Below, one piece after another: positions 1 to 64,000 of a DNA stretch of 64,000 nucleotides (positions are counted from its first letter, which is position 1; every line of letters starts with the position of its first letter). The notes below the pieces were generated by a model. The model was not told the DNA's origin, did not search any database, and was given only the letters and a program-made list of their open reading frames with translations. Made by a program: the position numbers and the translations under genes. Source of the stretch: Astropecten irregularis (lineage: Eukaryota; Echinodermata; Asteroidea; Paxillosida; Astropectinidae); NCBI GenBank assembly GCA_963971285.1, contig OZ020255.1, forward strand, positions 10,312,931 to 10,376,930, in the 5' to 3' direction.

Positions 1-864
1 CACTGCATCCGGTTTTTGGTATTTTTATTTCATTTCTTGAAATTTAATAATTGGCTCGGTTTGTGGTTTTCAAGAAAAGCTATCACAGTTACAGTATGAG
101 GTCATTCCTTCTGACTCTGAGGAATAAAATTAAGGTCCATTTTTGTGGCCAGCTGGACCTAGAATTTAAAATGTATTACTGCACCAGATGGGGCACCTTT
201 TCTCAAGGTGAAGCCTACACATTATGCAGTTTTCTTTTAAAACGGAAATTTCAGCATTTCATTCAGCAATAGATGAAAACATTTCACAGGAATATAGGCC
301 CCTATTGGTTAAATTATGGATTTGTACAAAATCAGTTACAAGTACATTTAGGCTTACATGTACATATGCAGACCTGATTTTGGGTCTTACACGTGTACAT
401 GTACACTGTTCAAATGCTATACTTTTAAACCCATGATGCTTTCTACATTTGATATTTCTACATTTGAGCAATTAAGGATAATAGGCCTATATAGGCCCTA
501 ATGCAAACAATTTTAAATTTATAATCAAATTTAGAACTTAAAAGTTAGGCCTAAATGTCAAACTCAAAGTGTTGGCCTGCTTAAATTTTCTCATTCAAAT
601 TATTTTTTGTTTGTTTGTTTACTTTTTAAAATTAACAATGAATCTTTAAACTTGTGGTTAAAATTAAACTGAAGGAAATTCTTTTAAATATTCCTGATAA
701 ACAATGCACTGTGACTGTGAGTGCTGTCTAAACAAAATGTCTAACTGTCCTCCCATTGTCAATATGATATATATACATGTATGTTTGTGACTGGTGGTTT
801 GTAATGACTGGTTCCTAAGCAATGAAGATGGTGAATAAACAAATGCTAGCATTTTAGTGGATCT

Positions 865-984
865 GGGGTCAATTTCACAAAGCCAAGGATCGATCGTACT
901 CGAGTTACAAAGGATAACCCATCATATCCAACGTAGGGCTGCAATGCATCATAAACTCCTATGATTCATGGTGAAATTGATCCC
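865..984. mobile_element. Fam-Q MITE
   Basis: Starts GGGGTCAATTTCAC and ends GTGAAATTGATCCC. The inner GATCGATCGTACTCGAGTTAC motif is shared with the copies at 39404, 52068, 54194, 55822 and 55965. No coding capacity. Confidence 0.8.
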
Positions 985-1797
985 TGTCCTGTTATTTTGG
1001 AGGGACTGTATTGTTTAGTAAGGTTTAAAAGGTGTGGCACTATGTACACACAAACTTATAAATGCTATAATTAAAGCATGCGGTAGATTTTGGTTTGTGA
1101 ACTTAGTACGGCCTACAGAACCTGTACATGACGATGTATGTGTGAACATTTGAAAATCATCTTGAGTATGAAATTGTAAGAATTTCCTTCATTCCAAGAT
1201 GAATTAAGAATGGAAATCGTACAAAACTTCGGCCAATTGTTTGGATGTTTGGATAGTGTTACAGGCCTTGAATTTGGTTCTGAATTTGACAAGGCCACTT
1301 TTCCATTGCAAGGGGCACTTCCATTGGAATGTCATTATGTTTATGGAAATATTTGAAGGGGCACCAAGGCCAAGAACCAGGGCAACGAAGGCCATGGCCT
1401 CCATAAAATTCAAGGATCTGTTAAGGTTAGGGTTTTGAGTGGGATTTTGGTCGTTCCCAACTCTGCAGAATCAGCTACACGTAGCTAAAAGTGTTTTCTT
1501 CAAATGCAGCTCAATGGACACTGACAGCTTCTTATTTTTTTTTGAGTAAAATGTTTTCCAGTTTATATATATATGTGAACATTTGAAAAAAAAGATCCCT
1601 GACCGAAACTCATGTTCATGTTCTTGATCCCAACTAGTCCTTTGTTGCTACCTTCAAATTCAATCAATTTTTCTGAAACAAATCGACCACCCCCCCCCCC
1701 CCCCCCCACCAGAAGCCCTCTCAGCACCTGTGTCAATAGCACTGCGCACTAGCGCTAAAAATCTGCCATGCAAACGTGTGGTGTGTGGGGGTATGTG

Positions 1798-2028
1798 CTG
1801 TTAAGTATGAAAATTTGCTTCTAAGCACAAAAATGTCTCGCCCAATAAAACAAACCACCATTGAAAATTCCATTTGATATTCATGGTCAGCAAACAACAG
1901 CCAAAGAACACAATTTGCAAGTGATACTCAACACACGGATATTTGTTTGTTAATCCTGTTTTTACTAAAGACAGAAGTGTCATGCTTAGCGAATGTTTTG
2001 TGCTAAGCAGCTCTATGAAATTGGCCCC
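1798..2028. mobile_element. Fam-A MITE, left end eroded
   Basis: Right end GCTCTATGAAATTGGCCCC. The interior (ACCATTGAAAATTCCATTTG, TATTCATGGTCAGC) matches the copies at 35885, 52269 and 60376. It is followed by GGTCATTGCCATGGTGCCC, which resembles one unit of the 21-bp minisatellite at 22.4 kb. Confidence 0.85.
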
Positions 2029-2183
2029 AGGTCATTGCCATGGTGCCCTTGTCAATCATGTCAATAGTTAGTGTCTTGGTTCCTCTTCCTAATGATCCAG
2101 GAGATATTCTTCCAGTAGTATTGCCCCAATATGGATTGGTTTTTACAAGAACCCGATTTCTGATTGTTTTTGTTTTCCTCCAG

Positions 2184-2392
2184 GTTTGAAAACAGCCGAA
2201 TTTACACGTACATCGGTGAGGTGGTTGTTTCTATCAACCCTTACCGGACGGTAGACATGTTTGGTCCAGACGTAGTGGACCAGTACAGGGGCAGGGAGAT
2301 CTATGAGAGACCACCTCATGTATTTGCCATAGCAGACGCTGCCTACAAGAGCATGAAGCGACGAGCAAGGGATACCTGTATAGTCATCTCAG
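2184..2392 (+). CDS. MYO1D: MYO1D exon 1 of window (motor N-terminus)
   Basis: Encodes residues 1-69 plus one base of Gly70. It contains the N-terminal motor strands [16 protein letters not shown] and the helix [20 protein letters not shown] that leads into the P-loop. The acceptor is tttcctccag and the donor is ctcag|gtaata. The first base completes a codon begun in an exon left of the window. The donor and the intron start match the terminus of a Fam-T MITE (see findings). Confidence 0.96.
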
Positions 2393-5300
2393 GTAATAAT
2401 CATAATTTGGTTTTTATCAAAGAAATACAGATTCATGGGCAATAATATCAAAGAATATACAGTAACAGCAAAAATATCTTGGAGGATACAGTAACAGTCA
2501 TCTGTGAAAATTTCAGTCTCATACAGTGCCCACCTTTAGAGAAAACAGTGGAAAACAGCCACAGTATTTCTTAAGTATTCTCTTTTTATTTTTGATCTTT
2601 TAAAAGATCAAACAGATTTGTGTTCGTTGTTTTACTAATTTCTGGATAAATACACCATTTCAGGCGGGAAAATTTTAACGGTATGTTTCTACCACCACCA
2701 TCTTCATACCCTGTAAGTTATACGTAAATCTGTGAACATTTCTGTTTTGGTTTCTTACCAAAGTATGATATTACCTTTAAATGTCCTATCATACTTTGGC
2801 AGCATACCAAGGGCCTTTCTCAAAGCTCAGCTCCAGCTCAGGCACAGGCTCAGACAAATTTATTTTTAAAGAGTACTCTTTTAATTGGTCATATTTTCGC
2901 CAATTTCAGCCCGATTTTGCTTAAATTCTACATGGTGATAGCCAAGACCATATAGCCATGTATCATATAGCTGAGTCTTGAAATGATAAACAGTTTTAAC
3001 AGAATGGTTCCCGACACAGTGTTGCTTTTTGTTCTGAGACACCCTGTATAATACCAATGGCATGATGTACAGTTATGTACTGTGTGTATAATGTACGGTA
3101 CTACTTACATGTAATTTACTAAAGCAGTGTACATGTATATGGTGTACCTTGACATGCTTGATGACAATTGGCCTGTCATTCCATTAAGTATATTAAAAAC
3201 AGAACCTGCTTGAAATAATGCAATTGCTACAAATGTACATCAATTTTTGTCTTTCAACGCTCAAGGTGAGAGTGGATCAGGAAAGACCGAGGCCTCCAAG
3301 ATCATTATGCGATACATAGCAGCAGTCACTAACATCAGCAAACAACAAGAAGTAGAAAGGTAAATAATATAACTCATTTGCATAAGGCCAATCTAAAACA
3401 AAAGCTTGTTTATTGTCTCTCTGCCATTCCTTTTGTCCCTCAGTGCTGCATCATTTTTTTTCTGCCTTCAAATTTAAAATGAAGAAAATGTGAAAAAATC
3501 CTGACTTAGTCTTGAACTGTCGAACAAAATCCACATTAGTAGTTCCTCTTTTGATTGTAAGCAATCTTTTTGCAGTATTTCTTAGGGAAACAAAATCATC
3601 CAATATCTCATGGCTTTGAAAAAAGACTGTCCCTCAATTTACATCCATCTACAATCTAGGGGAAAGCACACAAACAAACATTGTAAAGAAAAACCTGACA
3701 AATTTGCTCGTGCCTCATTTTATAAGATCAAATAGTCTGGTCTTTTGTACACTTACTACTACTAGGAAAATTTGGTTTGCTTGTGCACTTAACACATACC
3801 CTGAAGGTAATAATATGGACTAATATCATCATTTGGATCTTCGAGTCTGCATCCTTTGATAATGTTGCCTTGGGTTTTATTCAATAGCTACAGACATGAC
3901 AGAGTCACACGGTACAACAATGTAGATTTATTACAAGTTTAAAGTGTTACCATGGAAACGACGGAGGACATATCAGTCTTTAAGCAAAAATTCATCTTTT
4001 TTTATTTTTAATTTTTTCTCACAGGAAGTGCCTGGCACTTTACATGTATATACATGCACTTCCTCATGCAAAATTCACATATGTGGCAATTGAAATGCAT
4101 CTTTTGTACTGTTATGACTGTACATGAATGTGTTAAATTACATTATTCCCCAAAATGCTGAGGTTTAAAAAGTGATGAATTAATGTGTAACAAAAGGGAA
4201 ACAAACAAAAACAAAGTTTTTAAATTTCAGGAGCTTTCTGAGGTCTACTTAAGAATTATTAATTCTAAAATTCTGTCAGTGACAAACAGGGGATAAGATT
4301 TCTCAGATTAAAATCTGATTTCACATTTTTTGTTTTGGATTTCAGCCTGAAATTGCCTTACAGGCTGTGTACAAGAGTATAGAAGATGTTTAGATTTCAG
4401 ACTTTTTATGTTCCCTGTACGTCAGCTGTTTTCAGACATTTTTATCATTGGTCAATCTCATCCCTGATAAAAAAATTCTTATTTTCTTGCCTTTTTCGTT
4501 TTTGTTTCTCAAATGAAGAGTGAAAAATGTCTTGATCCAGTCCAATGCAATCCTCGAGGCTTTTGGTAATGCGAAGACGAATCGTAATGACAACTCCAGC
4601 CGCTTTGGCAAGTACATGGACATCAACTTTGACTTCAAAGGTGACCCCATCGGGGGACACATCAACAACTACCTCTTAGAGAAGGTAAGCAGGGGGTTGG
4701 GTAACTTGGGGAGAAAGAAAGGCCACTCAGGAGACAGCCGGATTGTGGCTGGAAGTTGGGGGTTCATATCTCAGGTTCTTGTCCGCATCGCACTGGACTT
4801 TTTTTTTTTCGGGGGTTTCACCGAGCCGATGGGTAAATGAAAAATGGGCAAATATTACCGATGTCCGCACTTGGACCTATGACACGGATCTTTTAAAACC
4901 GTGCACGTACGGAAGAATTAACGAGCTGTCAAGAACCAGGCTCATGAGGGTACCCGACTCGCATTGTCCGCACTGGACTTTTCGTCTCAGGTAAAGTGTC
5001 TCAGAAATTCTTCCTGGGCAGAAGTTGGCCAGTAGAAATACCTGCGCAGGTCGGGAAAAGTAACTGAGAAGAAGACTTCCCGAGACGTCCGCACTGGACT
5101 TAAAATCGTTTAAGTACCCAGCATCTCGGTACCTTTGTCCAACAAAAGTCCAGTGCAGACAGGGCTATAAAAACACACTCTTCATAAAAGAGGAGCTACC
5201 AGTAGTTTGTATTCTTGTAGCAACATACAAACCCAAACCTTCTTTTGTTATGCCCCACCAAACAGATTAGCCGGTCTTTATTAACTTTATTGCAACCTTG

Positions 5301-8300
5301 AATTATGAACAATGACAGCTTAGAGTTACTATCATACTTTGGTAGGAAGGAAACCAAAACAGACATGTTCACATATTTACCTATAACTTTGCAGGGTATA
5401 AAGATAGACCTGGTACATACCGTTAACATACCGTTAAACATTTGTCTACCAGAAAAGCTGTATTTTATCCAGAAATGAGTAAAACAAAATACCAAAAACA
5501 GTTGTGATCTTCGAGATCAATTACCTCACAATTTTGTATAACATTTGCAATGGTTCTTCCCTATTTTCCACTGTTTACAATGATCAATTGAGCTGAAAAT
5601 TCCACAGGTTTGTTTTTATTTAACTGTTTAAAGACAAATCAAATTTTGAACAGACCTCAAAATCAATTTTGCCAAAGTATGATACTACCTTTAAACTCAA
5701 AATTATGACTTGTAACTAATGCAGATTTGCTTGTTTTTCTGTAGTTCAGAAAAAAACAATTCTACATAAGTTACAAGTCACAAAAGAAGTGTACACTAAC
5801 CGTGAAAATATACGAATGAATTCATAATCATATGTGTGTAGGTAATGTGAAAAAGTATCACTTGTACACAGCATACAGTGTAACCTGGCCTTGAGCTGTC
5901 TAGTCCCAACTATATAATGCAGTCCCTATACACAGATTCAAGGACATTTGACTCAATTTGTCTGCATGGGGTCATATTATTGCCATTTGATTATACATGT
6001 ACATCCTTGCAGATGCATCCTGTTAATTCAATGATAACCTCTGTGTCCTTCCCTCTTTCTGTATGAAAAGGAACAAAAACAAACAATGAGTTCATTGTTA
6101 GAAATAGGTTCTAAAGGCATTGTTTTCCGGGCCATTTGTTAAACAAACTAACAGGGATGAGATTTCTCAGATTAAAATCTGATTTCAGATTTGTTTTGTT
6201 TTGGATTTCAGATTTTTTTTTCCTCACAGGCTGTGTACAAAAATATAGGAGATTTTCAGATTTCAGACTTTTTATGCTCCCTGTCAGCTGTTTTCAGACA
6301 TTTTTCTCATGAAATTAGAAATTCTCTCATGGGTCTGGACCTCGGCCAAAATCTCTCAAGGATTCACCGGGGACGTCGGTCACTCTCAAGCATTGGTGTC
6401 CTTCAATGCGATTACACTTTTGTAAGATTTCACAACTTTGCATGCCATGAGAGAATTTCTCAATGGTTGAGAGTTTATCTTGTGAAAAGGTATTATCAGG
6501 TTATTAAACAGACATCAACAACAAAACATGCTACATTTATGTGGTTTGCAGGTCAGTGGCCGATTTCACTAACGCTTTGCGATCATCGCAAAAGCCCAAA
6601 TCCATCGCTAAACGGAAAATCGATCGCTATTTTGTGTAGTAATTTTCCGTTTAGCGATAGATTTTGGCTTTAGCGATAATCGCAAAACGTTAGTGAAATC
6701 GGCCCCAGGTGTACTATGTCTTGTAAAGTTTGATTCGTGCTTGGTCCATTAGGCAATTTGTTGATCACATTTACAATTTCAGCTTGCGTAACAGGTTTCA
6801 AAAATAAAGAATGAGTACACCTGTCTCCAAGAAAAGAATGATATGAACAGTCAGACGATGGAAGGTTGCTAGCGATCCTGTTTCCAATGTTTACAAAGTA
6901 ATCGTTAAAATGGTTAACAATACTATATGGATCCTTAATATTTTCACCATTGTGTCTGTGTTCTCTTGTCCTCCCTCGGGAATGCCATACACAAGTAACG
7001 GGATTTTGTGCTCAGAAGCAATTTTTTGTGCTAAGCAGCTCTATGAAATTGGTCCCTGGCTGTGTGGCAGGCACAGCTTCATACTGCTAGAAACTTGCAA
7101 AAATGCAGCATACATGACAATGCATTCATGAGCCTTACTCTTCGATCTTATGAGGGACGATAGATGTTTCCAATGTTCATCTCATCTCACTGCTCATGCA
7201 TTCACCTTCATGGCATAGTGCCTTTCATGGAGAACTGTCATGAACACCCATTCAAGACAAGCGTCCGACCAGAGAAAGGATTTTATTTGCATTTAGGCCG
7301 GTTATACACGGCGCTCGTACTGATATCCGCAGAAACAACAAAAAGAACAATCGGAGATCAGCCAAAGATTAGATTCCACGAAGGCCATCATCAAAAGTGA
7401 AAGCATTCTTGGAGAAAAAATGCTCTTCTTCAGGAAATGCAGAATGTACGTTTGGACAGGTACACACGATGTATACCTGATTTTGTATCCTTGTGGAGAC
7501 ATGGTTTTGTTCTTGTGTACTAAATGAAAGCTTTCCGAAGAGCAGAATTGAAATCGCTTACATTTGAATCAGAATGACTTTCCTGGGTTGAAATTTCTAG
7601 CAAATATCCCTAATACTGTATAAAATACTTCTTTTTGCGATTGATAGTTACACTGTAAGTATACCTTGGAAATTCTTCCTTGTTGAATTGATTCCAATGA
7701 TCAGTTTTGTGAAAACCTTGTGGAGACTTAAACGCCTTTCTAATTTCCCTGTGGAGACATATTTAACATATTGTGCTCGGTCTCCACAAGGCACCAGATA
7801 CTGTATGCATTTTTCACGCACATAAACTTGAACATGCATAGGGGGCCTGTACACATGTATGGGTGTGCATGCATTATGTACAGTATGCTTGTATGTAGTA
7901 AATGTACCGAACTTGGGTAAACATGTATGTACACATGTATTCACTATATAGAAAGTACTACTAAACTTGTAAAAAAATTTGGCTGAGAAATGTCACATGC
8001 ATTCTCTGACCAACGCCACAAAATGATTAATTTCCAGCCCAAAAAACGAGCAAATTACCCAATCAATCTGGTATGTCAATATTCCTATTGTCCTTCTCCT
8101 TCGATGGGGAAAACTATAAATCAAAACTTGAGCCTTCTGTTACAAGACAAGAGGTCAAATATGGATTTAATAATATTGTAATTATAGCCAGTTGTGGCAT
8201 TTCACCTTGCCATTAACCTCCAAACGTGTCTAGCTCCACAAAAATGAGGAACAAAGTACACAAGTAATAAAACTGAATATAAAATTGCTGGTACATGTAG

Positions 8301-11300
8301 GCCTATATGCAGGTTTGTGTCGGTATGCACATACGCAAATATGTATGTCAACATGTACATTATGATTATTTTGGGCACACATATACGTGTTCACTATATG
8401 TTATGTATATAGAAACCTGTGTTTTCTAGGGCAGGAAATTTTCGCTGTACCAAGCAATTTGCTATCAGACAAGCCAGTACTAAAATGATTGGAAATTCAG
8501 AAGGTCGCGGCATTGAGTTGTACAGGTTTGGATTTTGCCATAGTGTACCATTGAAGGATGAAGAGCTGTACAAATGTACATGTACTTAGTAATATCTCCA
8601 TTATTGCTGTTGCTTCTGTACAATAGAGAAATAAGAAACACTCTCTACATCATACATGCGCCTAAACAGATTATAACAGTTAATTGATAATTAGGGATAG
8701 AATTCAATTAGGATTGTAATAGGAATATGTGGAGATACAAAAGCATTTGTTGGCGAAAAGCCTTTTTTGTTCTGTTTTTTTTCTTCTTTCCTCTTCTTGT
8801 CGTCAGTTTTCCCATAGACTTTGCACAGGGACATCCTACACGCCACTTTGGTCAGTTGAGTTCTAGTAGCAGATCTTATTAATACTAAGTTGACTGAAGC
8901 AGTTTATGTAATTTGCGGAAAAGCCTAAGTAAATGCTGTTTCCATCAGCCATTTTTCTTTGTTTTCTTTTCATTTTGGAAACTCAGTTTCAAAGAGAAAA
9001 TTAGAAAAATGAAGGATTTTTCATCGTACTTTTCAAATTTATGCTCTGTACGGTCAGTAGGCCTATGTCATTTTTATTTTGCTCATATTTTTTTCTTACA
9101 AGATAGAAAGGTTTGCCAATAATTGCAGAACAGTCAAAGATCTTTTGCTCTGTTTTAATTTGTCCTTCTTGTCCAAATCCAAAAGACTTTTGTTTTTCCG
9201 GATGGCCGCCTTAAAAATCTTCAAATTGGCAGCCTTCACTTATGTTTATTTAGTTTGCCAATTATATCATATGGGAGGAACCATCAACTAGACAGGCCTA
9301 TTGTCTTTACTCTATTGTCTTTCTACTTAATGCAAGGATGTGAATCATACAACACATGTTTATTTTTACGACGCAGTGGAGATGGAATGACAAATTGATA
9401 GAATTTTTCACGGACGAATGAAAATTAATTTCATTATTAAAAATCAGTGTCCCTGAAAAATTGCATTGTATTCATATAATATAAAATGATTAGGGTCATC
9501 AATCTGTCAGGAATATGCACAGGGAGTTAATCCTCATTTTGATAGAGTGGATCGGTAGGGGCTGTGACCTTTTCTCTAGTATTGTTTAGAGCTAGCCATG
9601 CTTGGTATTATGGCATGACTGGTTGGTGCGCCCACATATTTCCTTTCCTGTGGGCCAATCAAAACAAAAGAAAGCTGCAGAATTGTAGTCCTGTCACGAC
9701 AAGAGGGAGTGTCAGCCTATTTCCTTGTTCATTTCTTTGGCTATGATGTCAGGAAGCTCCCACAAAGGGCAGGGCTGTAGTCAAATTACCAGTTATTTTA
9801 ATTACTGAGAAAGAATTGAACACAAAATTTAGCCTTTGCCTTGTTTCCCTTGTGGTTGTTTGACAATAACTGAGAAAGAATCATGACAACAAATTGTTAT
9901 CAGAATTTGTTTAGTTTTTTGGGGTTTTTTTCAGGCTGGTAATTTACATGTACATCAGGAAAAATAAATCATGGAAATGTCCTAACTTGTATTTCTCATA
10001 ATATGATTTTAAATATTATTTAGTGCTCAATTTACTTTTAAAAAAAATCTATACACATGTATACAGTTCATACTGACATGTATACATATGTAGTTTCTTT
10101 TTGTGTGTGTTTATAACCACTTGCTTATTTACCAACATTTATTCATACTTTTTACACCTATAGATCCGTATCCATTCATTAAATATTTATTTTTTAATTG
10201 TTTGATTGTTAATCATAGTGTCAGTATTTGAAGAGTGGCTTTTGGTTATGAGGTAGGGCTGAGACCAATTCCATAGAGCTGCTTAGCACCAAAATTTGCC
10301 TTAAGCACCAAAAACCTTGGTACATGTACATGTACATAGCCTACATGTAAATAAAATCAGTATGCTAGCCAAAATTCCTTGTGAATGTAATGGTCAGCGA
10401 ACAATGGCTGAATACAAGCCAAAAGTAGTAAACATCACATGAGCATTTAGTTGGTAATCCTGTTTGATCAAGGAAGACTTTTCATGCTTAAAGCAAAAAT
10501 TTGTGCTTTTAAAAGCAGCTCTATGGATCTGGCCCCTGTACATCTCAGTAACATTGACCTAGACCTTACATTATTACATAATCAGCTCTCTGGAATCTGC
10601 ATTTGAAAGATACTTGCTTTTTGACAAGATTTTAACAGAGTTTGAAATTTAGATGTTTGTAAAAACCCACAATTTTGAACAGGTTTTGGCTGATACAATG
10701 CTGATTATGAAACCAGGGTCCAATTTCATAGAGCTGCTTAAGCAAAAAATCTGCTTAAGCATGAAAAGTCTTCCTTGACCGAACAGGGTTGCCAACCAAA
10801 CATTCATGTGATGTTTTACTGCTTTTGACTTGTATTTCGCCAGCTGAACATAACATTAAAAAGGAATTTTGGCTGACGTACTGATTTTTATTTACCCTGG
10901 GTTTTGGTGCTTAAGCAAATTTGGGTGCTTAAGCAGCTCTATGAAATTGGGCCCTGGGCAGAAGCGGAATATTTGAATCCTTGCAAGGTCCCATACAGCC
11001 TACAAATGTACATTGTACATGTACGTGTATAATATTCCTGACTACAGTATGCATCAGCTTAATAGCATTGTGGTCGGTCTGTGTGTCAGGGTCATCGGAC
11101 AGGATGATGGGACAGAAAGGAAGACACCCTGCCCAGATACTCAACCAGCTCCGGAAATTGATTCAGATCGGCAGTACAGAGTACCATCACACTGGGGTGT
11201 CACATCTACATTACATCTACGTGTACATAATATATTCCACTGGCCAATAAATTGGTTTTGGGGGACAGGTGTTTTTAGATGTATCGTCCCTCTGTATGAC

Positions 11301-14300
11301 GGCCGTCAGCATCTGTGTGTGTCCGTACTTGTACTGATTCGTGAATAACCACGGTCATTTCAGGAGCTTTGAGCTCCATATTTATCGTAATTGACGGAAA
11401 TACATGTAGCACACGCGGTCAACAAAAGAACATTCAATTTCATGTAATTCAATCAAATTGATACAATTTGGCTTTTTAGAAAGATCCGGCTAGGACCGAA
11501 ACGTCAGGCCCTCAAGCATTCAATAAAATTCATACAATTTAGCCTTTTACTAAAGATCCGGCTAAAAACGAAACGTCAGACCCTCCTAATTCCAAGCATT
11601 CAATAAAATTGAAATGAATTGTGGTGATCATTGTGATGGTACACATAATGAAGTCAGCATGCATCATTTATGTAGACAAACTGAATATGATCAAATGTAT
11701 TTTGTGTACATGTACTAGAGATTTTACCCAGGTTTCTACATGCCAAAATAGTGGCATACCAGTAGAAATTGCAGACCATGAAATTAATTGCCCTGTTAAA
11801 CCTTATCACATACTGAACTCTCACACAGTATGAAATAAATACCGTTCAGTATTAAATACAGTATTAAATATCGTTCCCAGGTTGCAGCATTGCTGCATGT
11901 ATAATTGAAATGATCCTCGGGGTATGGCGGTGTGTGCATGGTTTCATGGCCACTGACTGCCAAACGAACAAAGATAATTGACTATTGGGTTCACCACCAC
12001 CGTATATAGGGCTGGATTGCTCAGTTGGTAGAGCGCCTGTACGGTATTCAGGAGGTTGCCGGTTTGAATCCCGCTCCAGTAAATTTGTCTTTGTTCACTT
12101 TTCAATGACTTTAAAATTCAGTCAGTTTCCCTTGTGGTTATTTGATGAGTATTAAATAAGACTCATTTTCACGTTTATTTCCTTTTTGAATGAGGTCTCA
12201 AACTTGTCTGCCATTTAATACCACTTTGTACTTGACTTTGTTTTCAGATATTTGTTCAGAGCTTTCCTTTACTATTCAGACACTAATTGTGAAATGGTGT
12301 CAGCTACAATTTCATATTTTGAATTTCGTATTTTTTCTTTCTGATCGCTTCAGTTCAGCCATTGCCACATTCATGATTCTTTAAAGGGAGCATATAGGAT
12401 TTGCAAGGCCTCCAAATATTTTTTATTGAGTTTGAGACAGAAAATGGACTCAACAGTTCGTAAACAGTGCAAACAGTCACCATGGGAAATCTTGGTTCAT
12501 CAGATGCTGGGTTTTTCAAGGAAATCAAGATTTAGTGTCTTTTCCAAAGAATGTTCGTCCGAACGATTTTTGGAACAAACATAAAGTAAACTATTTTTCA
12601 TGATTTATAAGAAAAATCGAGTCGGGTTTTCGCTATTTTCTTGTGACTCAGATGTCCGATTGAGCTCAAATTTTCACAGGTTTATTAGTTCATGAACATG
12701 TTGGATCAGACAAAGTATGAGTGCTGTTCTGTGACCTTTACCAATCATGTATTGTACCTGTAATTAAGTTGTCTTCAAATAACCACAAGGTAATCTAACC
12801 AGTTGGATTTATTTGAAGTCCTTGAAAAGTGAACAAAGAAAAATTGACTTGAGTGGGATTCGAACCTGCGACCCAGAAAGTTGATTGAAATTCATCAACT
12901 ACCAATACTGTACTGTAAGCTTCTTAAGCATGTTAAGGGGTAAACGACATTTTCAGTATAGTGGAATGCCACTATAACGAACACCACTATACCGAACAAT
13001 TGGCTATAACACACATCATCCTTGGCTCCCAATTTTTATGTATAATGTGTGCATGCTGAACATTGTTCACCATGACGAACAATTTCTGAGCATTCCAGTG
13101 TGTTCGTTATAGTGGCATTCCACTGTATATTGTATGATCATTTATAGACAGGTATTAGTTATTAAATACCTGTAGTCATTGCTCTAATTTATTTAAAATG
13201 CACTTGCCCTCATCACATGTGATACAGAAAACAGCTCAAGACTATTATTTTCTAAGAAATTTTCCTTTTTTTTCTTTCGGTCTTTGCAGTCCCGAGTCGT
13301 CCGGCAACAAAAGGGAGAACGTAGCTTCCACTCCTTCTACCAGTTACTGACCGGAGCAAGCGAACAGCAGCTTGGCGACTTGCAACTCCAGCGGGATATT
13401 TCTCAGTATCATTTCATCAATCAGAGCAGCGGTGAGGTAGGACACCAGACATCCGAAGACATTCAGTGCTGGACAGCTTTCTTTGTCCTCGGCTTTGGCT
13501 CTGGCTCAGGCTCCGGCTCCGGCTCCATTTCATGAATCCATTCTAAGATTATAGGTATCAAAATAGAGGCTTTTGGCTGCGGTTCAGAAGTAGATTCTCT
13601 GGTTTGAAAAAGAAAACAGAGCTTCAGCTTCAATGAAAAACCCCACAGCCTATATTTTTCAGAATATGGATTACAGAGACAAAGCCAGAGCCTGAGCCAA
13701 AGCTGAGAGCTCTCTATGGCTCCTACATGCAGTTGGTTTGGAAGCTTTCGATCAATACAGTGCACAACTTTTGACAACCTTCACCCACCAATTTACTTCT
13801 TCCTAACCCATGGAGAAAAGGGAACACTTTGACACTCACTAATCTAAACATTTTCAAAGCTTGATGTTTATATTGACATTATATACAATTTTACTTCACT
13901 TGCATTATTAGCTCAATTTGCTTAGTTGGAACAGTAAGTTTGGGATTAAAGGTAGTATCATACTTTGTTAAGAAATCAAAACAGAAATGTTCACAGATTT
14001 ACCTATAACTTACAGGGTATGAAGATGGTGGTGGTAAAAAACATACTGTTAAAACTTTTCCGCCTGAAATGGTGTATTTATCCAGAAATTAGTAAAACAA
14101 CGACCAGAAATCTTTTTGATCTTTTAAAAGATCAAAGATAGAAGAGAAAAGACTTAAGAAATAATGTGGCTGTTTTTCACTGTTTTCTCAAATAGTGGGC
14201 ACCGTATGGGACTGAAAAAATTTTCAGAGATGACTGTTACTGTATCTGTCTTGATATTTATGCCCATGAATCTGTATTTCTTTGATATAAACCAAAGTAT

Positions 14301-17300
14301 GATATACCTTTAAATTGTAGAAACTCCAAGTTCGTCTAAGTTGTTTTTAATACAAGTAATAAACTGCTGCAAACTGCTCATCAACCAAAATAATGACCTG
14401 AAATTTATTTTTTAAATGCTTGGAGTTAGGAGGGCCTGACATGTTTCAATCCTAGCAGGATCTTTATCGAGAGTACATTCCTATTTTTGTTTCTTCAGCC
14501 ATCAGCCTTCAATGATAAGAAGAATCACAAGACCACATTGGAAGCTTTGAGGGATTCAGGCTTTACTGTGGATGAACAGTCATCCATCTGGAAACTCCTA
14601 GCAGTCATCTTACATCTGGTGAGTAGGGGCATGACGTACTCCTTTCTCCAAGTTCAATAAGTCTATTTCTGGTAATGACACCAAGGATTCCTCAAAAGTT
14701 CTTGAGGCACTGTAGCTCGCAAACCTGATGAAACCTGTTAAGGAAAGATGATGAGAAGAAGATACAGTTTTAGAGGTGGGAGGAAAACCCCCAGAGTAAT
14801 ATTCTGGGTAAAACCCACAGAATCAGGCAGGGACTGAAAACCCAATCCACTTGTGGACCGAGTTGGACTTGAACCTAGTCTGCAGAGGTGAAAGGCGAGG
14901 AAAGAACCGCTACGCCAACCTGACTCCCCTAATCTCTACTAGATCTGGTGAGAAGTTCAAAGGGCCTGACGTAAACGATCTTAGCAGGATCATCCTTAAA
15001 GGCTTAATGCATGAGGACAAGAACATGCAAGTGAAGATTCACATATTAATGGATGAGAGGATCAGAACAAAGGGGACAGAGTGACCAGGGAAACAGGGAA
15101 AGCTTTCAACGGGGCTAGGGAACCACCTGGCTAGCTCTGAGGATCTACCTGGGGTGGCTGGCTTGCTCTGAGGAACTACCTGGGGTGGGCGACAAGGATG
15201 TAAAGCAGCTCCTACCCTTCCACTAGATTATGCATAGTGTACCGGCTCAAGTGAAATAGGTCGCGCCCAGTTTAATTGTACGACAAATCTTAGTCGATTT
15301 CACAAAACACTAAAGATTGATCTTACATTGTGAAACAGTTCTAAAGTCTTGTATTTTACATTTGTAGCCCAGTTATGAAAAAACCTAAAATGTGACTATC
15401 TTGTCGACATTCGTCCTCAGGGTAACATACATTTCCAGAGCGACGACAAGGAGACCTGTTCCATCAGTAATCCCGGTGAGCTATCAGCCATCACTAAGCT
15501 GCTGGACGTCAGCCGAGAGGACCTAGAGAAGGCTCTGTGCTTTCGCGTGGTCGCTGCCAAGGGAGAAGTCATGGAGAAGAGTCACACCACGGAGCAGGCC
15601 TACTACGGCAGGGACGCCTTCGGCAAGGTAAAGCTGGGCTTTAGTGTCTACCTGTCTCCCAGGATTCATTGTTTACCCTTCTGTCAAAAATTCTCAAGAC
15701 GAAATACAAAATATGATACTACTACTTTGTCGGGACCGCCGGGGCTACGTCGCGAACCAAACCTCGAATCATTGCCTTCCAGACATCCCGATCCAGCATG
15801 CAGGAGCGCAGCTCTTTAGCACTGGTGAGGCCTGTATCTCTCTTGAGCTGGTCCACGAAGGTGAGATGCCTCCTCCCGATCCAGCATGCAGGAGCACAGC
15901 TCTTCTGCACTGGTGCAAGGCCTGTATCTCTCTTGAGGTGGTCCACGAAGGTGAGATGCCTCCTCCCGATCCAGCATGCAGGAGCACAGCTCTTCTGCAC
16001 TGGTGAGGCCTGTATCTCTCTTGAGCTGGTCCACGAAGGTGAGATGCCTCCTCCCCTGAGTGGCACTGCCTTGCTTCGACTCCCACAAGATGGTCGTGCA
16101 GGCAGACAGCTCCGAATAATAGTGGGCAGAGTGTCCATTGAGCTTCAGACGGCGCTCACAGATCTTTTCTGACACTTCTTGGCATGATATTATTGATTGG
16201 TGAAACTGGTGGGTGTTCAAGAATATTCTTGAATTCAGTGAAAGAGGAGTTGCGCATATGGCTAGGGAGTTTGTTCCAAAGAGAGGGCCCAGTGGATTAA
16301 ACCAAAATAATGATCTGACAGAAGTTTGACAAGGGCCAAATACTTACAAGGGCCTTTCTCAAAGCTTGGTTCAGGCTCCGGCTCCCGCTCCGGCTCCCGC
16401 TCCGGCTCCATTTCGTGGATCCATTTTAAAATTACGGGTATCGAACTGAATACTTTTGCTGTGGTTTGGAAGTAGATTCTTTGGTTTGAATAAGAAAACA
16501 GAGTTTCAGCTTCATTTTAAAACCACAACCTATATTTTCAACATTTGGAATGCAGAGACGAAGCCGGAGCCGAGCTTTGAGAAATGCCCTTTGTTATTAA
16601 AAAGATTTTGAACCACCATGTACATAGCACTAGTACTCTTTATTTTGTTTGACCTTTTGTCTCAGGCCATATATGAAAGACTGTTCACCTGGATCGTTGG
16701 CAAGATAAACAGTGCTATTGAGGTACGGGGTACCAGTCTGGAGCACGGGAAGAACACGGTCATCGGTGTGCTGGATATCTATGGCTTTGAAATCTTTGAT
16801 GACAACAGGTAAGTTGGGCTAAGTTTTTCTCCGTGCGCTCAGAGGCTATGGCTACAGTATGTCTTCTCCAAACTGAATTCAGCAAATCCTTTGAAAATTA
16901 ATCTGGCTTGGTCATTGAAAGGAGAACAAAGAATGTTGACTGGAGCTGGATTCGAACCAGTGACTTCTGTAATACCGTACCAGCGCTCTTACCAACTGAG
17001 CTTTCCAGCCATATGTTGGCAGTGTCCCTAATACCGGGGGTAGTCTATTATCTTTGTTCGCTTGGCAGTCAGAAGCCATGAAACCACTCACATATCGCTA
17101 TATCACAAGGATCATTTGAGATGCAGTCAACATTAGCAACGCTGTAAACCTGAGAAACGTTTTATCAGGGATCACTCAAATCCCACTCCGGTCAATTTTC
17201 TTTGTTCACTTTTCTATCTATGACCCCAATTATTTTGTTTGGAGTTAGGAGGGCCTGATGCTTTTTGATCCTAACAGGATCTTTATCAAACGATTCGATA

Positions 17301-20300
17301 AAGGATCCTGTTAGGGTCGAAATGCGTCAGGCCGTCCTTACTCCAAGTATTTTTTATCAATTTCAGGTCATTACTTTGGCGGATTGCAGCAGTTTATTAC
17401 TTGTATCGATCCAAATTATTTTGTTACACATAAAGTCTTCTGACTGCCAAATGAACAAAGATAATTGACTATTAGGGATTGCCAATAAAGGGCTGGATGT
17501 ATAGCTCAGTTGGTAGATAAGAGCACCTGTACGGTATTCAGGAGGTCGCCGGTTCGAATCCCGCTCCAGTCAATTTTTCTTTGTTCACTTTTCAATGACT
17601 TTAAATTCAGTCAGTTTCCCTTGTGGTTATTTGATGATTAGGATCTTTATCAAAAGCTTTGATAAAGATCCTGCTAGGATCGAAACGCGTCAGGCCGTCC
17701 TTACTCCAAGTATTGTATCATTTTCAGGTCATTATTTTGGCAGGTTGGAGCGGTTTATTACTTGTATTGTTCCAAATTATTTTGTTAGACATAAAGACAG
17801 GTAGCTAGATGAGACTCTCTCTCACACACATTTTCTGCAATATCATTTATCCCTACTTGGCAGGATAAATTCTCTCACCATTTCCTTCAATTTTCAATAT
17901 CAAATTATTTAGGCACAGTATAATGGTAAGATTTACAGTTCTCAGTATTATTTTCGACAAGTAACTTTATAAAGGTAAATTGGTCAGGTTCGCTAAGTTA
18001 CAAATAAATGAAACAGTACTAAGGTAAAAATGCTCAGTCATGGCAATATCATAAATTTGGCATTGTGATGGGTAAAGGGACAAACGTCAACAAGAGTTTG
18101 ACTGGTCCGTGAGCGTTTTGACTGGCATTTGGCCACCGGACCAGTGTTATGTTTGAATCCTGCATACTGATATTTAAGATCTTCTTCTGTCTTTTCAGTT
18201 TTGAGCAGTTCTGCATCAACTACTGCAATGAGAAGCTACAACAGCTGTTCATCATGCTGGTCCTGAAGCAGGAACAAGAGGAGTACCAGAGGGAAGGCAT
18301 CGAGTGGGTCAACGTGGAGTACTTCAACAATCGCATCATCTGTGACCTGGTAGAGGAGCCTCATAAGGGCATCATGTCTGTCCTGGATGAAGCTTGCTTG
18401 AATGTGGGCAAGGTGACGGATAAGGTAGGTGAGAGTGCAGGATGGTTTAAGGGAAGGTTTACTTCCCGAGTCCGGAGTCAAGGATGACTTTGAAGCTATG
18501 CATGGTGGAAGTACATGTTAGTGAAGGTGGTTTGGGTCAGATGAGATGAAGTCGAAGATGTTCAAGGAAAGAAAATGCAGATTACATGTAGGTAGGAAAG
18601 TAGGGTAGATGTCAAGGATGGAAGTTATTGATCAGTCAAGAAGGATTTTAGGGTAGTCATGTAATGAGCACCTGATAAAAGCTAACTTGTAGAAGCCCAT
18701 TTTGCAAAGACAGTAAACTCATAATGTACTACCTTATTTTATAAAAGCCTGAAAAAAAGACAGAACAAGGCTTGTCATCAAGATGACACTTTCAAGTTCT
18801 TCTGCAGAATGAGCTTGATTGAAACTTGGATGAATCTTGGAAGAAACTGACTTTTTCTTCTCTGGTCACTACACAAGTCCTGTCCAGTGAAGGGTACAAG
18901 ATATGGCTTTGGTGTTGAGAGACTCCAGATCTTTGGCAGTGCATGGCTCTGGTAGGAGGGGGCAGACCAAAAGGTTTTGTATTGTCTGATCTTCCCCACA
19001 CTTACAGGTAGTCGTAATTTCTCCATCCCTATTGTAGCCCCTGACTGATTTTTGACATTCTTTGTTGTGTCGTTGTGGCAGATGTTCCTTGAAGCCATGA
19101 ACCAGAAGCTGTCCAGCCATCCGCACTACACCAGCCGGGGCCTGGAGCCAGCCGATAAGACGCTAGAACACGACAGAGACTTCCGCGTCAAGCACTATGC
19201 AGGCGACGTCATGTGAGTTGCTCTGTTATAATAATAATAATAATGATTTGGGAGGCTAATCATCCTTACTCGAAGCTGGGGTGCTGAATTGCGAAGGATG
19301 CGGCTACAACGTGATGGAGTAGCAGGCTTTCATGGGCGCCTTGGCTGCCAGCCATATCAACCCATATATGATCACGGAGCACAGCCTAATTAAGATCGAA
19401 AGTGTTTGATTTTTCAGTCATCATATTCAGTCATCTGTAATCAACTGATTGTTATCAGTTATTTCCTTGGATTATTGAATAAGGGAGAGAAACTCTAATA
19501 CTGGTCGGGCCAAGCCATTGATAAGCCAGGCCAGGCCTGGGCCTTCAGGCCTGAAATCCTCTTCTTGTCAGCACTGAACTTCACTACGATTGAACTGCTC
19601 CGAATCAGTCAGGATACCTATTTTCATACAGTTGAACGGGGCAGTGAATTAGTACGAAAATTAGTTCTTATAGGAATATTAGTCCGCTGGGCGGAGGGTT
19701 TTATTGGTGAAAGGTCCAGTGGTCCAAAAGGCAGGCCGGGGTAATAGTCGCCATATGCATATTGACAGACAACTACAATCATTATTGTTCAGCCAACCAT
19801 TATATGATATATTTAATTATTATACAGTATGTTCAGTTCTCCCGTTTACCCAAAGAGCTCACTTGAGCAAGACCATAATGTACGAGATGTTCTTTTTATG
19901 CAATGCTTCAATTAAGCTATGAATATTTGTAGGGTTTTCCAGAGTAATTTCTTTTCTCAGGGAGTTTTGATCTCTGGTTTTTCACCACGCAAGTGTAGTG
20001 TATGTTTATGAATGAATCGAAGTTCAAACATGTTTACACATCGAGTGTCAATAAATTGGGTCCCGCACATCTGTCGGTAGGCCCTCCCAAAGTTGTAAGC
20101 AGTTTGTATGCTTGTAAGCAGTTTGTATGTTGTAAGAACCCAAGAGCCTATGCAAAGTCCAGGCCTGGTGTGGCTTTTCAGTGGCAGGGCCCAGCCGGTA
20201 TTTCTCTCCCTAAAGCTATTTCCTTTTTTATCCAACCGAACTTGACAGCTGTATCAGACTTCAAGAAAGATTTGAGACTTTGCATTGTGGCAATTGGTAT

Positions 20301-23300
20301 GTGGATCGATTTGCGGAAACACCATGTAACAATCATTCGTACTTTCCCACTTCAAATTTCACTCTCCTGAGGACGAACTGTTCGAAACGTGTAGATAATA
20401 CCAACAGTTTTTCTCAGAACCACACACTCTCACAGAAGAGATTACATGGTGTTACCGCAAACCTACCTTCTTTTTACTTCAAATGTCGTTTACACTTCTC
20501 GTAAGGTCTCAACGTTCTGACTAGCCTTCTCTATTCATCATCAGGTCTCCTGATGATGATTAAAGCAGGCAAATCGAAATGTTGAGACCTTATGAGAAGT
20601 GCGAAAGTACAAACTGGATTCTTGGTATTTCCGCAAACCGATCCACATGTATCAGACTTACAAAATATAAACTCTTTCCAGAGTTTCATCTGTTTCACAA
20701 GTTATTACTTTTTGTTTGTGGTGTATTTGTCTGCAGGTATGACGTGAACGGTTTCATTTACAAGAACAAGGACACACTCTTTCAGGACTTCAAGAGACTT
20801 TTGTTCCTCAGTTCCAACCCGGTCATCTCTGAGATGTGGCCAGAGGGACAGATGAAAATGACCGAGGTAAGAGAAACTCTTTCTGAGAAACTTTTTGATG
20901 TTCAAATACAGCACAAAAAGCACTGATGACAAATTGAACTCAAATTGCCTCATCACATGATAATAATAATAAACCGTTTTTATATAGCGCATATCACAAT
21001 GAACGTATGACGTCTCTATGCGCGTATTACTATTATCCCTGGTCATTGGGCTACAAATAAGTTACATTCCTGAAACAATCTCAACTCCCTGGGGAGTATA
21101 CAGCCCTGGCTGCCGTATTCAGCGCACAGAGGCTAATCAAACCACAAAGCCTTTTCTACCCTCGCAGGTACCCATTAATACCTGGGTGAAGAGGAGCAAT
21201 ATGTGACAAAGCGTCTTGCCCAAGGACGCAAGCACCATTAACCCATGGCTGGATTCGAACCCACAATCGGTAGATTGACCACAAGACTTTGAGTTCAACA
21301 CGTCAGACCGCTAGGCCACAGCACTCCACGATGCAGAATTTGTAGGAATCGTGGAGATAACCGTCTGATCTGCTAGTGCTAATCTTAGTTGCAAATAGAC
21401 ACATTTATTTGCAGATATTATTTTGTTTTGTGTGGAATGTAGGTGACCAAGAGACCCCTGACAGCCGGTACGATATTCAAGAACTCCATGATAGAACTTG
21501 TGAAGAATTTGGCCTCCAAGGTAAATCAAATCTTCGTTTTGTCTTCAATTATTTGTCTTCAATCACAAGCGATGCACAACACATGGAAATTTGGTTGTTT
21601 TTATGAAGGTAGAAATTTCATGGTTGGCAAATTTGTGTGCTAAGCAGGGAACAGAAACAGACATCATAGTACATTTTTCCACTTCCTTTTAGTGAACTGC
21701 TGTCATCAACTCAGGAGCAAGTCTGATATTTCTGTCAAATTTTGTAAAAGCAATGAGCTTCAGAATTATGCACAGATTTTTCTGAATAAAACAAAAAGGA
21801 GGATCTAGAAGTTATATAACACATCTATATATAGATGTGTTATATCTATCAAATTATTTATTACAACTGAAGTCACTCAAAGCATCCAATTGTTCACAGG
21901 AGATTTAAAACTAGATGTTTGCACGCCCACCGTGACCAAGTCATTGTCTGGGATCAGTCAGTTTTCACCATACAGAATAGTGTGGCAGTTATCCAGCTTT
22001 GTAGTTAAATTTAAGAGTTATATAGGGCTTCATTGTTTCACTAAGCGCATGGGGAAATTCTTTAGAATGAAAATATAGCTCCAGTTACCATGGCAACCAA
22101 TGCTGCCGCAACCGTCCGCATTTTTTTCCAAACCATCAATGTATCTAGTATCCTGCCTCTCTCACACACCATCCTTATGCTGTTCCCTCCTCAGGAACCG
22201 TACTATGTCCGTTGCATCAAGCCTAATGAGGCCAAGTCTCCGTTGTTGTTTGATGCCGAGCGATGCCTTCATCAAGTCCGGTACCTGGGATTGGTGGAGA
22301 ATGTGAGAGTGAGGCGAGCTGGCTTTGCCTCGCGTCAACACTACTCACGCTTCTTACAAAGGTATGACAGAACCATGTATACAGTCATAATTTAGGGCGT
22401 GATTGTCAGATGCAAAGGATTGCCTTGGTGCCCCTGGTCATGGTCTTGGTGCCCCTGGTCATTGCCTTGGTGCCCCTGGTCATTGCCTTGGTGCCCCTGG
22501 TCATTGCCTTGGTGTCCCTGGTCATTGCCTGGGTGTCTCTAGTCATTGCCCAGGTGTCCCTGGTCATTGCCTTGGTACCCCTTGGGCCAATTTCATAGAG
22601 CTGCTTAAGCAAATTTCCTTAAGCATGAAAAGTCTTCCTTGAACAAACAGGATTGCCAACCAAATTTTTGTAAGATGTTTTCTGCCTTTGACTTGTATTC
22701 GGCCATTGTTTGCTTAGCATAATATTTATGTGTTTTGGCTGGCATATACTTATTGTATTTACCAAGGTTTTTGGTGCTTAATAAGCAGTTCTTTGAGATT
22801 GGCCCGAGGTCATTGCCTTGGTGCCCCTGGTCATTGCCTTGGTGCCCCTGGTCATGAACTTGGTGCCTCTGGTCATGGACTTGGTGCCCATAGTCATTGC
22901 CTTGTTGCCCCTGGTTATGGTCTTGGTGCCCCTGGTCATTGGCTCGGTGCCTCTGGTCATTGCCTTGGTGTCTCTAGTCATTGCCTTGGTGCCCCTGGTC
23001 ATTTTAGTTGTGTTCCCTGGCGAATGCCTTAAAAGCCCTTGGTTATATTCTTGGTGCCCATCGCAACTGCGTTGGTGCCCCTGGCTGTTTGCTTCAGTGC
23101 TCTTGGTCACTGCCCTGCAGCTGATTTCACGAAATGTTGCATAACTTACGCAATATACAAATGTTACGTAAGTTTCTTGAAACGGGCATAACTTGTGCAA
23201 CCAAAGGCAGGAAAATGTTGCGCAAGTTACGCAACAAATGAAGTTTCTTGAAATTGGCTGCTGATGTCCTTGATAATTCCTTGAAGTTTGAACTAACAAC

Positions 23301-24818
23301 CTGTGGATTAAGCTGGTGCAGAAATCCAGAGGTTACAGGTTCAACTCCCACTTCAGCACAATTTTTTATCCTTCACCCTATTGAGTATTTTGTGTCTTTG
23401 TGTCTCAGATACAAGATGCTATCGCAGTGCACCTGGCCTAACTTCCGTGGAGCCATGGACAAACAGGGCGTTGAATTCCTGCTGGGGGAAATGAACCTGG
23501 AACATGACGTGGCCTACGGTAAAACCAAGCTGTTCATCAGGACACCCCGCACCGTGTACACGCTGGAGGAGGCTCGATCTAAACTCATTCCCTCAATCGC
23601 CATCTTTCTACAAAAGGTAGTTTTCAGGGATGAGATTTCTCAGATTTTTTTGTTTTGGATTTCAGATTTTTTCCCTCACAGGCTACAGTACAAAAGTATA
23701 GGAGATTTTCGGATTTCAGACTTTTTATGCTCCCTGTCAGCTGTTTTCAGACATTTTTATCATTGGTCAATCTTATCCCTGAGTTTGAAAGAACTGGTCA
23801 TTGCGATGTGTTTTGTGAATGGTCAACTAGTCAGAGACTATATGCTCATGATTGTTGAGTTGTAGTCCTAGTAGTGGCTGAACGATCTTGTGAAACTACC
23901 TCGTAAAGGTTGTAGTTTGTTTCCGGCGGCCGGGTAACAGACCATTCAATAGGGTACCCGGAACCGACCATTCAAGAGGATAAATTGGTTCATTTTCCCA
24001 GTTAGGTTAATCAAAAAGCATTTTTTTTAAGGGCCTCTTCATTTTGAAACATAAGCACTTCTAGAATTCACAAAGAAAAAAAAAAAAGTTTCAAGTTTGG
24101 TGAGCATAGAACAACAATTTTTTTAAAATTGGATCAGCAGGCTTATGCAAAGCAAAAGTTAGACATTTGTGCTATGTCTGCCACTGGCAAATGTTGTGAC
24201 AAAAGAATGTAGTCAACCAATTTCCTATATTAAGACACAAACTTACTGTTTCTTTGTTTATCTTTGATATAAGGGTAAGCGTAACTGCAACCGAATGGGA
24301 GACTTTTGAGAATCGGTCTTCAAGTCAACAGGGCACATGCATGCAATAGTGAGCATGTTCAAGTGAGCACTTGAAGACCGATTCTCAAAAGTCTCCCATT
24401 ACAGACAGGTAACCGGTTACAAAATTATCCGTAAATTCACAGCCCCAGGTGATACTAGTTTTACTTTCTAAATTGACCTAGGTGTGGAGGGGAACCCTGG
24501 CCCGGCAGCGAGCCCTCAAGACGCGCTGTATCTATCGCATCATGGCCTGCTTCCGCCGGTTCAAGATCCACCGCTATCTGGACAAACTTCAGGACACATT
24601 CCAAGACGTTAAGACTATGGATGATCACGGCAAGAGCCTGGAGTGGCCAGAGCCCCCTAAGGTCCTGAAGAAATTCCACAAGATGATGCGAAAGTGCCAT
24701 AGACAGTACGTATACAGTTGTGCACAAACGGATGTTATTTCATGCACTTAGGGAGTTCATTATCTAGTGACTGCATTTCATATGCGATGCATATAGGGCA
24801 TTTACGAAACGGAGGCTT

Positions 24819-24854
<36 letters not shown>

Positions 24855-27800
24855 CAGCTCTGTCATCCATATGCTGAAAATATAGGTTGTGGTTTTTCAT
24901 TGAAGCTGAAGCTCTGTTTTTCTATTCAAACTAGAGAATCTACTTCAGAACTGTAGCCAAAAGCCTCTATTTTGAATACCAGTTAATTCAGAATGGATTC
25001 ACGAAATGGACTCGGAGACAGAGCCTGAGCCTCCGTTTCGTATACGCCCTAAGTTTCTAGTTTCACGGCTGAACTAAAATTCTAATGCAGATTAAGCTTC
25101 AAGTCACAAAGTTTCTTGCTAAAAATATTAATTTCCTTGCAATTTTATTCCTTGCAAAGTAATAAACTGCTGCAAACTGCTCATCATGAAATTTATAAAA
25201 TGCCTGACACGTTACGATCCTAGCAGGATCTTTATTGAAGGCTAAATGACAAGAAGAAAAGAACATGTAAGTAAAGATGTAACACAAATGGATGAGAGGA
25301 ATCAGGCATGTAACTTTTCCTCGGATCAGCTGATTTCCTCTTTTTTCACTTCACTCTTATGCCATTGAAAAGTGAAAAACACTGTACAAAGTATGGTAAA
25401 GACTGGAATTTCCTCTTTTTTGTAAAGTCCAAGTTGCATGCATGGAGGATCAGAACAAAGGCTGGGGTGTTCAGAGTGACCAGGGAGGGTGGGGGTAGGT
25501 AAGTGTGGTCAGGGAATGGGGACAAATGAGTCTGGTGGTAGATCAAAGGTGGACAATAACAAAGGCGTGAAGATGCATGGGCATACTTTTCTGGTGAATA
25601 CCTACAAAACTTTAAATTTGCTTTTACATCTTGGCTCTGACATCCCAACAACCTGCTGTCGTTACAGCCATCACTAATTGATTGATTGATTGATTGGCAG
25701 GTGGATGTGTCGACTGGTGTTGAATCGACTGCCTAAGGAGCATTGGCCCGAGATGAAGATCAAGATTGCTGCTATGGACGCACTGAACGGTCGCTGCCAG
25801 GACTGGGGCTACAAGAGGAAATGGCAGGGCAACTACCTGGCATCGGTAAGGTCAACCTCAGTCTCAGTCTCAATGAGTCTTGTATTAAACAAGTAGAGCT
25901 TGATGATGACTTGGAGGCAGATCTTGGGCCTTTCTCAAAACTTGGCACCGGCTCCGGCTTCCATTTCATGACTCCATTCTAAAATAACAATTCAATTCAA
26001 TAGCGCTCCGCACTTACGCTAAAAATAGCACCGGATCTCTGACAAACATTGCAACCATGCACGTGTGTGCGTGTGCGCGTCCATGTACACTACACGTGTT
26101 AGACAATGTTTGTCTGACAGCCGGGGATTTTGTGACGTCATTAGTGCGGAGCGCTATTCAATTCAATTCACATTTATTTCCATTCAGTACAGGACAATTT
26201 AAATGCAAGAATCAACAATAAATAAATGAAGATATACAAAGAATCAATGTTGGCACATAAATGGAGGCATGTTCAAGAAGCCGAAGCTTGTGTAGGATGC
26301 CTTAAAGATAATTAGCTTATGAGGTACATGTACTAAGTGAAGTGATAGGATAATATAAATAAGACGAACACAACAAACAAACAAACATATGGACAGAATT
26401 ACAACAGACGAGATATAAAACAATCTGATAAGATGGGCAGGACCTTAAACAAAGTAAATATGATATGCTAGAACTAAAAAACAAAGCAATTGATGCACTG
26501 TACTGTTGACAGCATGAGACAAGGATGAATAAAGTTAACAAGACTTTTAGCAAGAGGCTTTTGGCTGCGGTAGTAGATTTTCTGATTTGAAAAGGAAAAC
26601 AGAACTTCAGCTTCAATGAAAAACCACAACCTCCTGTATTTTCAGCATTTGGATGACAAAGATGAAGCCGGAGCCGTGCTTTGAGAAAGGCCCTTTATAA
26701 CCTTGCATCAGAGTAAGGTGCTACATATACCTTCTGTAGTCAAAAAGGGTCATTTGCATATATCATTGGCTCAGTGCTGAGACGTTGTTATGTAAAAGGT
26801 TAAAGAACATCCTCTAGTATCGTATCATCTGCATTTTGTGTCTATTTTCACATGAAAGATTTGAGGCTTTTGTATGTGCCACATACTATGTGGATTGATT
26901 TGCGGAAACACCATGTAATATTCGTTCGTACTTTCACACTTCGTTGAAGAGTTCGTACTTCTCGTAAGGCTAGTCAAAACGTTGAGACCTTCCGAGAAGT
27001 CCAAATGAAAAAGAAGTGCAAAAGTACGAATGACTATTACATGGTGTTTTTGCAAACTGATCCACATATTTTCACATGGTTGCAGAATAAGGTTGTTCTT
27101 GTCAACAAAAATGTTGTGCGTTTATCTAGGAACTTTGGTAATAGGGGCCCTCTGATGCTGACATGTTTTATGTAGAAAAATCTTAATTTATGCTGCGACC
27201 TTTCATTTCTGAGTTGATGATATTTTAGACAAGAGGACAAATTCAGTGATGATGTTTTGTTGGTTGTTTTTTTGCTGGTAAAATGTTTTATATTTTCTGG
27301 TTTCTTTACATTGAACAGATTTCTGAGAACAACCAGACTGCCCCCTTTGTGTCCATGTGTGGCCAGTTGAAGAACAAAGATCACTTTGAAAACATCCTGT
27401 TCTCCTCATCCGTCATCAAGGTAATCTCTATCATTCATAGTGAGTGTGGGATGAACTAGGTAGAGTCATGATGAGTCTTCTGTCTATCAGGCTAGTGTAC
27501 TGCTAAGACTTTACCTGAGTAATGGATCTTCTCTATCCAAGGCTACTTTTACGGCTGTATGTTCATAAAAATAAATAAATTATTACATTTATATCGTGCC
27601 TTTTCTTTAAGTTACAAAGCGCTGGCTACAATGTAATCGGATTGCCGGTATTCATCTGCACCCTTGGCTGCCAGCAATACCTGAAATCCATTATGATTAC
27701 GGAGCCTGCGATCGAAAGTGCTTGGTTTTATGGAGGGTGGAAAACCGGAGAACCCGGAGAAAAACTCTTGTAGCATAGGGGAGAACCAACGCACAACTCT

Positions 27801-30183
27801 ACTCACATATGATCCAAGCCGGGATCGAACCTGGGCCACATTGGTGAGAGGCGAGTGCCTAAAGCACTTGCTACCTATGCCCCCATGTGGTTAGATTCCC
27901 TGCCAGGTGAATTCTCTCTATAAGAGAACCTACTGGTAAAGATCCACATGACACATGGTTGCGTCAGATGGATTGTTATTTTGCTGAGATGGGGATGGGT
28001 CGCTTGGCTGCCATAGGGGGATGGCCATCAGAAGACAAGGACTGACCAATGGTTCTTATGTCCACAGTCACTTCAAGGCCTGACCAATGGATCATCGATA
28101 TCCCTGGTCACTTCTACCGTAACTAGACGGCGCCATAAGGCTTCTCCTACATGTATGTCCATCTTGGTTCATCAACATTATTCTCATCAACCCTACCATG
28201 GTTCTACTCACACTCTTCATTACTTTTGTAATTCCATTACTCATATGTATACTATTTTTCTGTACAGATCAACAAACACAATAAGTGCGCAGAGAGGGCG
28301 CTGTTAGTGACAGACAAGTTCATCTACAAGCTGGATCCCAAGAAAAACTTCAAGCCTATGAGGATCGGCACGCACATATCGGAGGTGAGTGCAGATAGGC
28401 TTCAATTCTTATTACATAAGGGTTTACGAAATGGAGGCTCAGACTCCGTCTGAGGCTCCGGGTCATTTTCAATGATTTCATGTATCCATTCTGAAATAAC
28501 GGGTATACAAAACGGAGGCTCGGGCTCGGGCTCCGTCTCAGGCTCCAGCTCCATTTCAATGATTTCATGTATCCATTCTGAAATAACAGGAATCAGAAAA
28601 GAGGCTTTTGGCTGCAGTTTGGAAGTAGATTTGAAAAGGAAAACAGAGCTTCAGCTTCAATGAATAACCACAACCTATATTTTCAGTATATGGATGTCAG
28701 AGCTGGAGCCTGAGCTTGAGCCTGAGCCCGAGCCTCTTTTTCGTAAACGCCCACAAGGCCCTTCAACCCACCCCAGGGACAAACTTGTTTGTTTTAATAC
28801 ATTATTTGTCATTATTTAATTGATTGATTGATGTTCCTATTTCTGCAGGTGACAGGTATGAGCATAACTCCAGGCTCTGATCAATTAATTATCCTACACC
28901 TGTCAGGAGACAATGACATCGTAGTAGGACTGACCAGTACCAGAGGAGAGAACAGAGTACCTGAGTTGATCGGTGTGCTATGCAGGCAATGGATCATGTA
29001 AGTAGGAAATGAGTTTATAGGAAGTTTGTGAAGATACTTTGCTTATTTCTCTGAAAAAAGGAAAACAAGGGCTGTGGTTTTAGTGGTCTGGCGTGTCGAA
29101 CTCAAGGTTTTGTGGTCAATCTACAGATTGTGGGTTCAAATCCAGCCATGGGTTAGTGGTGCTTGCAATTTTGGCAATACGCTTTGTCACATAATTGCTC
29201 CTCTTCACCCAGGTGTAAATGGGTACCTGTGAGGGTAGAGATGACTTTGTTATTTGATTAGCCTCTGTGCACTGAATACGGTAGCCGGGGCTGTATGCTC
29301 CCCAGAGAGCTGAGGTGGTTTCTGAAATGTAAATTATGGCCTGATGTCCAGGGATAATAATATGTAAAGTGTATAGAGAATCTTTTATGATTATGTGGTA
29401 TACAAGTAGATACTTCTACTGCTACTACAAACTGTTGCCAAATGGCTTTTTGATAAAGATCCTGCTAGAATCGAAATGTTAAGCCCTCCTAACTCCAAGC
29501 AAAAGCTTCAATTACATCAAAAATTAATTTACGTGTTGCTTGAATTAGGAGGGCCTGACATTTCGATCATAGCAGGATCTTTCTCAATGGATAAAATGAC
29601 AACATGACAAGAATGTAATATTATGAAGGCAGAGTTGAAGCCAAAGTCAAAGAAGTTTGGAAGAAACATTTACACTGCTAATCAAGTAAGGGAAATTCCA
29701 AACAAAGACAGTTTTAAGCCTGCTCCAAGCAGGCTAACTATTTTAAGACTGGCTAAGCAGTAGGACTGCTTCATTGCAATGGTCTAACTCATGGACCAAC
29801 TAGGTCTAAGCCCTTTAAGACTGGCTAAAGCATTAAGACCGCTTATTGCAATCCACCTCTGAAGTGCGACGAAATAAAAAGTGTGATAAGTACGAACCGA
29901 GAATTTTATGGTGATTAAGCAAACCGATCCACATACCGATTGTCATCGTGTTATTAAGCCTCAAATCTTTCTCAAAAATCAACAATGTTAAGAATCTGGT
30001 TTTGTTTTGTTTTTGGTTTGCAGGATGAAGAAACGTGAGTTGCGATTGATTGTCACGCCCACCCTTCACTGCCAACTGGGCAAGCACCAGAAGACGATCA
30101 GTGTCCAGAAAGTCTCTGCCAACCGTCCTGTCTTCAAAAAGGAAGGTCAGAATTTAGTACTTCTCTGGCCGACGGAGGCCTAA
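2184..30183 (+). CDS. MYO1D: Unconventional myosin-Id (class I myosin), 3' 19 exons, 5'-partial
   Basis: Monomeric actin-based motor that binds membranes through a basic TH1 tail. The Id class controls left-right chirality in Drosophila (Myo31DF) and in vertebrates. Coding exons: 2184-2392, 3266-3359, 4519-4684, 13290-13436, 14499-14618, 15421-15627, 16666-16808, 18199-18424, 19082-19212, 20737-20866, 21443-21520, 22195-22361, 23409-23616, 24482-24705, 25701-25845, 27319-27420, 28268-28384, 28849-28997, 30024-30183. The pieces join without a frame break to 973 residues plus stop. Human MYO1D is 1006 residues and aligns from residue 33, so about 32 N-terminal residues lie outside. Seen: P-loop GESGSGKT (70-77 of the fragment), switch [10 protein letters not shown] (124-132), switch II DIYGFE (351-356), Glu at the TEDS position (294), IQ motif after 670, TH1 tail from about 720. 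The class I.d call rests on remembered family sequence. MYO1G is the vertebrate sister, and an invertebrate single copy would be ancestral to both. Confidence 0.96.
2391..2783 (-). mobile_element. Fam-T MITE overlapping the exon 1 splice donor
   Basis: Ends ATTACCTTTAA at 2783. The interior has the family modules TCTACCACCACCATCTTCAT and TTCTGGATAAATACACC. The left terminus aligns as AGGTAATAATCATAATTTGG with the family end AGGTAATATCATACTTTGG (compare 42213), so the family match starts at the exon-intron junction. The left TTAA is absent. Confidence 0.85.
2813..2862. mobile_element. Fam-G fragment
   Basis: GGGCCTTTCTCAAAGCTCAG followed by CTCCAGCTCAGGCACAGGCTC, one terminus of the hexamer-ended family without its partner. 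Confidence 0.55.
2866..3050. mobile_element. One arm of a GGGTGTC-ended MITE
   Basis: Matches the right arm of the element at 33756-34204 (AATTGGTCATATTTTCGCC, CCAATTTCAGCCCGATTTTG, ending GAGACACCCTGTATA). The ends resemble those of Tc1/mariner-type elements that target TA. That class is inference. Confidence 0.65.
3266..3359 (+). CDS. MYO1D: MYO1D exon 2 (P-loop)
   Basis: Completes Gly70 and encodes residues 71-100. It carries the phosphate-binding loop GESGSGKT and the following helix [15 protein letters not shown], the ATP-binding core of every myosin. The acceptor is acgctcaag and the donor is gaaag|gtaaat, in phase 2. It is the second shortest exon of the gene. Confidence 0.96.
3360..4288. 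other. Intron 2-3 single-copy DNA
   Basis: AT-rich intron sequence with TACATGTA strings and poly-T tracts. I see no exon, RNA gene or repeat copy here. Confidence 0.6.
4289..4466. mobile_element. ATCTGATTTCA-type repeat, copy 1
   Basis: Begins GGGATAAGATTTCTCAG and ends GGTCAATCTCATCCCT, with internal TTTCAGACTTTTTATG and TCAGCTGTTTTCAGAC. Other copies are at 6153 and 23626. Short inverted ends GGGATGAGATT/AATCTCATCCC suggest a MITE. It ends about 50 bases before exon 3. Confidence 0.75.
4519..4684 (+). CDS. MYO1D: MYO1D exon 3 (switch I)
   Basis: Completes Arg101 and encodes residues 102-156. It holds switch I (NDNSSRFGK), whose Ser and Arg coordinate Mg-ATP and form the salt bridge with switch II, then the strands up to [11 protein letters not shown]. 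The start at the A of AGTGAAA is fixed by the phase of exon 2. The donor is gagaag|gtaagc. The intron after it is the largest in the gene, about 8.6 kb. Confidence 0.96.
4744..5168. mobile_element. GCACTGGACTT-ended repeat
   Basis: Contains repeated GTCCGCACTGGACTT motifs and the inverted AAAGTCCAGTGCAGAC. The part 4989-5165 recurs at 30592-30765 (AATTCTTCCTGGGCAGAAG). Probably a MITE; no coding capacity. Confidence 0.65.
5327..5696. mobile_element. Fam-T MITE, diverged
   Basis: Opens CTATCATACTTTGGTAGG and ends CAAAGTATGATACTACC plus TTTAA. The interior has the family motif TTTACCTATAACTTTGCAGG, with much of the middle diverged. Confidence 0.75.
6153..6312. mobile_element. ATCTGATTTCA-type repeat, copy 2
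   Basis: GGGATGAGATTTCTCAGATT onwards matches copies 4289 and 23626. The right end stops at the TTTTCTCAT position, so it is truncated. Confidence 0.7.
6558..6706. mobile_element. Long-hairpin MITE (about 63-bp arms)
   Basis: Left arm GGCCGATTTCACTAACGC through CGCTAAACGGAAAAT; right arm is its inverse complement, ending GTTAGTGAAATCGGCCCC, with only a handful of mismatches and a short spacer. Transcribed, it would fold into one long hairpin. Confidence 0.85.
7000..7057. mobile_element. Fam-A right-end fragment
   Basis: TTTTGTGCTAAGCAGCTC followed by TATGAAATTGGTCCC; no left half is seen. Confidence 0.6.
7100..10260. other. Intron 3 single-copy stretch
   Basis: About 3.2 kb of AT-rich sequence with ACATGTA strings. 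I see no exon with splice sites, no RNA gene and no family copy I can name. Open frames here are short and show no recognisable domain. Confidence 0.55.
10261..10536. mobile_element. Fam-A MITE, 'TTAAGC' subfamily
   Basis: Starts GAGACCAATTCCATAGAGCT, ends GCTCTATGGATCTGGCCCC. The interior GGTAATCCTGTTTGATCA and CATCACATGAGCATT matches 46179. A CATGTA run is expanded inside it. Confidence 0.8.
10716..10954. mobile_element. Fam-A MITE, 'TTAAGC' subfamily, inverse orientation
   Basis: Starts GGGTCCAATTTCATAGAGC and ends CTCTATGAAATTGGGCCC. The interior TCTTCCTTGACCGAACAGG is the complement of the copy at 10261. Confidence 0.85.
11480..11610 (+). repeat. Fam-H: two hammerhead-like hairpins in tandem
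   Basis: Two copies of GATCCGGCTAGGACCGAAAC / GATCCGGCTAAAAACGAAAC followed by GTCAGGCCCTC and GTCAGACCCTC, each with AAGCATTCAATAAAATT downstream. Both hairpin stems have mismatches. Confidence 0.65.
11937..12152 (+). mobile_element. SINE-1, tRNA-like head
   Basis: The head GGGCTGGATTGCTCAGTTGG through GGTTTGAATCCCGCTCCAG has A-box and B-box promoter motifs of RNA polymerase III. Flanks (AACAAAGATAATTGACTATT and TTTGTTCACTTTTCAATGA) are shared with copies at 16905 and 17445, so this is an interspersed element and not a tRNA gene. Confidence 0.85.
12381..12766. mobile_element. Fam-T MITE, variant with GGACTCAACAGTTCG module
   Basis: Starts TTTAAAGGGAGCATATAGG and ends AATCATGTATTGTACC. The left half (GAAAATGGACTCAACAG, CATCCGAACGATTTTTGG-type) recurs at 47863. 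The right half (GACTCAGATGTCCGATTGAG) is the module shared with 32091, 53102 and 61392. Confidence 0.75.
12770..12900 (-). mobile_element. SINE-1 fragment
   Basis: Inverse of the SINE-1 right part: CAAATAACCACAAGG, then AAAAGTGAACAAAG, then the B-box complement GGGATTCGAACC. The head is incomplete. Confidence 0.7.
12959..13125. mobile_element. 167-bp TIR MITE, pogo/Tigger-like ends
   Basis: Inverted ends AGTGGAATGCCACTATAACG and CGTTATAGTGGCATTCCACT, each flanked by TA, as expected of Tc1/mariner-superfamily insertion. The CAGTGGAA...CTATAACGAAC terminus is typical of pogo/Tigger elements. Non-autonomous; no transposase. Confidence 0.85.
13290..13436 (+). CDS. MYO1D: MYO1D exon 4 (upper motor)
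   Basis: Encodes residues 157-205, beginning [20 protein letters not shown], the conserved segment after switch I. It matches human MYO1[21 protein letters not shown]. The donor is chosen as ggtgag|gtagga because the phase-0 join to the next exon keeps the frame, whereas the nearer gtgagg would give a stop. A Fam-G repeat starts about 40 bases into the intron. Confidence 0.95.
13479..13712. mobile_element. Fam-G MITE
   Basis: Left end GGCTCTGGCTCAGGCTCCGG, then TTTCATGAATCCATTCTAAG, GGCTTTTGGCTGCGG and AAGAAAACAGAGCTTCAGC; right end is the complement hexamers GCCAGAGCCTGAGCC. It lies just after the donor of exon 4. Read through, it would encode a Gly-Ser run that is not part of the protein. 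Confidence 0.85.
13946..14314 (+). mobile_element. Fam-T MITE, near full length
   Basis: TTAA then AGGTAGTATCATACTTTG on the left; CCAAAGTATGATATACCT then TTAA on the right. The interior has TTACAGGGTATGAAGATGG and GAGAAAAGACTTAAGAAAT modules. Confidence 0.9.
14339..14480 (-). repeat. Fam-H with upstream part
   Basis: AATAAACTGCTGCAAACTGC and CCAAAATAATGACCTG, then GGAGTTAGGAGGGCCTGAC, then TTTCAATCCTAGCAGGATC. It reads as the inverse of the GATCCTGCTAGGATC hairpin. The longer upstream part suggests a larger parent element. Confidence 0.65.
14499..14618 (+). CDS. MYO1D: MYO1D exon 5 (upper motor)
   Basis: Encodes residues 206-245, including [15 protein letters not shown], equivalent to the human helix EEIQTVYKILAAILHL. 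The acceptor is gtttcttcag and the donor is catctg|gtgagt, both phase 0. The N-terminal half of the exon ([14 protein letters not shown]) is the less conserved surface region. Confidence 0.95.
14760..14932 (-). mobile_element. SINE-3-like tRNA-headed element
   Basis: Read on the minus strand, the head has GGCGTAGCGGTTC (A-box-like) and AGGTTCAAGTCC (B-box), followed by a TTTTCCTCCCACCTCTAAAA body. Similar body motifs occur in other tRNA-derived SINEs. Confidence 0.6.
14940..15110 (-). repeat. Fam-H copy with tail
   Basis: GGGCCTGACGTAAACGATC, TTAGCAGGATCATCC and then the tail GACAAGAACATGCAAGTG ... GATGAGAGGATCAG, shared with 25205-25300. Confidence 0.55.
15421..15627 (+). CDS. MYO1D: MYO1D exon 6 (TEDS-rule region)
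   Basis: Encodes residues 246-314, from GNIHFQSDD to YYGRDAFGK. The residue 16 positions before DAFGK is Glu294. By the TEDS rule an acidic residue here means the motor should not need heavy-chain phosphorylation, and human MYO1D has Asp at the same place. Acceptor gtcctcag, donor ggcaag|gtaaag, phase 0. A LINE remnant with an internal tandem triplication lies just downstream in the intron. Confidence 0.95.
15722..16220 (-). mobile_element. LINE ORF2 C-terminal remnant with tandem triplication
   Basis: On the minus strand, pieces read [43 protein letters not shown] and [20 protein letters not shown], the style of the C-terminus of non-LTR retrotransposon reverse transcriptases. A unit of 88-91 bp (15788-16055, GATCCAGCATGCAGGAGC start) is repeated three times. 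The lengths are not all multiples of three, so the copies fall into different frames. A fragment, not functional. Confidence 0.7.
16350..16591. mobile_element. Fam-G MITE
   Basis: GGGCCTTTCTCAAAGCTTGG, then GGCTCCCGCTCC hexamers; right end GAGCCGAGCTTTGAGAAATG. It sits about 75 bases before exon 7. Confidence 0.85.
16666..16808 (+). CDS. MYO1D: MYO1D exon 7 (switch II)
   Basis: Encodes residues 315-361 and two bases of Ser362. It begins [15 protein letters not shown] and ends with [16 protein letters not shown], containing switch II (DIYGFE), which closes over the gamma-phosphate. The acceptor is ttgtctcag and the donor is aacag|gtaagt. Confidence 0.96.
16905..17085 (-). mobile_element. SINE-1, minus orientation
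   Basis: Minus-strand head GGCTGGAAAGCTCAGTTGGT through GGTTCGAATCCAGCTCCAG, with SINE-1 flanks (ATTGACTGCCAAG-type and TTTGTTC). Starts about 95 bases after the exon 7 donor. Confidence 0.85.
17241..17345. repeat. Fam-H, two hammerhead-like hairpins head to head
   Basis: GGAGTTAGGAGGGCCTGATG ... GATCCTAACAGGATC is followed by the inverse GGATCCTGTTAGGGTCGAAA ... GTCAGGCCGTCCTTACTCC. The whole is a 105-bp near-palindrome. Confidence 0.75.
17445..17640 (+). mobile_element. SINE-1
   Basis: Head GGGCTGGATGTATAGCTCAG ... GGTTCGAATCCCGCTCCAG. Left flank AACAAAGATAATTGACTATT, right flank TTTCTTTGTTCACTTTTCAA. The best-preserved Pol III boxes of the copies seen. Confidence 0.88.
17641..17800 (+). 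repeat. Fam-H with 3' part
   Basis: GGATCTTTATCAAAAGCTTT then GATAAAGATCCTGCTAGGATC, GAAACGCGTCAGGCCGTCC and TTATTACTTGTATTG. The hairpin GATCCT-GCT-AGGATC is perfect. Confidence 0.75.
18199..18424 (+). CDS. MYO1D: MYO1D exon 8 (relay helix)
   Basis: Encodes [17 protein letters not shown] and the following relay helix and loop (residues 363-437), ending NVGKVTDK. This region carries the switch II movement to the converter and is nearly identical between class I myosins. The acceptor is ctgtcttttcag and the donor is gataag|gtaggt. It is the longest coding exon of the gene in this window. Confidence 0.96.
18778..19076 (-). mobile_element. LINE C-terminal remnant
   Basis: Minus-strand reading gives [20 protein letters not shown] and [18 protein letters not shown], the cysteine-containing C-terminal block of non-LTR retrotransposon reverse transcriptases (CxCG...QTxxHLLxCP). 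A short 3' fragment. It abuts the acceptor of exon 9. Confidence 0.75.
19082..19212 (+). CDS. MYO1D: MYO1D exon 9 (lower motor)
   Basis: Encodes residues 438-480 plus two bases of Met481: [16 protein letters not shown] through [13 protein letters not shown]. The HYAGDV strand is a hallmark of myosin heads. The acceptor gttgtggcag follows directly on an antisense LINE fragment. The donor is gtcat|gtgagt. Confidence 0.95.
19228..19420. mobile_element. SINE-3 fragment
   Basis: An (ATA)n tail, then GCCTTGGCTGCCAGCCATAT, TATATGATCACGGAGCACAG and GATCGAAAGTGTTTG, matching the body of the better copy at 27530-27890. The tRNA-like head is missing. Confidence 0.65.
20254..20420 (-). repeat. Fam-P terminal part
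   Basis: CAATTGGTATGTGGATCG and TTTGCGGAAACACCATGTAA, then TCGTACTTTC. This is the inverse of the Fam-P tail at 20590-20660. Immediately downstream, CTGAGGACGAACTGTTCGAAAC resembles a degraded hammerhead-like core. Confidence 0.6.
20510..20665 (+). repeat. Fam-P element fragment carrying the hammerhead-like motif
   Basis: TCTCGTAAGGTCTCAACG and the motif at 20544 are followed by CTTATGAGAAGTGCGAAAGT, ATTTCCGCAAACCGATCC and ACATGTATCAGAC. The tail recurs at 26880-27070, 29865-29985, 30480-30590 and 44505-44600. Confidence 0.65.
20544..20589 (+). ncRNA. Hammerhead-ribozyme-like motif with intact core (Fam-P)
   Basis: Stem I GGTCTC (20544-20549) pairs with GAGACC (20584-20589). CTGATGA (20550-20556) equals the invariant C3-A9 core. 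Stem II is GATT/AATC (20558-20561 with 20572-20575) closing a loop. GAAA (20576-20579) equals G12-A15.1. TGTT (20580-20583) would form a minimal stem III and the NUH cleavage triplet GUU. One extra U before stem II departs from the consensus. Type I hammerheads with tiny stem III are known in Penelope-like elements. Activity here is inference. Confidence 0.5.
20737..20866 (+). CDS. MYO1D: MYO1D exon 10 (lower motor)
   Basis: Completes Met481 and encodes residues 482-524: [20 protein letters not shown] through [11 protein letters not shown]. It matches human [18 protein letters not shown]. The acceptor is tgtctgcag and the donor is accgag|gtaaga. Confidence 0.96.
20950..21330 (-). mobile_element. 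SINE-2 (class II tRNA-like head)
   Basis: Minus-strand head GGAGTGCTGTGGCCTAGCGG ... GTGGGTTCGAATCCAGCCAT resembles a tRNA with a long variable arm (Leu/Ser type). The body TACCTGCGAGGGTAG and GTATACTCCCCAGGGAG-type, and a TATTATTATTATCATG tail, match the copy at 29068. Confidence 0.85.
21443..21520 (+). CDS. MYO1D: MYO1D exon 11 (26 codons)
   Basis: Encodes [20 protein letters not shown] and KNLASK (residues 525-550), equivalent to the human segment [20 protein letters not shown]. This is the helix before the actin-contacting loop. The acceptor is gaatgtag and the donor is tccaag|gtaaat, phase 0 on both sides. It is the shortest exon. Confidence 0.95.
22195..22361 (+). CDS. MYO1D: MYO1D exon 12 (SH1 region)
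   Basis: Encodes [16 protein letters not shown] and the helix [18 protein letters not shown] (residues 551-605), ending in two bases of Arg606. YVRCIKPN and the SH1-helix equivalent [12 protein letters not shown] are diagnostic of myosin motors. The acceptor is ctcctcag and the donor is caaag|gtatga. A 21-bp minisatellite starts about 40 bases into the intron. Confidence 0.96.
22405..22583. repeat. 21-bp minisatellite, left block
   Basis: Imperfect units of the form CATTGCCTTGGTGCCCC plus TGGT, eight or so, immediately after exon 12. Because 21 is divisible by three, several frames stay open, giving repeats such as LVPLVIA. No evidence of translation. Interrupted by a Fam-A MITE at 22584. 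Confidence 0.9.
22584..22805. mobile_element. Fam-A MITE inside a minisatellite
   Basis: GGGCCAATTTCATAGAGCTG on the left, CAGTTCTTTGAGATTGGCCC on the right. Interior TCTTCCTTGAACAAACAGG matches 10716. The 21-bp repeats continue on both sides. Confidence 0.88.
22806..23105. repeat. 21-bp minisatellite, right block
   Basis: GGTCATTGCCTTGGTGCCCC units continue after the MITE, about 14 imperfect copies, decaying to the right (last clear unit near 23090). Confidence 0.88.
23116..23264. mobile_element. Hairpin MITE with GCAACATTT arms
   Basis: Starts CAGCTGATTTCACGAAATG and ends TTCTTGAAATTGGCTGCTG. The interior repeats TTGCGCAAGTTACGCAAC-type palindromes. Confidence 0.7.
23409..23616 (+). CDS. 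MYO1D: MYO1D exon 13 (converter and start of IQ1)
   Basis: Completes Arg606 and encodes residues 607-675: the converter, the [20 protein letters not shown] motif and the first half of the first IQ motif (IAIFLQK). The acceptor is gtgtctcag and the donor is caaaag|gtagtt. Splitting an IQ motif between exons is usual in class I myosins. Confidence 0.96.
23626..23783. mobile_element. ATCTGATTTCA-type repeat, copy 3
   Basis: GGGATGAGATTTCTCAGATT to TTGGTCAATCTTATCCCTGA, matching copies at 4289 and 6153. Begins ten bases after the exon 13 donor. Confidence 0.78.
24296..24398. repeat. Perfect 29-bp inverted repeat hairpin
   Basis: Left arm 24296-24324 (TGGGAGACTTTTGAGAATCG...) and right arm 24370-24398 are exact inverse complements, separated by 45 bases. 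Related to the hairpin at 63495-63623 (shared CTTTTG-GAGA-TCGGTCTT core and TCAACAG-GCAC). Confidence 0.9.
24482..24705 (+). CDS. MYO1D: MYO1D exon 14 (IQ motifs and start of TH1 tail)
   Basis: Encodes [10 protein letters not shown], the second half of IQ1 and a calmodulin-binding site, then a degenerate second IQ around [16 protein letters not shown], then the start of the TH1 tail ([15 protein letters not shown]). Residues 676-749 plus two bases of Gln750. The acceptor is attgacctag, with a weak pyrimidine tract. The donor is agaca|gtacgt. Confidence 0.95.
24795..25050. mobile_element. Fam-G MITE with expanded GGCTCA hexamer
   Basis: GGGCATTTACGAAACGGAGG, then about six GGCTCA units, the family interior in inverse orientation (TATAGGTTGTGGTTTTTC, TTGAAGCTGAAGCTCTG) and GAGCCTGAGCCTCCGTTTCG at the right. 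Confidence 0.88.
25140..25300 (-). repeat. Fam-H copy with both flanks
   Basis: AATAAACTGCTGCAAACTGC, GCCTGACACGTTACGATCC and TAGCAGGATCTTTATTGAAG, then GACAAGAAGAAAAGAACATG and ATGGATGAGAGGAATCAGG. Confidence 0.65.
25701..25845 (+). CDS. MYO1D: MYO1D exon 15 (TH1 tail)
   Basis: Completes Gln750 and encodes residues 751-798: [19 protein letters not shown] through KWQGNYLAS. Human has WRASQLIKSIP ... WEGNYLAS at the same place. The acceptor follows four TTGA repeats (attgattgattgattggcag). The donor is gcatcg|gtaagg. Confidence 0.95.
25927..26694. mobile_element. Fam-G MITE split by nested insertions
   Basis: Left half 25927-25987 (GGGCCTTTCTCAAAACTTGG ... CCATTCTAAAATAAC) and right half about 26553-26694 (GAGGCTTTTGGCTGCGG ... 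GCTTTGAGAAAGGCCC) join into one family member. About 565 bp is inserted between, itself containing a smaller palindromic element at 26001-26158. Confidence 0.85.
26001..26158. mobile_element. 158-bp palindromic MITE, innermost of a nest
   Basis: Inverted ends AATAGCGCTCCGCACT and AGTGCGGAGCGCTATT, with ACAAACATTG/CAATGTTTGT further in. Flanked on both sides by CAATTCAATTC. Confidence 0.8.
26840..27075. repeat. Fam-P, inverted copies
   Basis: ATGTGGATTGATTTGCGG and AAACACCATGTAATATTCG on the left; AAGTACGAATGACTATTACA and GCAAACTGATCCACATA on the right, with CTAGTCAAAACGTTGAGACC between. No CTGATGA core is left. Confidence 0.65.
27319..27420 (+). CDS. MYO1D: MYO1D exon 16 (TH1 tail)
   Basis: Encodes [20 protein letters not shown] and [14 protein letters not shown] (residues 799-832), within the PH-like fold of the TH1 domain. 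The acceptor is cattgaacag and the donor is atcaag|gtaatc, both phase 0. Confidence 0.93.
27530..27890 (-). mobile_element. SINE-3, near full length
   Basis: Minus-strand head GGGGGCATAGGTAGCAAGTG ... CCAGGTTCGATCCCGGCTTG (tRNA-like boxes), body TCTCCGGGTTCTCCGG and CTGGCAGCCAAGGGTGC, tail CACGATATAAATGTAAT plus TTTATTTATTTTTAT. Confidence 0.82.
28268..28384 (+). CDS. MYO1D: MYO1D exon 17 (TH1 tail, lipid-binding region)
   Basis: Encodes residues 833-871, [20 protein letters not shown] then [19 protein letters not shown]. It corresponds to human [21 protein letters not shown], the beta-strands of the PH-like domain with the basic stretch that contacts acidic phospholipids. The acceptor is ctgtacag and the donor is tcggag|gtgagt. 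Confidence 0.95.
28420..28752. mobile_element. Fam-G MITE with duplicated left third
   Basis: The segment with GATTTCATGTATCCATTCTG occurs twice (near 28479 and 28561), each preceded by GGCTC hexamers, then one interior and the right end GAGCCTGAGCCCGAGCCTC. Follows the donor of exon 17 by about 35 bases. Confidence 0.85.
28849..28997 (+). CDS. MYO1D: MYO1D exon 18 (TH1 tail)
   Basis: Encodes residues 872-920 plus two bases of Met921: [20 protein letters not shown] through [13 protein letters not shown]. It matches human LTGLSVSNGKDQLVVFH ... IGELVGVL. The acceptor is atttctgcag and the donor is atcat|gtaagt. Confidence 0.95.
29068..29425 (+). mobile_element. SINE-2, plus orientation
   Basis: Head TTTTAGTGGTCTGGCGTG ... 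GTGGGTTCAAATCCAGCCAT, body TGGGTACCTGTGAGGGTAG and GGCTGTATGCTCCCCAGAG. Same family as 20950-21330. Confidence 0.82.
29444..29620. repeat. Fam-H pair, head to head
   Basis: The first hairpin has stem I GGCTT (29444-29448) with AAGCC (29481-29485), core TTGATAA, hairpin GATCCTGCTAGAATC, then GAAATGTT. An inverse copy (GGAGGGCCTGAC... at about 29548) follows after 60 bases. Confidence 0.7.
29860..29990. repeat. Fam-P tail
   Basis: GAAGTGCGACGAAATAAAAA, then AGCAAACCGATCCACATACC and TCAAATCTTTCTCAA. Ends about 35 bases before the last MYO1D exon. Confidence 0.6.
30024..30183 (+). CDS. MYO1D: MYO1D last coding exon, with stop codon
   Basis: Completes Met921 and encodes residues 922-973: [19 protein letters not shown] through [17 protein letters not shown], then TAA at 30181-30183. 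It aligns in length with the human end (FTKNRSGFILSVPGN). The acceptor is tggtttgcag. The last six codons and the stop fall in the first unit of a 22-bp minisatellite, so the terminal residues PTEA are repeat-derived. Confidence 0.93.
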
Positions 30184-30384
30184 AGATTGGCTGCCAGAGG
30201 CCAAAAGATTGGCCGACAGAGGCCAAAAGCTTGGTTGATGGAAGCCAAAAGGTTGGCTGCCAGAGGCCAAAATTTTGGCCAACAGGGGCCTACAGATTGG
30301 CCGATGAAGGCCTAAACATTGGCCGACTGAGGCCTAAAGATTGACCAACAGAGGCCAAAAGTTTGGCCGATGAAAGCCAAAAAA
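30165..30384 (+). repeat. 22-bp minisatellite spanning the MYO1D stop codon
   Basis: Exactly ten tandem 22-bp units (30165, 30187, 30209 ... 30363), consensus TTGGCCGACAGAGGCC plus AAAAGA, with substitutions but no indels. Unit 1 is coding and contains the stop TAA. Units 2-10 are 3' UTR. Palindromic GGCC near both ends of the unit gives inverted-repeat potential within each unit. Confidence 0.93.
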
Positions 30385-30469
30385 TGAAAACTCATATATT
30401 ATAGTACTGTTACAGCGTTTCGTCCAAATGATTTTTTATTGTCTGACAAACATAATGTACTTGGGTCTC

Positions 30470-30590
30470 AATAGGCTAGTCGAAACGTTGAGGCCTTACG
30501 AGAAGTGCGACAAAATTAGATGTGCGAAAGTAGGAACGATTCTTACATGGAATTTCCGCAAACCGATCCACATACCAATTGACACCATAG
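30470..30590 (+). repeat. Fam-P fragment
   Basis: GGCTAGTCGAAACGTTGAGG, CCTTACGAGAAGTGCGAC and TTTCCGCAAACCGATCCACA. The part that would carry CTGATGA is missing. Confidence 0.65.
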
Positions 30591-30591
30591 T

Positions 30592-30765
30592 TAAAGTGTC
30601 TCGGGAATTCTTCCTGAGCAGAAGTTGGCCGGTAGAAATGCCCGCAAAATTAACTGAGAGGAAGACTTCTCAAGACATTCGCACTGGACTTAAAATAGGT
30701 AAAGTACCCAGCGTCTCGGTAACTTTGCCTCCTAAAAAATCCAGTGTGGACTGGGCTCAAGCCAA
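30592..30765 (+). mobile_element. Second copy of the GCACTGGACTT repeat
   Basis: AGTGTCTCGGGAATTCTTCC ... GCACTGGACTTAAAATAGG ... AATCCAGTGTGGACTGGG, collinear with 4989-5165. Lies in the region that may be MYO1D 3' UTR. Confidence 0.7.
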
Positions 30766-31387
30766 ATTGTCATTAAAAAATTAATTACCCTGAACAACTG
30801 AGGTCGTTCCACTTCAAACCACAACGTGCGGCTTAGCACGTTGTGGTTGGGATGCTTGGCACAATTTCATCTTGTTTATTTCCGTTGCAAACAACTTTTT
30901 TCAGGAAAAGTAACAGAAGCAAATAAGGAAGGAAATATTGGTTGTTGTTGTTAGAAACAGTCCTTATCATTGGGAAAAACAAACATTATATTTTTTTCAG
31001 ACACTCACTGAAATGAACCAAAAAGAATCCTTTTTACTCTGAAACAAAAGTGTCTGTCTTTTTTCTGAAATGAACAGCCTATCTGAACCATAAAATTACA
31101 GGCAGATATATTCCAGTACTGTAAACATGTACAACATGTACTATAGGAAATATTTTATAAACTCGATACTATAATATGCTATGTATACTAATATTTTTTT
31201 TTCAACCAAAGTTTCTAACAGTAGTTCTTATACAGCAAATTGTATATTTTTGTGTGTGCTTTTCAATTGTCATATGCAGAGTACATGCGTAGGACATTGT
31301 TTAATGTTTGGATATGTGTGTGTTTGGTCAATAACAGTGCTCAATATTTAATTATTTATGCATTTTATTTATTTAGTTGTTTTTTTG
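30766..31387. other. AT-rich stretch after MYO1D
   Basis: No repeat copy and no ORF of note. It may include more of the 3' UTR. No AATAAA is seen close to the stop; the first in this direction are near 32813, 33622 and 34850, so the polyadenylation site is not fixed by sequence alone. Confidence 0.5.
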
Positions 31388-31744
31388 TTTTAAAGGTAGT
31401 ATCATACTTTGGTAAGAAATCAAAACAGGAATGTTCACAGATTTAGGTATAACTTACAGGGTATGAAGATGGTGGTGATAGAAACATACCGTTAAAATGT
31501 TTCCGCCTGAAATGGTGTTTTTATCCAGAAATTAGTAAAACAACGACCAAAAATCTTTTTAATCTTTTAAAAGTTCAAAAATAACAGAGAAAAGACTTAA
31601 GAAATACTGTGGCTGTTTTTCACTGTTTTCTCAAAAAGTGGGACTGACATTTTTATAGATGACTGTTACTGTATCTGTCTTGATATTTTTGCCCATGAAT
31701 CAGTATTTCTTTGACAAAAACCAATGTATGATATTACCTTTAAA
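31388..31744 (+). mobile_element. Fam-T MITE, near full length
   Basis: TTTTAAAGGTAGTATCATAC on the left, ATGTATGATATTACCTTTAA on the right, with both family modules. Confidence 0.9.
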
Positions 31745-32090
31745 CATGCAATGGTAGAAGCCATTGTTTTTGTCTACCGTGTGTGCATTTGGATGCATTA
31801 CCTTTCGTTAGCAGTTTTTAAGGTACTGCAGAATTCCTGCCAGTCATTGACCAGGGTTAGTGTTTTCATGTTATATGTAATATGACACGGGAACCGTACT
31901 TGGAAGTATGCCAGTTGATGAGTCATTAATGACTGTTTTTTCCTCATCCTGGGGTTTCGTATTTCTTTAGAGAAACTAGAAACTCATCATAATAACTCTT
32001 CGTAATGTCTCCCACATGTCGCATAATGCTCAGCATTTGGCAGCCCATATTGAGAAGCATGGTTATGAATTATTCCCATGAAAATATGAA

Positions 32091-32464
32091 TTAAAGGTAT
32101 AATACATGATTGGTAAAGGTCACAGAACACACACTCACACTTTGTCTGATCAAACATGCACATGACATGATAAACCTGTGAATGTTTGAGCTCAATCGGA
32201 CATCTGAGTCACAAGAAAATAGCGAAAAACCCAACTCAAATTTTCTTTTAAAAACATACAGTGTGTAAGAATGGTTTTGATCTTATCCCGAGATCAAAGC
32301 TGTTTTCGGTCTGTGACTAGTTTCTGGATGAATACACCCATTTCAGGCGGAAATATTTTAACGATATGTTTCTACCAGCACCATCTTCATACCCTGGAAG
32401 TTATACGTAAATCTGTGACCATTTCTGTTTGGGTATGTTACCAATTCTGTACTGTACCTTTAAA
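32091..32464 (-). mobile_element. Fam-T MITE, AGGTATAATACATG subfamily
   Basis: TTAA-AGGTATAATACATGATTGG ends on the left, CTGTACTGTACCT-TTAA on the right. It carries GAGCTCAATCGGACATCTG and the shared TTTCTACCAGCACCATC module. Confidence 0.9.
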
Positions 32465-33755
32465 GACAAGTGATTTATTATATAATTATGGAATTAAGAG
32501 TCTAGCAACATATATGAACTGCATATTGCATAACGCACATTGTATATACATTTTTATGTAGGAGAATAGCAATGACATATCATGCATTTTACAGTCACTG
32601 ATAAATTTTGATAAATAACTAAGAATCAATTTATAACTTAAAGAGAATGGTCCTTTTTTATATGTCTCATCGATGTTAGATGATGTAGTTTAAGCCGGTT
32701 GGGTATAAATCAGCTACATTAAAAAAAAGAAAAAAAAGATGCAAACTTGCCCCACAGAAATGGTTTGGCAAAAAAATTACACCACCAGTTGAGTGAAAGG
32801 AGCATATAGCACAATAAAACCCATTGAGGAAGATAAGGTTTGTCAGAAAACCTATAAAAAAAACAACCTTTTTATGCACAGATCAATTGGGTTACTGCTC
32901 TCAGTTACCCAGATGACATCACAGTTTTGCTCATGAATATGGAAATTCTAATTAGCATACAAACAAAAAAAAACCTGTTGTTAACCCTGAAACAGTGTGA
33001 GGAAGTGGGTAAAATCACAGGCCCCATAAAACAGTTGCTTTTTTGGCACATGTTCAAGCCATAATACTCCTATTGCACAGACCCTTTAAATGACTAACAA
33101 GAGTAAAAGAAATGTGCATAAGCTTTCTAAGCAACGTCTACTTCATCAGATGCAAAGGTGAAAGATACAAGGTGAAATGTAACAAACAAATCACCATTTA
33201 ATTAGTTTTTTTCCTGGTTTTTTTATAACCACGGCAGACTATTAACAGGTTTCTGTAATTGAGTGTCATCATAAAAACCACCTGTTCCATACACCTTGTA
33301 TATCTCAAGTTTCTTCAGACTATCCACGGTGCCAACACCACTTCAGAATTCTCACAAATTGAAGAAGATTGCTAGGGAGTGAGAATTTTGGAGTTATGTC
33401 AATTTAAGAGAAAAACAGGGATGTGATTTTTTTTAAGGAAGAAAACCTTATTTCAGTTTTTTTTGCCTCACTTTGCCTTTACAAAAGTATAGCAAAATGT
33501 GTGATTTGTAGTTTTTTGGCTATGTTTTCAGGTTTTTTTGTATGTAAGTACAGTCTCAACCCTAAAAAAGAACGAAAAACAAATGAGACAAAAAGAAACA
33601 AAACAAAAGAATTATTAAACAAATAAACAAACAAACAGTCATTCAATTAAGCAGGCAAACAAAAATAACTTGCTATGAAATGCATGGATATATTTGACTA
33701 CTATTCAAATCCCACACCAAGTACAGAAAATGCCCACAACTCGGCGTATACAATT
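32465..33755. other. Intergenic AT-rich DNA
   Basis: Contains an AATAAA at about 32813 and A-rich or (AAAC)n low-complexity sequence near 33580-33640. No gene or family copy recognised. Confidence 0.55.
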
Positions 33756-34204
33756 ATACTGGGTGTCCAAAAAACATGCAACACTTTGTGTCGAGAACTA
33801 TTTTATGAAAATTAAACTGTTTATCACTTCAAGATTCAGATATGTGATACAGCCATGTCTTGGCTATCACCATGTAGAATTTGAGCAAAATTGAACTGAA
33901 ACTGAGGAAAAAAATAAGAATGAATTACCCAACCTCAAAACCCGATTTTCATCTTAACTTTCATACACATTATGTGTGTATTGACCACTTATTCTGGAAT
34001 ACTACAAAGTCTTTTTTTTAAAGAGTACTCTTTCAATTGGTCATATTGTCGCCAATTTCAGCCCAATTTTGCTTAAATTCTACAAGGTGATAGCCAAGAC
34101 ATGGCTGTATCATATATCTGAATCCTGAAGTGATAAACAGTTAAATTCTAACATAATAGTTCGCGACAAGGTGTTGCGTTTGTTGTTTTGGGGACACACT
34201 GTAT
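33756..34204. mobile_element. MITE with long inverted arms, ends TGGGTGTCC
   Basis: Left arm ACTGGGTGTCCAAAAAACAT ... CATGTAGAATTTGAGCAAAA; right arm AATTTTGCTTAAATTCTACA ... GGGGACACACTGTATA. Flanked by TA at both ends, consistent with a Tc1/mariner-type MITE. Confidence 0.78.
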
Positions 34205-35335
34205 ATTGAAATATATATTCTGCTGAATCATGCATGGCCAGTTAATTAGTTGGGAAAAGTATACATGTACATGTACCTACATAAGTTCTCTCAATGCAAC
34301 TTCTGAAAAAAGAATTACAAAGCACCACAAAGGTTAACATTGACGTCAACTCCCATAAAGAAACTATTCAATTCATGGACATGCAGCCAGAACCAGGGAA
34401 GCCTCATTTGTAACTCATTTCTTTTTCCTTTTTTTTCATTCCAGTTATTTCCGGTGATTTATTTGATTTTCTCCTTGCCCTTTTATAATTCTCAGAGATA
34501 GGAACGCCCGACGTTTCGATCGAAATCTGGAGGTTGATGTTTTGAATTTTGTTCCTTGGATGGGAATCAAATGGTTTTAGCAACCATTTATGTTCCCTGC
34601 TTTTAAAATTCATGGATTGAAGTAGTTGTGCCATGAATCATGACACAGATTTCTGAAATATTAGTTTTCGTTTTAGATGTACGCATTGAATTTATAGTTC
34701 CCTGGCTCACATTGAAATCTCCAGTAAAAAATACACTGTTATTGGGAGTGCAGAAATGAAATACATTTTATTTGCCCGTTAATTTTCTATTTTTTTTTTC
34801 TCATTTTCATTACATTTGTGCAAACCAGACTTAAGTGTGCATAAAACGCAATAAAGTTTAACAATTGATATTAATATGCCATGCACCAAATAAAAATACC
34901 TTTTTATAATTTGGTTGAATACATGAAACTTTATATAAATTGTACAGACTTAGTACTATGGAGACCAATTCATGCCATATACAAATTGGTATATTCCTTC
35001 CTAACACACAGTAGTTTGTATAAAGAAAATAGTATAAAACTAATTTCGTACTAAAATAATAATAATTTGATAAAGTGTAAATATGCTTTTTAGCCCCATT
35101 TAAATTATCATTTATGATTTTTGAATATTGCCCATATTGCCAATAATTATGGGGTCGTAATTGTAATATTTGTTGCAGGTGTATAGGCCCTATATGCTGG
35201 TCCAACTCATATATATTTCTCAGGTTCAATTTTGTACGAACATAAAGATAAAGACCCTCGAATGACGCCATGATCTCATATATTGACGTCATGAAGCCGC
35301 CATCTTGGAGGCAAATCTAAACGAAATTAAATAAT
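34205..35335. other. Intergenic AT-rich DNA
   Basis: Has AATAAA at about 34850 and a Fam-H-like GGAACGCCCGACGTTTCGATC fragment near 34501. No gene recognised; the open frames are AT-driven and carry no domain. Confidence 0.5.
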
Positions 35336-35532
35336 TGGCCTTTTCGAAACGGAGGCTCAGGCTCCGACTCCATTTTGTGAATCCATTCTAAAATAACAAG
35401 TACGGAGGTTTCTGGCCGCGATTCTCTGGTTTGAAAAAGAAAACAGAGATTCTTTATTTTCATATTCTGTATTTTCAGCATATGGATGACAGAACCGGAG
35501 CCTGAGCCTGGAACTCTGTTTCGAAAAGGCCC
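35336..35532. mobile_element. Fam-G MITE, short
   Basis: GGCCTTTTCGAAACGGAGGC and GAGCCTGAGCCTGGAACTC with GTTTCGAAAAGGCCC at the far end. The interior is collapsed compared with other copies. Confidence 0.82.
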
Positions 35533-35884
35533 AATGACAAATGCACATCTTTAATGTACTTCTTGATTTGACTAGCGTAGAGGGCGCTCTTCTCATAAAG
35601 AAAAAAACCGAGATTGATTTGTTCTATTACGGTTTCATTCTCAACACAGTATACCTACGTTTGGGCCTCACATGCACGGGTACTGCATGTATGACAAAGC
35701 CTAAGCCTACGTCTTTCCAACTCTCCCATAGAATCGTGTGTATTGTTAACCCATAGTCGGGTAAATCGGACACAGCCTCACTTTGAAGCTGTCTCAGTGA
35801 CCGTTGCAAATCAAATCACACTATTTACACCTGTTCAACCAAACTAATGTGTTCCATTTCCCTTGCTAACCCGTATCTAGACCT

Positions 35885-36110
35885 GGGCCAATTTCATAGA
35901 GCTGCTTAGCACAAAAATAGCTTGCCCAATAAAACAATTAACCACCATTGAAAATTCCATTTGATATTCATGGTAAACGAACAACTGCCAAAGAACAATT
36001 GCAAGTGATATACAACACAAGGGAATTTGTTTGTTAATCATGATTTTACTAAGACAGAAATGTCATGCTTAGCGAATTTTTGTGCTAAGCAGCTCTATGA
36101 AATTGGCCCC
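35885..36110. mobile_element. Fam-A MITE
   Basis: GGGCCAATTTCATAGAGCTG to CAGCTCTATGAAATTGGCCCC, with the interior typical of the 1798/60376 subfamily. Confidence 0.9.
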
Positions 36111-37763
36111 TGCCGTTAAATGTCAGACCTAGCAATAAGTGTACTGCATGCTCGCAAATGCACGTATTTATTTAGAATAGTAGTTTATGGTCACTATCTT
36201 AGCCTTAATAATTGATAAGATTTTTCTTTTCTTGTTCCGAAATTTTAACAGAATTTGCTTCTCTTTTAGTTTGATCTTGTGTTGCTTATATTGTTGTGTT
36301 TTCTATCAGTTTTTAGATGTATATCAGGAGTATTTTAATTGCAATAATTTATAGATGTGACTTTTTTTTTTAAATCGCAAATAAGTATAAATACACGTTC
36401 GCAATATAAGATTTTAGGAAAACATTCTGTGTCTTTTGCCACAACACCAAACTTAGATGAAGACTCCTTATTAATAACTAAAAAAAACACTTTACATGGA
36501 CGTTCATTTTAATGTACACTGTATCTAGATTCAAAAACCGATGTTGAAATTTCATTTGGTTTTTTTTTGGCAAAACTATCGATAAATATTTGGTGTTATT
36601 TGGTTTTTCGGATATCAAATATTCTTTTTTTTTTATAGAGAAAAAAGAATAACGCAGAATATTTTTAAGTGCCTGAGATGTTAAAACTGTTTGAAGTCTG
36701 CGGAAGTTGTAAACGTTTGAATGAGCCGATGAAAATGTGCTTCAAAAAAATCTCGATTTCCCGCTCAAATTTCCTGTTGTTGGTTATAAGGAAAATGATG
36801 ACGTGTGCATTTCTATATTTTTTTTTAATTTTTTTTTTACCTTTTTCCTTATAATGTGTCATTTTATGAAAGAACTTAGTTAAAATTAAGTCATCTTTTG
36901 AAAATGAAATATTTGTTTGTTTTTCGAAACATGATAACTGACTTTAATATGATTGGGCAATTTGGTGATGTAATATCGTTTTTAGTTTCACGTGCTCAAG
37001 ATTAATGTCACGTGCCTTGTTTCGTAACGTGTTCTAAACCATAAAGCGAGATTTTTTATAGCAACTTTGCAATTACTTTTGGTTTCTTTTTCTTAGCCAT
37101 TGTTTTACGTTCAGATGTCTTGTTGTTTCAAATCTATTGCTTTTTTTGCCATTGATAAAGTTTAGTCAAATGAATCAGTAGAAATCTGTAATAATTATGA
37201 TGATATAATTTTTGTACGTAGATTTATTTAATCATTGCTAGATTTATATTAATATTTATAGATGACTTTTGATATGATGGAACTGTTTGGAACATATACA
37301 TGATAGTATTACTTAAGAAAAATTACGATTTGTTTTTAGATATTGAAATATTTAAGTGCTATTTTTCCATTAATGGCGCTCTTTGCGCGATATCAAATTT
37401 AATGACGTTTGCAATTTTTGCGGCACCAAAAACAAATAATATTATGGTATATGATTTCTTATGTAAACTTTGCTTTTGAAAGGTTCTATTCGGATTCCGT
37501 TTACCGTTTACCGTTTACCGTGCTATATTTAGCCGTAGTGCCGTAGGTTTTGGGTGTGTTTTTTTTTTTACTCCATGCGACAACGTACGAATGGTCAAGT
37601 TGATTTGGCCAGAGATTTATTGTACCATTGTTCATATAATGAAAAAAAGGGAAAGGAAATTCTCTTGTGCTTTCAATTTTTGTAGAAATCGCATCGCAGC
37701 TGCGAAATTTCGAGTCTAACTCAGCTCATTTTTAAAACATTGTGCAAGGAAGTCTCCTGTTTT
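36111..37763. other. AT-rich single-copy stretch
   Basis: Very AT-rich with poly-T runs. A three-fold TTTACCG repeat at about 37500-37520. Nothing coding seen. Confidence 0.55.
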
Positions 37764-37997
37764 TTTAAGCAGAGTGTACACTGTCAACGTTTTCGGTAAC
37801 ATGTTGCCCAGGTACCTTGTTGCTGAAAGTGTTGTCAGTGTATGTACACGGAGCAAATCGAGTTGGGTTACAATATCGCAGCAACATCTCGGTAACATGT
37901 TGGCCAAAATGTTGCTAGTGTCTTGTTGCCCAGGTGTGTTTCCCTATAAACTGGGCAACATGTTACCGAAATTGTTGACAGTGAACATTCTGCTTTA
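37764..37997. mobile_element. Palindromic MITE, ends AAGCAGAGTGTACACTG
   Basis: Left AGCAGAGTGTACACTGTCAA ... GTAACATGTTGCCCAGG; right inverse CTGGGCAACATGTTACCG ... TTGACAGTGAACATTCTGC. A one-arm copy is at 54635-54690. Confidence 0.8.
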
Positions 37998-38148
37998 GGA
38001 GTATGGGATGTAGATGGTGATGCTTTTATGGATTGAGGAACATTGTTCTAGCCTTAACTCTGTCACCTTGAGGCATCGAGATCGGTGCAAATAAAACCAG
38101 AGATCATTTTGTACTTCACGTGTATTGAGTCTGGTTCGATGTTAAATT

Positions 38149-38420
38149 GTTTGGGTTGGGTTGGGTTGGGTTGGGCTGGGTTGGGTTGGGCTGGGCCGGG
38201 CCGGGCTGGGCTGGTCTGTCCTATTCTGGGCAGGGCTGGGCTGGACTGTTCTTTTCATGGGCAGGGCTGGGATGGGATGGGCTGTTCTATTCTTGGCTCG
38301 GCTGTGCTGTTCTATAGATCTATTCTGGGCTGGGCTGGGCGTGGCTGATCTATTCTGGGCAGGGCAGGATTGGGCTGGGCTATTCTAATCTTGGCTGAGC
38401 TGGGGTTGCCTTGTCTTGAC
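38149..38420 (+). repeat. G-rich (TGGGT/TGGGC)n satellite
   Basis: Pentamer units GGGTT and GGGCT, near perfect at first (38149-38215), then diluted with TATTC and TTGGC units. One strand is G-rich with regular GGG runs, so quadruplex formation is possible. Confidence 0.9.
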
Positions 38421-39164
38421 ATGGGCTTGGCTTGTTTAGGCTTGATTTTGTTTTGTTAATCATTTCACATGAGGCAATTGACAGGCAATCAGTTCCAGGC
38501 AATTTCCAAGCAGAAACAACATTCATCTCTAAAACTACCAGAAAATCTTTTTATGTACTACCAAAATTTCCCTCTTGCATGCGGTGTAGTTGGTTGCCTC
38601 CAAGTTGCCTGTAAATATTGCCTCGTATAGCTATGGCTGTTTGTTTTCAAAAATAGATTTTGTATTCAATGATTACAAACGATCGACTCCTCAAATATCC
38701 AACCGCTGACCTAATTATAACAAATCATCGCAAAATCACGTAGGCCATCCCTGTAGCTAATTCACAGTCTTTCCACGAAAACCAATCGCATAGTGATTGA
38801 ACACACAGACCCTGAAAGGACCTGTCATGAAAAATCCACATTAATTTCAAATTGCATGGAAAATAGACCTGCGATCACCACCGTGTCGGGTTACACGTGG
38901 TGCTAGTCAGCCAATCATATTTTGTGCTGGATCATTACATCTGGAGTGTTTACCCCCGGTACGTGAAGGAAGAGTGGTTTGGACGGAGTAGAGTGCAAAG
39001 GTACAGACTCATCAGCAAGGATGTTTCCTTGGGTATGTACCTGCATGACATCATTGACCCTCTTTTCCCAATGAGAGACAGACAAACAAACAAACGAGCA
39101 ATGGTGACAACGGACGAACGGACGACGAACACTTTATAGAACAGCCTAAACGACACATACAACA

Positions 39165-39405
39165 AACCATGGGTGTCGATCCCGGGGGATGGTCGATATA
39201 TCCCCCGCTCCCCAATTTGAGGTGGGGGTGGCGTGTATTCTCATCCCCCCAATATTTCGAGGTTGAATATCATTCAAGTTTATTGCATAGAAATATTACA
39301 TGATCCTTGTTGTTTTTTGGAGTCTTCGCAGTGAGTTTATACTATGTTTAATTCTTCTGAATATCGTTTTTAAATGCTCTAGAATGCTCCTGTTCGACTT
39401 TTCGT
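39165..39405. mobile_element. MITE, ends CCATGGGTGTCGATC
   Basis: CCATGGGTGTCGATCCCGGG, then TATATCCCCCGCTCCCC and TTCGAGGTTGAATATCATTC. The inverse-orientation copy at 54988-55366 is longer. The right end runs into a Fam-Q element. Confidence 0.72.
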
Positions 39406-39667
39406 TTGGGACATTTCACGAAGCCATACGATCGATCGTAACTCGCGTTTATACGAAGGATAACCATTGTATATCCTACGACTTTTACGTGGGGCTGCAA
39501 TACATTAAAGTTCCTGTAATAGTAAGTTACGATTTCAAAAAACTCATCGTAACTTACTATCAATCGTATAGGATTTATGATATGCACTGCAGCACAACGT
39601 AGGATACGATGGGTTATCCTTCGTAACTCGAGTTACGATCGATCATAGGGTTTCATGAAATCGACCC
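39404..39667. mobile_element. Double Fam-Q element
   Basis: GACATTTCACGAAGCCATAC GATC... begins one copy in inverse orientation and GTAACTCGAGTTACGATCGA ... TTTCATGAAATCGACCCC ends a second. Together they form a longer imperfect palindrome. Confidence 0.75.
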
Positions 39668-40322
39668 CTGAAGGTATACTTTTCTTAATAGATAAGATTT
39701 GTGTGCATTTTACATGCGGAATACACAGTTAAACTGATTATTTTCTTAAAATATGGCATTCATTCCATCAAATTGTGTGTTAAATTTCGGTTTTACTGCA
39801 GGAACTTTTTTTAATGCAATTTTATTGAATATGACGGTGTTTGAGGAGACACATCCCTCAGAATTTTAACGATGAATTAAAAAAAAAATGCCGAGATTTC
39901 CGATTGAAACCAAACAGCGATTGTTCTGATCCTTACCGCCCTTGAGATCAACCTTCGAATCTTGTGAAACCACGCCCAAAGTTTGTCGAAAACCCACAAA
40001 ATCTTCCTCCATTGTGTATAAAGCCAGCACGACCCCCCCCCCCCCCCCCAATCTTGTAAAAATATAAAAGATTCTGAAAAAATTCCGGAGAGGATTTGTC
40101 GAACAATAGAGAGGAAATTGTAGGGCGTGCCGCGTGCACTGTATAACGTATTACGGCGTATACTGTATGTTCCTATTAAACGTACCTGGGAAAAGGCGAG
40201 GACCACGGAGAATCAAAATGGCGGCGTGGGAACGGTCTCCATTTCGTGTTGCAATTACAATCCAGCTTGGAGCTCATTAGTTCATTGATGTATCAAGGTA
40301 GGCTTTGTTTTAAGTTTGGGTA

Positions 40323-40576
40323 ATTGTGGACAAGTGGTTCCCAAAACTAAGGAAAAAGGACAAGTGGTTTTTAAAACTATAAATTTATAGGAAAGGAAAG
40401 CAACTTTTTATACTTTTAAGTTCTACTGCTCCCAAACGATATTTTTGATTTTCAGCAAAATGTTCCTGAGTTCTTAAAACCCTAGATTGAAGAAATATCT
40501 CCCAACATTTCAGTGAAAAAGTACAATTTTCTTAAGTGGTTGTTGCTGTAGTTTTAGGAACCACTTGTCCACAATT
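40323..40576. mobile_element. MITE, ends ATTGTGGACAAGTGGTTCC
   Basis: Left ATTGTGGACAAGTGGTTCCC, right GGAACCACTTGTCCACAAT, exact inverse for about 19 bases. The interior is AT-rich with no ORF. Confidence 0.85.
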
Positions 40577-40687
40577 AAATTTTTTCTGAGATTTATGATA
40601 AAATCATTGCTAATTCCAATCACACGGTTTGACCTTATCGCGAGTATAAACTTAAGCCATGAAGCAAAGAACAGAATTCAAAGAAAA

Positions 40688-40945
40688 ATCACTGACGGCC
40701 ATTACGGAAAAAGGATTATATCCTCCAAGTTTTGAGTTAACTTATTGGATGCAAGTCATAATGAACTTCAATCTCATGTGTATAACACTGGGGTAGCATA
40801 TCTGAAAAAGTGAGATTTACAGGGTTTTTTGACCTACAAATTGTACAATTCGAATGCAGCGGTAGCCATTTTTCTCAAAACGCTCTGTGTGTTCCATAAT
40901 TATATATGTGTACAAGTGATGGTCGTCAGTGGAATTCTTTCCGCC
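40688..40945. mobile_element. TIR MITE copy 1 (direct pair)
   Basis: TCACTGACGGCCATTACGG to GTGATGGTCGTCAGTGGAAT. The interior GAGATTTACAGGGTTTTTTG and ATTCGAATGCAGCGGTAGCC matches the copy at 41136. Confidence 0.8.
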
Positions 40946-41135
40946 ACGTTAATTAATAGCACCCATTGAATTCTCACAAATGGTCTTGAAAGGTGTAAGT
41001 TGGTCAAATATTGGAGCCAGCATGATCATAGACAAGATGCTATTAAACGTATATTATACGTTTATTCAAATTTTACCGTGTGGTAAAATGCAGATAAACA
41101 TATTATGATTCAACAGTATAGTATTACAAAAACCG

Positions 41136-41393
41136 AAGAATTCCACTGGTGATCATTACTGAAAAAGGATCATATCCTCCGAGAGTTAACTTATTGGATA
41201 CAAGTTATAATAAACTTAAATCTCAGGTGTGTAAATTACTGGGTATAGCATATCTAAAAAGTGAGATTTACAGGGTTTTTGACCTACAAATTGTACAATC
41301 CGAATGCAGCGGTAGCCATTTTTTCTCAAAACGCCCTCTGTCGGTTCTGGTCTGTGTAAAAGTGATGGTCGTCAGTGGAATTCTTCCCAGCCT
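41136..41393. mobile_element. TIR MITE copy 2 (direct pair)
   Basis: GAATTCCACTGGTGATCATT to ATGGTCGTCAGTGGAATTC, inverted ends, near identical to 40688-40945 in the same orientation about 450 bp away. Confidence 0.82.
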
Positions 41394-42212
41394 GAATTAT
41401 AGTTGGCATCAAGTTTAAGTTAAGTTTTGCAGTTTGCAGTTATAATGTCGATTGAAACTTTCCCAAGTATACACAGCGACACGCTATAAGTGCATTATAA
41501 TGAGATGGTACATAAGGAAGCGTGTTAAAAGAGCAGAGAAAAAACAAGTCTTGCCATCGACCCAGCAGTTTTATTACTGTATAATTCCAGGAGTAAGGCC
41601 TATAGGATTGACGTGTTGATTTGCCCGAACAGAGAGGTTCTTTTTCTTCAAACGTGGGCAAATATTTACCGAGACCGATGTGTCATCTACCTTACGTCAA
41701 TCCTAAAAGGGGTCACGTATTCCTTGTTTGATGCACAAATGCATCGCGATGAATATTCCTTGATTTCTGCTCTGTGAGATGTATAGCTAGGCCAAGATAG
41801 CAAGCGCAGTTTACTCGCCAAGGGGACCGTTATTCAAATCACGATTCCGTAAGCTTCAAGGGCCGCTCTGTCAAGAGGACCGGCCCGTCCCACTGCATAC
41901 TGTTATAAGAGAAGACCCCATCTCTCCCTCTTGGCTATATAGTGATGGGACCACGTAATGTACAATGAGAGAGTGTAGAGTGATGTATATGACATGTTAT
42001 GTATGAAGGCATGCTGGTGAATAGCAGAGAGGGGGTAGGTAGGGACAGGAGATGCATCGAGATGACGCACGAAGGGGAGAAACTTCAAGGGTCCCCATTG
42101 CAAATTTTTCAGTCAAATTCACCAGGCGCGCACACTAGTTTGAAAATCAGCATAGTGCTGTTGAGCTGGGAAAAACCAACGATATACAAAAAAATTACAA
42201 AGCACTTACATA

Positions 42213-42463
42213 TTAAAGGTAATATCATACTTTGGTTTTGTCAAAGAAATGCAGATTCATAGGCAAACATAATCAAGGAAGATACAGTTACAGTCATCTT
42301 TGAAAATTTCAGTGCCATACGGTGCCCACTTTTGAGAAAATAGTGAAAAACTGCCACAGTATTACTAAAGTCTTTTCTCTTTTATTTTTGATCTTTAAAA
42401 GATAACAAATTATTTTGGTCACAGGTTTTACTGTTCTCTGTATAAATAAAGCATTTCATGCAG
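42213..42463 (-). mobile_element. Fam-T MITE, right part lost
   Basis: TTAA-AGGTAATATCATACTTTGG, then TTTTGTCAAAGAAATGC. It breaks off after GCATTTCATGCAG, where the telomere-like tandem repeat begins. Confidence 0.82.
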
Positions 42464-42465
42464 TA

Positions 42466-42713
42466 TGTGGAGACTGTGGTAATGTGTGGTTAGCAGCTCT
42501 TGTCTTTTGTGGTGAGGGTTAGGGTTAATAATTATCAAGTTCCCCTGTGGAGACTGTGGTAATGTGTGGTTAGCAGCTCCTGTCTTGTGTGGTAGGTGCA
42601 GAGGGTTAGGGTTAATATCCAGTCCCCCTGTGGAGACTGTGGTAATGTGTGGTTATATAGCAGCTCTTGTCTTGTGTGGTAGGTGTACAGGGTTAGGGTT
42701 AACAAAAGGCTGG
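42466..42713 (+). repeat. Three ~82-bp tandem units with telomere-like GGGTTAGGGTTAA
   Basis: Units start TGTGGAGACTGTGGTAATG at 42466, 42546 and 42629 and each ends with AGGGTTAGGGTTAA. The units are close to identical. Confidence 0.88.
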
Positions 42714-43739
42714 TGATGTGATGGAGTGATATAGGATGTGGGATAGGATAGCTAGCTACATACGGAAGGAAGAGCTTAATATTGTGTCCTTCAGTGGCCT
42801 GTTTATTACAGACTGACAATATTGCCCATTACTAAGCATCACTTTCACTAATTCTCTGCCATGGTTATGGTATAGAGAGGTCATCACGGATCTGACCTCC
42901 GATATGTCCTACATGCTGAAAGATGATGGGGCTGTACTGTCTAAGTGCCGTGATGGAAGGGTGACGGGCTGATATCTGCTGAGTTCACAATCGATCAATT
43001 TCAATCCATCCTCCGTGCAATTTGTGCACCACAAGAGGATTCCGGTGCCCCACTTCTAGCCTTTTTGCTCCTCATTCTTCGGCCGTTTTAGTCCTAAACA
43101 CTCGGTGCATTTGGCACGGTCGACGCTCGGGAACATGGCTGTATATAACTTTGAGCGAATTAAATTGTTCCTCTCTATATATATAACAGACCCTGGCTTC
43201 GTTTTTGAAAACTCTGGGAGTGGACACGAGATAATAGAGAACGCAGGTGCGCTACTGAGCACCTCAAATTGCCCTTCTCCGAGTCGATCATCAGCGGTTT
43301 AATCAAGCAGTTTCCCCCCGGAAACTTGCTGCGTCTTCCCCGTTTCTTCCTGTCGGGATGATGCGGTCGAGGCCATATCCGTATAGTGGCCGTTTCTCTC
43401 GCCAAGAAAGCCTGATTGAATCCCATAGCTGTGTATATCCTGAGAGCACTCAGTCAAAAGTTATCGACTTGCCAGACATATTGACGTCAGGCGTTCGAGC
43501 TTATTCAATTGTGTATCTTTTATGGATAGATTCTTCTGTGTATCTAAGAGGCTGGGTTGGAGAATGTAGGGCTGGAAGGTTTGAGTAAACTGAAGGATAT
43601 AACACTTTCAGGGAACAAACAAACGATAGACGTTCTAAGTGATAAAACCGCTCTTTCTACCGCTCCATTAAATTAAATGCAAACCAAGCAACCGACTTAA
43701 CAACCAATCGATGCCAGTGAACAAGAAAGCCTCTACTTA

Positions 43740-44284
43740 ACCTTCCTTTATACACACCAGCTCATTGATCCATGCACCAAGCCATCCACTAACCAAAACA
43801 TCTACTAACCAACCCATTCCCTCTAACCAGCCATCAACTATAACCAACCCATTCCCACTAACCAACCATCCACTAACCAACCCATCCACTAACCAGCCCA
43901 TCCCCTAACCAATCCATCCACTAACTAACCATCCACTAGCCAACCAAAACACTAGCCAACCCATCCACTAACCAACCCATCCCCTAACCAACCCATCCAA
44001 TGTCTAAACCATCCACTTACTAAGCCATCCACTAACCATCCCATCCACTAACCAATTAAACCATCCACTAACCAGCCCATCAGTACTAACCAACCCATCC
44101 ACTAACCAAACCAATCCACCAACCAACCCATCCACTAACCAACCCATCCACTGACTAGACCATCCACTTACTAAACCATCCACTAACCATCCCATCCACT
44201 AACCAACCCATCCACTAACCAACCAAACCACTAACCAACCAAACCACTAGCCAACCCATCTACTAACCAACCCATCCACTGACC
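43740..44284 (-). repeat. 16-bp minisatellite, CCATCCACTAACCAAC
   Basis: About 30 imperfect units of ACTAACCAACCCATCC over 540 bp, almost free of G on the plus strand. Minus-strand frames through it read Trp/Val/Gly-rich repeats (GWLVDGLV), an artefact of the repeat. Confidence 0.92.
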
Positions 44285-44504
44285 AGGGCCAACCACTGAT
44301 TCAGAGCCGCATTTTAATTTCCAGTGTCGCTTTGAAATTTCTCTGAACTATTTTATGCACCTAAAGGGGACCAACAAATTGTACTGTAAATTTTTTTTTC
44401 GAGACCAGACAATGTTTTTCAATTTTCGATCAAATATCGCAGACACTTCATGCAATTTCATAATGGCTCTCTGAGACAAAATGGCAGACATTAAAGCTTA
44501 CGGT

Positions 44505-44640
44505 ATGTGGATCGGTTTGTTGAAACACCATGTAAGAATCGTTCTTACTTTCGCACTTCTATTTCATTCGCACTTCTCGTAAGGTCTCAACGTTTCGACT
44601 AGCCTGCTCTAGTCTTCAAATCTCTCTTATTAAAGCTTAC
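44505..44640 (-). repeat. Fam-P with degraded hammerhead-like core
   Basis: Minus strand: GACTAGAGCAGGCTAGTC makes a perfect six-pair stem II, followed by GAAACGTTGAGACC. The expected CTGATGA is reduced to TTTGA. The plus-strand left part ATGTGGATCGGTTTG is the family tail. Confidence 0.65.
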
Positions 44641-46178
44641 CTTATAGTAAAAACCTCAGCCCACGTGATAATATTTTAGCCAATCAGGACATCGGTGCAT
44701 GGTTGTACTCTAGAATGCTCATAATTACACGAGATAGTAAGATGTATTGTCGCATAATTCAAATAGATGACTAATATTGATGTAGCCCGGATTCAAATAA
44801 AACGCATGCATGTCAAGCGCAACGGCCAACTTCATTTCCTTTGAATACCGCGCCAACAATAATCACAGACTCACAACCAAAGCACTCGGAAAAAATGTCT
44901 GGTGATGACTAGGACTAAATGCCGTTAATTTCTAGCTTTCAATAAAAGACCGCTGCTAAACTCTATAGCGACAGAAAAGCAATTTTGGACTTATTGTGGA
45001 AATTGAAAAAGGCGCACGGCATGCATGCAGCAGGGCAAGTATACGTGTATACACGGTCGTATACAGAATGTATATGCTTACTGGGCATTGTCTAATACAG
45101 CGTAGAGTAGTAATTTCCTTGACATTCAGGCGAACCCAGACAGAGCGACGCCAGCACCATTGTCGTCAGCTTGTCACGCACAGAGACGAGATTTCACTGT
45201 TCAAGGTTCCATCATTGTGTCCATTTCTGCGTCTTGTATCCAGAAGACTCGTCACGATCACAACCTTAAAACGCATACATTCTCCCCATCTTGAGCATAC
45301 GGGCGCCAGACTAAAGTTCAGCGCGACCTGTTTTGAAATTGAAAGCTGTTTATTTTGCATCGACAAAGGACTGCTGAGACGGCAAAGCGCACGGGATACG
45401 AACGCTCCATTCTAACATCTTACAATTATTTTTCTCCCCCAATCAAATTTTCTTTATCGATGTTTTCGTATAAACCTTAACATTGTAACGTTAGTATATT
45501 CATAAGTTGCTCGTGCGGTAGGCCTACATCATTAATGCTCCAGACGCATTTTCCTTGAATTGAGGTTTTCAGTCTGACAATTTAATTAATATTTTATTCA
45601 TGACTTTGTGCATTATTTTTTATTTCGTAAATATTTTAAGGAAACGTCACTAAACTTCGGGCAGAAGTAAATTTTGGCATGAATGTTGACGTCGGTCATT
45701 ATTTTCGATGTCACCTTAGAGCCTCCATACCAGTCGAATCTTGAAACCCCAGAAAGACACAGTTTTGTTCACCCTTTCAATCGAATATTCAGTGAATATT
45801 CTTCCATATCAGGATTAGATGGGATTTCAGGTACTGCGCCGGCGCCTTATTAATATTTCCTTTTTATCAATCATTAATAAATGCATGGGATCCTCTGCAA
45901 AAAAAAATTGAGGAAGTGGAGCTCAATAACCTGTCTTTGCTGGTTAATAATTCTGGCTTTTGGCAAATCGACTTTGCCGAAATTTGAAAGTATAATGACT
46001 GTGATTTATGGCAGCTTGGAGGCACAGGGACTCGTTTTAATATCACAGGGGTGAGAAGCAGTTTGCTTGGGACTATCCTACGTGCAATAATGCATGATGT
46101 ATCTACGGCGAGGCAAGGCTACAGTATGTAAATACCGCTAGTCTCGATTCCAATCGAACGTTGTGGAATTAATGACAA
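44640..46178. other. Mostly single-copy DNA, CpG-containing
   Basis: No repeat copy. Around 44990-45420 the base composition is richer in CpG and a 139-codon open frame exists, but it has no domain, no protein-like composition and no supporting splice sites. A promoter or untranslated exon of the downstream gene is possible. Confidence 0.35.
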
Positions 46179-46423
46179 GGGGCCAATTTCACAGAGCTGC
46201 TTAAGCACCAAATCTTGCTTAAGCACTAAAAACCATGATGAATAAAATCAGTATGCCGGCCCAAACTCCTTGTGAATGTTATGCTCAGCAAACAATGACC
46301 GAATACAAGTCGAAAACAGTAAACATCACATGAACATTGGTTGGTAATCCTGTTTGATCAGGGAAGACTTCATGCTTTTTAAAAGCAAATTTTGTGCTTA
46401 AGCAGCTCTACGAAATTTGCCCC
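46179..46423. mobile_element. Fam-A MITE, 'TTAAGC' subfamily
   Basis: GGGGCCAATTTCACAGAGCT to AGCTCTACGAAATTTGCCCC, interior as 10261. Confidence 0.88.
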
Positions 46424-47862
46424 AGAATGTATACAAGTTTGCCTCTTCATTTTTTATGTTTTTTTCATTATATTTTTGCTGTTGGTTCCCTAGATGAGCA
46501 TGCATGAAAATCGCCCATTTTACAAAGCCATTTAAAGTAAAACCAAATGCTGCTTTGAAACCAAAATAAGACTTGCCATTCATTATCTGTCAGTAAATTC
46601 TCTGCGTAAATGCTATAAAATGACTTGACTGAAAAAAAAAAAAACATTGCAGGAACACTTTAAGCTGTTGGCGATTAGGTCCAAGCCTACACAACTATAG
46701 GCTCAGAGCACTTAGGGGTCTGAAGATGTCAACATATCTCCACAAGCTGGAGGCTTGGAGATACAAGATGATATCATGGATGGACTTTTAGGAGTCGGTA
46801 GGGAGCCGGGGTGATCTAGATATGGAGGGGAGGGGGCGAGATTGACAGATGGGGGGACACACACCGAGGCAGATCGTAAAGGGCACGGAGTACTTTGGGA
46901 GGAAAATATTCAATGGAGTTTATAATTGCTAAGCATGTAGGCGGTTCGCCCGAAAAAAAAAACTGCATTGGTTTGAAATTTTACCATCACGAGTTTCTGC
47001 AGTGTTAAGAGGGAGGAATGATTTTGATGTGATTTTTGCACAAATAAATTGAGCTAAAAAGAATCTTTTTTAGTCTTGTTTTTAATTTTGAAACAGAGCC
47101 AAGTCTATTCACAAACCCCTACACTTTATACACTGTTAAAACCTTCCAATACTGTATCAATACAGAATCTGCTTAGTGTTTTACAATCAGACCACACTTG
47201 TCAATTTAAATGAAGGTTATTTTTGCCACTTTAAAGTCTTTCCGAAGTTGGATTTTTCTCGATTTTGGATATTTTGTTTGCCTGACCTCATACTACTATA
47301 GAAAATACAATAAAACCTTCCGTTGCAATTTTTTTGGGGGGTCAAGTTGTATTTTGACCCTACCACTAGAATTGCAAATACGTTTATCGAGCTGAATAAT
47401 AAAATTATATAAGAACAAAATGAGCAATAAGAAAGACATAGGCCTAACAGTTTTATGTCTTGATTACGGATGGCTATCGTTGTGCTGAGACTCGAAACAA
47501 TCTGCCCCAAACCCATACCATTGTCACGTCTGAAAGAGAGCCGTAATGATTTCGTCGGGGACATTATTATTTTTTTCTCCCGATGTAATTTAATTTTCTT
47601 CGAGGCAAAATGCAGCGAAATATCGATTTACCGAGTATTAGCACGCTGCATATACTGCTGCGGTCTGCAAGAGATGCTAACAGGGCATGCGCAGTGGGCA
47701 TACGCTGACGACTGTTTGCTGTCGATAGTAGTGAGAGTGAGACTTTGGGGCCCGGTTGCAAAAGATACATGTAAATTAGTGTAGAAGTATTGTTGTCGTT
47801 TTCATGCAACAAGCGGGTACATGAAATGAGTGTTAACGGTTAACATAAGGAAATCAAAGTAT

Positions 47863-48392
47863 TGAGTTTGGCTGGTATAGGAATTGCATGGCCTCCAAAA
47901 AAATTAATAATTGAGTTTGAGACAGAAAATGGACTCAACAGTTCGTAAACAGTGCAATCAGTCACCATGGGAAGTTCTTGGTTCATCAGATGCTTGGTTT
48001 GTGACTTTTTGAAAAAATCGTTCATCCGAACGATTTTTGGAACAAACATAAAGAACTCCCTCACTTAATATGCTTTAGTTATTCTCTTTCACTCAAAGTA
48101 TGAAGATGGTGCTGGTAGAAACAAACCGTTAATTATTTCCACCTGAAATGCTGTATTTATCCAGAAATGAGTAAAACAAAGACCGAAAACAGTTTTGATC
48201 TCGGGGTAAGATCAATACCATTCTTCATGTTTTATAAGAAAAATTGCGTCGGGTTTTCGCTATTATTTCGTGACTCAGATGTCCGATTGAGCTCAAATTT
48301 TCACAGGTTTATTATTTCATGTACATGTTAGATCAGACTGATGAGTGCTGTCCTGTGACCTTTACCAATCATGTATTGTGCTTTTAATGTTT
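47863..48392. mobile_element. Composite Fam-T element
   Basis: First part (47863-48055) has TGGACTCAACAGTTCG and the ATCCGAACGATTTTTGG end, as at 12381. Second part (48093-48390) has TATGAAGATGGTGCTGG, ATCTCGGGGTAAGATC and TCAGATGTCCGATTGAG and ends before TTAA. Probably two insertions or a recombinant. Confidence 0.72.
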
Positions 48393-48647
48393 GTATAATC
48401 GCTTAGCCTTCCTTGTTCCGGCTAACTAACGCAATAAGCTAGAAAGTAGATTACTACAGAGGCCTCGAAAGGTCACTCTTCATTAGGATTGGATCATTAA
48501 GCAAACGTGTACGCCTTCTTACGTAAATGTATTGGATCCCAATTAACCAACTCGAGGTTATTCATATTAAAAGGGAGGACATTATAATCAAGCTACACCC
48601 AGGACGCTGACCATCATAATTATGTTGGTTTATCGTGCACCTTTTCT

Positions 48648-48985
48648 GACGTTCTGATCCTAGCAGGATCTTTCACAAAGGCTGCTCAGAGTTAGGAGGG
48701 CCAGACGTTCTGATCCTAGCAGGATCTTTTACAAAGGCTGGTCAGAGTTACATGTAGGAGGGCGAATGCCTGACGTTCCAATCCTAGCAGCATTTTTCTC
48801 AAAGGCTGCTCAGAGTTAGGAGGGCCTGACGTTTCGATCCTAGCTGGATCTTTCACAAAGGCTGCTCAGAGTTAGGAGGGCGTTTCGATCTACTGGCAGA
48901 ACTTTCTCAAAGGCTGCTCAGAGTTAGGAGGGCTTGACGTTTTGATCCTAGCAGGATCTTTATCAAAGGTTAAATGACGAGTTTT
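48648..48985 (-). repeat. Tandem array of six Fam-H hammerhead-like units
   Basis: Units begin GACGTT at 48648, 48704, 48772, 48828, about 48880 (truncated) and 48936, with a period of about 56 bp. Each has a GATCCTAGCAGGATC-type hairpin, AAAGGCTGCTCAGAGTTAGG and GGGCC. Minus-strand cores vary (TTGTGAA, TTGAGAA, TTGATAA). Confidence 0.82.
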
Positions 48986-48999
48986 TGTTTTGCTTTATT

Positions 49000-51900
49000 T
49001 AAAACTTATCTATTGTTTTAAATTTCATTCGTGATGTTTTGTTTTTTCATATTTACTCGGTAACAAAACTTGATATAAACCTCTAGTCACATGAGTGATG
49101 AAGAAATTACAATGCGGAAACAGTTGTAGACCAACCATTGCTGTGGACTGACTGTTGCTGATTAGGCCTACTCAGTTTATATCAGAATAAAAAAAATCCT
49201 GACACTTGTGCAGTCCCCGTAAGCAGTGAATATATTTTAGCGTGCGCGAGCGAGCAAGTTGGTGGGGGTATAGTAGTCTGTTCGTCAGGGGGAAGAATGG
49301 TGAACCGGGCAGCCAATCCATCATGTCTATAGGCTGCAGGTGGAAGACAGACCCCCCTTCCCCCTTCCCCTTCCCCCGACCCCTCTCTCTCTCAATCGAT
49401 GCATCCCGAGACTGAGATGACGCTAGTTGATGAAGCTACACTACATCGCCCAGAGACCAACAATCTGGACAGGGGAAAAAACGCAACGACTGCTTACCAC
49501 CGGGGCCCCGAGGCTGGTCTTACCGGGCTCCCAGGCCTATATCCTAGCTCCCTCTCTGATGAGGTTTTATTCTCGCTCTTTCTTTTTCTCTTTCTCTCTC
49601 TCTTATAGTTGTCCACATGTCTCCTGGTGCAGGAAGGGAATAGATTGAGGTAAATAAGATGCCGAGACGATCTCGGTAGATAGATGCTTAAAGCAGCGAC
49701 GTGTTGTTGTTGGTGGGACTGTATTAAAGTAAAGGCCATGTCTAACCCAAGCTGATTTTGTTCTCTTGGCCTGAACGTATCTCGTAGTTTCTCCAGTATT
49801 GCACAATAAATTATATGTCACTGGTAGTTAAATGTGTCTGATAAGCCTAATTAAAATTGTTGGCAAACTGCCAATCCTACTTTGTGATCCTAATGCAAAA
49901 AGTGTGTGATTGTCATGTCCGTTACGCTGGAATTGCCCTTATATTAAACGTATGTACTCTATCTTTCATCGTAACTGTTAACGAAAGTACGGCACTATCG
50001 TAAGGATCGTAAAATACTGTGACAAAAATTATATCGGCCTTACTGTCTTCGCAAGCTAAACACGTCCGTACTTGTTACAAAATAAAACTAGACACTACTA
50101 ACAATTGAATCTTCAAAGCTTCGGCGTTTATATACTACACTCTCCTTTTTCATGTTTAAAATTTCGACTGTATGGCTCTTAAAAATGACATCACGATTTA
50201 ATAAAAACAATCAGGCAAAACGCTGTTATTGCGTTTTGTTGAGAAAAAAAAAACTTTGGGCGTGTGGAAGTTCTAACAATATGGCTCAGAAAGGGCGCAC
50301 AATATTGCCGTGTTTTTGTTTTTAGTAAGCAACCACAGAACTCAAAGCCAGTTTTCTTCCGTGCAAACACTGCGTGTCCGTTCCTTGTACGAGCCTAATA
50401 CCTTCAAATTGAAACGGAATCCGTTCGTGTCCTGACAGGTTAATGAAAATGCCGCGACGTACACTTGTTTTGTGAAGATGCTGGGACGTCGGTGACAAAC
50501 TGCGTATAAGAAATTCCCGCCAAGGGAATTCCAGGTTTATGTAGGGTGATGAGCGTATTTGTACGGCGTGATTGGAGGAGTACCGGCGCGTGGTGTGCCG
50601 AGCTTGCAACCGTGATGGGTTTACCCTTGATCTGTGCTGTGTACACACATTGTGTACCTAGATCCAAAATACACACAGTTCGCTGAGAATTATATTCGTG
50701 TTCAAATGTTCCGTGGCAAGCAAAAATGCGTTTAGTACCACTTTCATCCCACGTATAGGCCTATTCATTTAAATCGTGGTTGGTAACCTGGTATTCAGGC
50801 CAGTGTTAATTTTAAGCCTTGAGCAAAACTTAGTTTAATGTGCGCATAATTATGTGGTAGGCCATATTTTGCGTATTGGGGTCGCTCTTGGGAAACACAG
50901 CATTACTAAGGCCGTGTCCGAAACGGGCTTCCAGAGCTATACGGCTAGGTCCATTGTCTTGGTGTCACCGCGTATTTCTAATGGAGCGAAGACCTAGACC
51001 TAGCCTCTAGACAACAGAATGAGATGCAGCCTAACAGTCATATTCATAATTTCATTCTGATTAAAAACATCAAATATGGCGTATGGTAAAGCGCCCCATG
51101 CGACGCACTATGAATTAATTGCTTCTGCTTGCCCACGAGCAAAGTCTTAACTTTTTAACTCAGGAGAGCACGATAAAAAAAAACTCCGTCCGTGCAAACT
51201 TTTCACAGCGAAGCAAACTCAGCACAGTAAAAAGCTATCACGTGAACGGATTACCCTTACGGGAATAGTTACTGGTAATGTTATTGGCACAAGAGTTAGA
51301 GTTCTGTTTTAATGAAATATCAAGCCATGCCGAAGTCAGTTTTGAGAAAAAAAATCTCTAAGTTCACTTTTAGTGGATGTAGAATCATATCCGCAGTAAA
51401 ATAAACATAATTTACTTTTAACACAATAATTATTTTTGTTGGGAAGATATTGACGTCTAAAAACTTCCTCTGTGCTATTCAATTAAGTGTCTATTTTATT
51501 TGTACATGTACTTAATGCAGAAGATTGCCTCAAAATTGCCTGTGCGAAAATTACCTCTTGTTAACAAAGTCCGTTAAAGTAATTATTTCCGGTAACACTG
51601 AACTAATTAGATAAAACATCAATTACAGAAAGTGCTTTAGAACGGTTAAGTTGTAAATGGAAAAGGTAAAATGGAACTGGTAATTGCATTAGATATTGCT
51701 TGTAAAACCTTGACTTGAATAGTTACTTTGACAATTTGAAACATCCTGATAAATGATTCCACTCAGTTTGGCATTGAACTCCCTCAACGTACCTATTTAT
51801 CGTATCTTTAGTTGTTGTTATTGTTGTTGTTTAAGTACAAAATGTTTTATTGCAAAAAAAGGAATAATCTCGGTATGTGCGAGGCCTGAGAAAATCTTTT

Positions 51901-52060
51901 GTGACATGGCTGCACGGAATGAGTGGAAGGGTGACAGGTGTTGTTGGCCAGTCAACGTTTCGAACGTTAACAATGATAATCTTCAGCACTTTACAGCTCA
52001 GGGAACATACATGTATTGAGACACGTATTAGAGGACAACGGCGCCGCAAAGGTCATACTC
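49000..52060. other. Single-copy intergenic DNA
   Basis: About 3 kb without a recognisable family copy. CpG density is higher around 50340-50660, which may mark a regulatory region. A short C-rich and CT-rich run lies at 49350-49395 and 49575-49610. No gene recognised. Confidence 0.4.
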
Positions 52061-52067
52061 TAGTGCC

Positions 52068-52213
52068 AGAGCTCGATTTCACCAAACTCATCGTAATACT
52101 CATCATGACTTATGATGCATTGCAGGCTGCAGCCCTACGTAGTTATGGAATAGATGGGTTATCCATCATAACTCTAGTTACGATCGATCGTAGGGCATCG
52201 TGAAATCGACCCC
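52068..52213. mobile_element. Fam-Q MITE
   Basis: GCTCGATTTCACCAAACTCA to TAGGGCATCGTGAAATCGACCCC-type end, with CTAGTTACGATCGATCGTAG. Confidence 0.88.
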
Positions 52214-52268
52214 AAGCCACGTAACCGATATCGTTAGATTGAAATTTGCTTCCCTTCGAAAAAGAACA

Positions 52269-52508
52269 GGGGCTAGTTTCATGGAGCTGTTAAGCACAAA
52301 AAAATGCTTAGCACAAAATGCATTGCTCAATAAAACAAACTACCATAAAAAACACCATTTGATATTCATGGTCAGCGAACAACAGCCAAAGAACAATCAC
52401 AAGTCAAACACAATGCATGGAAATGTGGTTGTTAAGACTGCTTTTACAGACAGAAATTTCATGGTTAGCTATTTTTTTGTGCTAAGCAGGGTCGTGAAAT
52501 TTGGCCTT
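52269..52508. mobile_element. Fam-A MITE
   Basis: GGGGCTAGTTTCATGGAGCT to GTCGTGAAATTTGGCC; interior TTTGATATTCATGGTCAGCG. Confidence 0.87.
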
Positions 52509-53101
52509 GGTGATGACTATTAAGTGAAGATGTGCCAATGAGTTGGCAGAGTTATAGGCAATTTGAAAATTGAGTTAGACAAAAAAAATCTAATACCTCT
52601 CTAATGCTACAATGATTGCTTCCGCTTTATGATTTCTTAAACGCTGTTTTAGAATGAGCTCTGAAAATATTATCGGCATCGGATTTCATCCGGATGTGAG
52701 TTTAATCTTTCGAGGAAACATTCAAAATCCTTCGGAAGTACTAACTCATCAAAGCTTTGGCAGTTTCAATGGGAAACGGGGAACAATCTAAATGTCAACG
52801 ATATTTTTCTTCTTGAGCGTAAACATGACTTGTGGTCCTTCCTTGCTTCAGAACGGAGCAGACAGCGAAGTGCGAAATAAACCATGGATTTTCATTCATC
52901 TTCAAATTATTGGTTTTGAAATATTAATGCCGAGCTTTATTGCTTTCACACGTCTTCTTTGATTGGGGTAGTATTATTGCAAGGAGTATGCAAATACGTA
53001 ATCAGGATAGAGGGATGAATTTGAAAAAACCCGGAGATATGGGTTTGATAGTTCTAGCCATGAAACGTGGCAGTCAGCGTACGTAAGCGAAACCTATTCT
53101 T

Positions 53102-53473
53102 TTAAAGGTATAATACATGATTGGTAAAGGTCACAGAACAGCGCTCATACTTTGTTTGATCCAGCATATACATGAAATAATAAACCTGTGAAAATTGGAA
53201 CTCAATCGGACATCTGAGTCACGAGAAAAAATTGCGAAAACGCGACTCAGTTTTTCTTATAAATCATGACAAATGGTTTTGATCTTACCTCGGGATAAAA
53301 ACTGTTCTCAGTCTTTATTCTGGATAAATAACAGCATTTCAAGTGGAACTATTTTAACGGTATGTTTCTACCATCAACATCTTCATACCCTGAATGTTAT
53401 ACGTAAATATGCGAACATTTTATGTTTGGGTATGTTACCAATATCCTACATTGGATGTACTGTTCCTTTAAAG
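53102..53473 (-). mobile_element. Fam-T MITE, AGGTATAATACATG subfamily
   Basis: TTAA-AGGTATAATACATGATTGG to GGATGTACTGTTCCT-TTAA. Shares its right TTAA with the next element. Confidence 0.88.
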
Positions 53474-53842
53474 GGATGGTACAGAACTGTTCTCTTTTTT
53501 TTTGCGACAAAACCGTTGCTGACAGTGAAAGCACATTATGCAATCCATCACATACTTTAACTGACCAACCTGTAGTTGTTTGAGGTCAATCAGCCATCTG
53601 GGTAACGAGAAAATAGTGAAAACCCGTTTACACATTTCAACGATATTATGCGTTCATACTAAAACGCTTCAAAGCGATTCATTCCAATTGGAAAATGGTT
53701 TCATTTATTTCTCAACGAATATGGCATTTCAGACATAAACATGTTTTCTCCTATCATCACCATTATACTGTGTAAGTTTTATGTGAATCTATGATCTTGA
53801 AGTGAATTTTGTCTTACCAATTTTGTACCATCCCTTTAAGAT
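53469..53842 (-). mobile_element. Fam-T-related MITE, AGGGATGGTACAGAA ends
   Basis: TTAA-AGGGATGGTACAGAACTG to TTTTGTACCATCCCT-TTAA, inverted for about 13 bases. The interior keeps the layout of the family (CAGCCATCTGGGTAACGAG, CATTTCAGACATAAAC), although it has diverged. Confidence 0.82.
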
Positions 53843-54193
53843 TAAACAGGCAAATGTTCCACTGGAATGGTCTCACGGTGATACACATTTAATATCATCA
53901 GAAAGCTCTTAGTAAAGTCCATTCATCTCAAGATGGTGTCTTCCCACACACATCCGCCCCACCACCCACATGATGACTGTTTTCACATTATGTCTCAAGA
54001 CTTTCCACGCAACATCACATGAATCCTGGATAATCAACACCCTCTTTTTGAATCGAGGACAATTTCCAGACTGAAACCGTTTTCCAATGATGTTCATCCG
54101 GAGCTGGGATGGGTTTCTTTTATGTTTTTTCTTTCAGTCTTTATAATACACCCACAACCTCGTCAGGCATGGGGATGTATCATTACGTTTACA

Positions 54194-54343
54194 GGGGTCG
54201 ATTTCACCAAACTCATCGTAGCTTACTATCAATCGTAGGACTTTTGATGCATTGAAGCCCTACTTGGGATAGGCCCCTTATGACGGGTTATCCTTCGTAA
54301 CTCGAATTACGATCGATCGCAGGGCTTCGTGAAATCGACCCAG
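54194..54343. mobile_element. Fam-Q MITE
   Basis: GGGGTCGATTTCACCAAACT to GGCTTCGTGAAATCGACCC, with ACGATCGATCGCAGGG. Confidence 0.9.
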
Positions 54344-54634
54344 GATTGGTAAAATACCCAAACAGATGGTCACAGATTTACCTATAACTTACTGGGTATG
54401 AAGATGGTGGTGGTAAAAACGTTAAAATATTTCTGCCTGAAATGGTGTATTTATCCAGAAATTAGTAAAACAAAAATCCAAAACAGTTTTGTTCTCGGGG
54501 TAAGATGGAAACCATTCTTTATGTTTTAAAGAAAAATTTAATCGGCCGGGTTTTCGCTATTTTCACGGGACTCAGATGTCCGATTGAGCTCAAATTTTCA
54601 CAGGTGTTATTTTATGTACAATGTTTGATCTAGG
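54343..54634. mobile_element. Fam-T MITE, both ends lost
   Basis: GGATTGGTAAAATACCC, TATGAAGATGGTGGTGG, TCTCGGGGTAAGATGG and TCAGATGTCCGATTGAGC. It is wedged between a Fam-Q element and a one-arm fragment of the 37764 family. Confidence 0.78.
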
Positions 54635-54987
54635 TACCTGGGCAACATGTTACCCTAAATGTTGACAGTGTACACTCTGCTTTAGGCTTTCTTCTGTAGC
54701 CGACGCCCTGTGCAGATTCTGAATTGACCACGTGACACAGCTTGTTGAATTATTTTGGCACGTTGCCAGTTGGCATAGCACTGAAGTGGATTCTGAGTTG
54801 TTTTCACCATACGGATTTAAAGAAAAAACTCGCAAAGGAGAAAGTTCCAAATCTACTTTCAAAATTGAAGAATCACATTGATAAGCCATTTAAAACCGTG
54901 GAGCTTAATTGCATCCGGCTTTGATACCTTTCAGCCTGCTTGACGCGACGGTGGCTTCGAAAGTGTTGTTGTTTTTCGGTCAAGACC

Positions 54988-55366
54988 ATAGGTGTCGATC
55001 TCTTTTCACGATTGGGGGATGATTGGTGATTTGGTGTCCTATGCGAGGTTGCAAAGCGACCGAGCTGAGGAGGCTGTGGGAGGTGGGATACCCCCTCCCA
55101 AACCAGGGACTTTTTTGAATAAAAACATAGTCGAAAAGTCGCATTTTAGAGCATTTAAAAACGATATTGAGAAGAACTAAACATAGTATAAATTCACTGC
55201 GAAGACACAAAAAACAAAAACAAGCCTCATGCAATATTTCTATACAATAAACTTGAATGATATTCAACCTCGAAATATTTTGGGGATGATAATACACGCC
55301 ATCCCCGACCTAAAATATGGGGGGGGGGGGATATATTCCCCATCCCCCGGGATCGACACCCATGGT
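54988..55366. mobile_element. MITE, ends CCATAGGTGTCGATC
   Basis: CCATAGGTGTCGATC on the left and GGGATCGACACCCATGG on the right are inverted. The interior ATAAACTTGAATGATATTC and TCGAAATATTTTGGGG is the inverse of the copy at 39165. Contains a 12-G run. Confidence 0.82.
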
Positions 55367-55821
55367 AAGAAAAAAAAATACGGAAAATGTCGGTTTTAAA
55401 ATGGAAGCGTTATCCCGTTCTTTTCGTGGACCCACTTTGGCCATCACGGTCATTTTAATCCAAGTTTATTATTAGATGTTTTTCAATTAGATCGTCAATG
55501 GACGATCGATTCATTTGGTCCATGATTAACAACTGTACGATGACTCCTAATTTTAAACTCAACTGGGCTAAATTCGTGCCCAACCGGAAAGATGTACAAT
55601 CATGAAAAGCCACAGGAAGGAGTGAAATGGAGACCTAATAAAGATCACCTTTCTCCTTCTGTCTTGCATCTTGGAGAGTACAAAGCAATCCTGGGCATTA
55701 TGGCTGTCCGAATATATTTCACTTCTTCTCTTTGCTTCTGTTTGAGTCATACACGTTGCTATACTGGTTGTAACCCAACGGCTGTTTCAGTGCGAGGCCA
55801 GTTGATGAGACCAAACTGTTC

Positions 55822-56120
55822 AGGGGTCGATTTCACCAATACATTGTACATCGTAACTTGTCGTAGGATGTAGAATGCATTGCAGTCCTACGTAGACTGC
55901 GAATGGTTATATTTCGTAACTCGAGTTACGATCGATCGTAGGGCTTCATGAAATCGACCCCAGGGGTTGGGTTGATTTCACCAAACTCATCGAACTTACT
56001 ACTATCAATCGTGTTACTTACGATGCATTGCAGCCTATGTAGGATAGGCCCGCTACGATGAGTCATCCTTTGTAACTCCAGTTACGATCAATCGTAAGGA
56101 TTCGTGAAATCGACACCGGG
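55822..56120. mobile_element. Two Fam-Q MITEs in tandem
   Basis: First copy 55822-55962 (GGGGTCGATTTCACCAATAC ... GAAATCGACCCC), second about 55967-56120 (GGGTTGATTTCACCAAACTC ... CGTGAAATCGACACC), separated by a few bases. Confidence 0.88.
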
Positions 56121-56157
56121 TCACATTTGAAACCATCTAATCCTGTCTGGTTTTCCA

Positions 56158-56214
56158 CTCGAAGACGTCCGCCTAGCAAACAGGAGGTCGTGGGTCCGAA
56201 TCCCACTTGAGCCA
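56158..56214 (+). other. tRNA-like 3' fragment
   Basis: GTCCGCCTAGCAAACAGGAGG followed by GTGGGTCCGAATCCCAC and TTGAGCCA looks like the anticodon arm to T-arm of a tRNA, with a good T-stem. The 5' half does not pair, so it is a tRNA pseudogene or SINE head. Confidence 0.5.
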
Positions 56215-56610
56215 GCGCATGATTCTGAGTTTCCCTAATTATAAGATCTCAAAGGTGCTGACTATATGTATGCAGTGTAAATTGCTACACAGAGTATCAT
56301 ATCGCAACTCCTACGGAAAATCATTTCAGAATGATTGATTGTGCACTTGCTGTAATATTGGATTGGAATTATCTTTCAGCCTCAGGCTATATAGTAGGCC
56401 TATGCTGGCCCACTTGGTGTGACGTATACAATTTAAATCATGACTTTAATTTTCACATCGGGCACTCAAGATAATTAACAGATACGACGTGCGAGAAGGA
56501 AGATTGTTTGAATTAGTTCAGAAATAATTGGAACATGAATGCACCTTTGGCTTGTTCTAGGAAAATGTTCCACATAAAATAATGAAGAATTGGTGTAAAA
56601 TGTCCTGAAA

Positions 56611-56986
56611 TTAAACGTAGTATCATACTTTGGTAAGAAACCAAAACAGAAATGTTCACAGATTTACGTGTAACTTACAGGGTATGAAAATGGCGATGGT
56701 AGAAACATACCGTTAAAATATTTCTGCCCGAAATGCTGACTTATCCAGTCAAACTGAGTTAAACCAGTGACCAAAATTAATTTTGATCGTATAAAAGATC
56801 AAAAATAAAAGAGAAAAGACTTAAGAAATACTGTGACCGTTTTTCACTGTTTTCACTAAAAGTGGGCACCGTATGGGACTGAAATTTTCAAAAATTTCAC
56901 AGACTGTTACTGTATCTTCCTTGATATTTTTGGACATTGAATCTGCATTTCTTTGACAAAAAACAAAGTATGATACTACCTTTAAA
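56611..56986 (+). mobile_element. Fam-T MITE, full length
   Basis: TTAA-ACGTAGTATCATACTTTGG to CAAAGTATGATACTACCT-TTAA, with both standard modules. It lies about 190 bases before the exon at 57173. Confidence 0.9.
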
Positions 56987-57172
56987 GTGATTCACTCAAA
57001 TCTACCTGCTTTCCTGCCAAGAGGTTTATAAAAAAAATTAAGAAAAGTTTTAAAACGAATACTTTGACAATAATTTGGAAAGAAATTAGAACCAACTATG
57101 AAATAAAATACCTCGAAACATTTTGGACTAGACGGCTAAGTATGACCTACGTATATCTATTTCTATTTTCAG

Positions 57173-57360
57173 ACTTGCATGCGGAGACCACTGCCAAAGT
57201 TCCACAAAAGCAGGAAAACCAGATTTCATGAGATGAAACGAAGGAACAGCAGGAAGAATAACGACGACTGGAAACAAGACCCCAAACCTCAGTGGGTGGC
57301 TGGGATCTCTCTATAGACTCCGCTCAAGATCATGACATGGCCGCTCAAGACTTCCGCAAG
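57173..57360 (+). CDS. 5' exon of an unidentified gene: uORF, start codon and first 8 codons
   Basis: The acceptor is tatttctattttcag (57172). The donor AAG|gtgagt at 57360/57361 matches the vertebrate-type consensus closely. The likely start is ATG at 57337 in context gacATGG (purine at -3, G at +4), encoding MAAQDFRK and ending in phase 0. Upstream in the same exon, another ATG at 57179 opens a 45-codon, Lys/Arg-rich reading frame ending TAG at 57316, 20 bases before the main ATG. I do not recognise the product and did not find the next coding exon. The exon could instead be wholly untranslated. Single-copy, coding-like composition between repeats supports a real exon. Confidence 0.55.
57179..57316 (+). 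other. Upstream ORF, 45 codons, strongly basic
   Basis: Runs from ATG (57179) to TAG (57316), beginning MRRPLPKFHKSRKTRF and including EMKRRNSRKNNDDW. It lies in a different frame from the main ATG at 57337. It could be a regulatory uORF that lowers translation of the main frame. A chance open frame of this length is also plausible. Confidence 0.35.
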
Positions 57361-58504
57361 GTGAGTTTAGTTAATGTAGTGTAGTTAATCAGTTACAATA
57401 CATGTTTTTTTATCACTCCAAACTACTCATTCATGTCATTAGCCTATTGTTTGATGAACTTCAAAGGATGTCTCACACGAGACAATAAGCAGTCAGTTCC
57501 GGGTAATCTAAAAACAAAAACAAAAAAACCCGCAAATAATCTTTCAAATTAAAAAAAAAAAAAGAACCAAATCAAAAGAACCAAAAACAAAAAAAGGCAA
57601 ATTGTTGCAAAAACAACACAAAAACAAAAGTAAAAGAAAAATATATAAACAAATACCCCTAAAGCATACCGAACAAAACCAAGGTCAAATCTTTATTTTA
57701 TAAGGTAAAAAATTATAAGATTTATAGGATTGAAACACTGGAATAAACAGAATACAACAATAATGACCGATGAAACAGCCGTCGTGTCCGTGGGTTATTG
57801 ATCGCGTTCCGCCGGATCAGGTGAGGGCTCGTAGACACGGAGAAAAGAAAAAAAATCAAAATGATAAGAGAACGGAAAAAAGAAGGGATGGGACTGACAA
57901 GCCGAGCTGAATACCGATAGGCTTCCCTTATACCTTATGCCTCATTTAAGCAGAGCCAATCTCGACCTTTTCAAACTGCTAAGCACCTCCAAAATGCCAC
58001 CGCACCAGGTGTATATAATGTACGTCTAGAAAAGCCATCCGGGGCGCGGTAGTCAAGGTGCGTCGCTATAACAACGCATCGTCGACGGCTTACCCCCCCC
58101 CCCCCTGTTCTATGGCTAGCTAGCACTGTCTGGGCGACGTGAAAAGCCAAACCGCTGACATTGTGAAGAAGTGCAGGTAACTTAAGATGGATCGTAGAGA
58201 TCAGAAGTTCAGGATTTCAAAAGCTCATTGTTTGTCGTAGACATGAGTATATACCATATTGGATAGCATTATGTGAATCTCGGAGAGGTATTTCGAAATG
58301 TCCTGCCGTTGTAACTTAAGCCCGCTCATCTGTACTAAACAGATGTGTTTGCTTATAAAGAAAATGCACCTGCATGATGATATCATCAACATGCCCATAC
58401 ACAGATGCTCACACCATTCTTCTCAACTTTCTCTAAGCTTAAAATGCTAAGCTCATTAATGAGCTATAACATTAATGGCTTATAACAAGAATGATAAATG
58501 CAAT
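57361..58504. other. First intron of gene 2
   Basis: A-rich low complexity at 57510-57660 (AAAACAAAAAC type), a poly-C run near 58090 and single-copy sequence. No exon found. Confidence 0.5.
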
Positions 58505-58815
58505 AACATTTTAGCATTTGAAAACGATTCTGCTAGGATCGAAACGTCAGGCCCTCCTGATCCTAAACTCTAAACATGAATGAACAAGTACAAGTGATGT
58601 ATTCTACATGTATTCCCTTTAAAGGGATAATCAGCATTTAGCAAATCTATTCATCTCGAATGCGATATGTTTAAGTCCATCGTGTTGGGCTTTCGAGTAG
58701 AAATTTGTCAGCAGTTGCGCAACCAAATGAACACAAAAAATGAGTAATGTCCTTGCCATCTAGCCTTTGAGAAAGATCCTGCTAGGATCGAAACGCGTCA
58801 GGCCCTCCTAACTCC
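58505..58815 (+). repeat. Two Fam-H hammerhead-like motifs, plus strand
   Basis: One at 58511-58560 (hairpin GATTCTGCTAGGATC, GAAACGTCAGGCCC). A second at 58763-58803: stem I GCCT/AGGC, core TTGAGAA, perfect hairpin GATCCTGCTAGGATC, GAAA, CGCGTC. The second is the best-formed of its family. Confidence 0.75.
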
Positions 58816-59236
58816 AAGCATCTAAACCAATTAACATTTAATTATAAAGCAGTGTTAGGGAACAATCATGCTTTTGATGGAAGGTTTCATTTTTAGGTAA
58901 GATCCCATCTCCTTGAAGTAGTATTAATGTGAGGCGGTGAAGCATAGTGTTAGGAGCCTTATTAACCATTCCCTTCGCTTACCATGTATGTGTGAGATTT
59001 GATGTCCAGACTAATGTGTAGTATCATGGGACTGTAGTGGATATTTATAACCAAGGCGTGAAATGATGTTTGCTGAGATCTCATTACCCAATTTCATCAG
59101 TGCCGTGCAGTGCCACAACCTCCGACAAGCGATGGACATTTCGCGTAGAGATCAGTGCTCCGTACGTCATGATTATGTGTCACGTGACTGCGACGCGTCA
59201 CCCTTTGAAAGCTAGTCTTATGATCAAGTCTGAAAC

Positions 59237-59605
59237 CTTAAAGGTAGTATCATACTTTTGGTAGCAAACCGAAACATAAATCTTCAAAGATTTACCGATA
59301 ACTTACAGGGTTTAAAGATGGTGATGGTAGAAACATACCGTTAACATTTTCCCGCCTGAAATGGTGTATTTATTCTGAAAAGAGTACAACCAGTGCACAA
59401 AATTATTTTTATTCTTTTAAAGATCAAAAATTAACGAGAAAAGACTTAAGAAATACTGTGCCCGGTTTTCATTGTTTTCTCAAAAAAAGTGGGCACCGTA
59501 TGGGACTGGAAATTTCTATATCTTGCTATAATTATCTTTTGTGATATTTTTGTCCATGAATCTGTATTTCGTTGACAAAAACCAAATTATGGTTTTACCT
59601 TTAAA
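59237..59605 (+). mobile_element. Fam-T MITE
   Basis: TTAA-AGGTAGTATCATACTTTTGG to AAATTATGGTTTTACCT-TTAA. Confidence 0.88.
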
Positions 59606-60375
59606 GCCTGTCAACCCACATGATTTATAGTAAAAATAATGTCTGATTTTTTTAAGCAGGAAGCAAATGGCAATGCTCATCAAAAACCCTGTGCAATTAT
59701 TGGCATTAATTATTTGCTTCTGTATAAGTCTGCTGTAAGTCTGCTTTTCCATGTGTTTGGCAGCAATCATAATTTAAAGTTCGTTTTCAAATTAGCCAGT
59801 TTTCTGACTCACGGTCACATTTTTTAATTCAATGTCGATATCCCGGATGAATATGGATGGAATACGCCCTCATGGGGCAGACTTGACCTACATTTTTCTG
59901 CTCATTAACTGAACTTAGGCTAGTGCTTTGTTTTGCATTGCTAACAGGGTGCGAGTAAACATAATCCTTATTTATTGTGTTAACATAATATACACATGTC
60001 TATGTCTGTATCATCTTGTGAGACACGTCTACTGTCCACGTAGTCTCATTCTCCAGCCCCCAACTCGCCATCCGTAGGTCTGGTCGACGTCTTTAATACT
60101 GCCACATAAATCTAATCATTACGCATCCTCGCCTGTTGTGGAGGCTAGTTGCTGCCTGTTTATTCTGATCAGAGCGAGGACGTTATCAGCCCTAGGTTGC
60201 CCGAGCACCACCAAAACCATCTTGAGATGCAAACACGTACAAGGCCTCATCCCTGTACACTTGTACGGACCGGCAGTGACGCACATACGCTATTTATGAG
60301 GCTATGCATCAGTTTGATGCCGTGAGCAAAAGAGGGTCACATTTGGGATTTGAAATTCAAGATCGCAAACAGTCT
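59606..60375. other. Intron or intergenic single-copy DNA
   Basis: No family copy and no exon recognised. Confidence 0.45.
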
Positions 60376-60616
60376 GGGGCCAATTTCATAAAACTGTTAA
60401 GCACAAAAACGTGCTTAGCACAAACATGTCTCGCCCAATAAAACAAACCACCATTGAAAATTCCATTTGATATTCATGGTCAGCGAACAACAGCCAAAGA
60501 ACAATCACAAGTGATACGCAACACGTGGAAATTTGGTTGTTAACCCTGTTTTTATTAAGACAGAAATGTCATGCTTAGCAAATTGTTGTGCTTAACAGTT
60601 TTATGAAATTGGCCCC
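60376..60616. mobile_element. Fam-A MITE, reference copy
   Basis: GGGGCCAATTTCATAAAACT to AGTTTTATGAAATTGGCCCC: the inverted ends match exactly for 20 bases. 241 bp in length, no ORF. Confidence 0.93.
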
Positions 60617-60894
60617 TGGCCACGACGGTTTCTGTTCTATATACTGAGAAAGGCTGATTGGTTGCTTGTGATTTGCATGGTGGGGAAAAGGTCTCGGGCC
60701 TCCAATTATACGCTTAATTTAATAAAGTAACATGAAAAGACGAAGCAGTGCTTTTTTAAATGAGTTTTTCCTCAAATTTTGGCCATTCGGCCTGGCCATT
60801 TCTCGAGGACGAGCACGATTAATTTTGATGGCAATTGTTTACATCTTTGGACCAGTATCATTGTCTTATACTTTTTTGTTTTAATAATTATTTC

Positions 60895-61066
60895 TTAACT
60901 CCTGCAATCTGCTCATCAGCCAAAATAATGACTTGAATTTCATGAAATCATGCTTGGAGTTAGGAGGGCCTGACACGTTTCAATTTATAGCAGGATCTTT
61001 ATTGAAGGCTGATTTAAATTAGGTTAGGATCGAAACACGTCAGGCCCTCCTAACTCAAAGCATTAT
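60895..61066. repeat. Fam-H pair, head to head, with upstream part
   Basis: CTGCAATCTGCTCATCAGCC and AAAATAATGACTTGAA, then GGAGTTAGGAGGGCCTGACA ... TATAGCAGGATC, then an inverse GTTAGGATCGAAACACGTC and AGGCCCTCCTAACTC. Confidence 0.7.
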
Positions 61067-61391
61067 TTCTTACTTAAGACTCTTGACACCTCATTTCATT
61101 TGAGTTTGAAGGACGACTGCCAATTTGCAAGAATTAAAGGATAATGAATGGAATTTGGTGGATGTAGCATGTGTAACGTCATACATTTCCTTCCCGACCT
61201 GCAGCCACACAACCCAATAACATGTATCAAATATGAACATCTTTTTTGTAATGGCATACGTGCATCTTAATGGCGAAGACAGAATCAACAACTGTGAAAA
61301 CATTGGCGAGGTCGTGAAGATTTTACATGTAATTCCTTATGTTTGTTTTATTCAAATCAGTGAAGCACTGTAATGATCTTGTACAGTGTAC

Positions 61392-61766
61392 ATTTAAGGC
61401 ACAGTACAGGATTTGTATTAACATACCCAAACAAAAATGTTCACAGATTTACGTATAATTTTCAGGGTGTGAAGTCGGTGCTGGTAAAAACATAATGTTA
61501 AAATATTTCCACCTGAAATTGGGGTATTTATCCAGAAATTAGTAAAACAAAGACCGAAAACAGTTTTGATCTCGGGGTAAGATCAAAACCATTCTTTATA
61601 AGTCTTTATAAGACAAATTGAGTACGGTTTTTGGTATTATCTCGTGACTCAGATGTCCGATTGAGCTCAAATCTTCACAGGTTTATCATTTCATGTACAT
61701 GTTTGATCAGACAAAGTGTGAGTGCTGTTCTGTGACCTTTTACCAATCATGTATTATACCTTTAAG
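61392..61766 (+). mobile_element. Fam-T MITE, AGGTATAATACATG subfamily, plus orientation
   Basis: TTAA-GGCACAGTACAGG to AATCATGTATTATACCT-TTAA. Modules TTCAGGGTGTGAAGTCGG and TCAGATGTCCGATTGAGC. Confidence 0.88.
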
Positions 61767-62439
61767 TGGCTGTCCTGCGTCTCTCTGGAGACGATTAAGA
61801 CATAATAAAAATCTGTGAGCAAACTACATCCTCAGACACTTACATATTACCGACGAGACAGCACTGCTTGATTATGATGTTTACATACACCTGCACTGAA
61901 GATGATAATAATGATAATACTAGTCGTCTGCACTATATCCAGCCCTGCTCCATATTTGCCCATGAGGTAATTTGAGTATGTGTGTTAAGTGATGCACGCG
62001 ATGCCCTTATTAAATCATACTAAAAAAAGTCTAAACTGCAGTTAGTGTTCTCACGTTTCAAAAGTACAAATAGAAAGAAAAAAACGCCTGCGCTTCGTAA
62101 GAACGGATCGAGATTTTAGAGAACGTACGAAAACAGCCCTCTCCTTGATTATGATTATTTGTTTGTGAGCAAAATAACTCGTCACTGCTATTGCTTTCCC
62201 CATCTCAATGTCAGGCTCGATCGTAATGATTAAATCTTGAATGTCTTCAGTATTTTGCATGTTCGCAACAAAGATGTTTACGTTTTGGGTGATAGTTTTG
62301 GCACTTCATCATGTTGTTGGTTGTTTTCAATTTTCATTGACGTCATTTATTTGTCCCATGTTGTTGCTAGCTATTGACTTTGTTTACAGTTTTACTCTTT
62401 TGGACATTCAATTCTAAGTTGATTTGGGCCTAGTCAGTT

Positions 62440-62570
62440 TTTATTATTGTTGTATTCTAAAGTGTATAAATTGTTGATATGTGTATTCTGTAAAGCGCCT
62501 CAGAGCATTTTCTTAAATAGATTTGGTGCTATACAAGTGTATTATTATTATTATTATTATTAGTAGCGAA
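62440..62570 (+). mobile_element. SINE or LINE 3' end with (ATT)n tail
   Basis: TGTAAAGCGCCTCAGAGCAT ... TTTGGTGCTATACAAGTG, then (TTA)n. A hairpin-like AGCGCC/GGTGCT end followed by a trinucleotide tail is typical of 3' ends of invertebrate SINEs and their LINE partners. Confidence 0.65.
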
Positions 62571-62785
62571 CGTATAAACGACCATCTATTCTGATGTTAT
62601 CCTCCGTTTGTGTGTTATAAATACACCTATCTAGCTGTGTATTGATTTGATATCGTATAAAGTGGGTAGTTTGCTTTGGACTGCTGATTTGTGTATAGTT
62701 TAAAGACATTTCACATGAATACATTTCTGAATTGAGCCGCACTTATACATCCAATCGCTAAAACAATTTTCACATGGACCTTTAC

Positions 62786-63127
62786 TTAAAGGTACTATCA
62801 TACTTTGGAAGGATACCGGAACAGAAATCTTCACAAATTTACCTGTAACTTACAGGGTATAAAGATGGTAGAAACATATCGTTAGAATGTTTGCCTGAAA
62901 TGCTGTATTTATTCAGAAAAGGTAAAACCAGTGACCAAAAACAATTTCTATATTTAAAAGATAAAAGATGAAAGATGGAGGTAACAAGATTTTTAAAATG
63001 CCGTGGGCGTCTTTCACTGTTTTCTCATATTACGTGGGCACCGTATGGGACTGTATCTGTCTTAATATTTTTTGCCCATGAATCTGTATTTCTTTGACAA
63101 AGACCAAAGTATGAAATTGCCTTTAAC
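62786..63127 (+). mobile_element. Fam-T MITE
   Basis: TTAA-AGGTACTATCATACTTTGG to CAAAGTATGAAATTGCCT-TTAA. Confidence 0.88.
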
Positions 63128-63494
63128 AAAACTCAATCAGATAGTGTTGTTTTAATTGGTTTCAAATGTATTTTCAATAAGCCAGAGTAGTGACGTCATG
63201 AGGTCAGAGGTCAAACATTATTAGGTCTTTATTTGATTTGAGTCTAGCATCTGGTACTGTATCCATAAAGCGAAACAAAAGAGAGTGCAATGGCCAATGC
63301 CCTTACACGAAAATTTCATTTTGTACAAATAGCAGAGTGCAAGTAGAATAAAGCCAGGGTGCCAAGCAAAACAAACGATTCTATAGGCCTACTCTTTGAA
63401 CGAGGAAGATAAATCAATCAATTTATTCAAATGAAAAGGTATTTTTGGATGCCGACAAACACGTTTGAAAAATGTCACGAATATCGAATGGGAT

Positions 63495-63623
63495 ACTTTT
63501 GGAGAGTCAGTCTTGAGTCAACAGCGCACGCGCACGCACGCGCAAAACAACGCGCGCATGCTCACAATTGCTCAAGCATGGTTTGCGCGTGCGCTGTTGA
63601 CTCAAGACCGACTCTCCAAAAGT
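63495..63623. repeat. 40-bp-arm hairpin
   Basis: Left arm 63495-63534 (ACTTTTGGAGAGTCAGTC...) and right arm 63584-63623 are inverse complements with one mismatch over 40 bases; 49-base spacer rich in CGCG. Related to the hairpin at 24296-24398. Confidence 0.9.
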
Positions 63624-63837
63624 CGAAGAATATCACGTCAGTGTTGTGTTTATTTTGTGCAATGAGTGATGTATCGTACATTTGAATAGTATGTGTACCC
63701 ATGCAGTAACGAGATAGAAATGATCGGTACAAAAACATCTTATTATTTTAAGCCACACTTTGAAGTTTTCGTACATTGTTTTGGGTTGGTTAATACAGAA
63801 TCGTTCTTCAATTATTTTGAGAGAAAAAAAGGCCAAT

Positions 63838-64000
63838 TTTTTCATGGAGCAAGCACAGAAAATTGCTTAGCACAAAATGTCTAGCACAATAAAACAAACC
63901 ACCCTTAAAAATGGTCCATTGTTTTTGATTGGGTTATAAAGAATCGCTCTTCAAATATTGTGAAAAAGGGGCCAATTTCATGATACTGTTAAGCACAAAC
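63838..64000. mobile_element. Fam-A pieces, cut by window end
   Basis: TTTTCATGGAGCAAGCACAG, then TTGCTTAGCACAAAATGTC and ACAATAAAACAAACCACC, a decayed copy. A second copy starts GGGGCCAATTTCATGATACT at 63968 and runs out of the window. Confidence 0.75.

What the first reader, a model, noticed from the sequence alone, without database searches (positions are those of the whole stretch)
20544..20589. Hammerhead-ribozyme-like motif with an intact catalytic core in a MYO1D intron
The plus strand has, in the right order, six-pair stem I (GGTCTC/GAGACC), CTGATGA, a stem-loop, GAAA and the cleavage triplet GTT. Stem I is perfect, which is not expected of decayed sequence. The only departure from the consensus is one extra base before stem II. 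Minimal type I hammerheads with almost no stem III are known from Penelope-like elements and work as dimers. The same orientation as MYO1D transcription means the pre-mRNA carries it.
Basis: partly seen in the sequence, partly recalled or inferred. Interest (0 to 1): 0.7.

Follow-up and report, generated by a model that had tools for sequence, protein, structure and literature searches.

The report
Fossil hammerhead ribozyme in palindromic retroelement
The short intron motif is a decayed copy of what looks like a real self-cutting RNA carried by a small, very abundant jumping element; at this spot it is probably switched off, because the element sits as a mirror-image pair that would fold into one long hairpin.

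Summary
The motif is present as described: a strict hammerhead descriptor finds it once in the window and never in 150 dinucleotide shuffles, both strands. It belongs to a repeat family ("A") whose majority sequence is a minimal type I hammerhead: stem I GGTCTC/GAGACC, CTGATGA, one extra base, 6-bp stem II, GAAA, almost no stem III, GTT. The core occurs 2,145 + 2,084 times in this genome at up to 3 mismatches, reversed control 0. Stem pairs co-vary across six chosen copies of four hammerhead families, but not within family A. The element looks like a non-autonomous Penelope-like retroelement: mostly two monomers head to head, a tail on exactly one end in 39 of 50 palindromes, direct flanking repeats of 8-16 nt at 25 of 63 copies. 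In the window it spans 20262-20647, with a second hammerhead element ("D") inserted. Here the ribozyme is one arm of a hairpin with 53-nt arms; forcing the ribozyme fold costs about 39 kcal/mol, and stem II is partly decayed. I read it as a fossil without a role in MYO1D. Cleavage is untested. Four of five D loci fetched also carry a histone 3' stem-loop above Rfam's cut-off.

The parts
20544..20589 (+). Hammerhead motif of family A: stem I 20544-20549/20584-20589, CTGATGA 20550-20556, extra T 20557, stem II 20558-20561/20572-20575, GAAA 20576-20579, predicted cleavage 20583|20584
20262..20647 (+). Whole family A element: two monomers head to head, tail-bearing 3' end on the left (20262-20297), tail-less 3' end on the right
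20250..20261 (.). Left direct repeat TGTATCAGACTT, probable target-site duplication
20648..20659 (.). Right direct repeat TGTATCAGACTT, probable target-site duplication
20493..20545 (.). Left palindrome arm; on the minus strand it holds most of the mirror copy of the hammerhead, whose upstream letters no longer pair as stem I and whose GAAA reads AGAA
20549..20601 (.). Right palindrome arm, 83% complementary to the left, 3-nt loop; holds most of the hammerhead motif
20361..20475 (+). Monomer of sister family D inserted in the left half, flanked by the 12-nt repeat ACTTCAAAT[T/G]TC (20349-20360, 20476-20487); its hammerhead remnant CTGAGGA..GAAACGTG at 20367-20391 lacks 9 nt of stem II and has G at the cleavage site
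20401..20445 (+). Decayed histone 3' stem-loop-like segment of the family D insert (19.9 bits, cut-off 34)
   Evidence: above cut-off in L129-L132
20738..20869 (+). Next exon of the MYO1D-like myosin I gene
   Evidence: (Myosin_head 25.2 bits, below its cut-off of 33.3)

Best explanation
The motif is a decayed genomic copy of a minimal type I hammerhead ribozyme at the 5' end of a short non-autonomous retroelement (family A), probably moved by a Penelope-type reverse transcriptase/endonuclease. In intact copies (inferred, not shown) the RNA cuts after GUU, before GAGACC, and probably works as a dimer because the stem III remnant ACGU is self-complementary; head-to-tail arrays such as the 21-unit array at C1:3.25 Mb would be natural substrates. 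New copies arise by target-primed reverse transcription (inferred); priming on both strands of one target would give two monomers meeting at their 5' ends, hence palindromes with 3' ends outward, a tail on one side and flanking duplications. The window copy is such a palindrome. In its RNA the ribozyme half pairs with its mirror half, so it should not cleave, and it is an intron fossil without a host role.
For: Motif versus shuffles 1:0. Family majority is a full hammerhead core with 6-bp stems I and II; 2145+2084 genomic matches, control 0; 668+636 matches to a pattern that leaves stem II free, control 0. Four hammerhead families in the genome with different but paired stems: 12 both-side changes versus 4.6 in shuffles, 0 of 500 as high. 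Head-to-tail arrays. Monomers starting near (G)TCTC|CTGATGA. Direct repeats >=8 nt at 25 of 63 copies versus 0.95% of mismatched flank pairs; tail on exactly one side in 39 of 50 palindromes. Head-to-head inverted pLTRs, an optional 31-bp tail on one of them and 8-10-bp duplications are described for Penelope (PMC3846280, passages); a Penelope-like protein cuts and extends both strands (PMC11167929, passages). A Penelope-like ORF family is present. Palindrome fold -69.2 kcal/mol, ribozyme penalty 39.
Against: No Rfam hammerhead match at the locus at E<=10; only sub-threshold RF00008 (28 bits, cut-off 48.5) in the array L059. No covariation above shuffles inside family A. Co-folding two A motifs gave one extended duplex, not a double hammerhead, so dimer action rests on analogy. 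No family A or D ends beside the 30 GIY-YIG loci (at least two of them, L078 and L079, are not Penelope-like) or beside two divergent Penelope-like ORFs. 38 of 63 copies show no direct repeat >=8 nt, among them 12 of 13 monomers. Three monomers share about 30 nt more upstream of the hammerhead, so the 5' end is not fixed there. No cleavage data.
Confidence: 0.8

Rival explanations
1. The motif at this locus is still an active ribozyme that cuts MYO1D pre-mRNA, for instance as a dimer with another copy in trans.
For: Core letters and stem I intact; in the right half alone the ribozyme fold is only 1.4 kcal/mol above the MFE.
Against: Penalty of 39.2 kcal/mol in the palindrome and 36.9 in the whole element; the apex hairpin would form before GAGACC is transcribed (inference); stem II has only 4 pairs with a 10-nt loop; the stem III remnant AUGU pairs with itself only with the help of two G-U pairs.
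Confidence: 0.06
2. Chance: the tip of a palindromic DNA repeat happens to look like a hammerhead.
For: CTGATGA and part of stem I lie at the palindrome apex; Rfam's only matches over the motif are non-hammerhead models far below their cut-offs, mostly miRNA hairpins.
Against: The core and both stems are kept in non-palindromic monomers and head-to-tail arrays; the sister family and two further families keep core and pairing with other letters; 0 hits in shuffles.
Confidence: 0.06
3. A miniature inverted-repeat DNA transposon moved by a transposase, with the hammerhead carried as cargo.
For: Long inverted repeats with flanking duplications look like a foldback element.
Against: Duplications vary from 8 to 16 nt and ends are unequal (tail on one side); single non-palindromic monomers exist, two of them with a duplication of their own (L076; L071 by eye); 5' junctions vary.
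Confidence: 0.07

Closest known systems
Minimal type I hammerheads of Penelope-like elements (Luense et al. 2017 and Cervera & de la Pena 2014, neither held here: content recalled, titles seen in reference lists; review PMC6155905, passages)
   Same: Type I order, CTGANGA and GAAA core, stem III nearly absent, retroelement setting, dimer action proposed
   Different: Extra base between A9 and stem II (I could not check whether theirs have it); no ORF; many copies in head-to-head palindromes
Non-autonomous metazoan retrozymes (PMC7229834: abstract, introduction, first third of the results, passages)
   Same: Small, non-coding, type I hammerhead, tandem arrays, target-site duplications
   Different: The two arrays seen have units of about 54 and 85 bp instead of 150-450; among the copies examined palindromes and monomers prevail; circular RNA not examined
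Penelope elements with inverted pseudo-LTRs and tail (PMC3846280, passages)
   Same: Head-to-head inverted repeats, optional 31-bp tail on one side (here 34-36 nt), short target-site duplications
   Different: No reverse transcriptase or GIY-YIG frame recognised around the family A copies examined
Viroid hammerhead with an extra core nucleotide (De la Pena & Flores 2001; title in the reference list of PMC6155905; position of the base recalled)
   Same: One extra nucleotide next to stem II
   Different: Viroid, other sequence

Membership tests
Minimal type I hammerhead ribozyme | Conserved core CUGANGA ... GAAA ... UH in order | tested here: met
   window copy; family: all core letters in 44 of the 58 aligned copies
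Minimal type I hammerhead ribozyme | Stems I and II paired, with compensatory change | tested here: met
   Across families: 94.4% of cells paired, covariation 0/500 shuffles (6 chosen copies); in loci taken from 20 of the 100 places listed, stem II has 4 contiguous bp in 7 of 9 B and 2 of 5 C copies that fit my family patterns. Within family A: not above shuffles
Minimal type I hammerhead ribozyme | No insertion between A9 and stem II (the textbook core; recalled) | tested here: not met
   One extra base in all 58 aligned rows, chosen at 46 nt; variant without it 0 hits at <=1 mismatch; B and C copies L110, L115, L116 also have one
Minimal type I hammerhead ribozyme | Rfam hammerhead covariance score above gathering | tested here: not met
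   no hammerhead match either in L060, an intact copy
Minimal type I hammerhead ribozyme | Self-cleavage, as a dimer | not testable with these tools
   needs in vitro transcription; co-folding did not show the double hammerhead
Penelope-like element | Head-to-head inverted repeats, one-sided tail, short variable target-site duplications | tested here: met
   one-sided tail in 39 of 50 palindromes; >=8-nt direct repeat at 25 of 63 copies versus 0.95% of control pairs
Penelope-like element | RT + GIY-YIG ORF between the repeats | tested here: not met
   Frames of 130+ aa within 1.5 kb in L048-L077: 10 of the 14 printed searched in Pfam, no RT or GIY-YIG; of the other four, three are near copies of one searched. 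The element is at best non-autonomous
Metazoan retrozyme | Multimeric units of 150-450 bp with circular RNA | tested here: inconclusive
   arrays of about 54- and 85-bp units; circular RNA not testable
DNA transposon MITE | Equal terminal inverted repeats and fixed-length target duplication | tested here: not met

The most novel reading that the evidence does not exclude
This genome holds a lineage of miniature Penelope-dependent elements whose RNA is bounded by two processing signals. Family A uses a 5'-terminal hammerhead. Its sister D, homologous in the hammerhead and the 3' end and nested in the window copy, has the hammerhead followed, about 14 nt downstream of its cleavage site, by a histone 3' stem-loop with a purine-rich downstream element, so its RNA could be trimmed by the ribozyme and by, or be bound through, the SLBP/U7 histone machinery, tying retroposition to S phase. 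Alternatively the stem-loop is the reverse transcriptase's landing site and only mimics histone mRNA.
Probability: 0.15. Interest if true: 0.78.

Novelty: new member of a known kind. Interest (0 to 1): 0.45.

Why it matters
A tool-less reading picked out a hammerhead family with thousands of copies that Rfam's hammerhead models did not report above cut-off in the stretches tried. Its head-to-head copies with a one-sided tail are a large natural record of how Penelope-type retrotransposition may prime both strands. If family D's histone-like stem-loop works, it would be a retroelement that borrows the replication-dependent histone 3'-end machinery, which is directly testable.

Tried and rejected
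Rfam at gathering and at E<=10: no hammerhead at the locus; the matches over the motif are other models below their cut-offs, mostly miRNA hairpins. Genome search with RF00163 rang nowhere, controls included, so it is uninformative. The search for an autonomous partner found a Penelope-like ORF family (GIY-YIG above, RVT_1 just below its cut-off; 76 matches) but no family A or D ends beside the 30 GIY-YIG loci (empty output; repeated with two positive controls, both found) or beside two divergent Penelope-like ORFs (chance-level matches only). The L091 locus has a degenerate hammerhead-like GATCCTGCTAGGATCGAAACGCGTC (by eye). Covariation within family A: not above shuffles. A first family-mapping script timed out. 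A Myosin_TH1 domain was not found in the window; the MYO1D-like identity rests on motor and neck exons and other class I myosins were not compared. A transposase with these ends was not searched for. Papers: the listings (10 rows each, titles and abstract starts) showed none on a histone stem-loop in a transposable element.

Full report
Check of the observation. The letters are as reported. A hammerhead descriptor (stem I of 6 or more Watson-Crick pairs, CTGANGA, 0-1 extra base, stem II of 4 or more, GAAA, 0-6 nt, UH) finds exactly this place in the 64-kb window and nothing in 150 dinucleotide shuffles on both strands; a relaxed descriptor gives the same 1 versus 0. Rfam finds no hammerhead at the locus, even at E up to 10.

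What surrounds it. The motif lies in the right arm of a palindrome (arms 20493-20545 and 20549-20601, 83% complementary, 3-nt loop), so CTGATGA is one side of the apex hairpin and GAGACC is also the partner of GGTCTC in the left arm. Around it is a repeat whose relatives occur across the genome (98 matches, with only 40 of 2,898 first-look candidates scored). I fetched 39 of those places and 30 loci through a core pattern (six of them are one array and two overlap). The majority of rows read GGTCTC CTGATGA N GACTAG AGCAGG CTAGTC GAAA CGTT GAGACC: a minimal type I hammerhead with 6-bp stems I and II, an extra base before stem II, and a stem III reduced to AC/GU. The window copy matches 41 of 46 letters. 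It lost two stem II pairs and carries U-A instead of C-G at a third; the stem III remnant is AUGU instead of ACGU.

How common and how real. The 35-place core occurs 2,145 + 2,084 times with up to 3 mismatches, reversed control 0 + 0. A pattern leaving stem II free occurs 668 + 636 times, control 0 + 0; all but five of the 100 places listed there have the standard length (by eye). A version without the extra base occurs 0 times at up to 1 mismatch. Of 58 aligned copies, 44 keep every core letter. These 58 were chosen from 145 extracted stretches for being 46 nt long and holding the 5' half; copies fetched by the core pattern were left out except nine of the 21 units of array L059. Within these 58, paired changes are not above shuffles: 2 pairs changed on both sides, shuffled mean 1.2, 179 of 500 as high. 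Recent copies that decay neutrally would give this, but it means that within-family covariation does not support the ribozyme.

Other families in the same genome give the stronger test. CTGATGA-N{10,30}-CGAAACGTC occurs 172 + 183 times, control 0 + 3, and includes, besides family A copies, two other hammerheads, B and C. I fetched 20 of the 100 listed places. Of the copies in them that fit my family patterns, stem II has 4 contiguous pairs in 7 of 9 B and 2 of 5 C copies. The stretch 20354-20482 of the window holds a fourth family, D: CTCTC CTGAGGA C GAACAG AGCACA CTGTTC G(G/A)AAC GTC GAGA. Most listed D copies have GGAA where the core wants GAAA (GAAA in 8 of the 100 listed places), so most D ribozymes may be impaired. 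The A and D hammerheads are similar enough to align by BLAST (76% over 42 nt, E 0.001). Aligning six copies (two A, one D, one B, two C) in hammerhead register, with stem II cut to its first four pairs, gives 94.4% paired cells (shuffled mean 73.7), 12 both-side changes (4.6) and a covariation score above all 500 shuffles; the number of further pair types is not above shuffles (303 of 500); slid controls pair at 22-44%. The six were picked as good examples, which favours the result.

What the element is. Besides palindromes there are single monomers that start near (G)TCTC|CTGATGA and end near CCACATACC; three of them (L049, L069, L075) share about 30 nt more upstream, so a longer 5' form exists. 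There are head-to-tail arrays: 21 units of about 54 bp at C1:3.25 Mb (core CTGATGA intact in 20 of 21) and 85-bp units at C25:1.807 Mb. Palindromes are two monomers with their 5' ends together, with variable junctions and sometimes filler. A tail of 34-36 nt follows the common 3' end on exactly one side in 39 of 50 palindromes, on both in 1, on neither in 10. Direct repeats of 8 or more letters flank 25 of 63 copies against 0.95% of mismatched flank pairs; by kind this is 24 of 50 palindromes and 1 of 13 monomers (in monomer L071 an 11-nt repeat is visible by eye). The window copy has TGTATCAGACTT on both sides. Inverted head-to-head repeats, an optional 31-bp tail on one of them and 8-10-bp duplications are reported for Penelope elements (PMC3846280, passages read); there self-priming on an antisense template was proposed for the palindromes. 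A Penelope-like protein of Anolis cuts and extends both strands and starts reverse transcription at two sites whose interval is the tail (PMC11167929, passages read). I therefore favour priming on both strands of one target, each on its own RNA, with the two cDNAs joined at their 5'-end copies; this is inference, and the self-priming model is not excluded.

Sister element nested in the window copy. The D monomer 20361-20475 sits in the left half, flanked by ACTTCAAATTTC and ACTTCAAATGTC. A and D share the 3' end and tail (E 4e-7). D copies contain a histone 3' UTR stem-loop plus purine-rich downstream segment that passes Rfam's gathering score of 34 in L129, L130, L131 and L132 (34.7-39.8 bits); of the five D loci fetched, L128 gave none. 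The joint stretch from the ribozyme cleavage site through the stem-loop occurs 676 + 678 times at up to 3 mismatches, control 0 + 0. The window copy of it is decayed (19.9 bits).

Does the window ribozyme work? The palindrome folds at -69.2 kcal/mol (z -12.8). Forcing the ribozyme costs 39.2 kcal/mol in the palindrome and 36.9 in the whole element, but 1.4 in the right half alone, 2.2 in monomer L060 and 0.6-2.3 in array context. Co-folding two motifs gave an extended duplex rather than a double hammerhead, so the dimer step rests on analogy with published minimal hammerheads. With a 4-bp stem II and a weak stem III on top, activity at this locus is unlikely. The host gene is a MYO1D-like class I myosin on the same strand: exon 20738-20869 matches a myosin I in the PDB (E 2.9e-4) and Myosin_head (E 6e-6, 25.2 bits, below its cut-off), and further exons follow to about 24.6 kb (query recalled from memory). 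Nothing found suggests use by the gene.

Verdict. A true observation with a partly right reading: a minimal hammerhead family of Penelope-like kind, of which this copy is a fossil locked in a hairpin. Not tested: cleavage, expression, circular RNA, other species, the autonomous partner.

Noticed in passing
window 20401-20445; L129-L132: Sister element D carries a histone 3' stem-loop with a purine-rich downstream element (Rfam RF00032, 34.7-39.8 bits, cut-off 34) just downstream of its hammerhead cleavage site; 1,354 genomic places hold the joint stretch at up to 3 mismatches. Decayed in the window copy.
   Followed up: partly
L059 451-1599 (G000:C1:3.2509-3.2520 Mb): Head-to-tail array of 21 hammerhead units of about 54 bp, 20 of 21 with CTGATGA intact.
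   Followed up: partly
L110, L115 and other loci L108-L127: Two further hammerhead families (B, C) with GTC cleavage site and an extra A before stem II; B seems to have an internal loop in stem I as canonical type I hammerheads do (by eye).
   Followed up: partly
L091 2133-2157: Degenerate hammerhead-like stem (GATCCTGCTAGGATCGAAACGCGTC) downstream of a Penelope-like RT + GIY-YIG frame.
   Followed up: partly
L049, L069, L075 upstream of the hammerhead: Three monomers share about 30 nt (..AAGGACCTCACAT..CTCATTTCAATC) before GTCTCCTGATGA: a longer 5' form of family A.
   Followed up: no
window 12010-12082 (+), 16937-17010 (-), 17495-17572 (+): Three tRNA-like matches above Rfam's cut-off within 6 kb; possibly tRNA genes or tRNA-derived repeats.
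   Followed up: no
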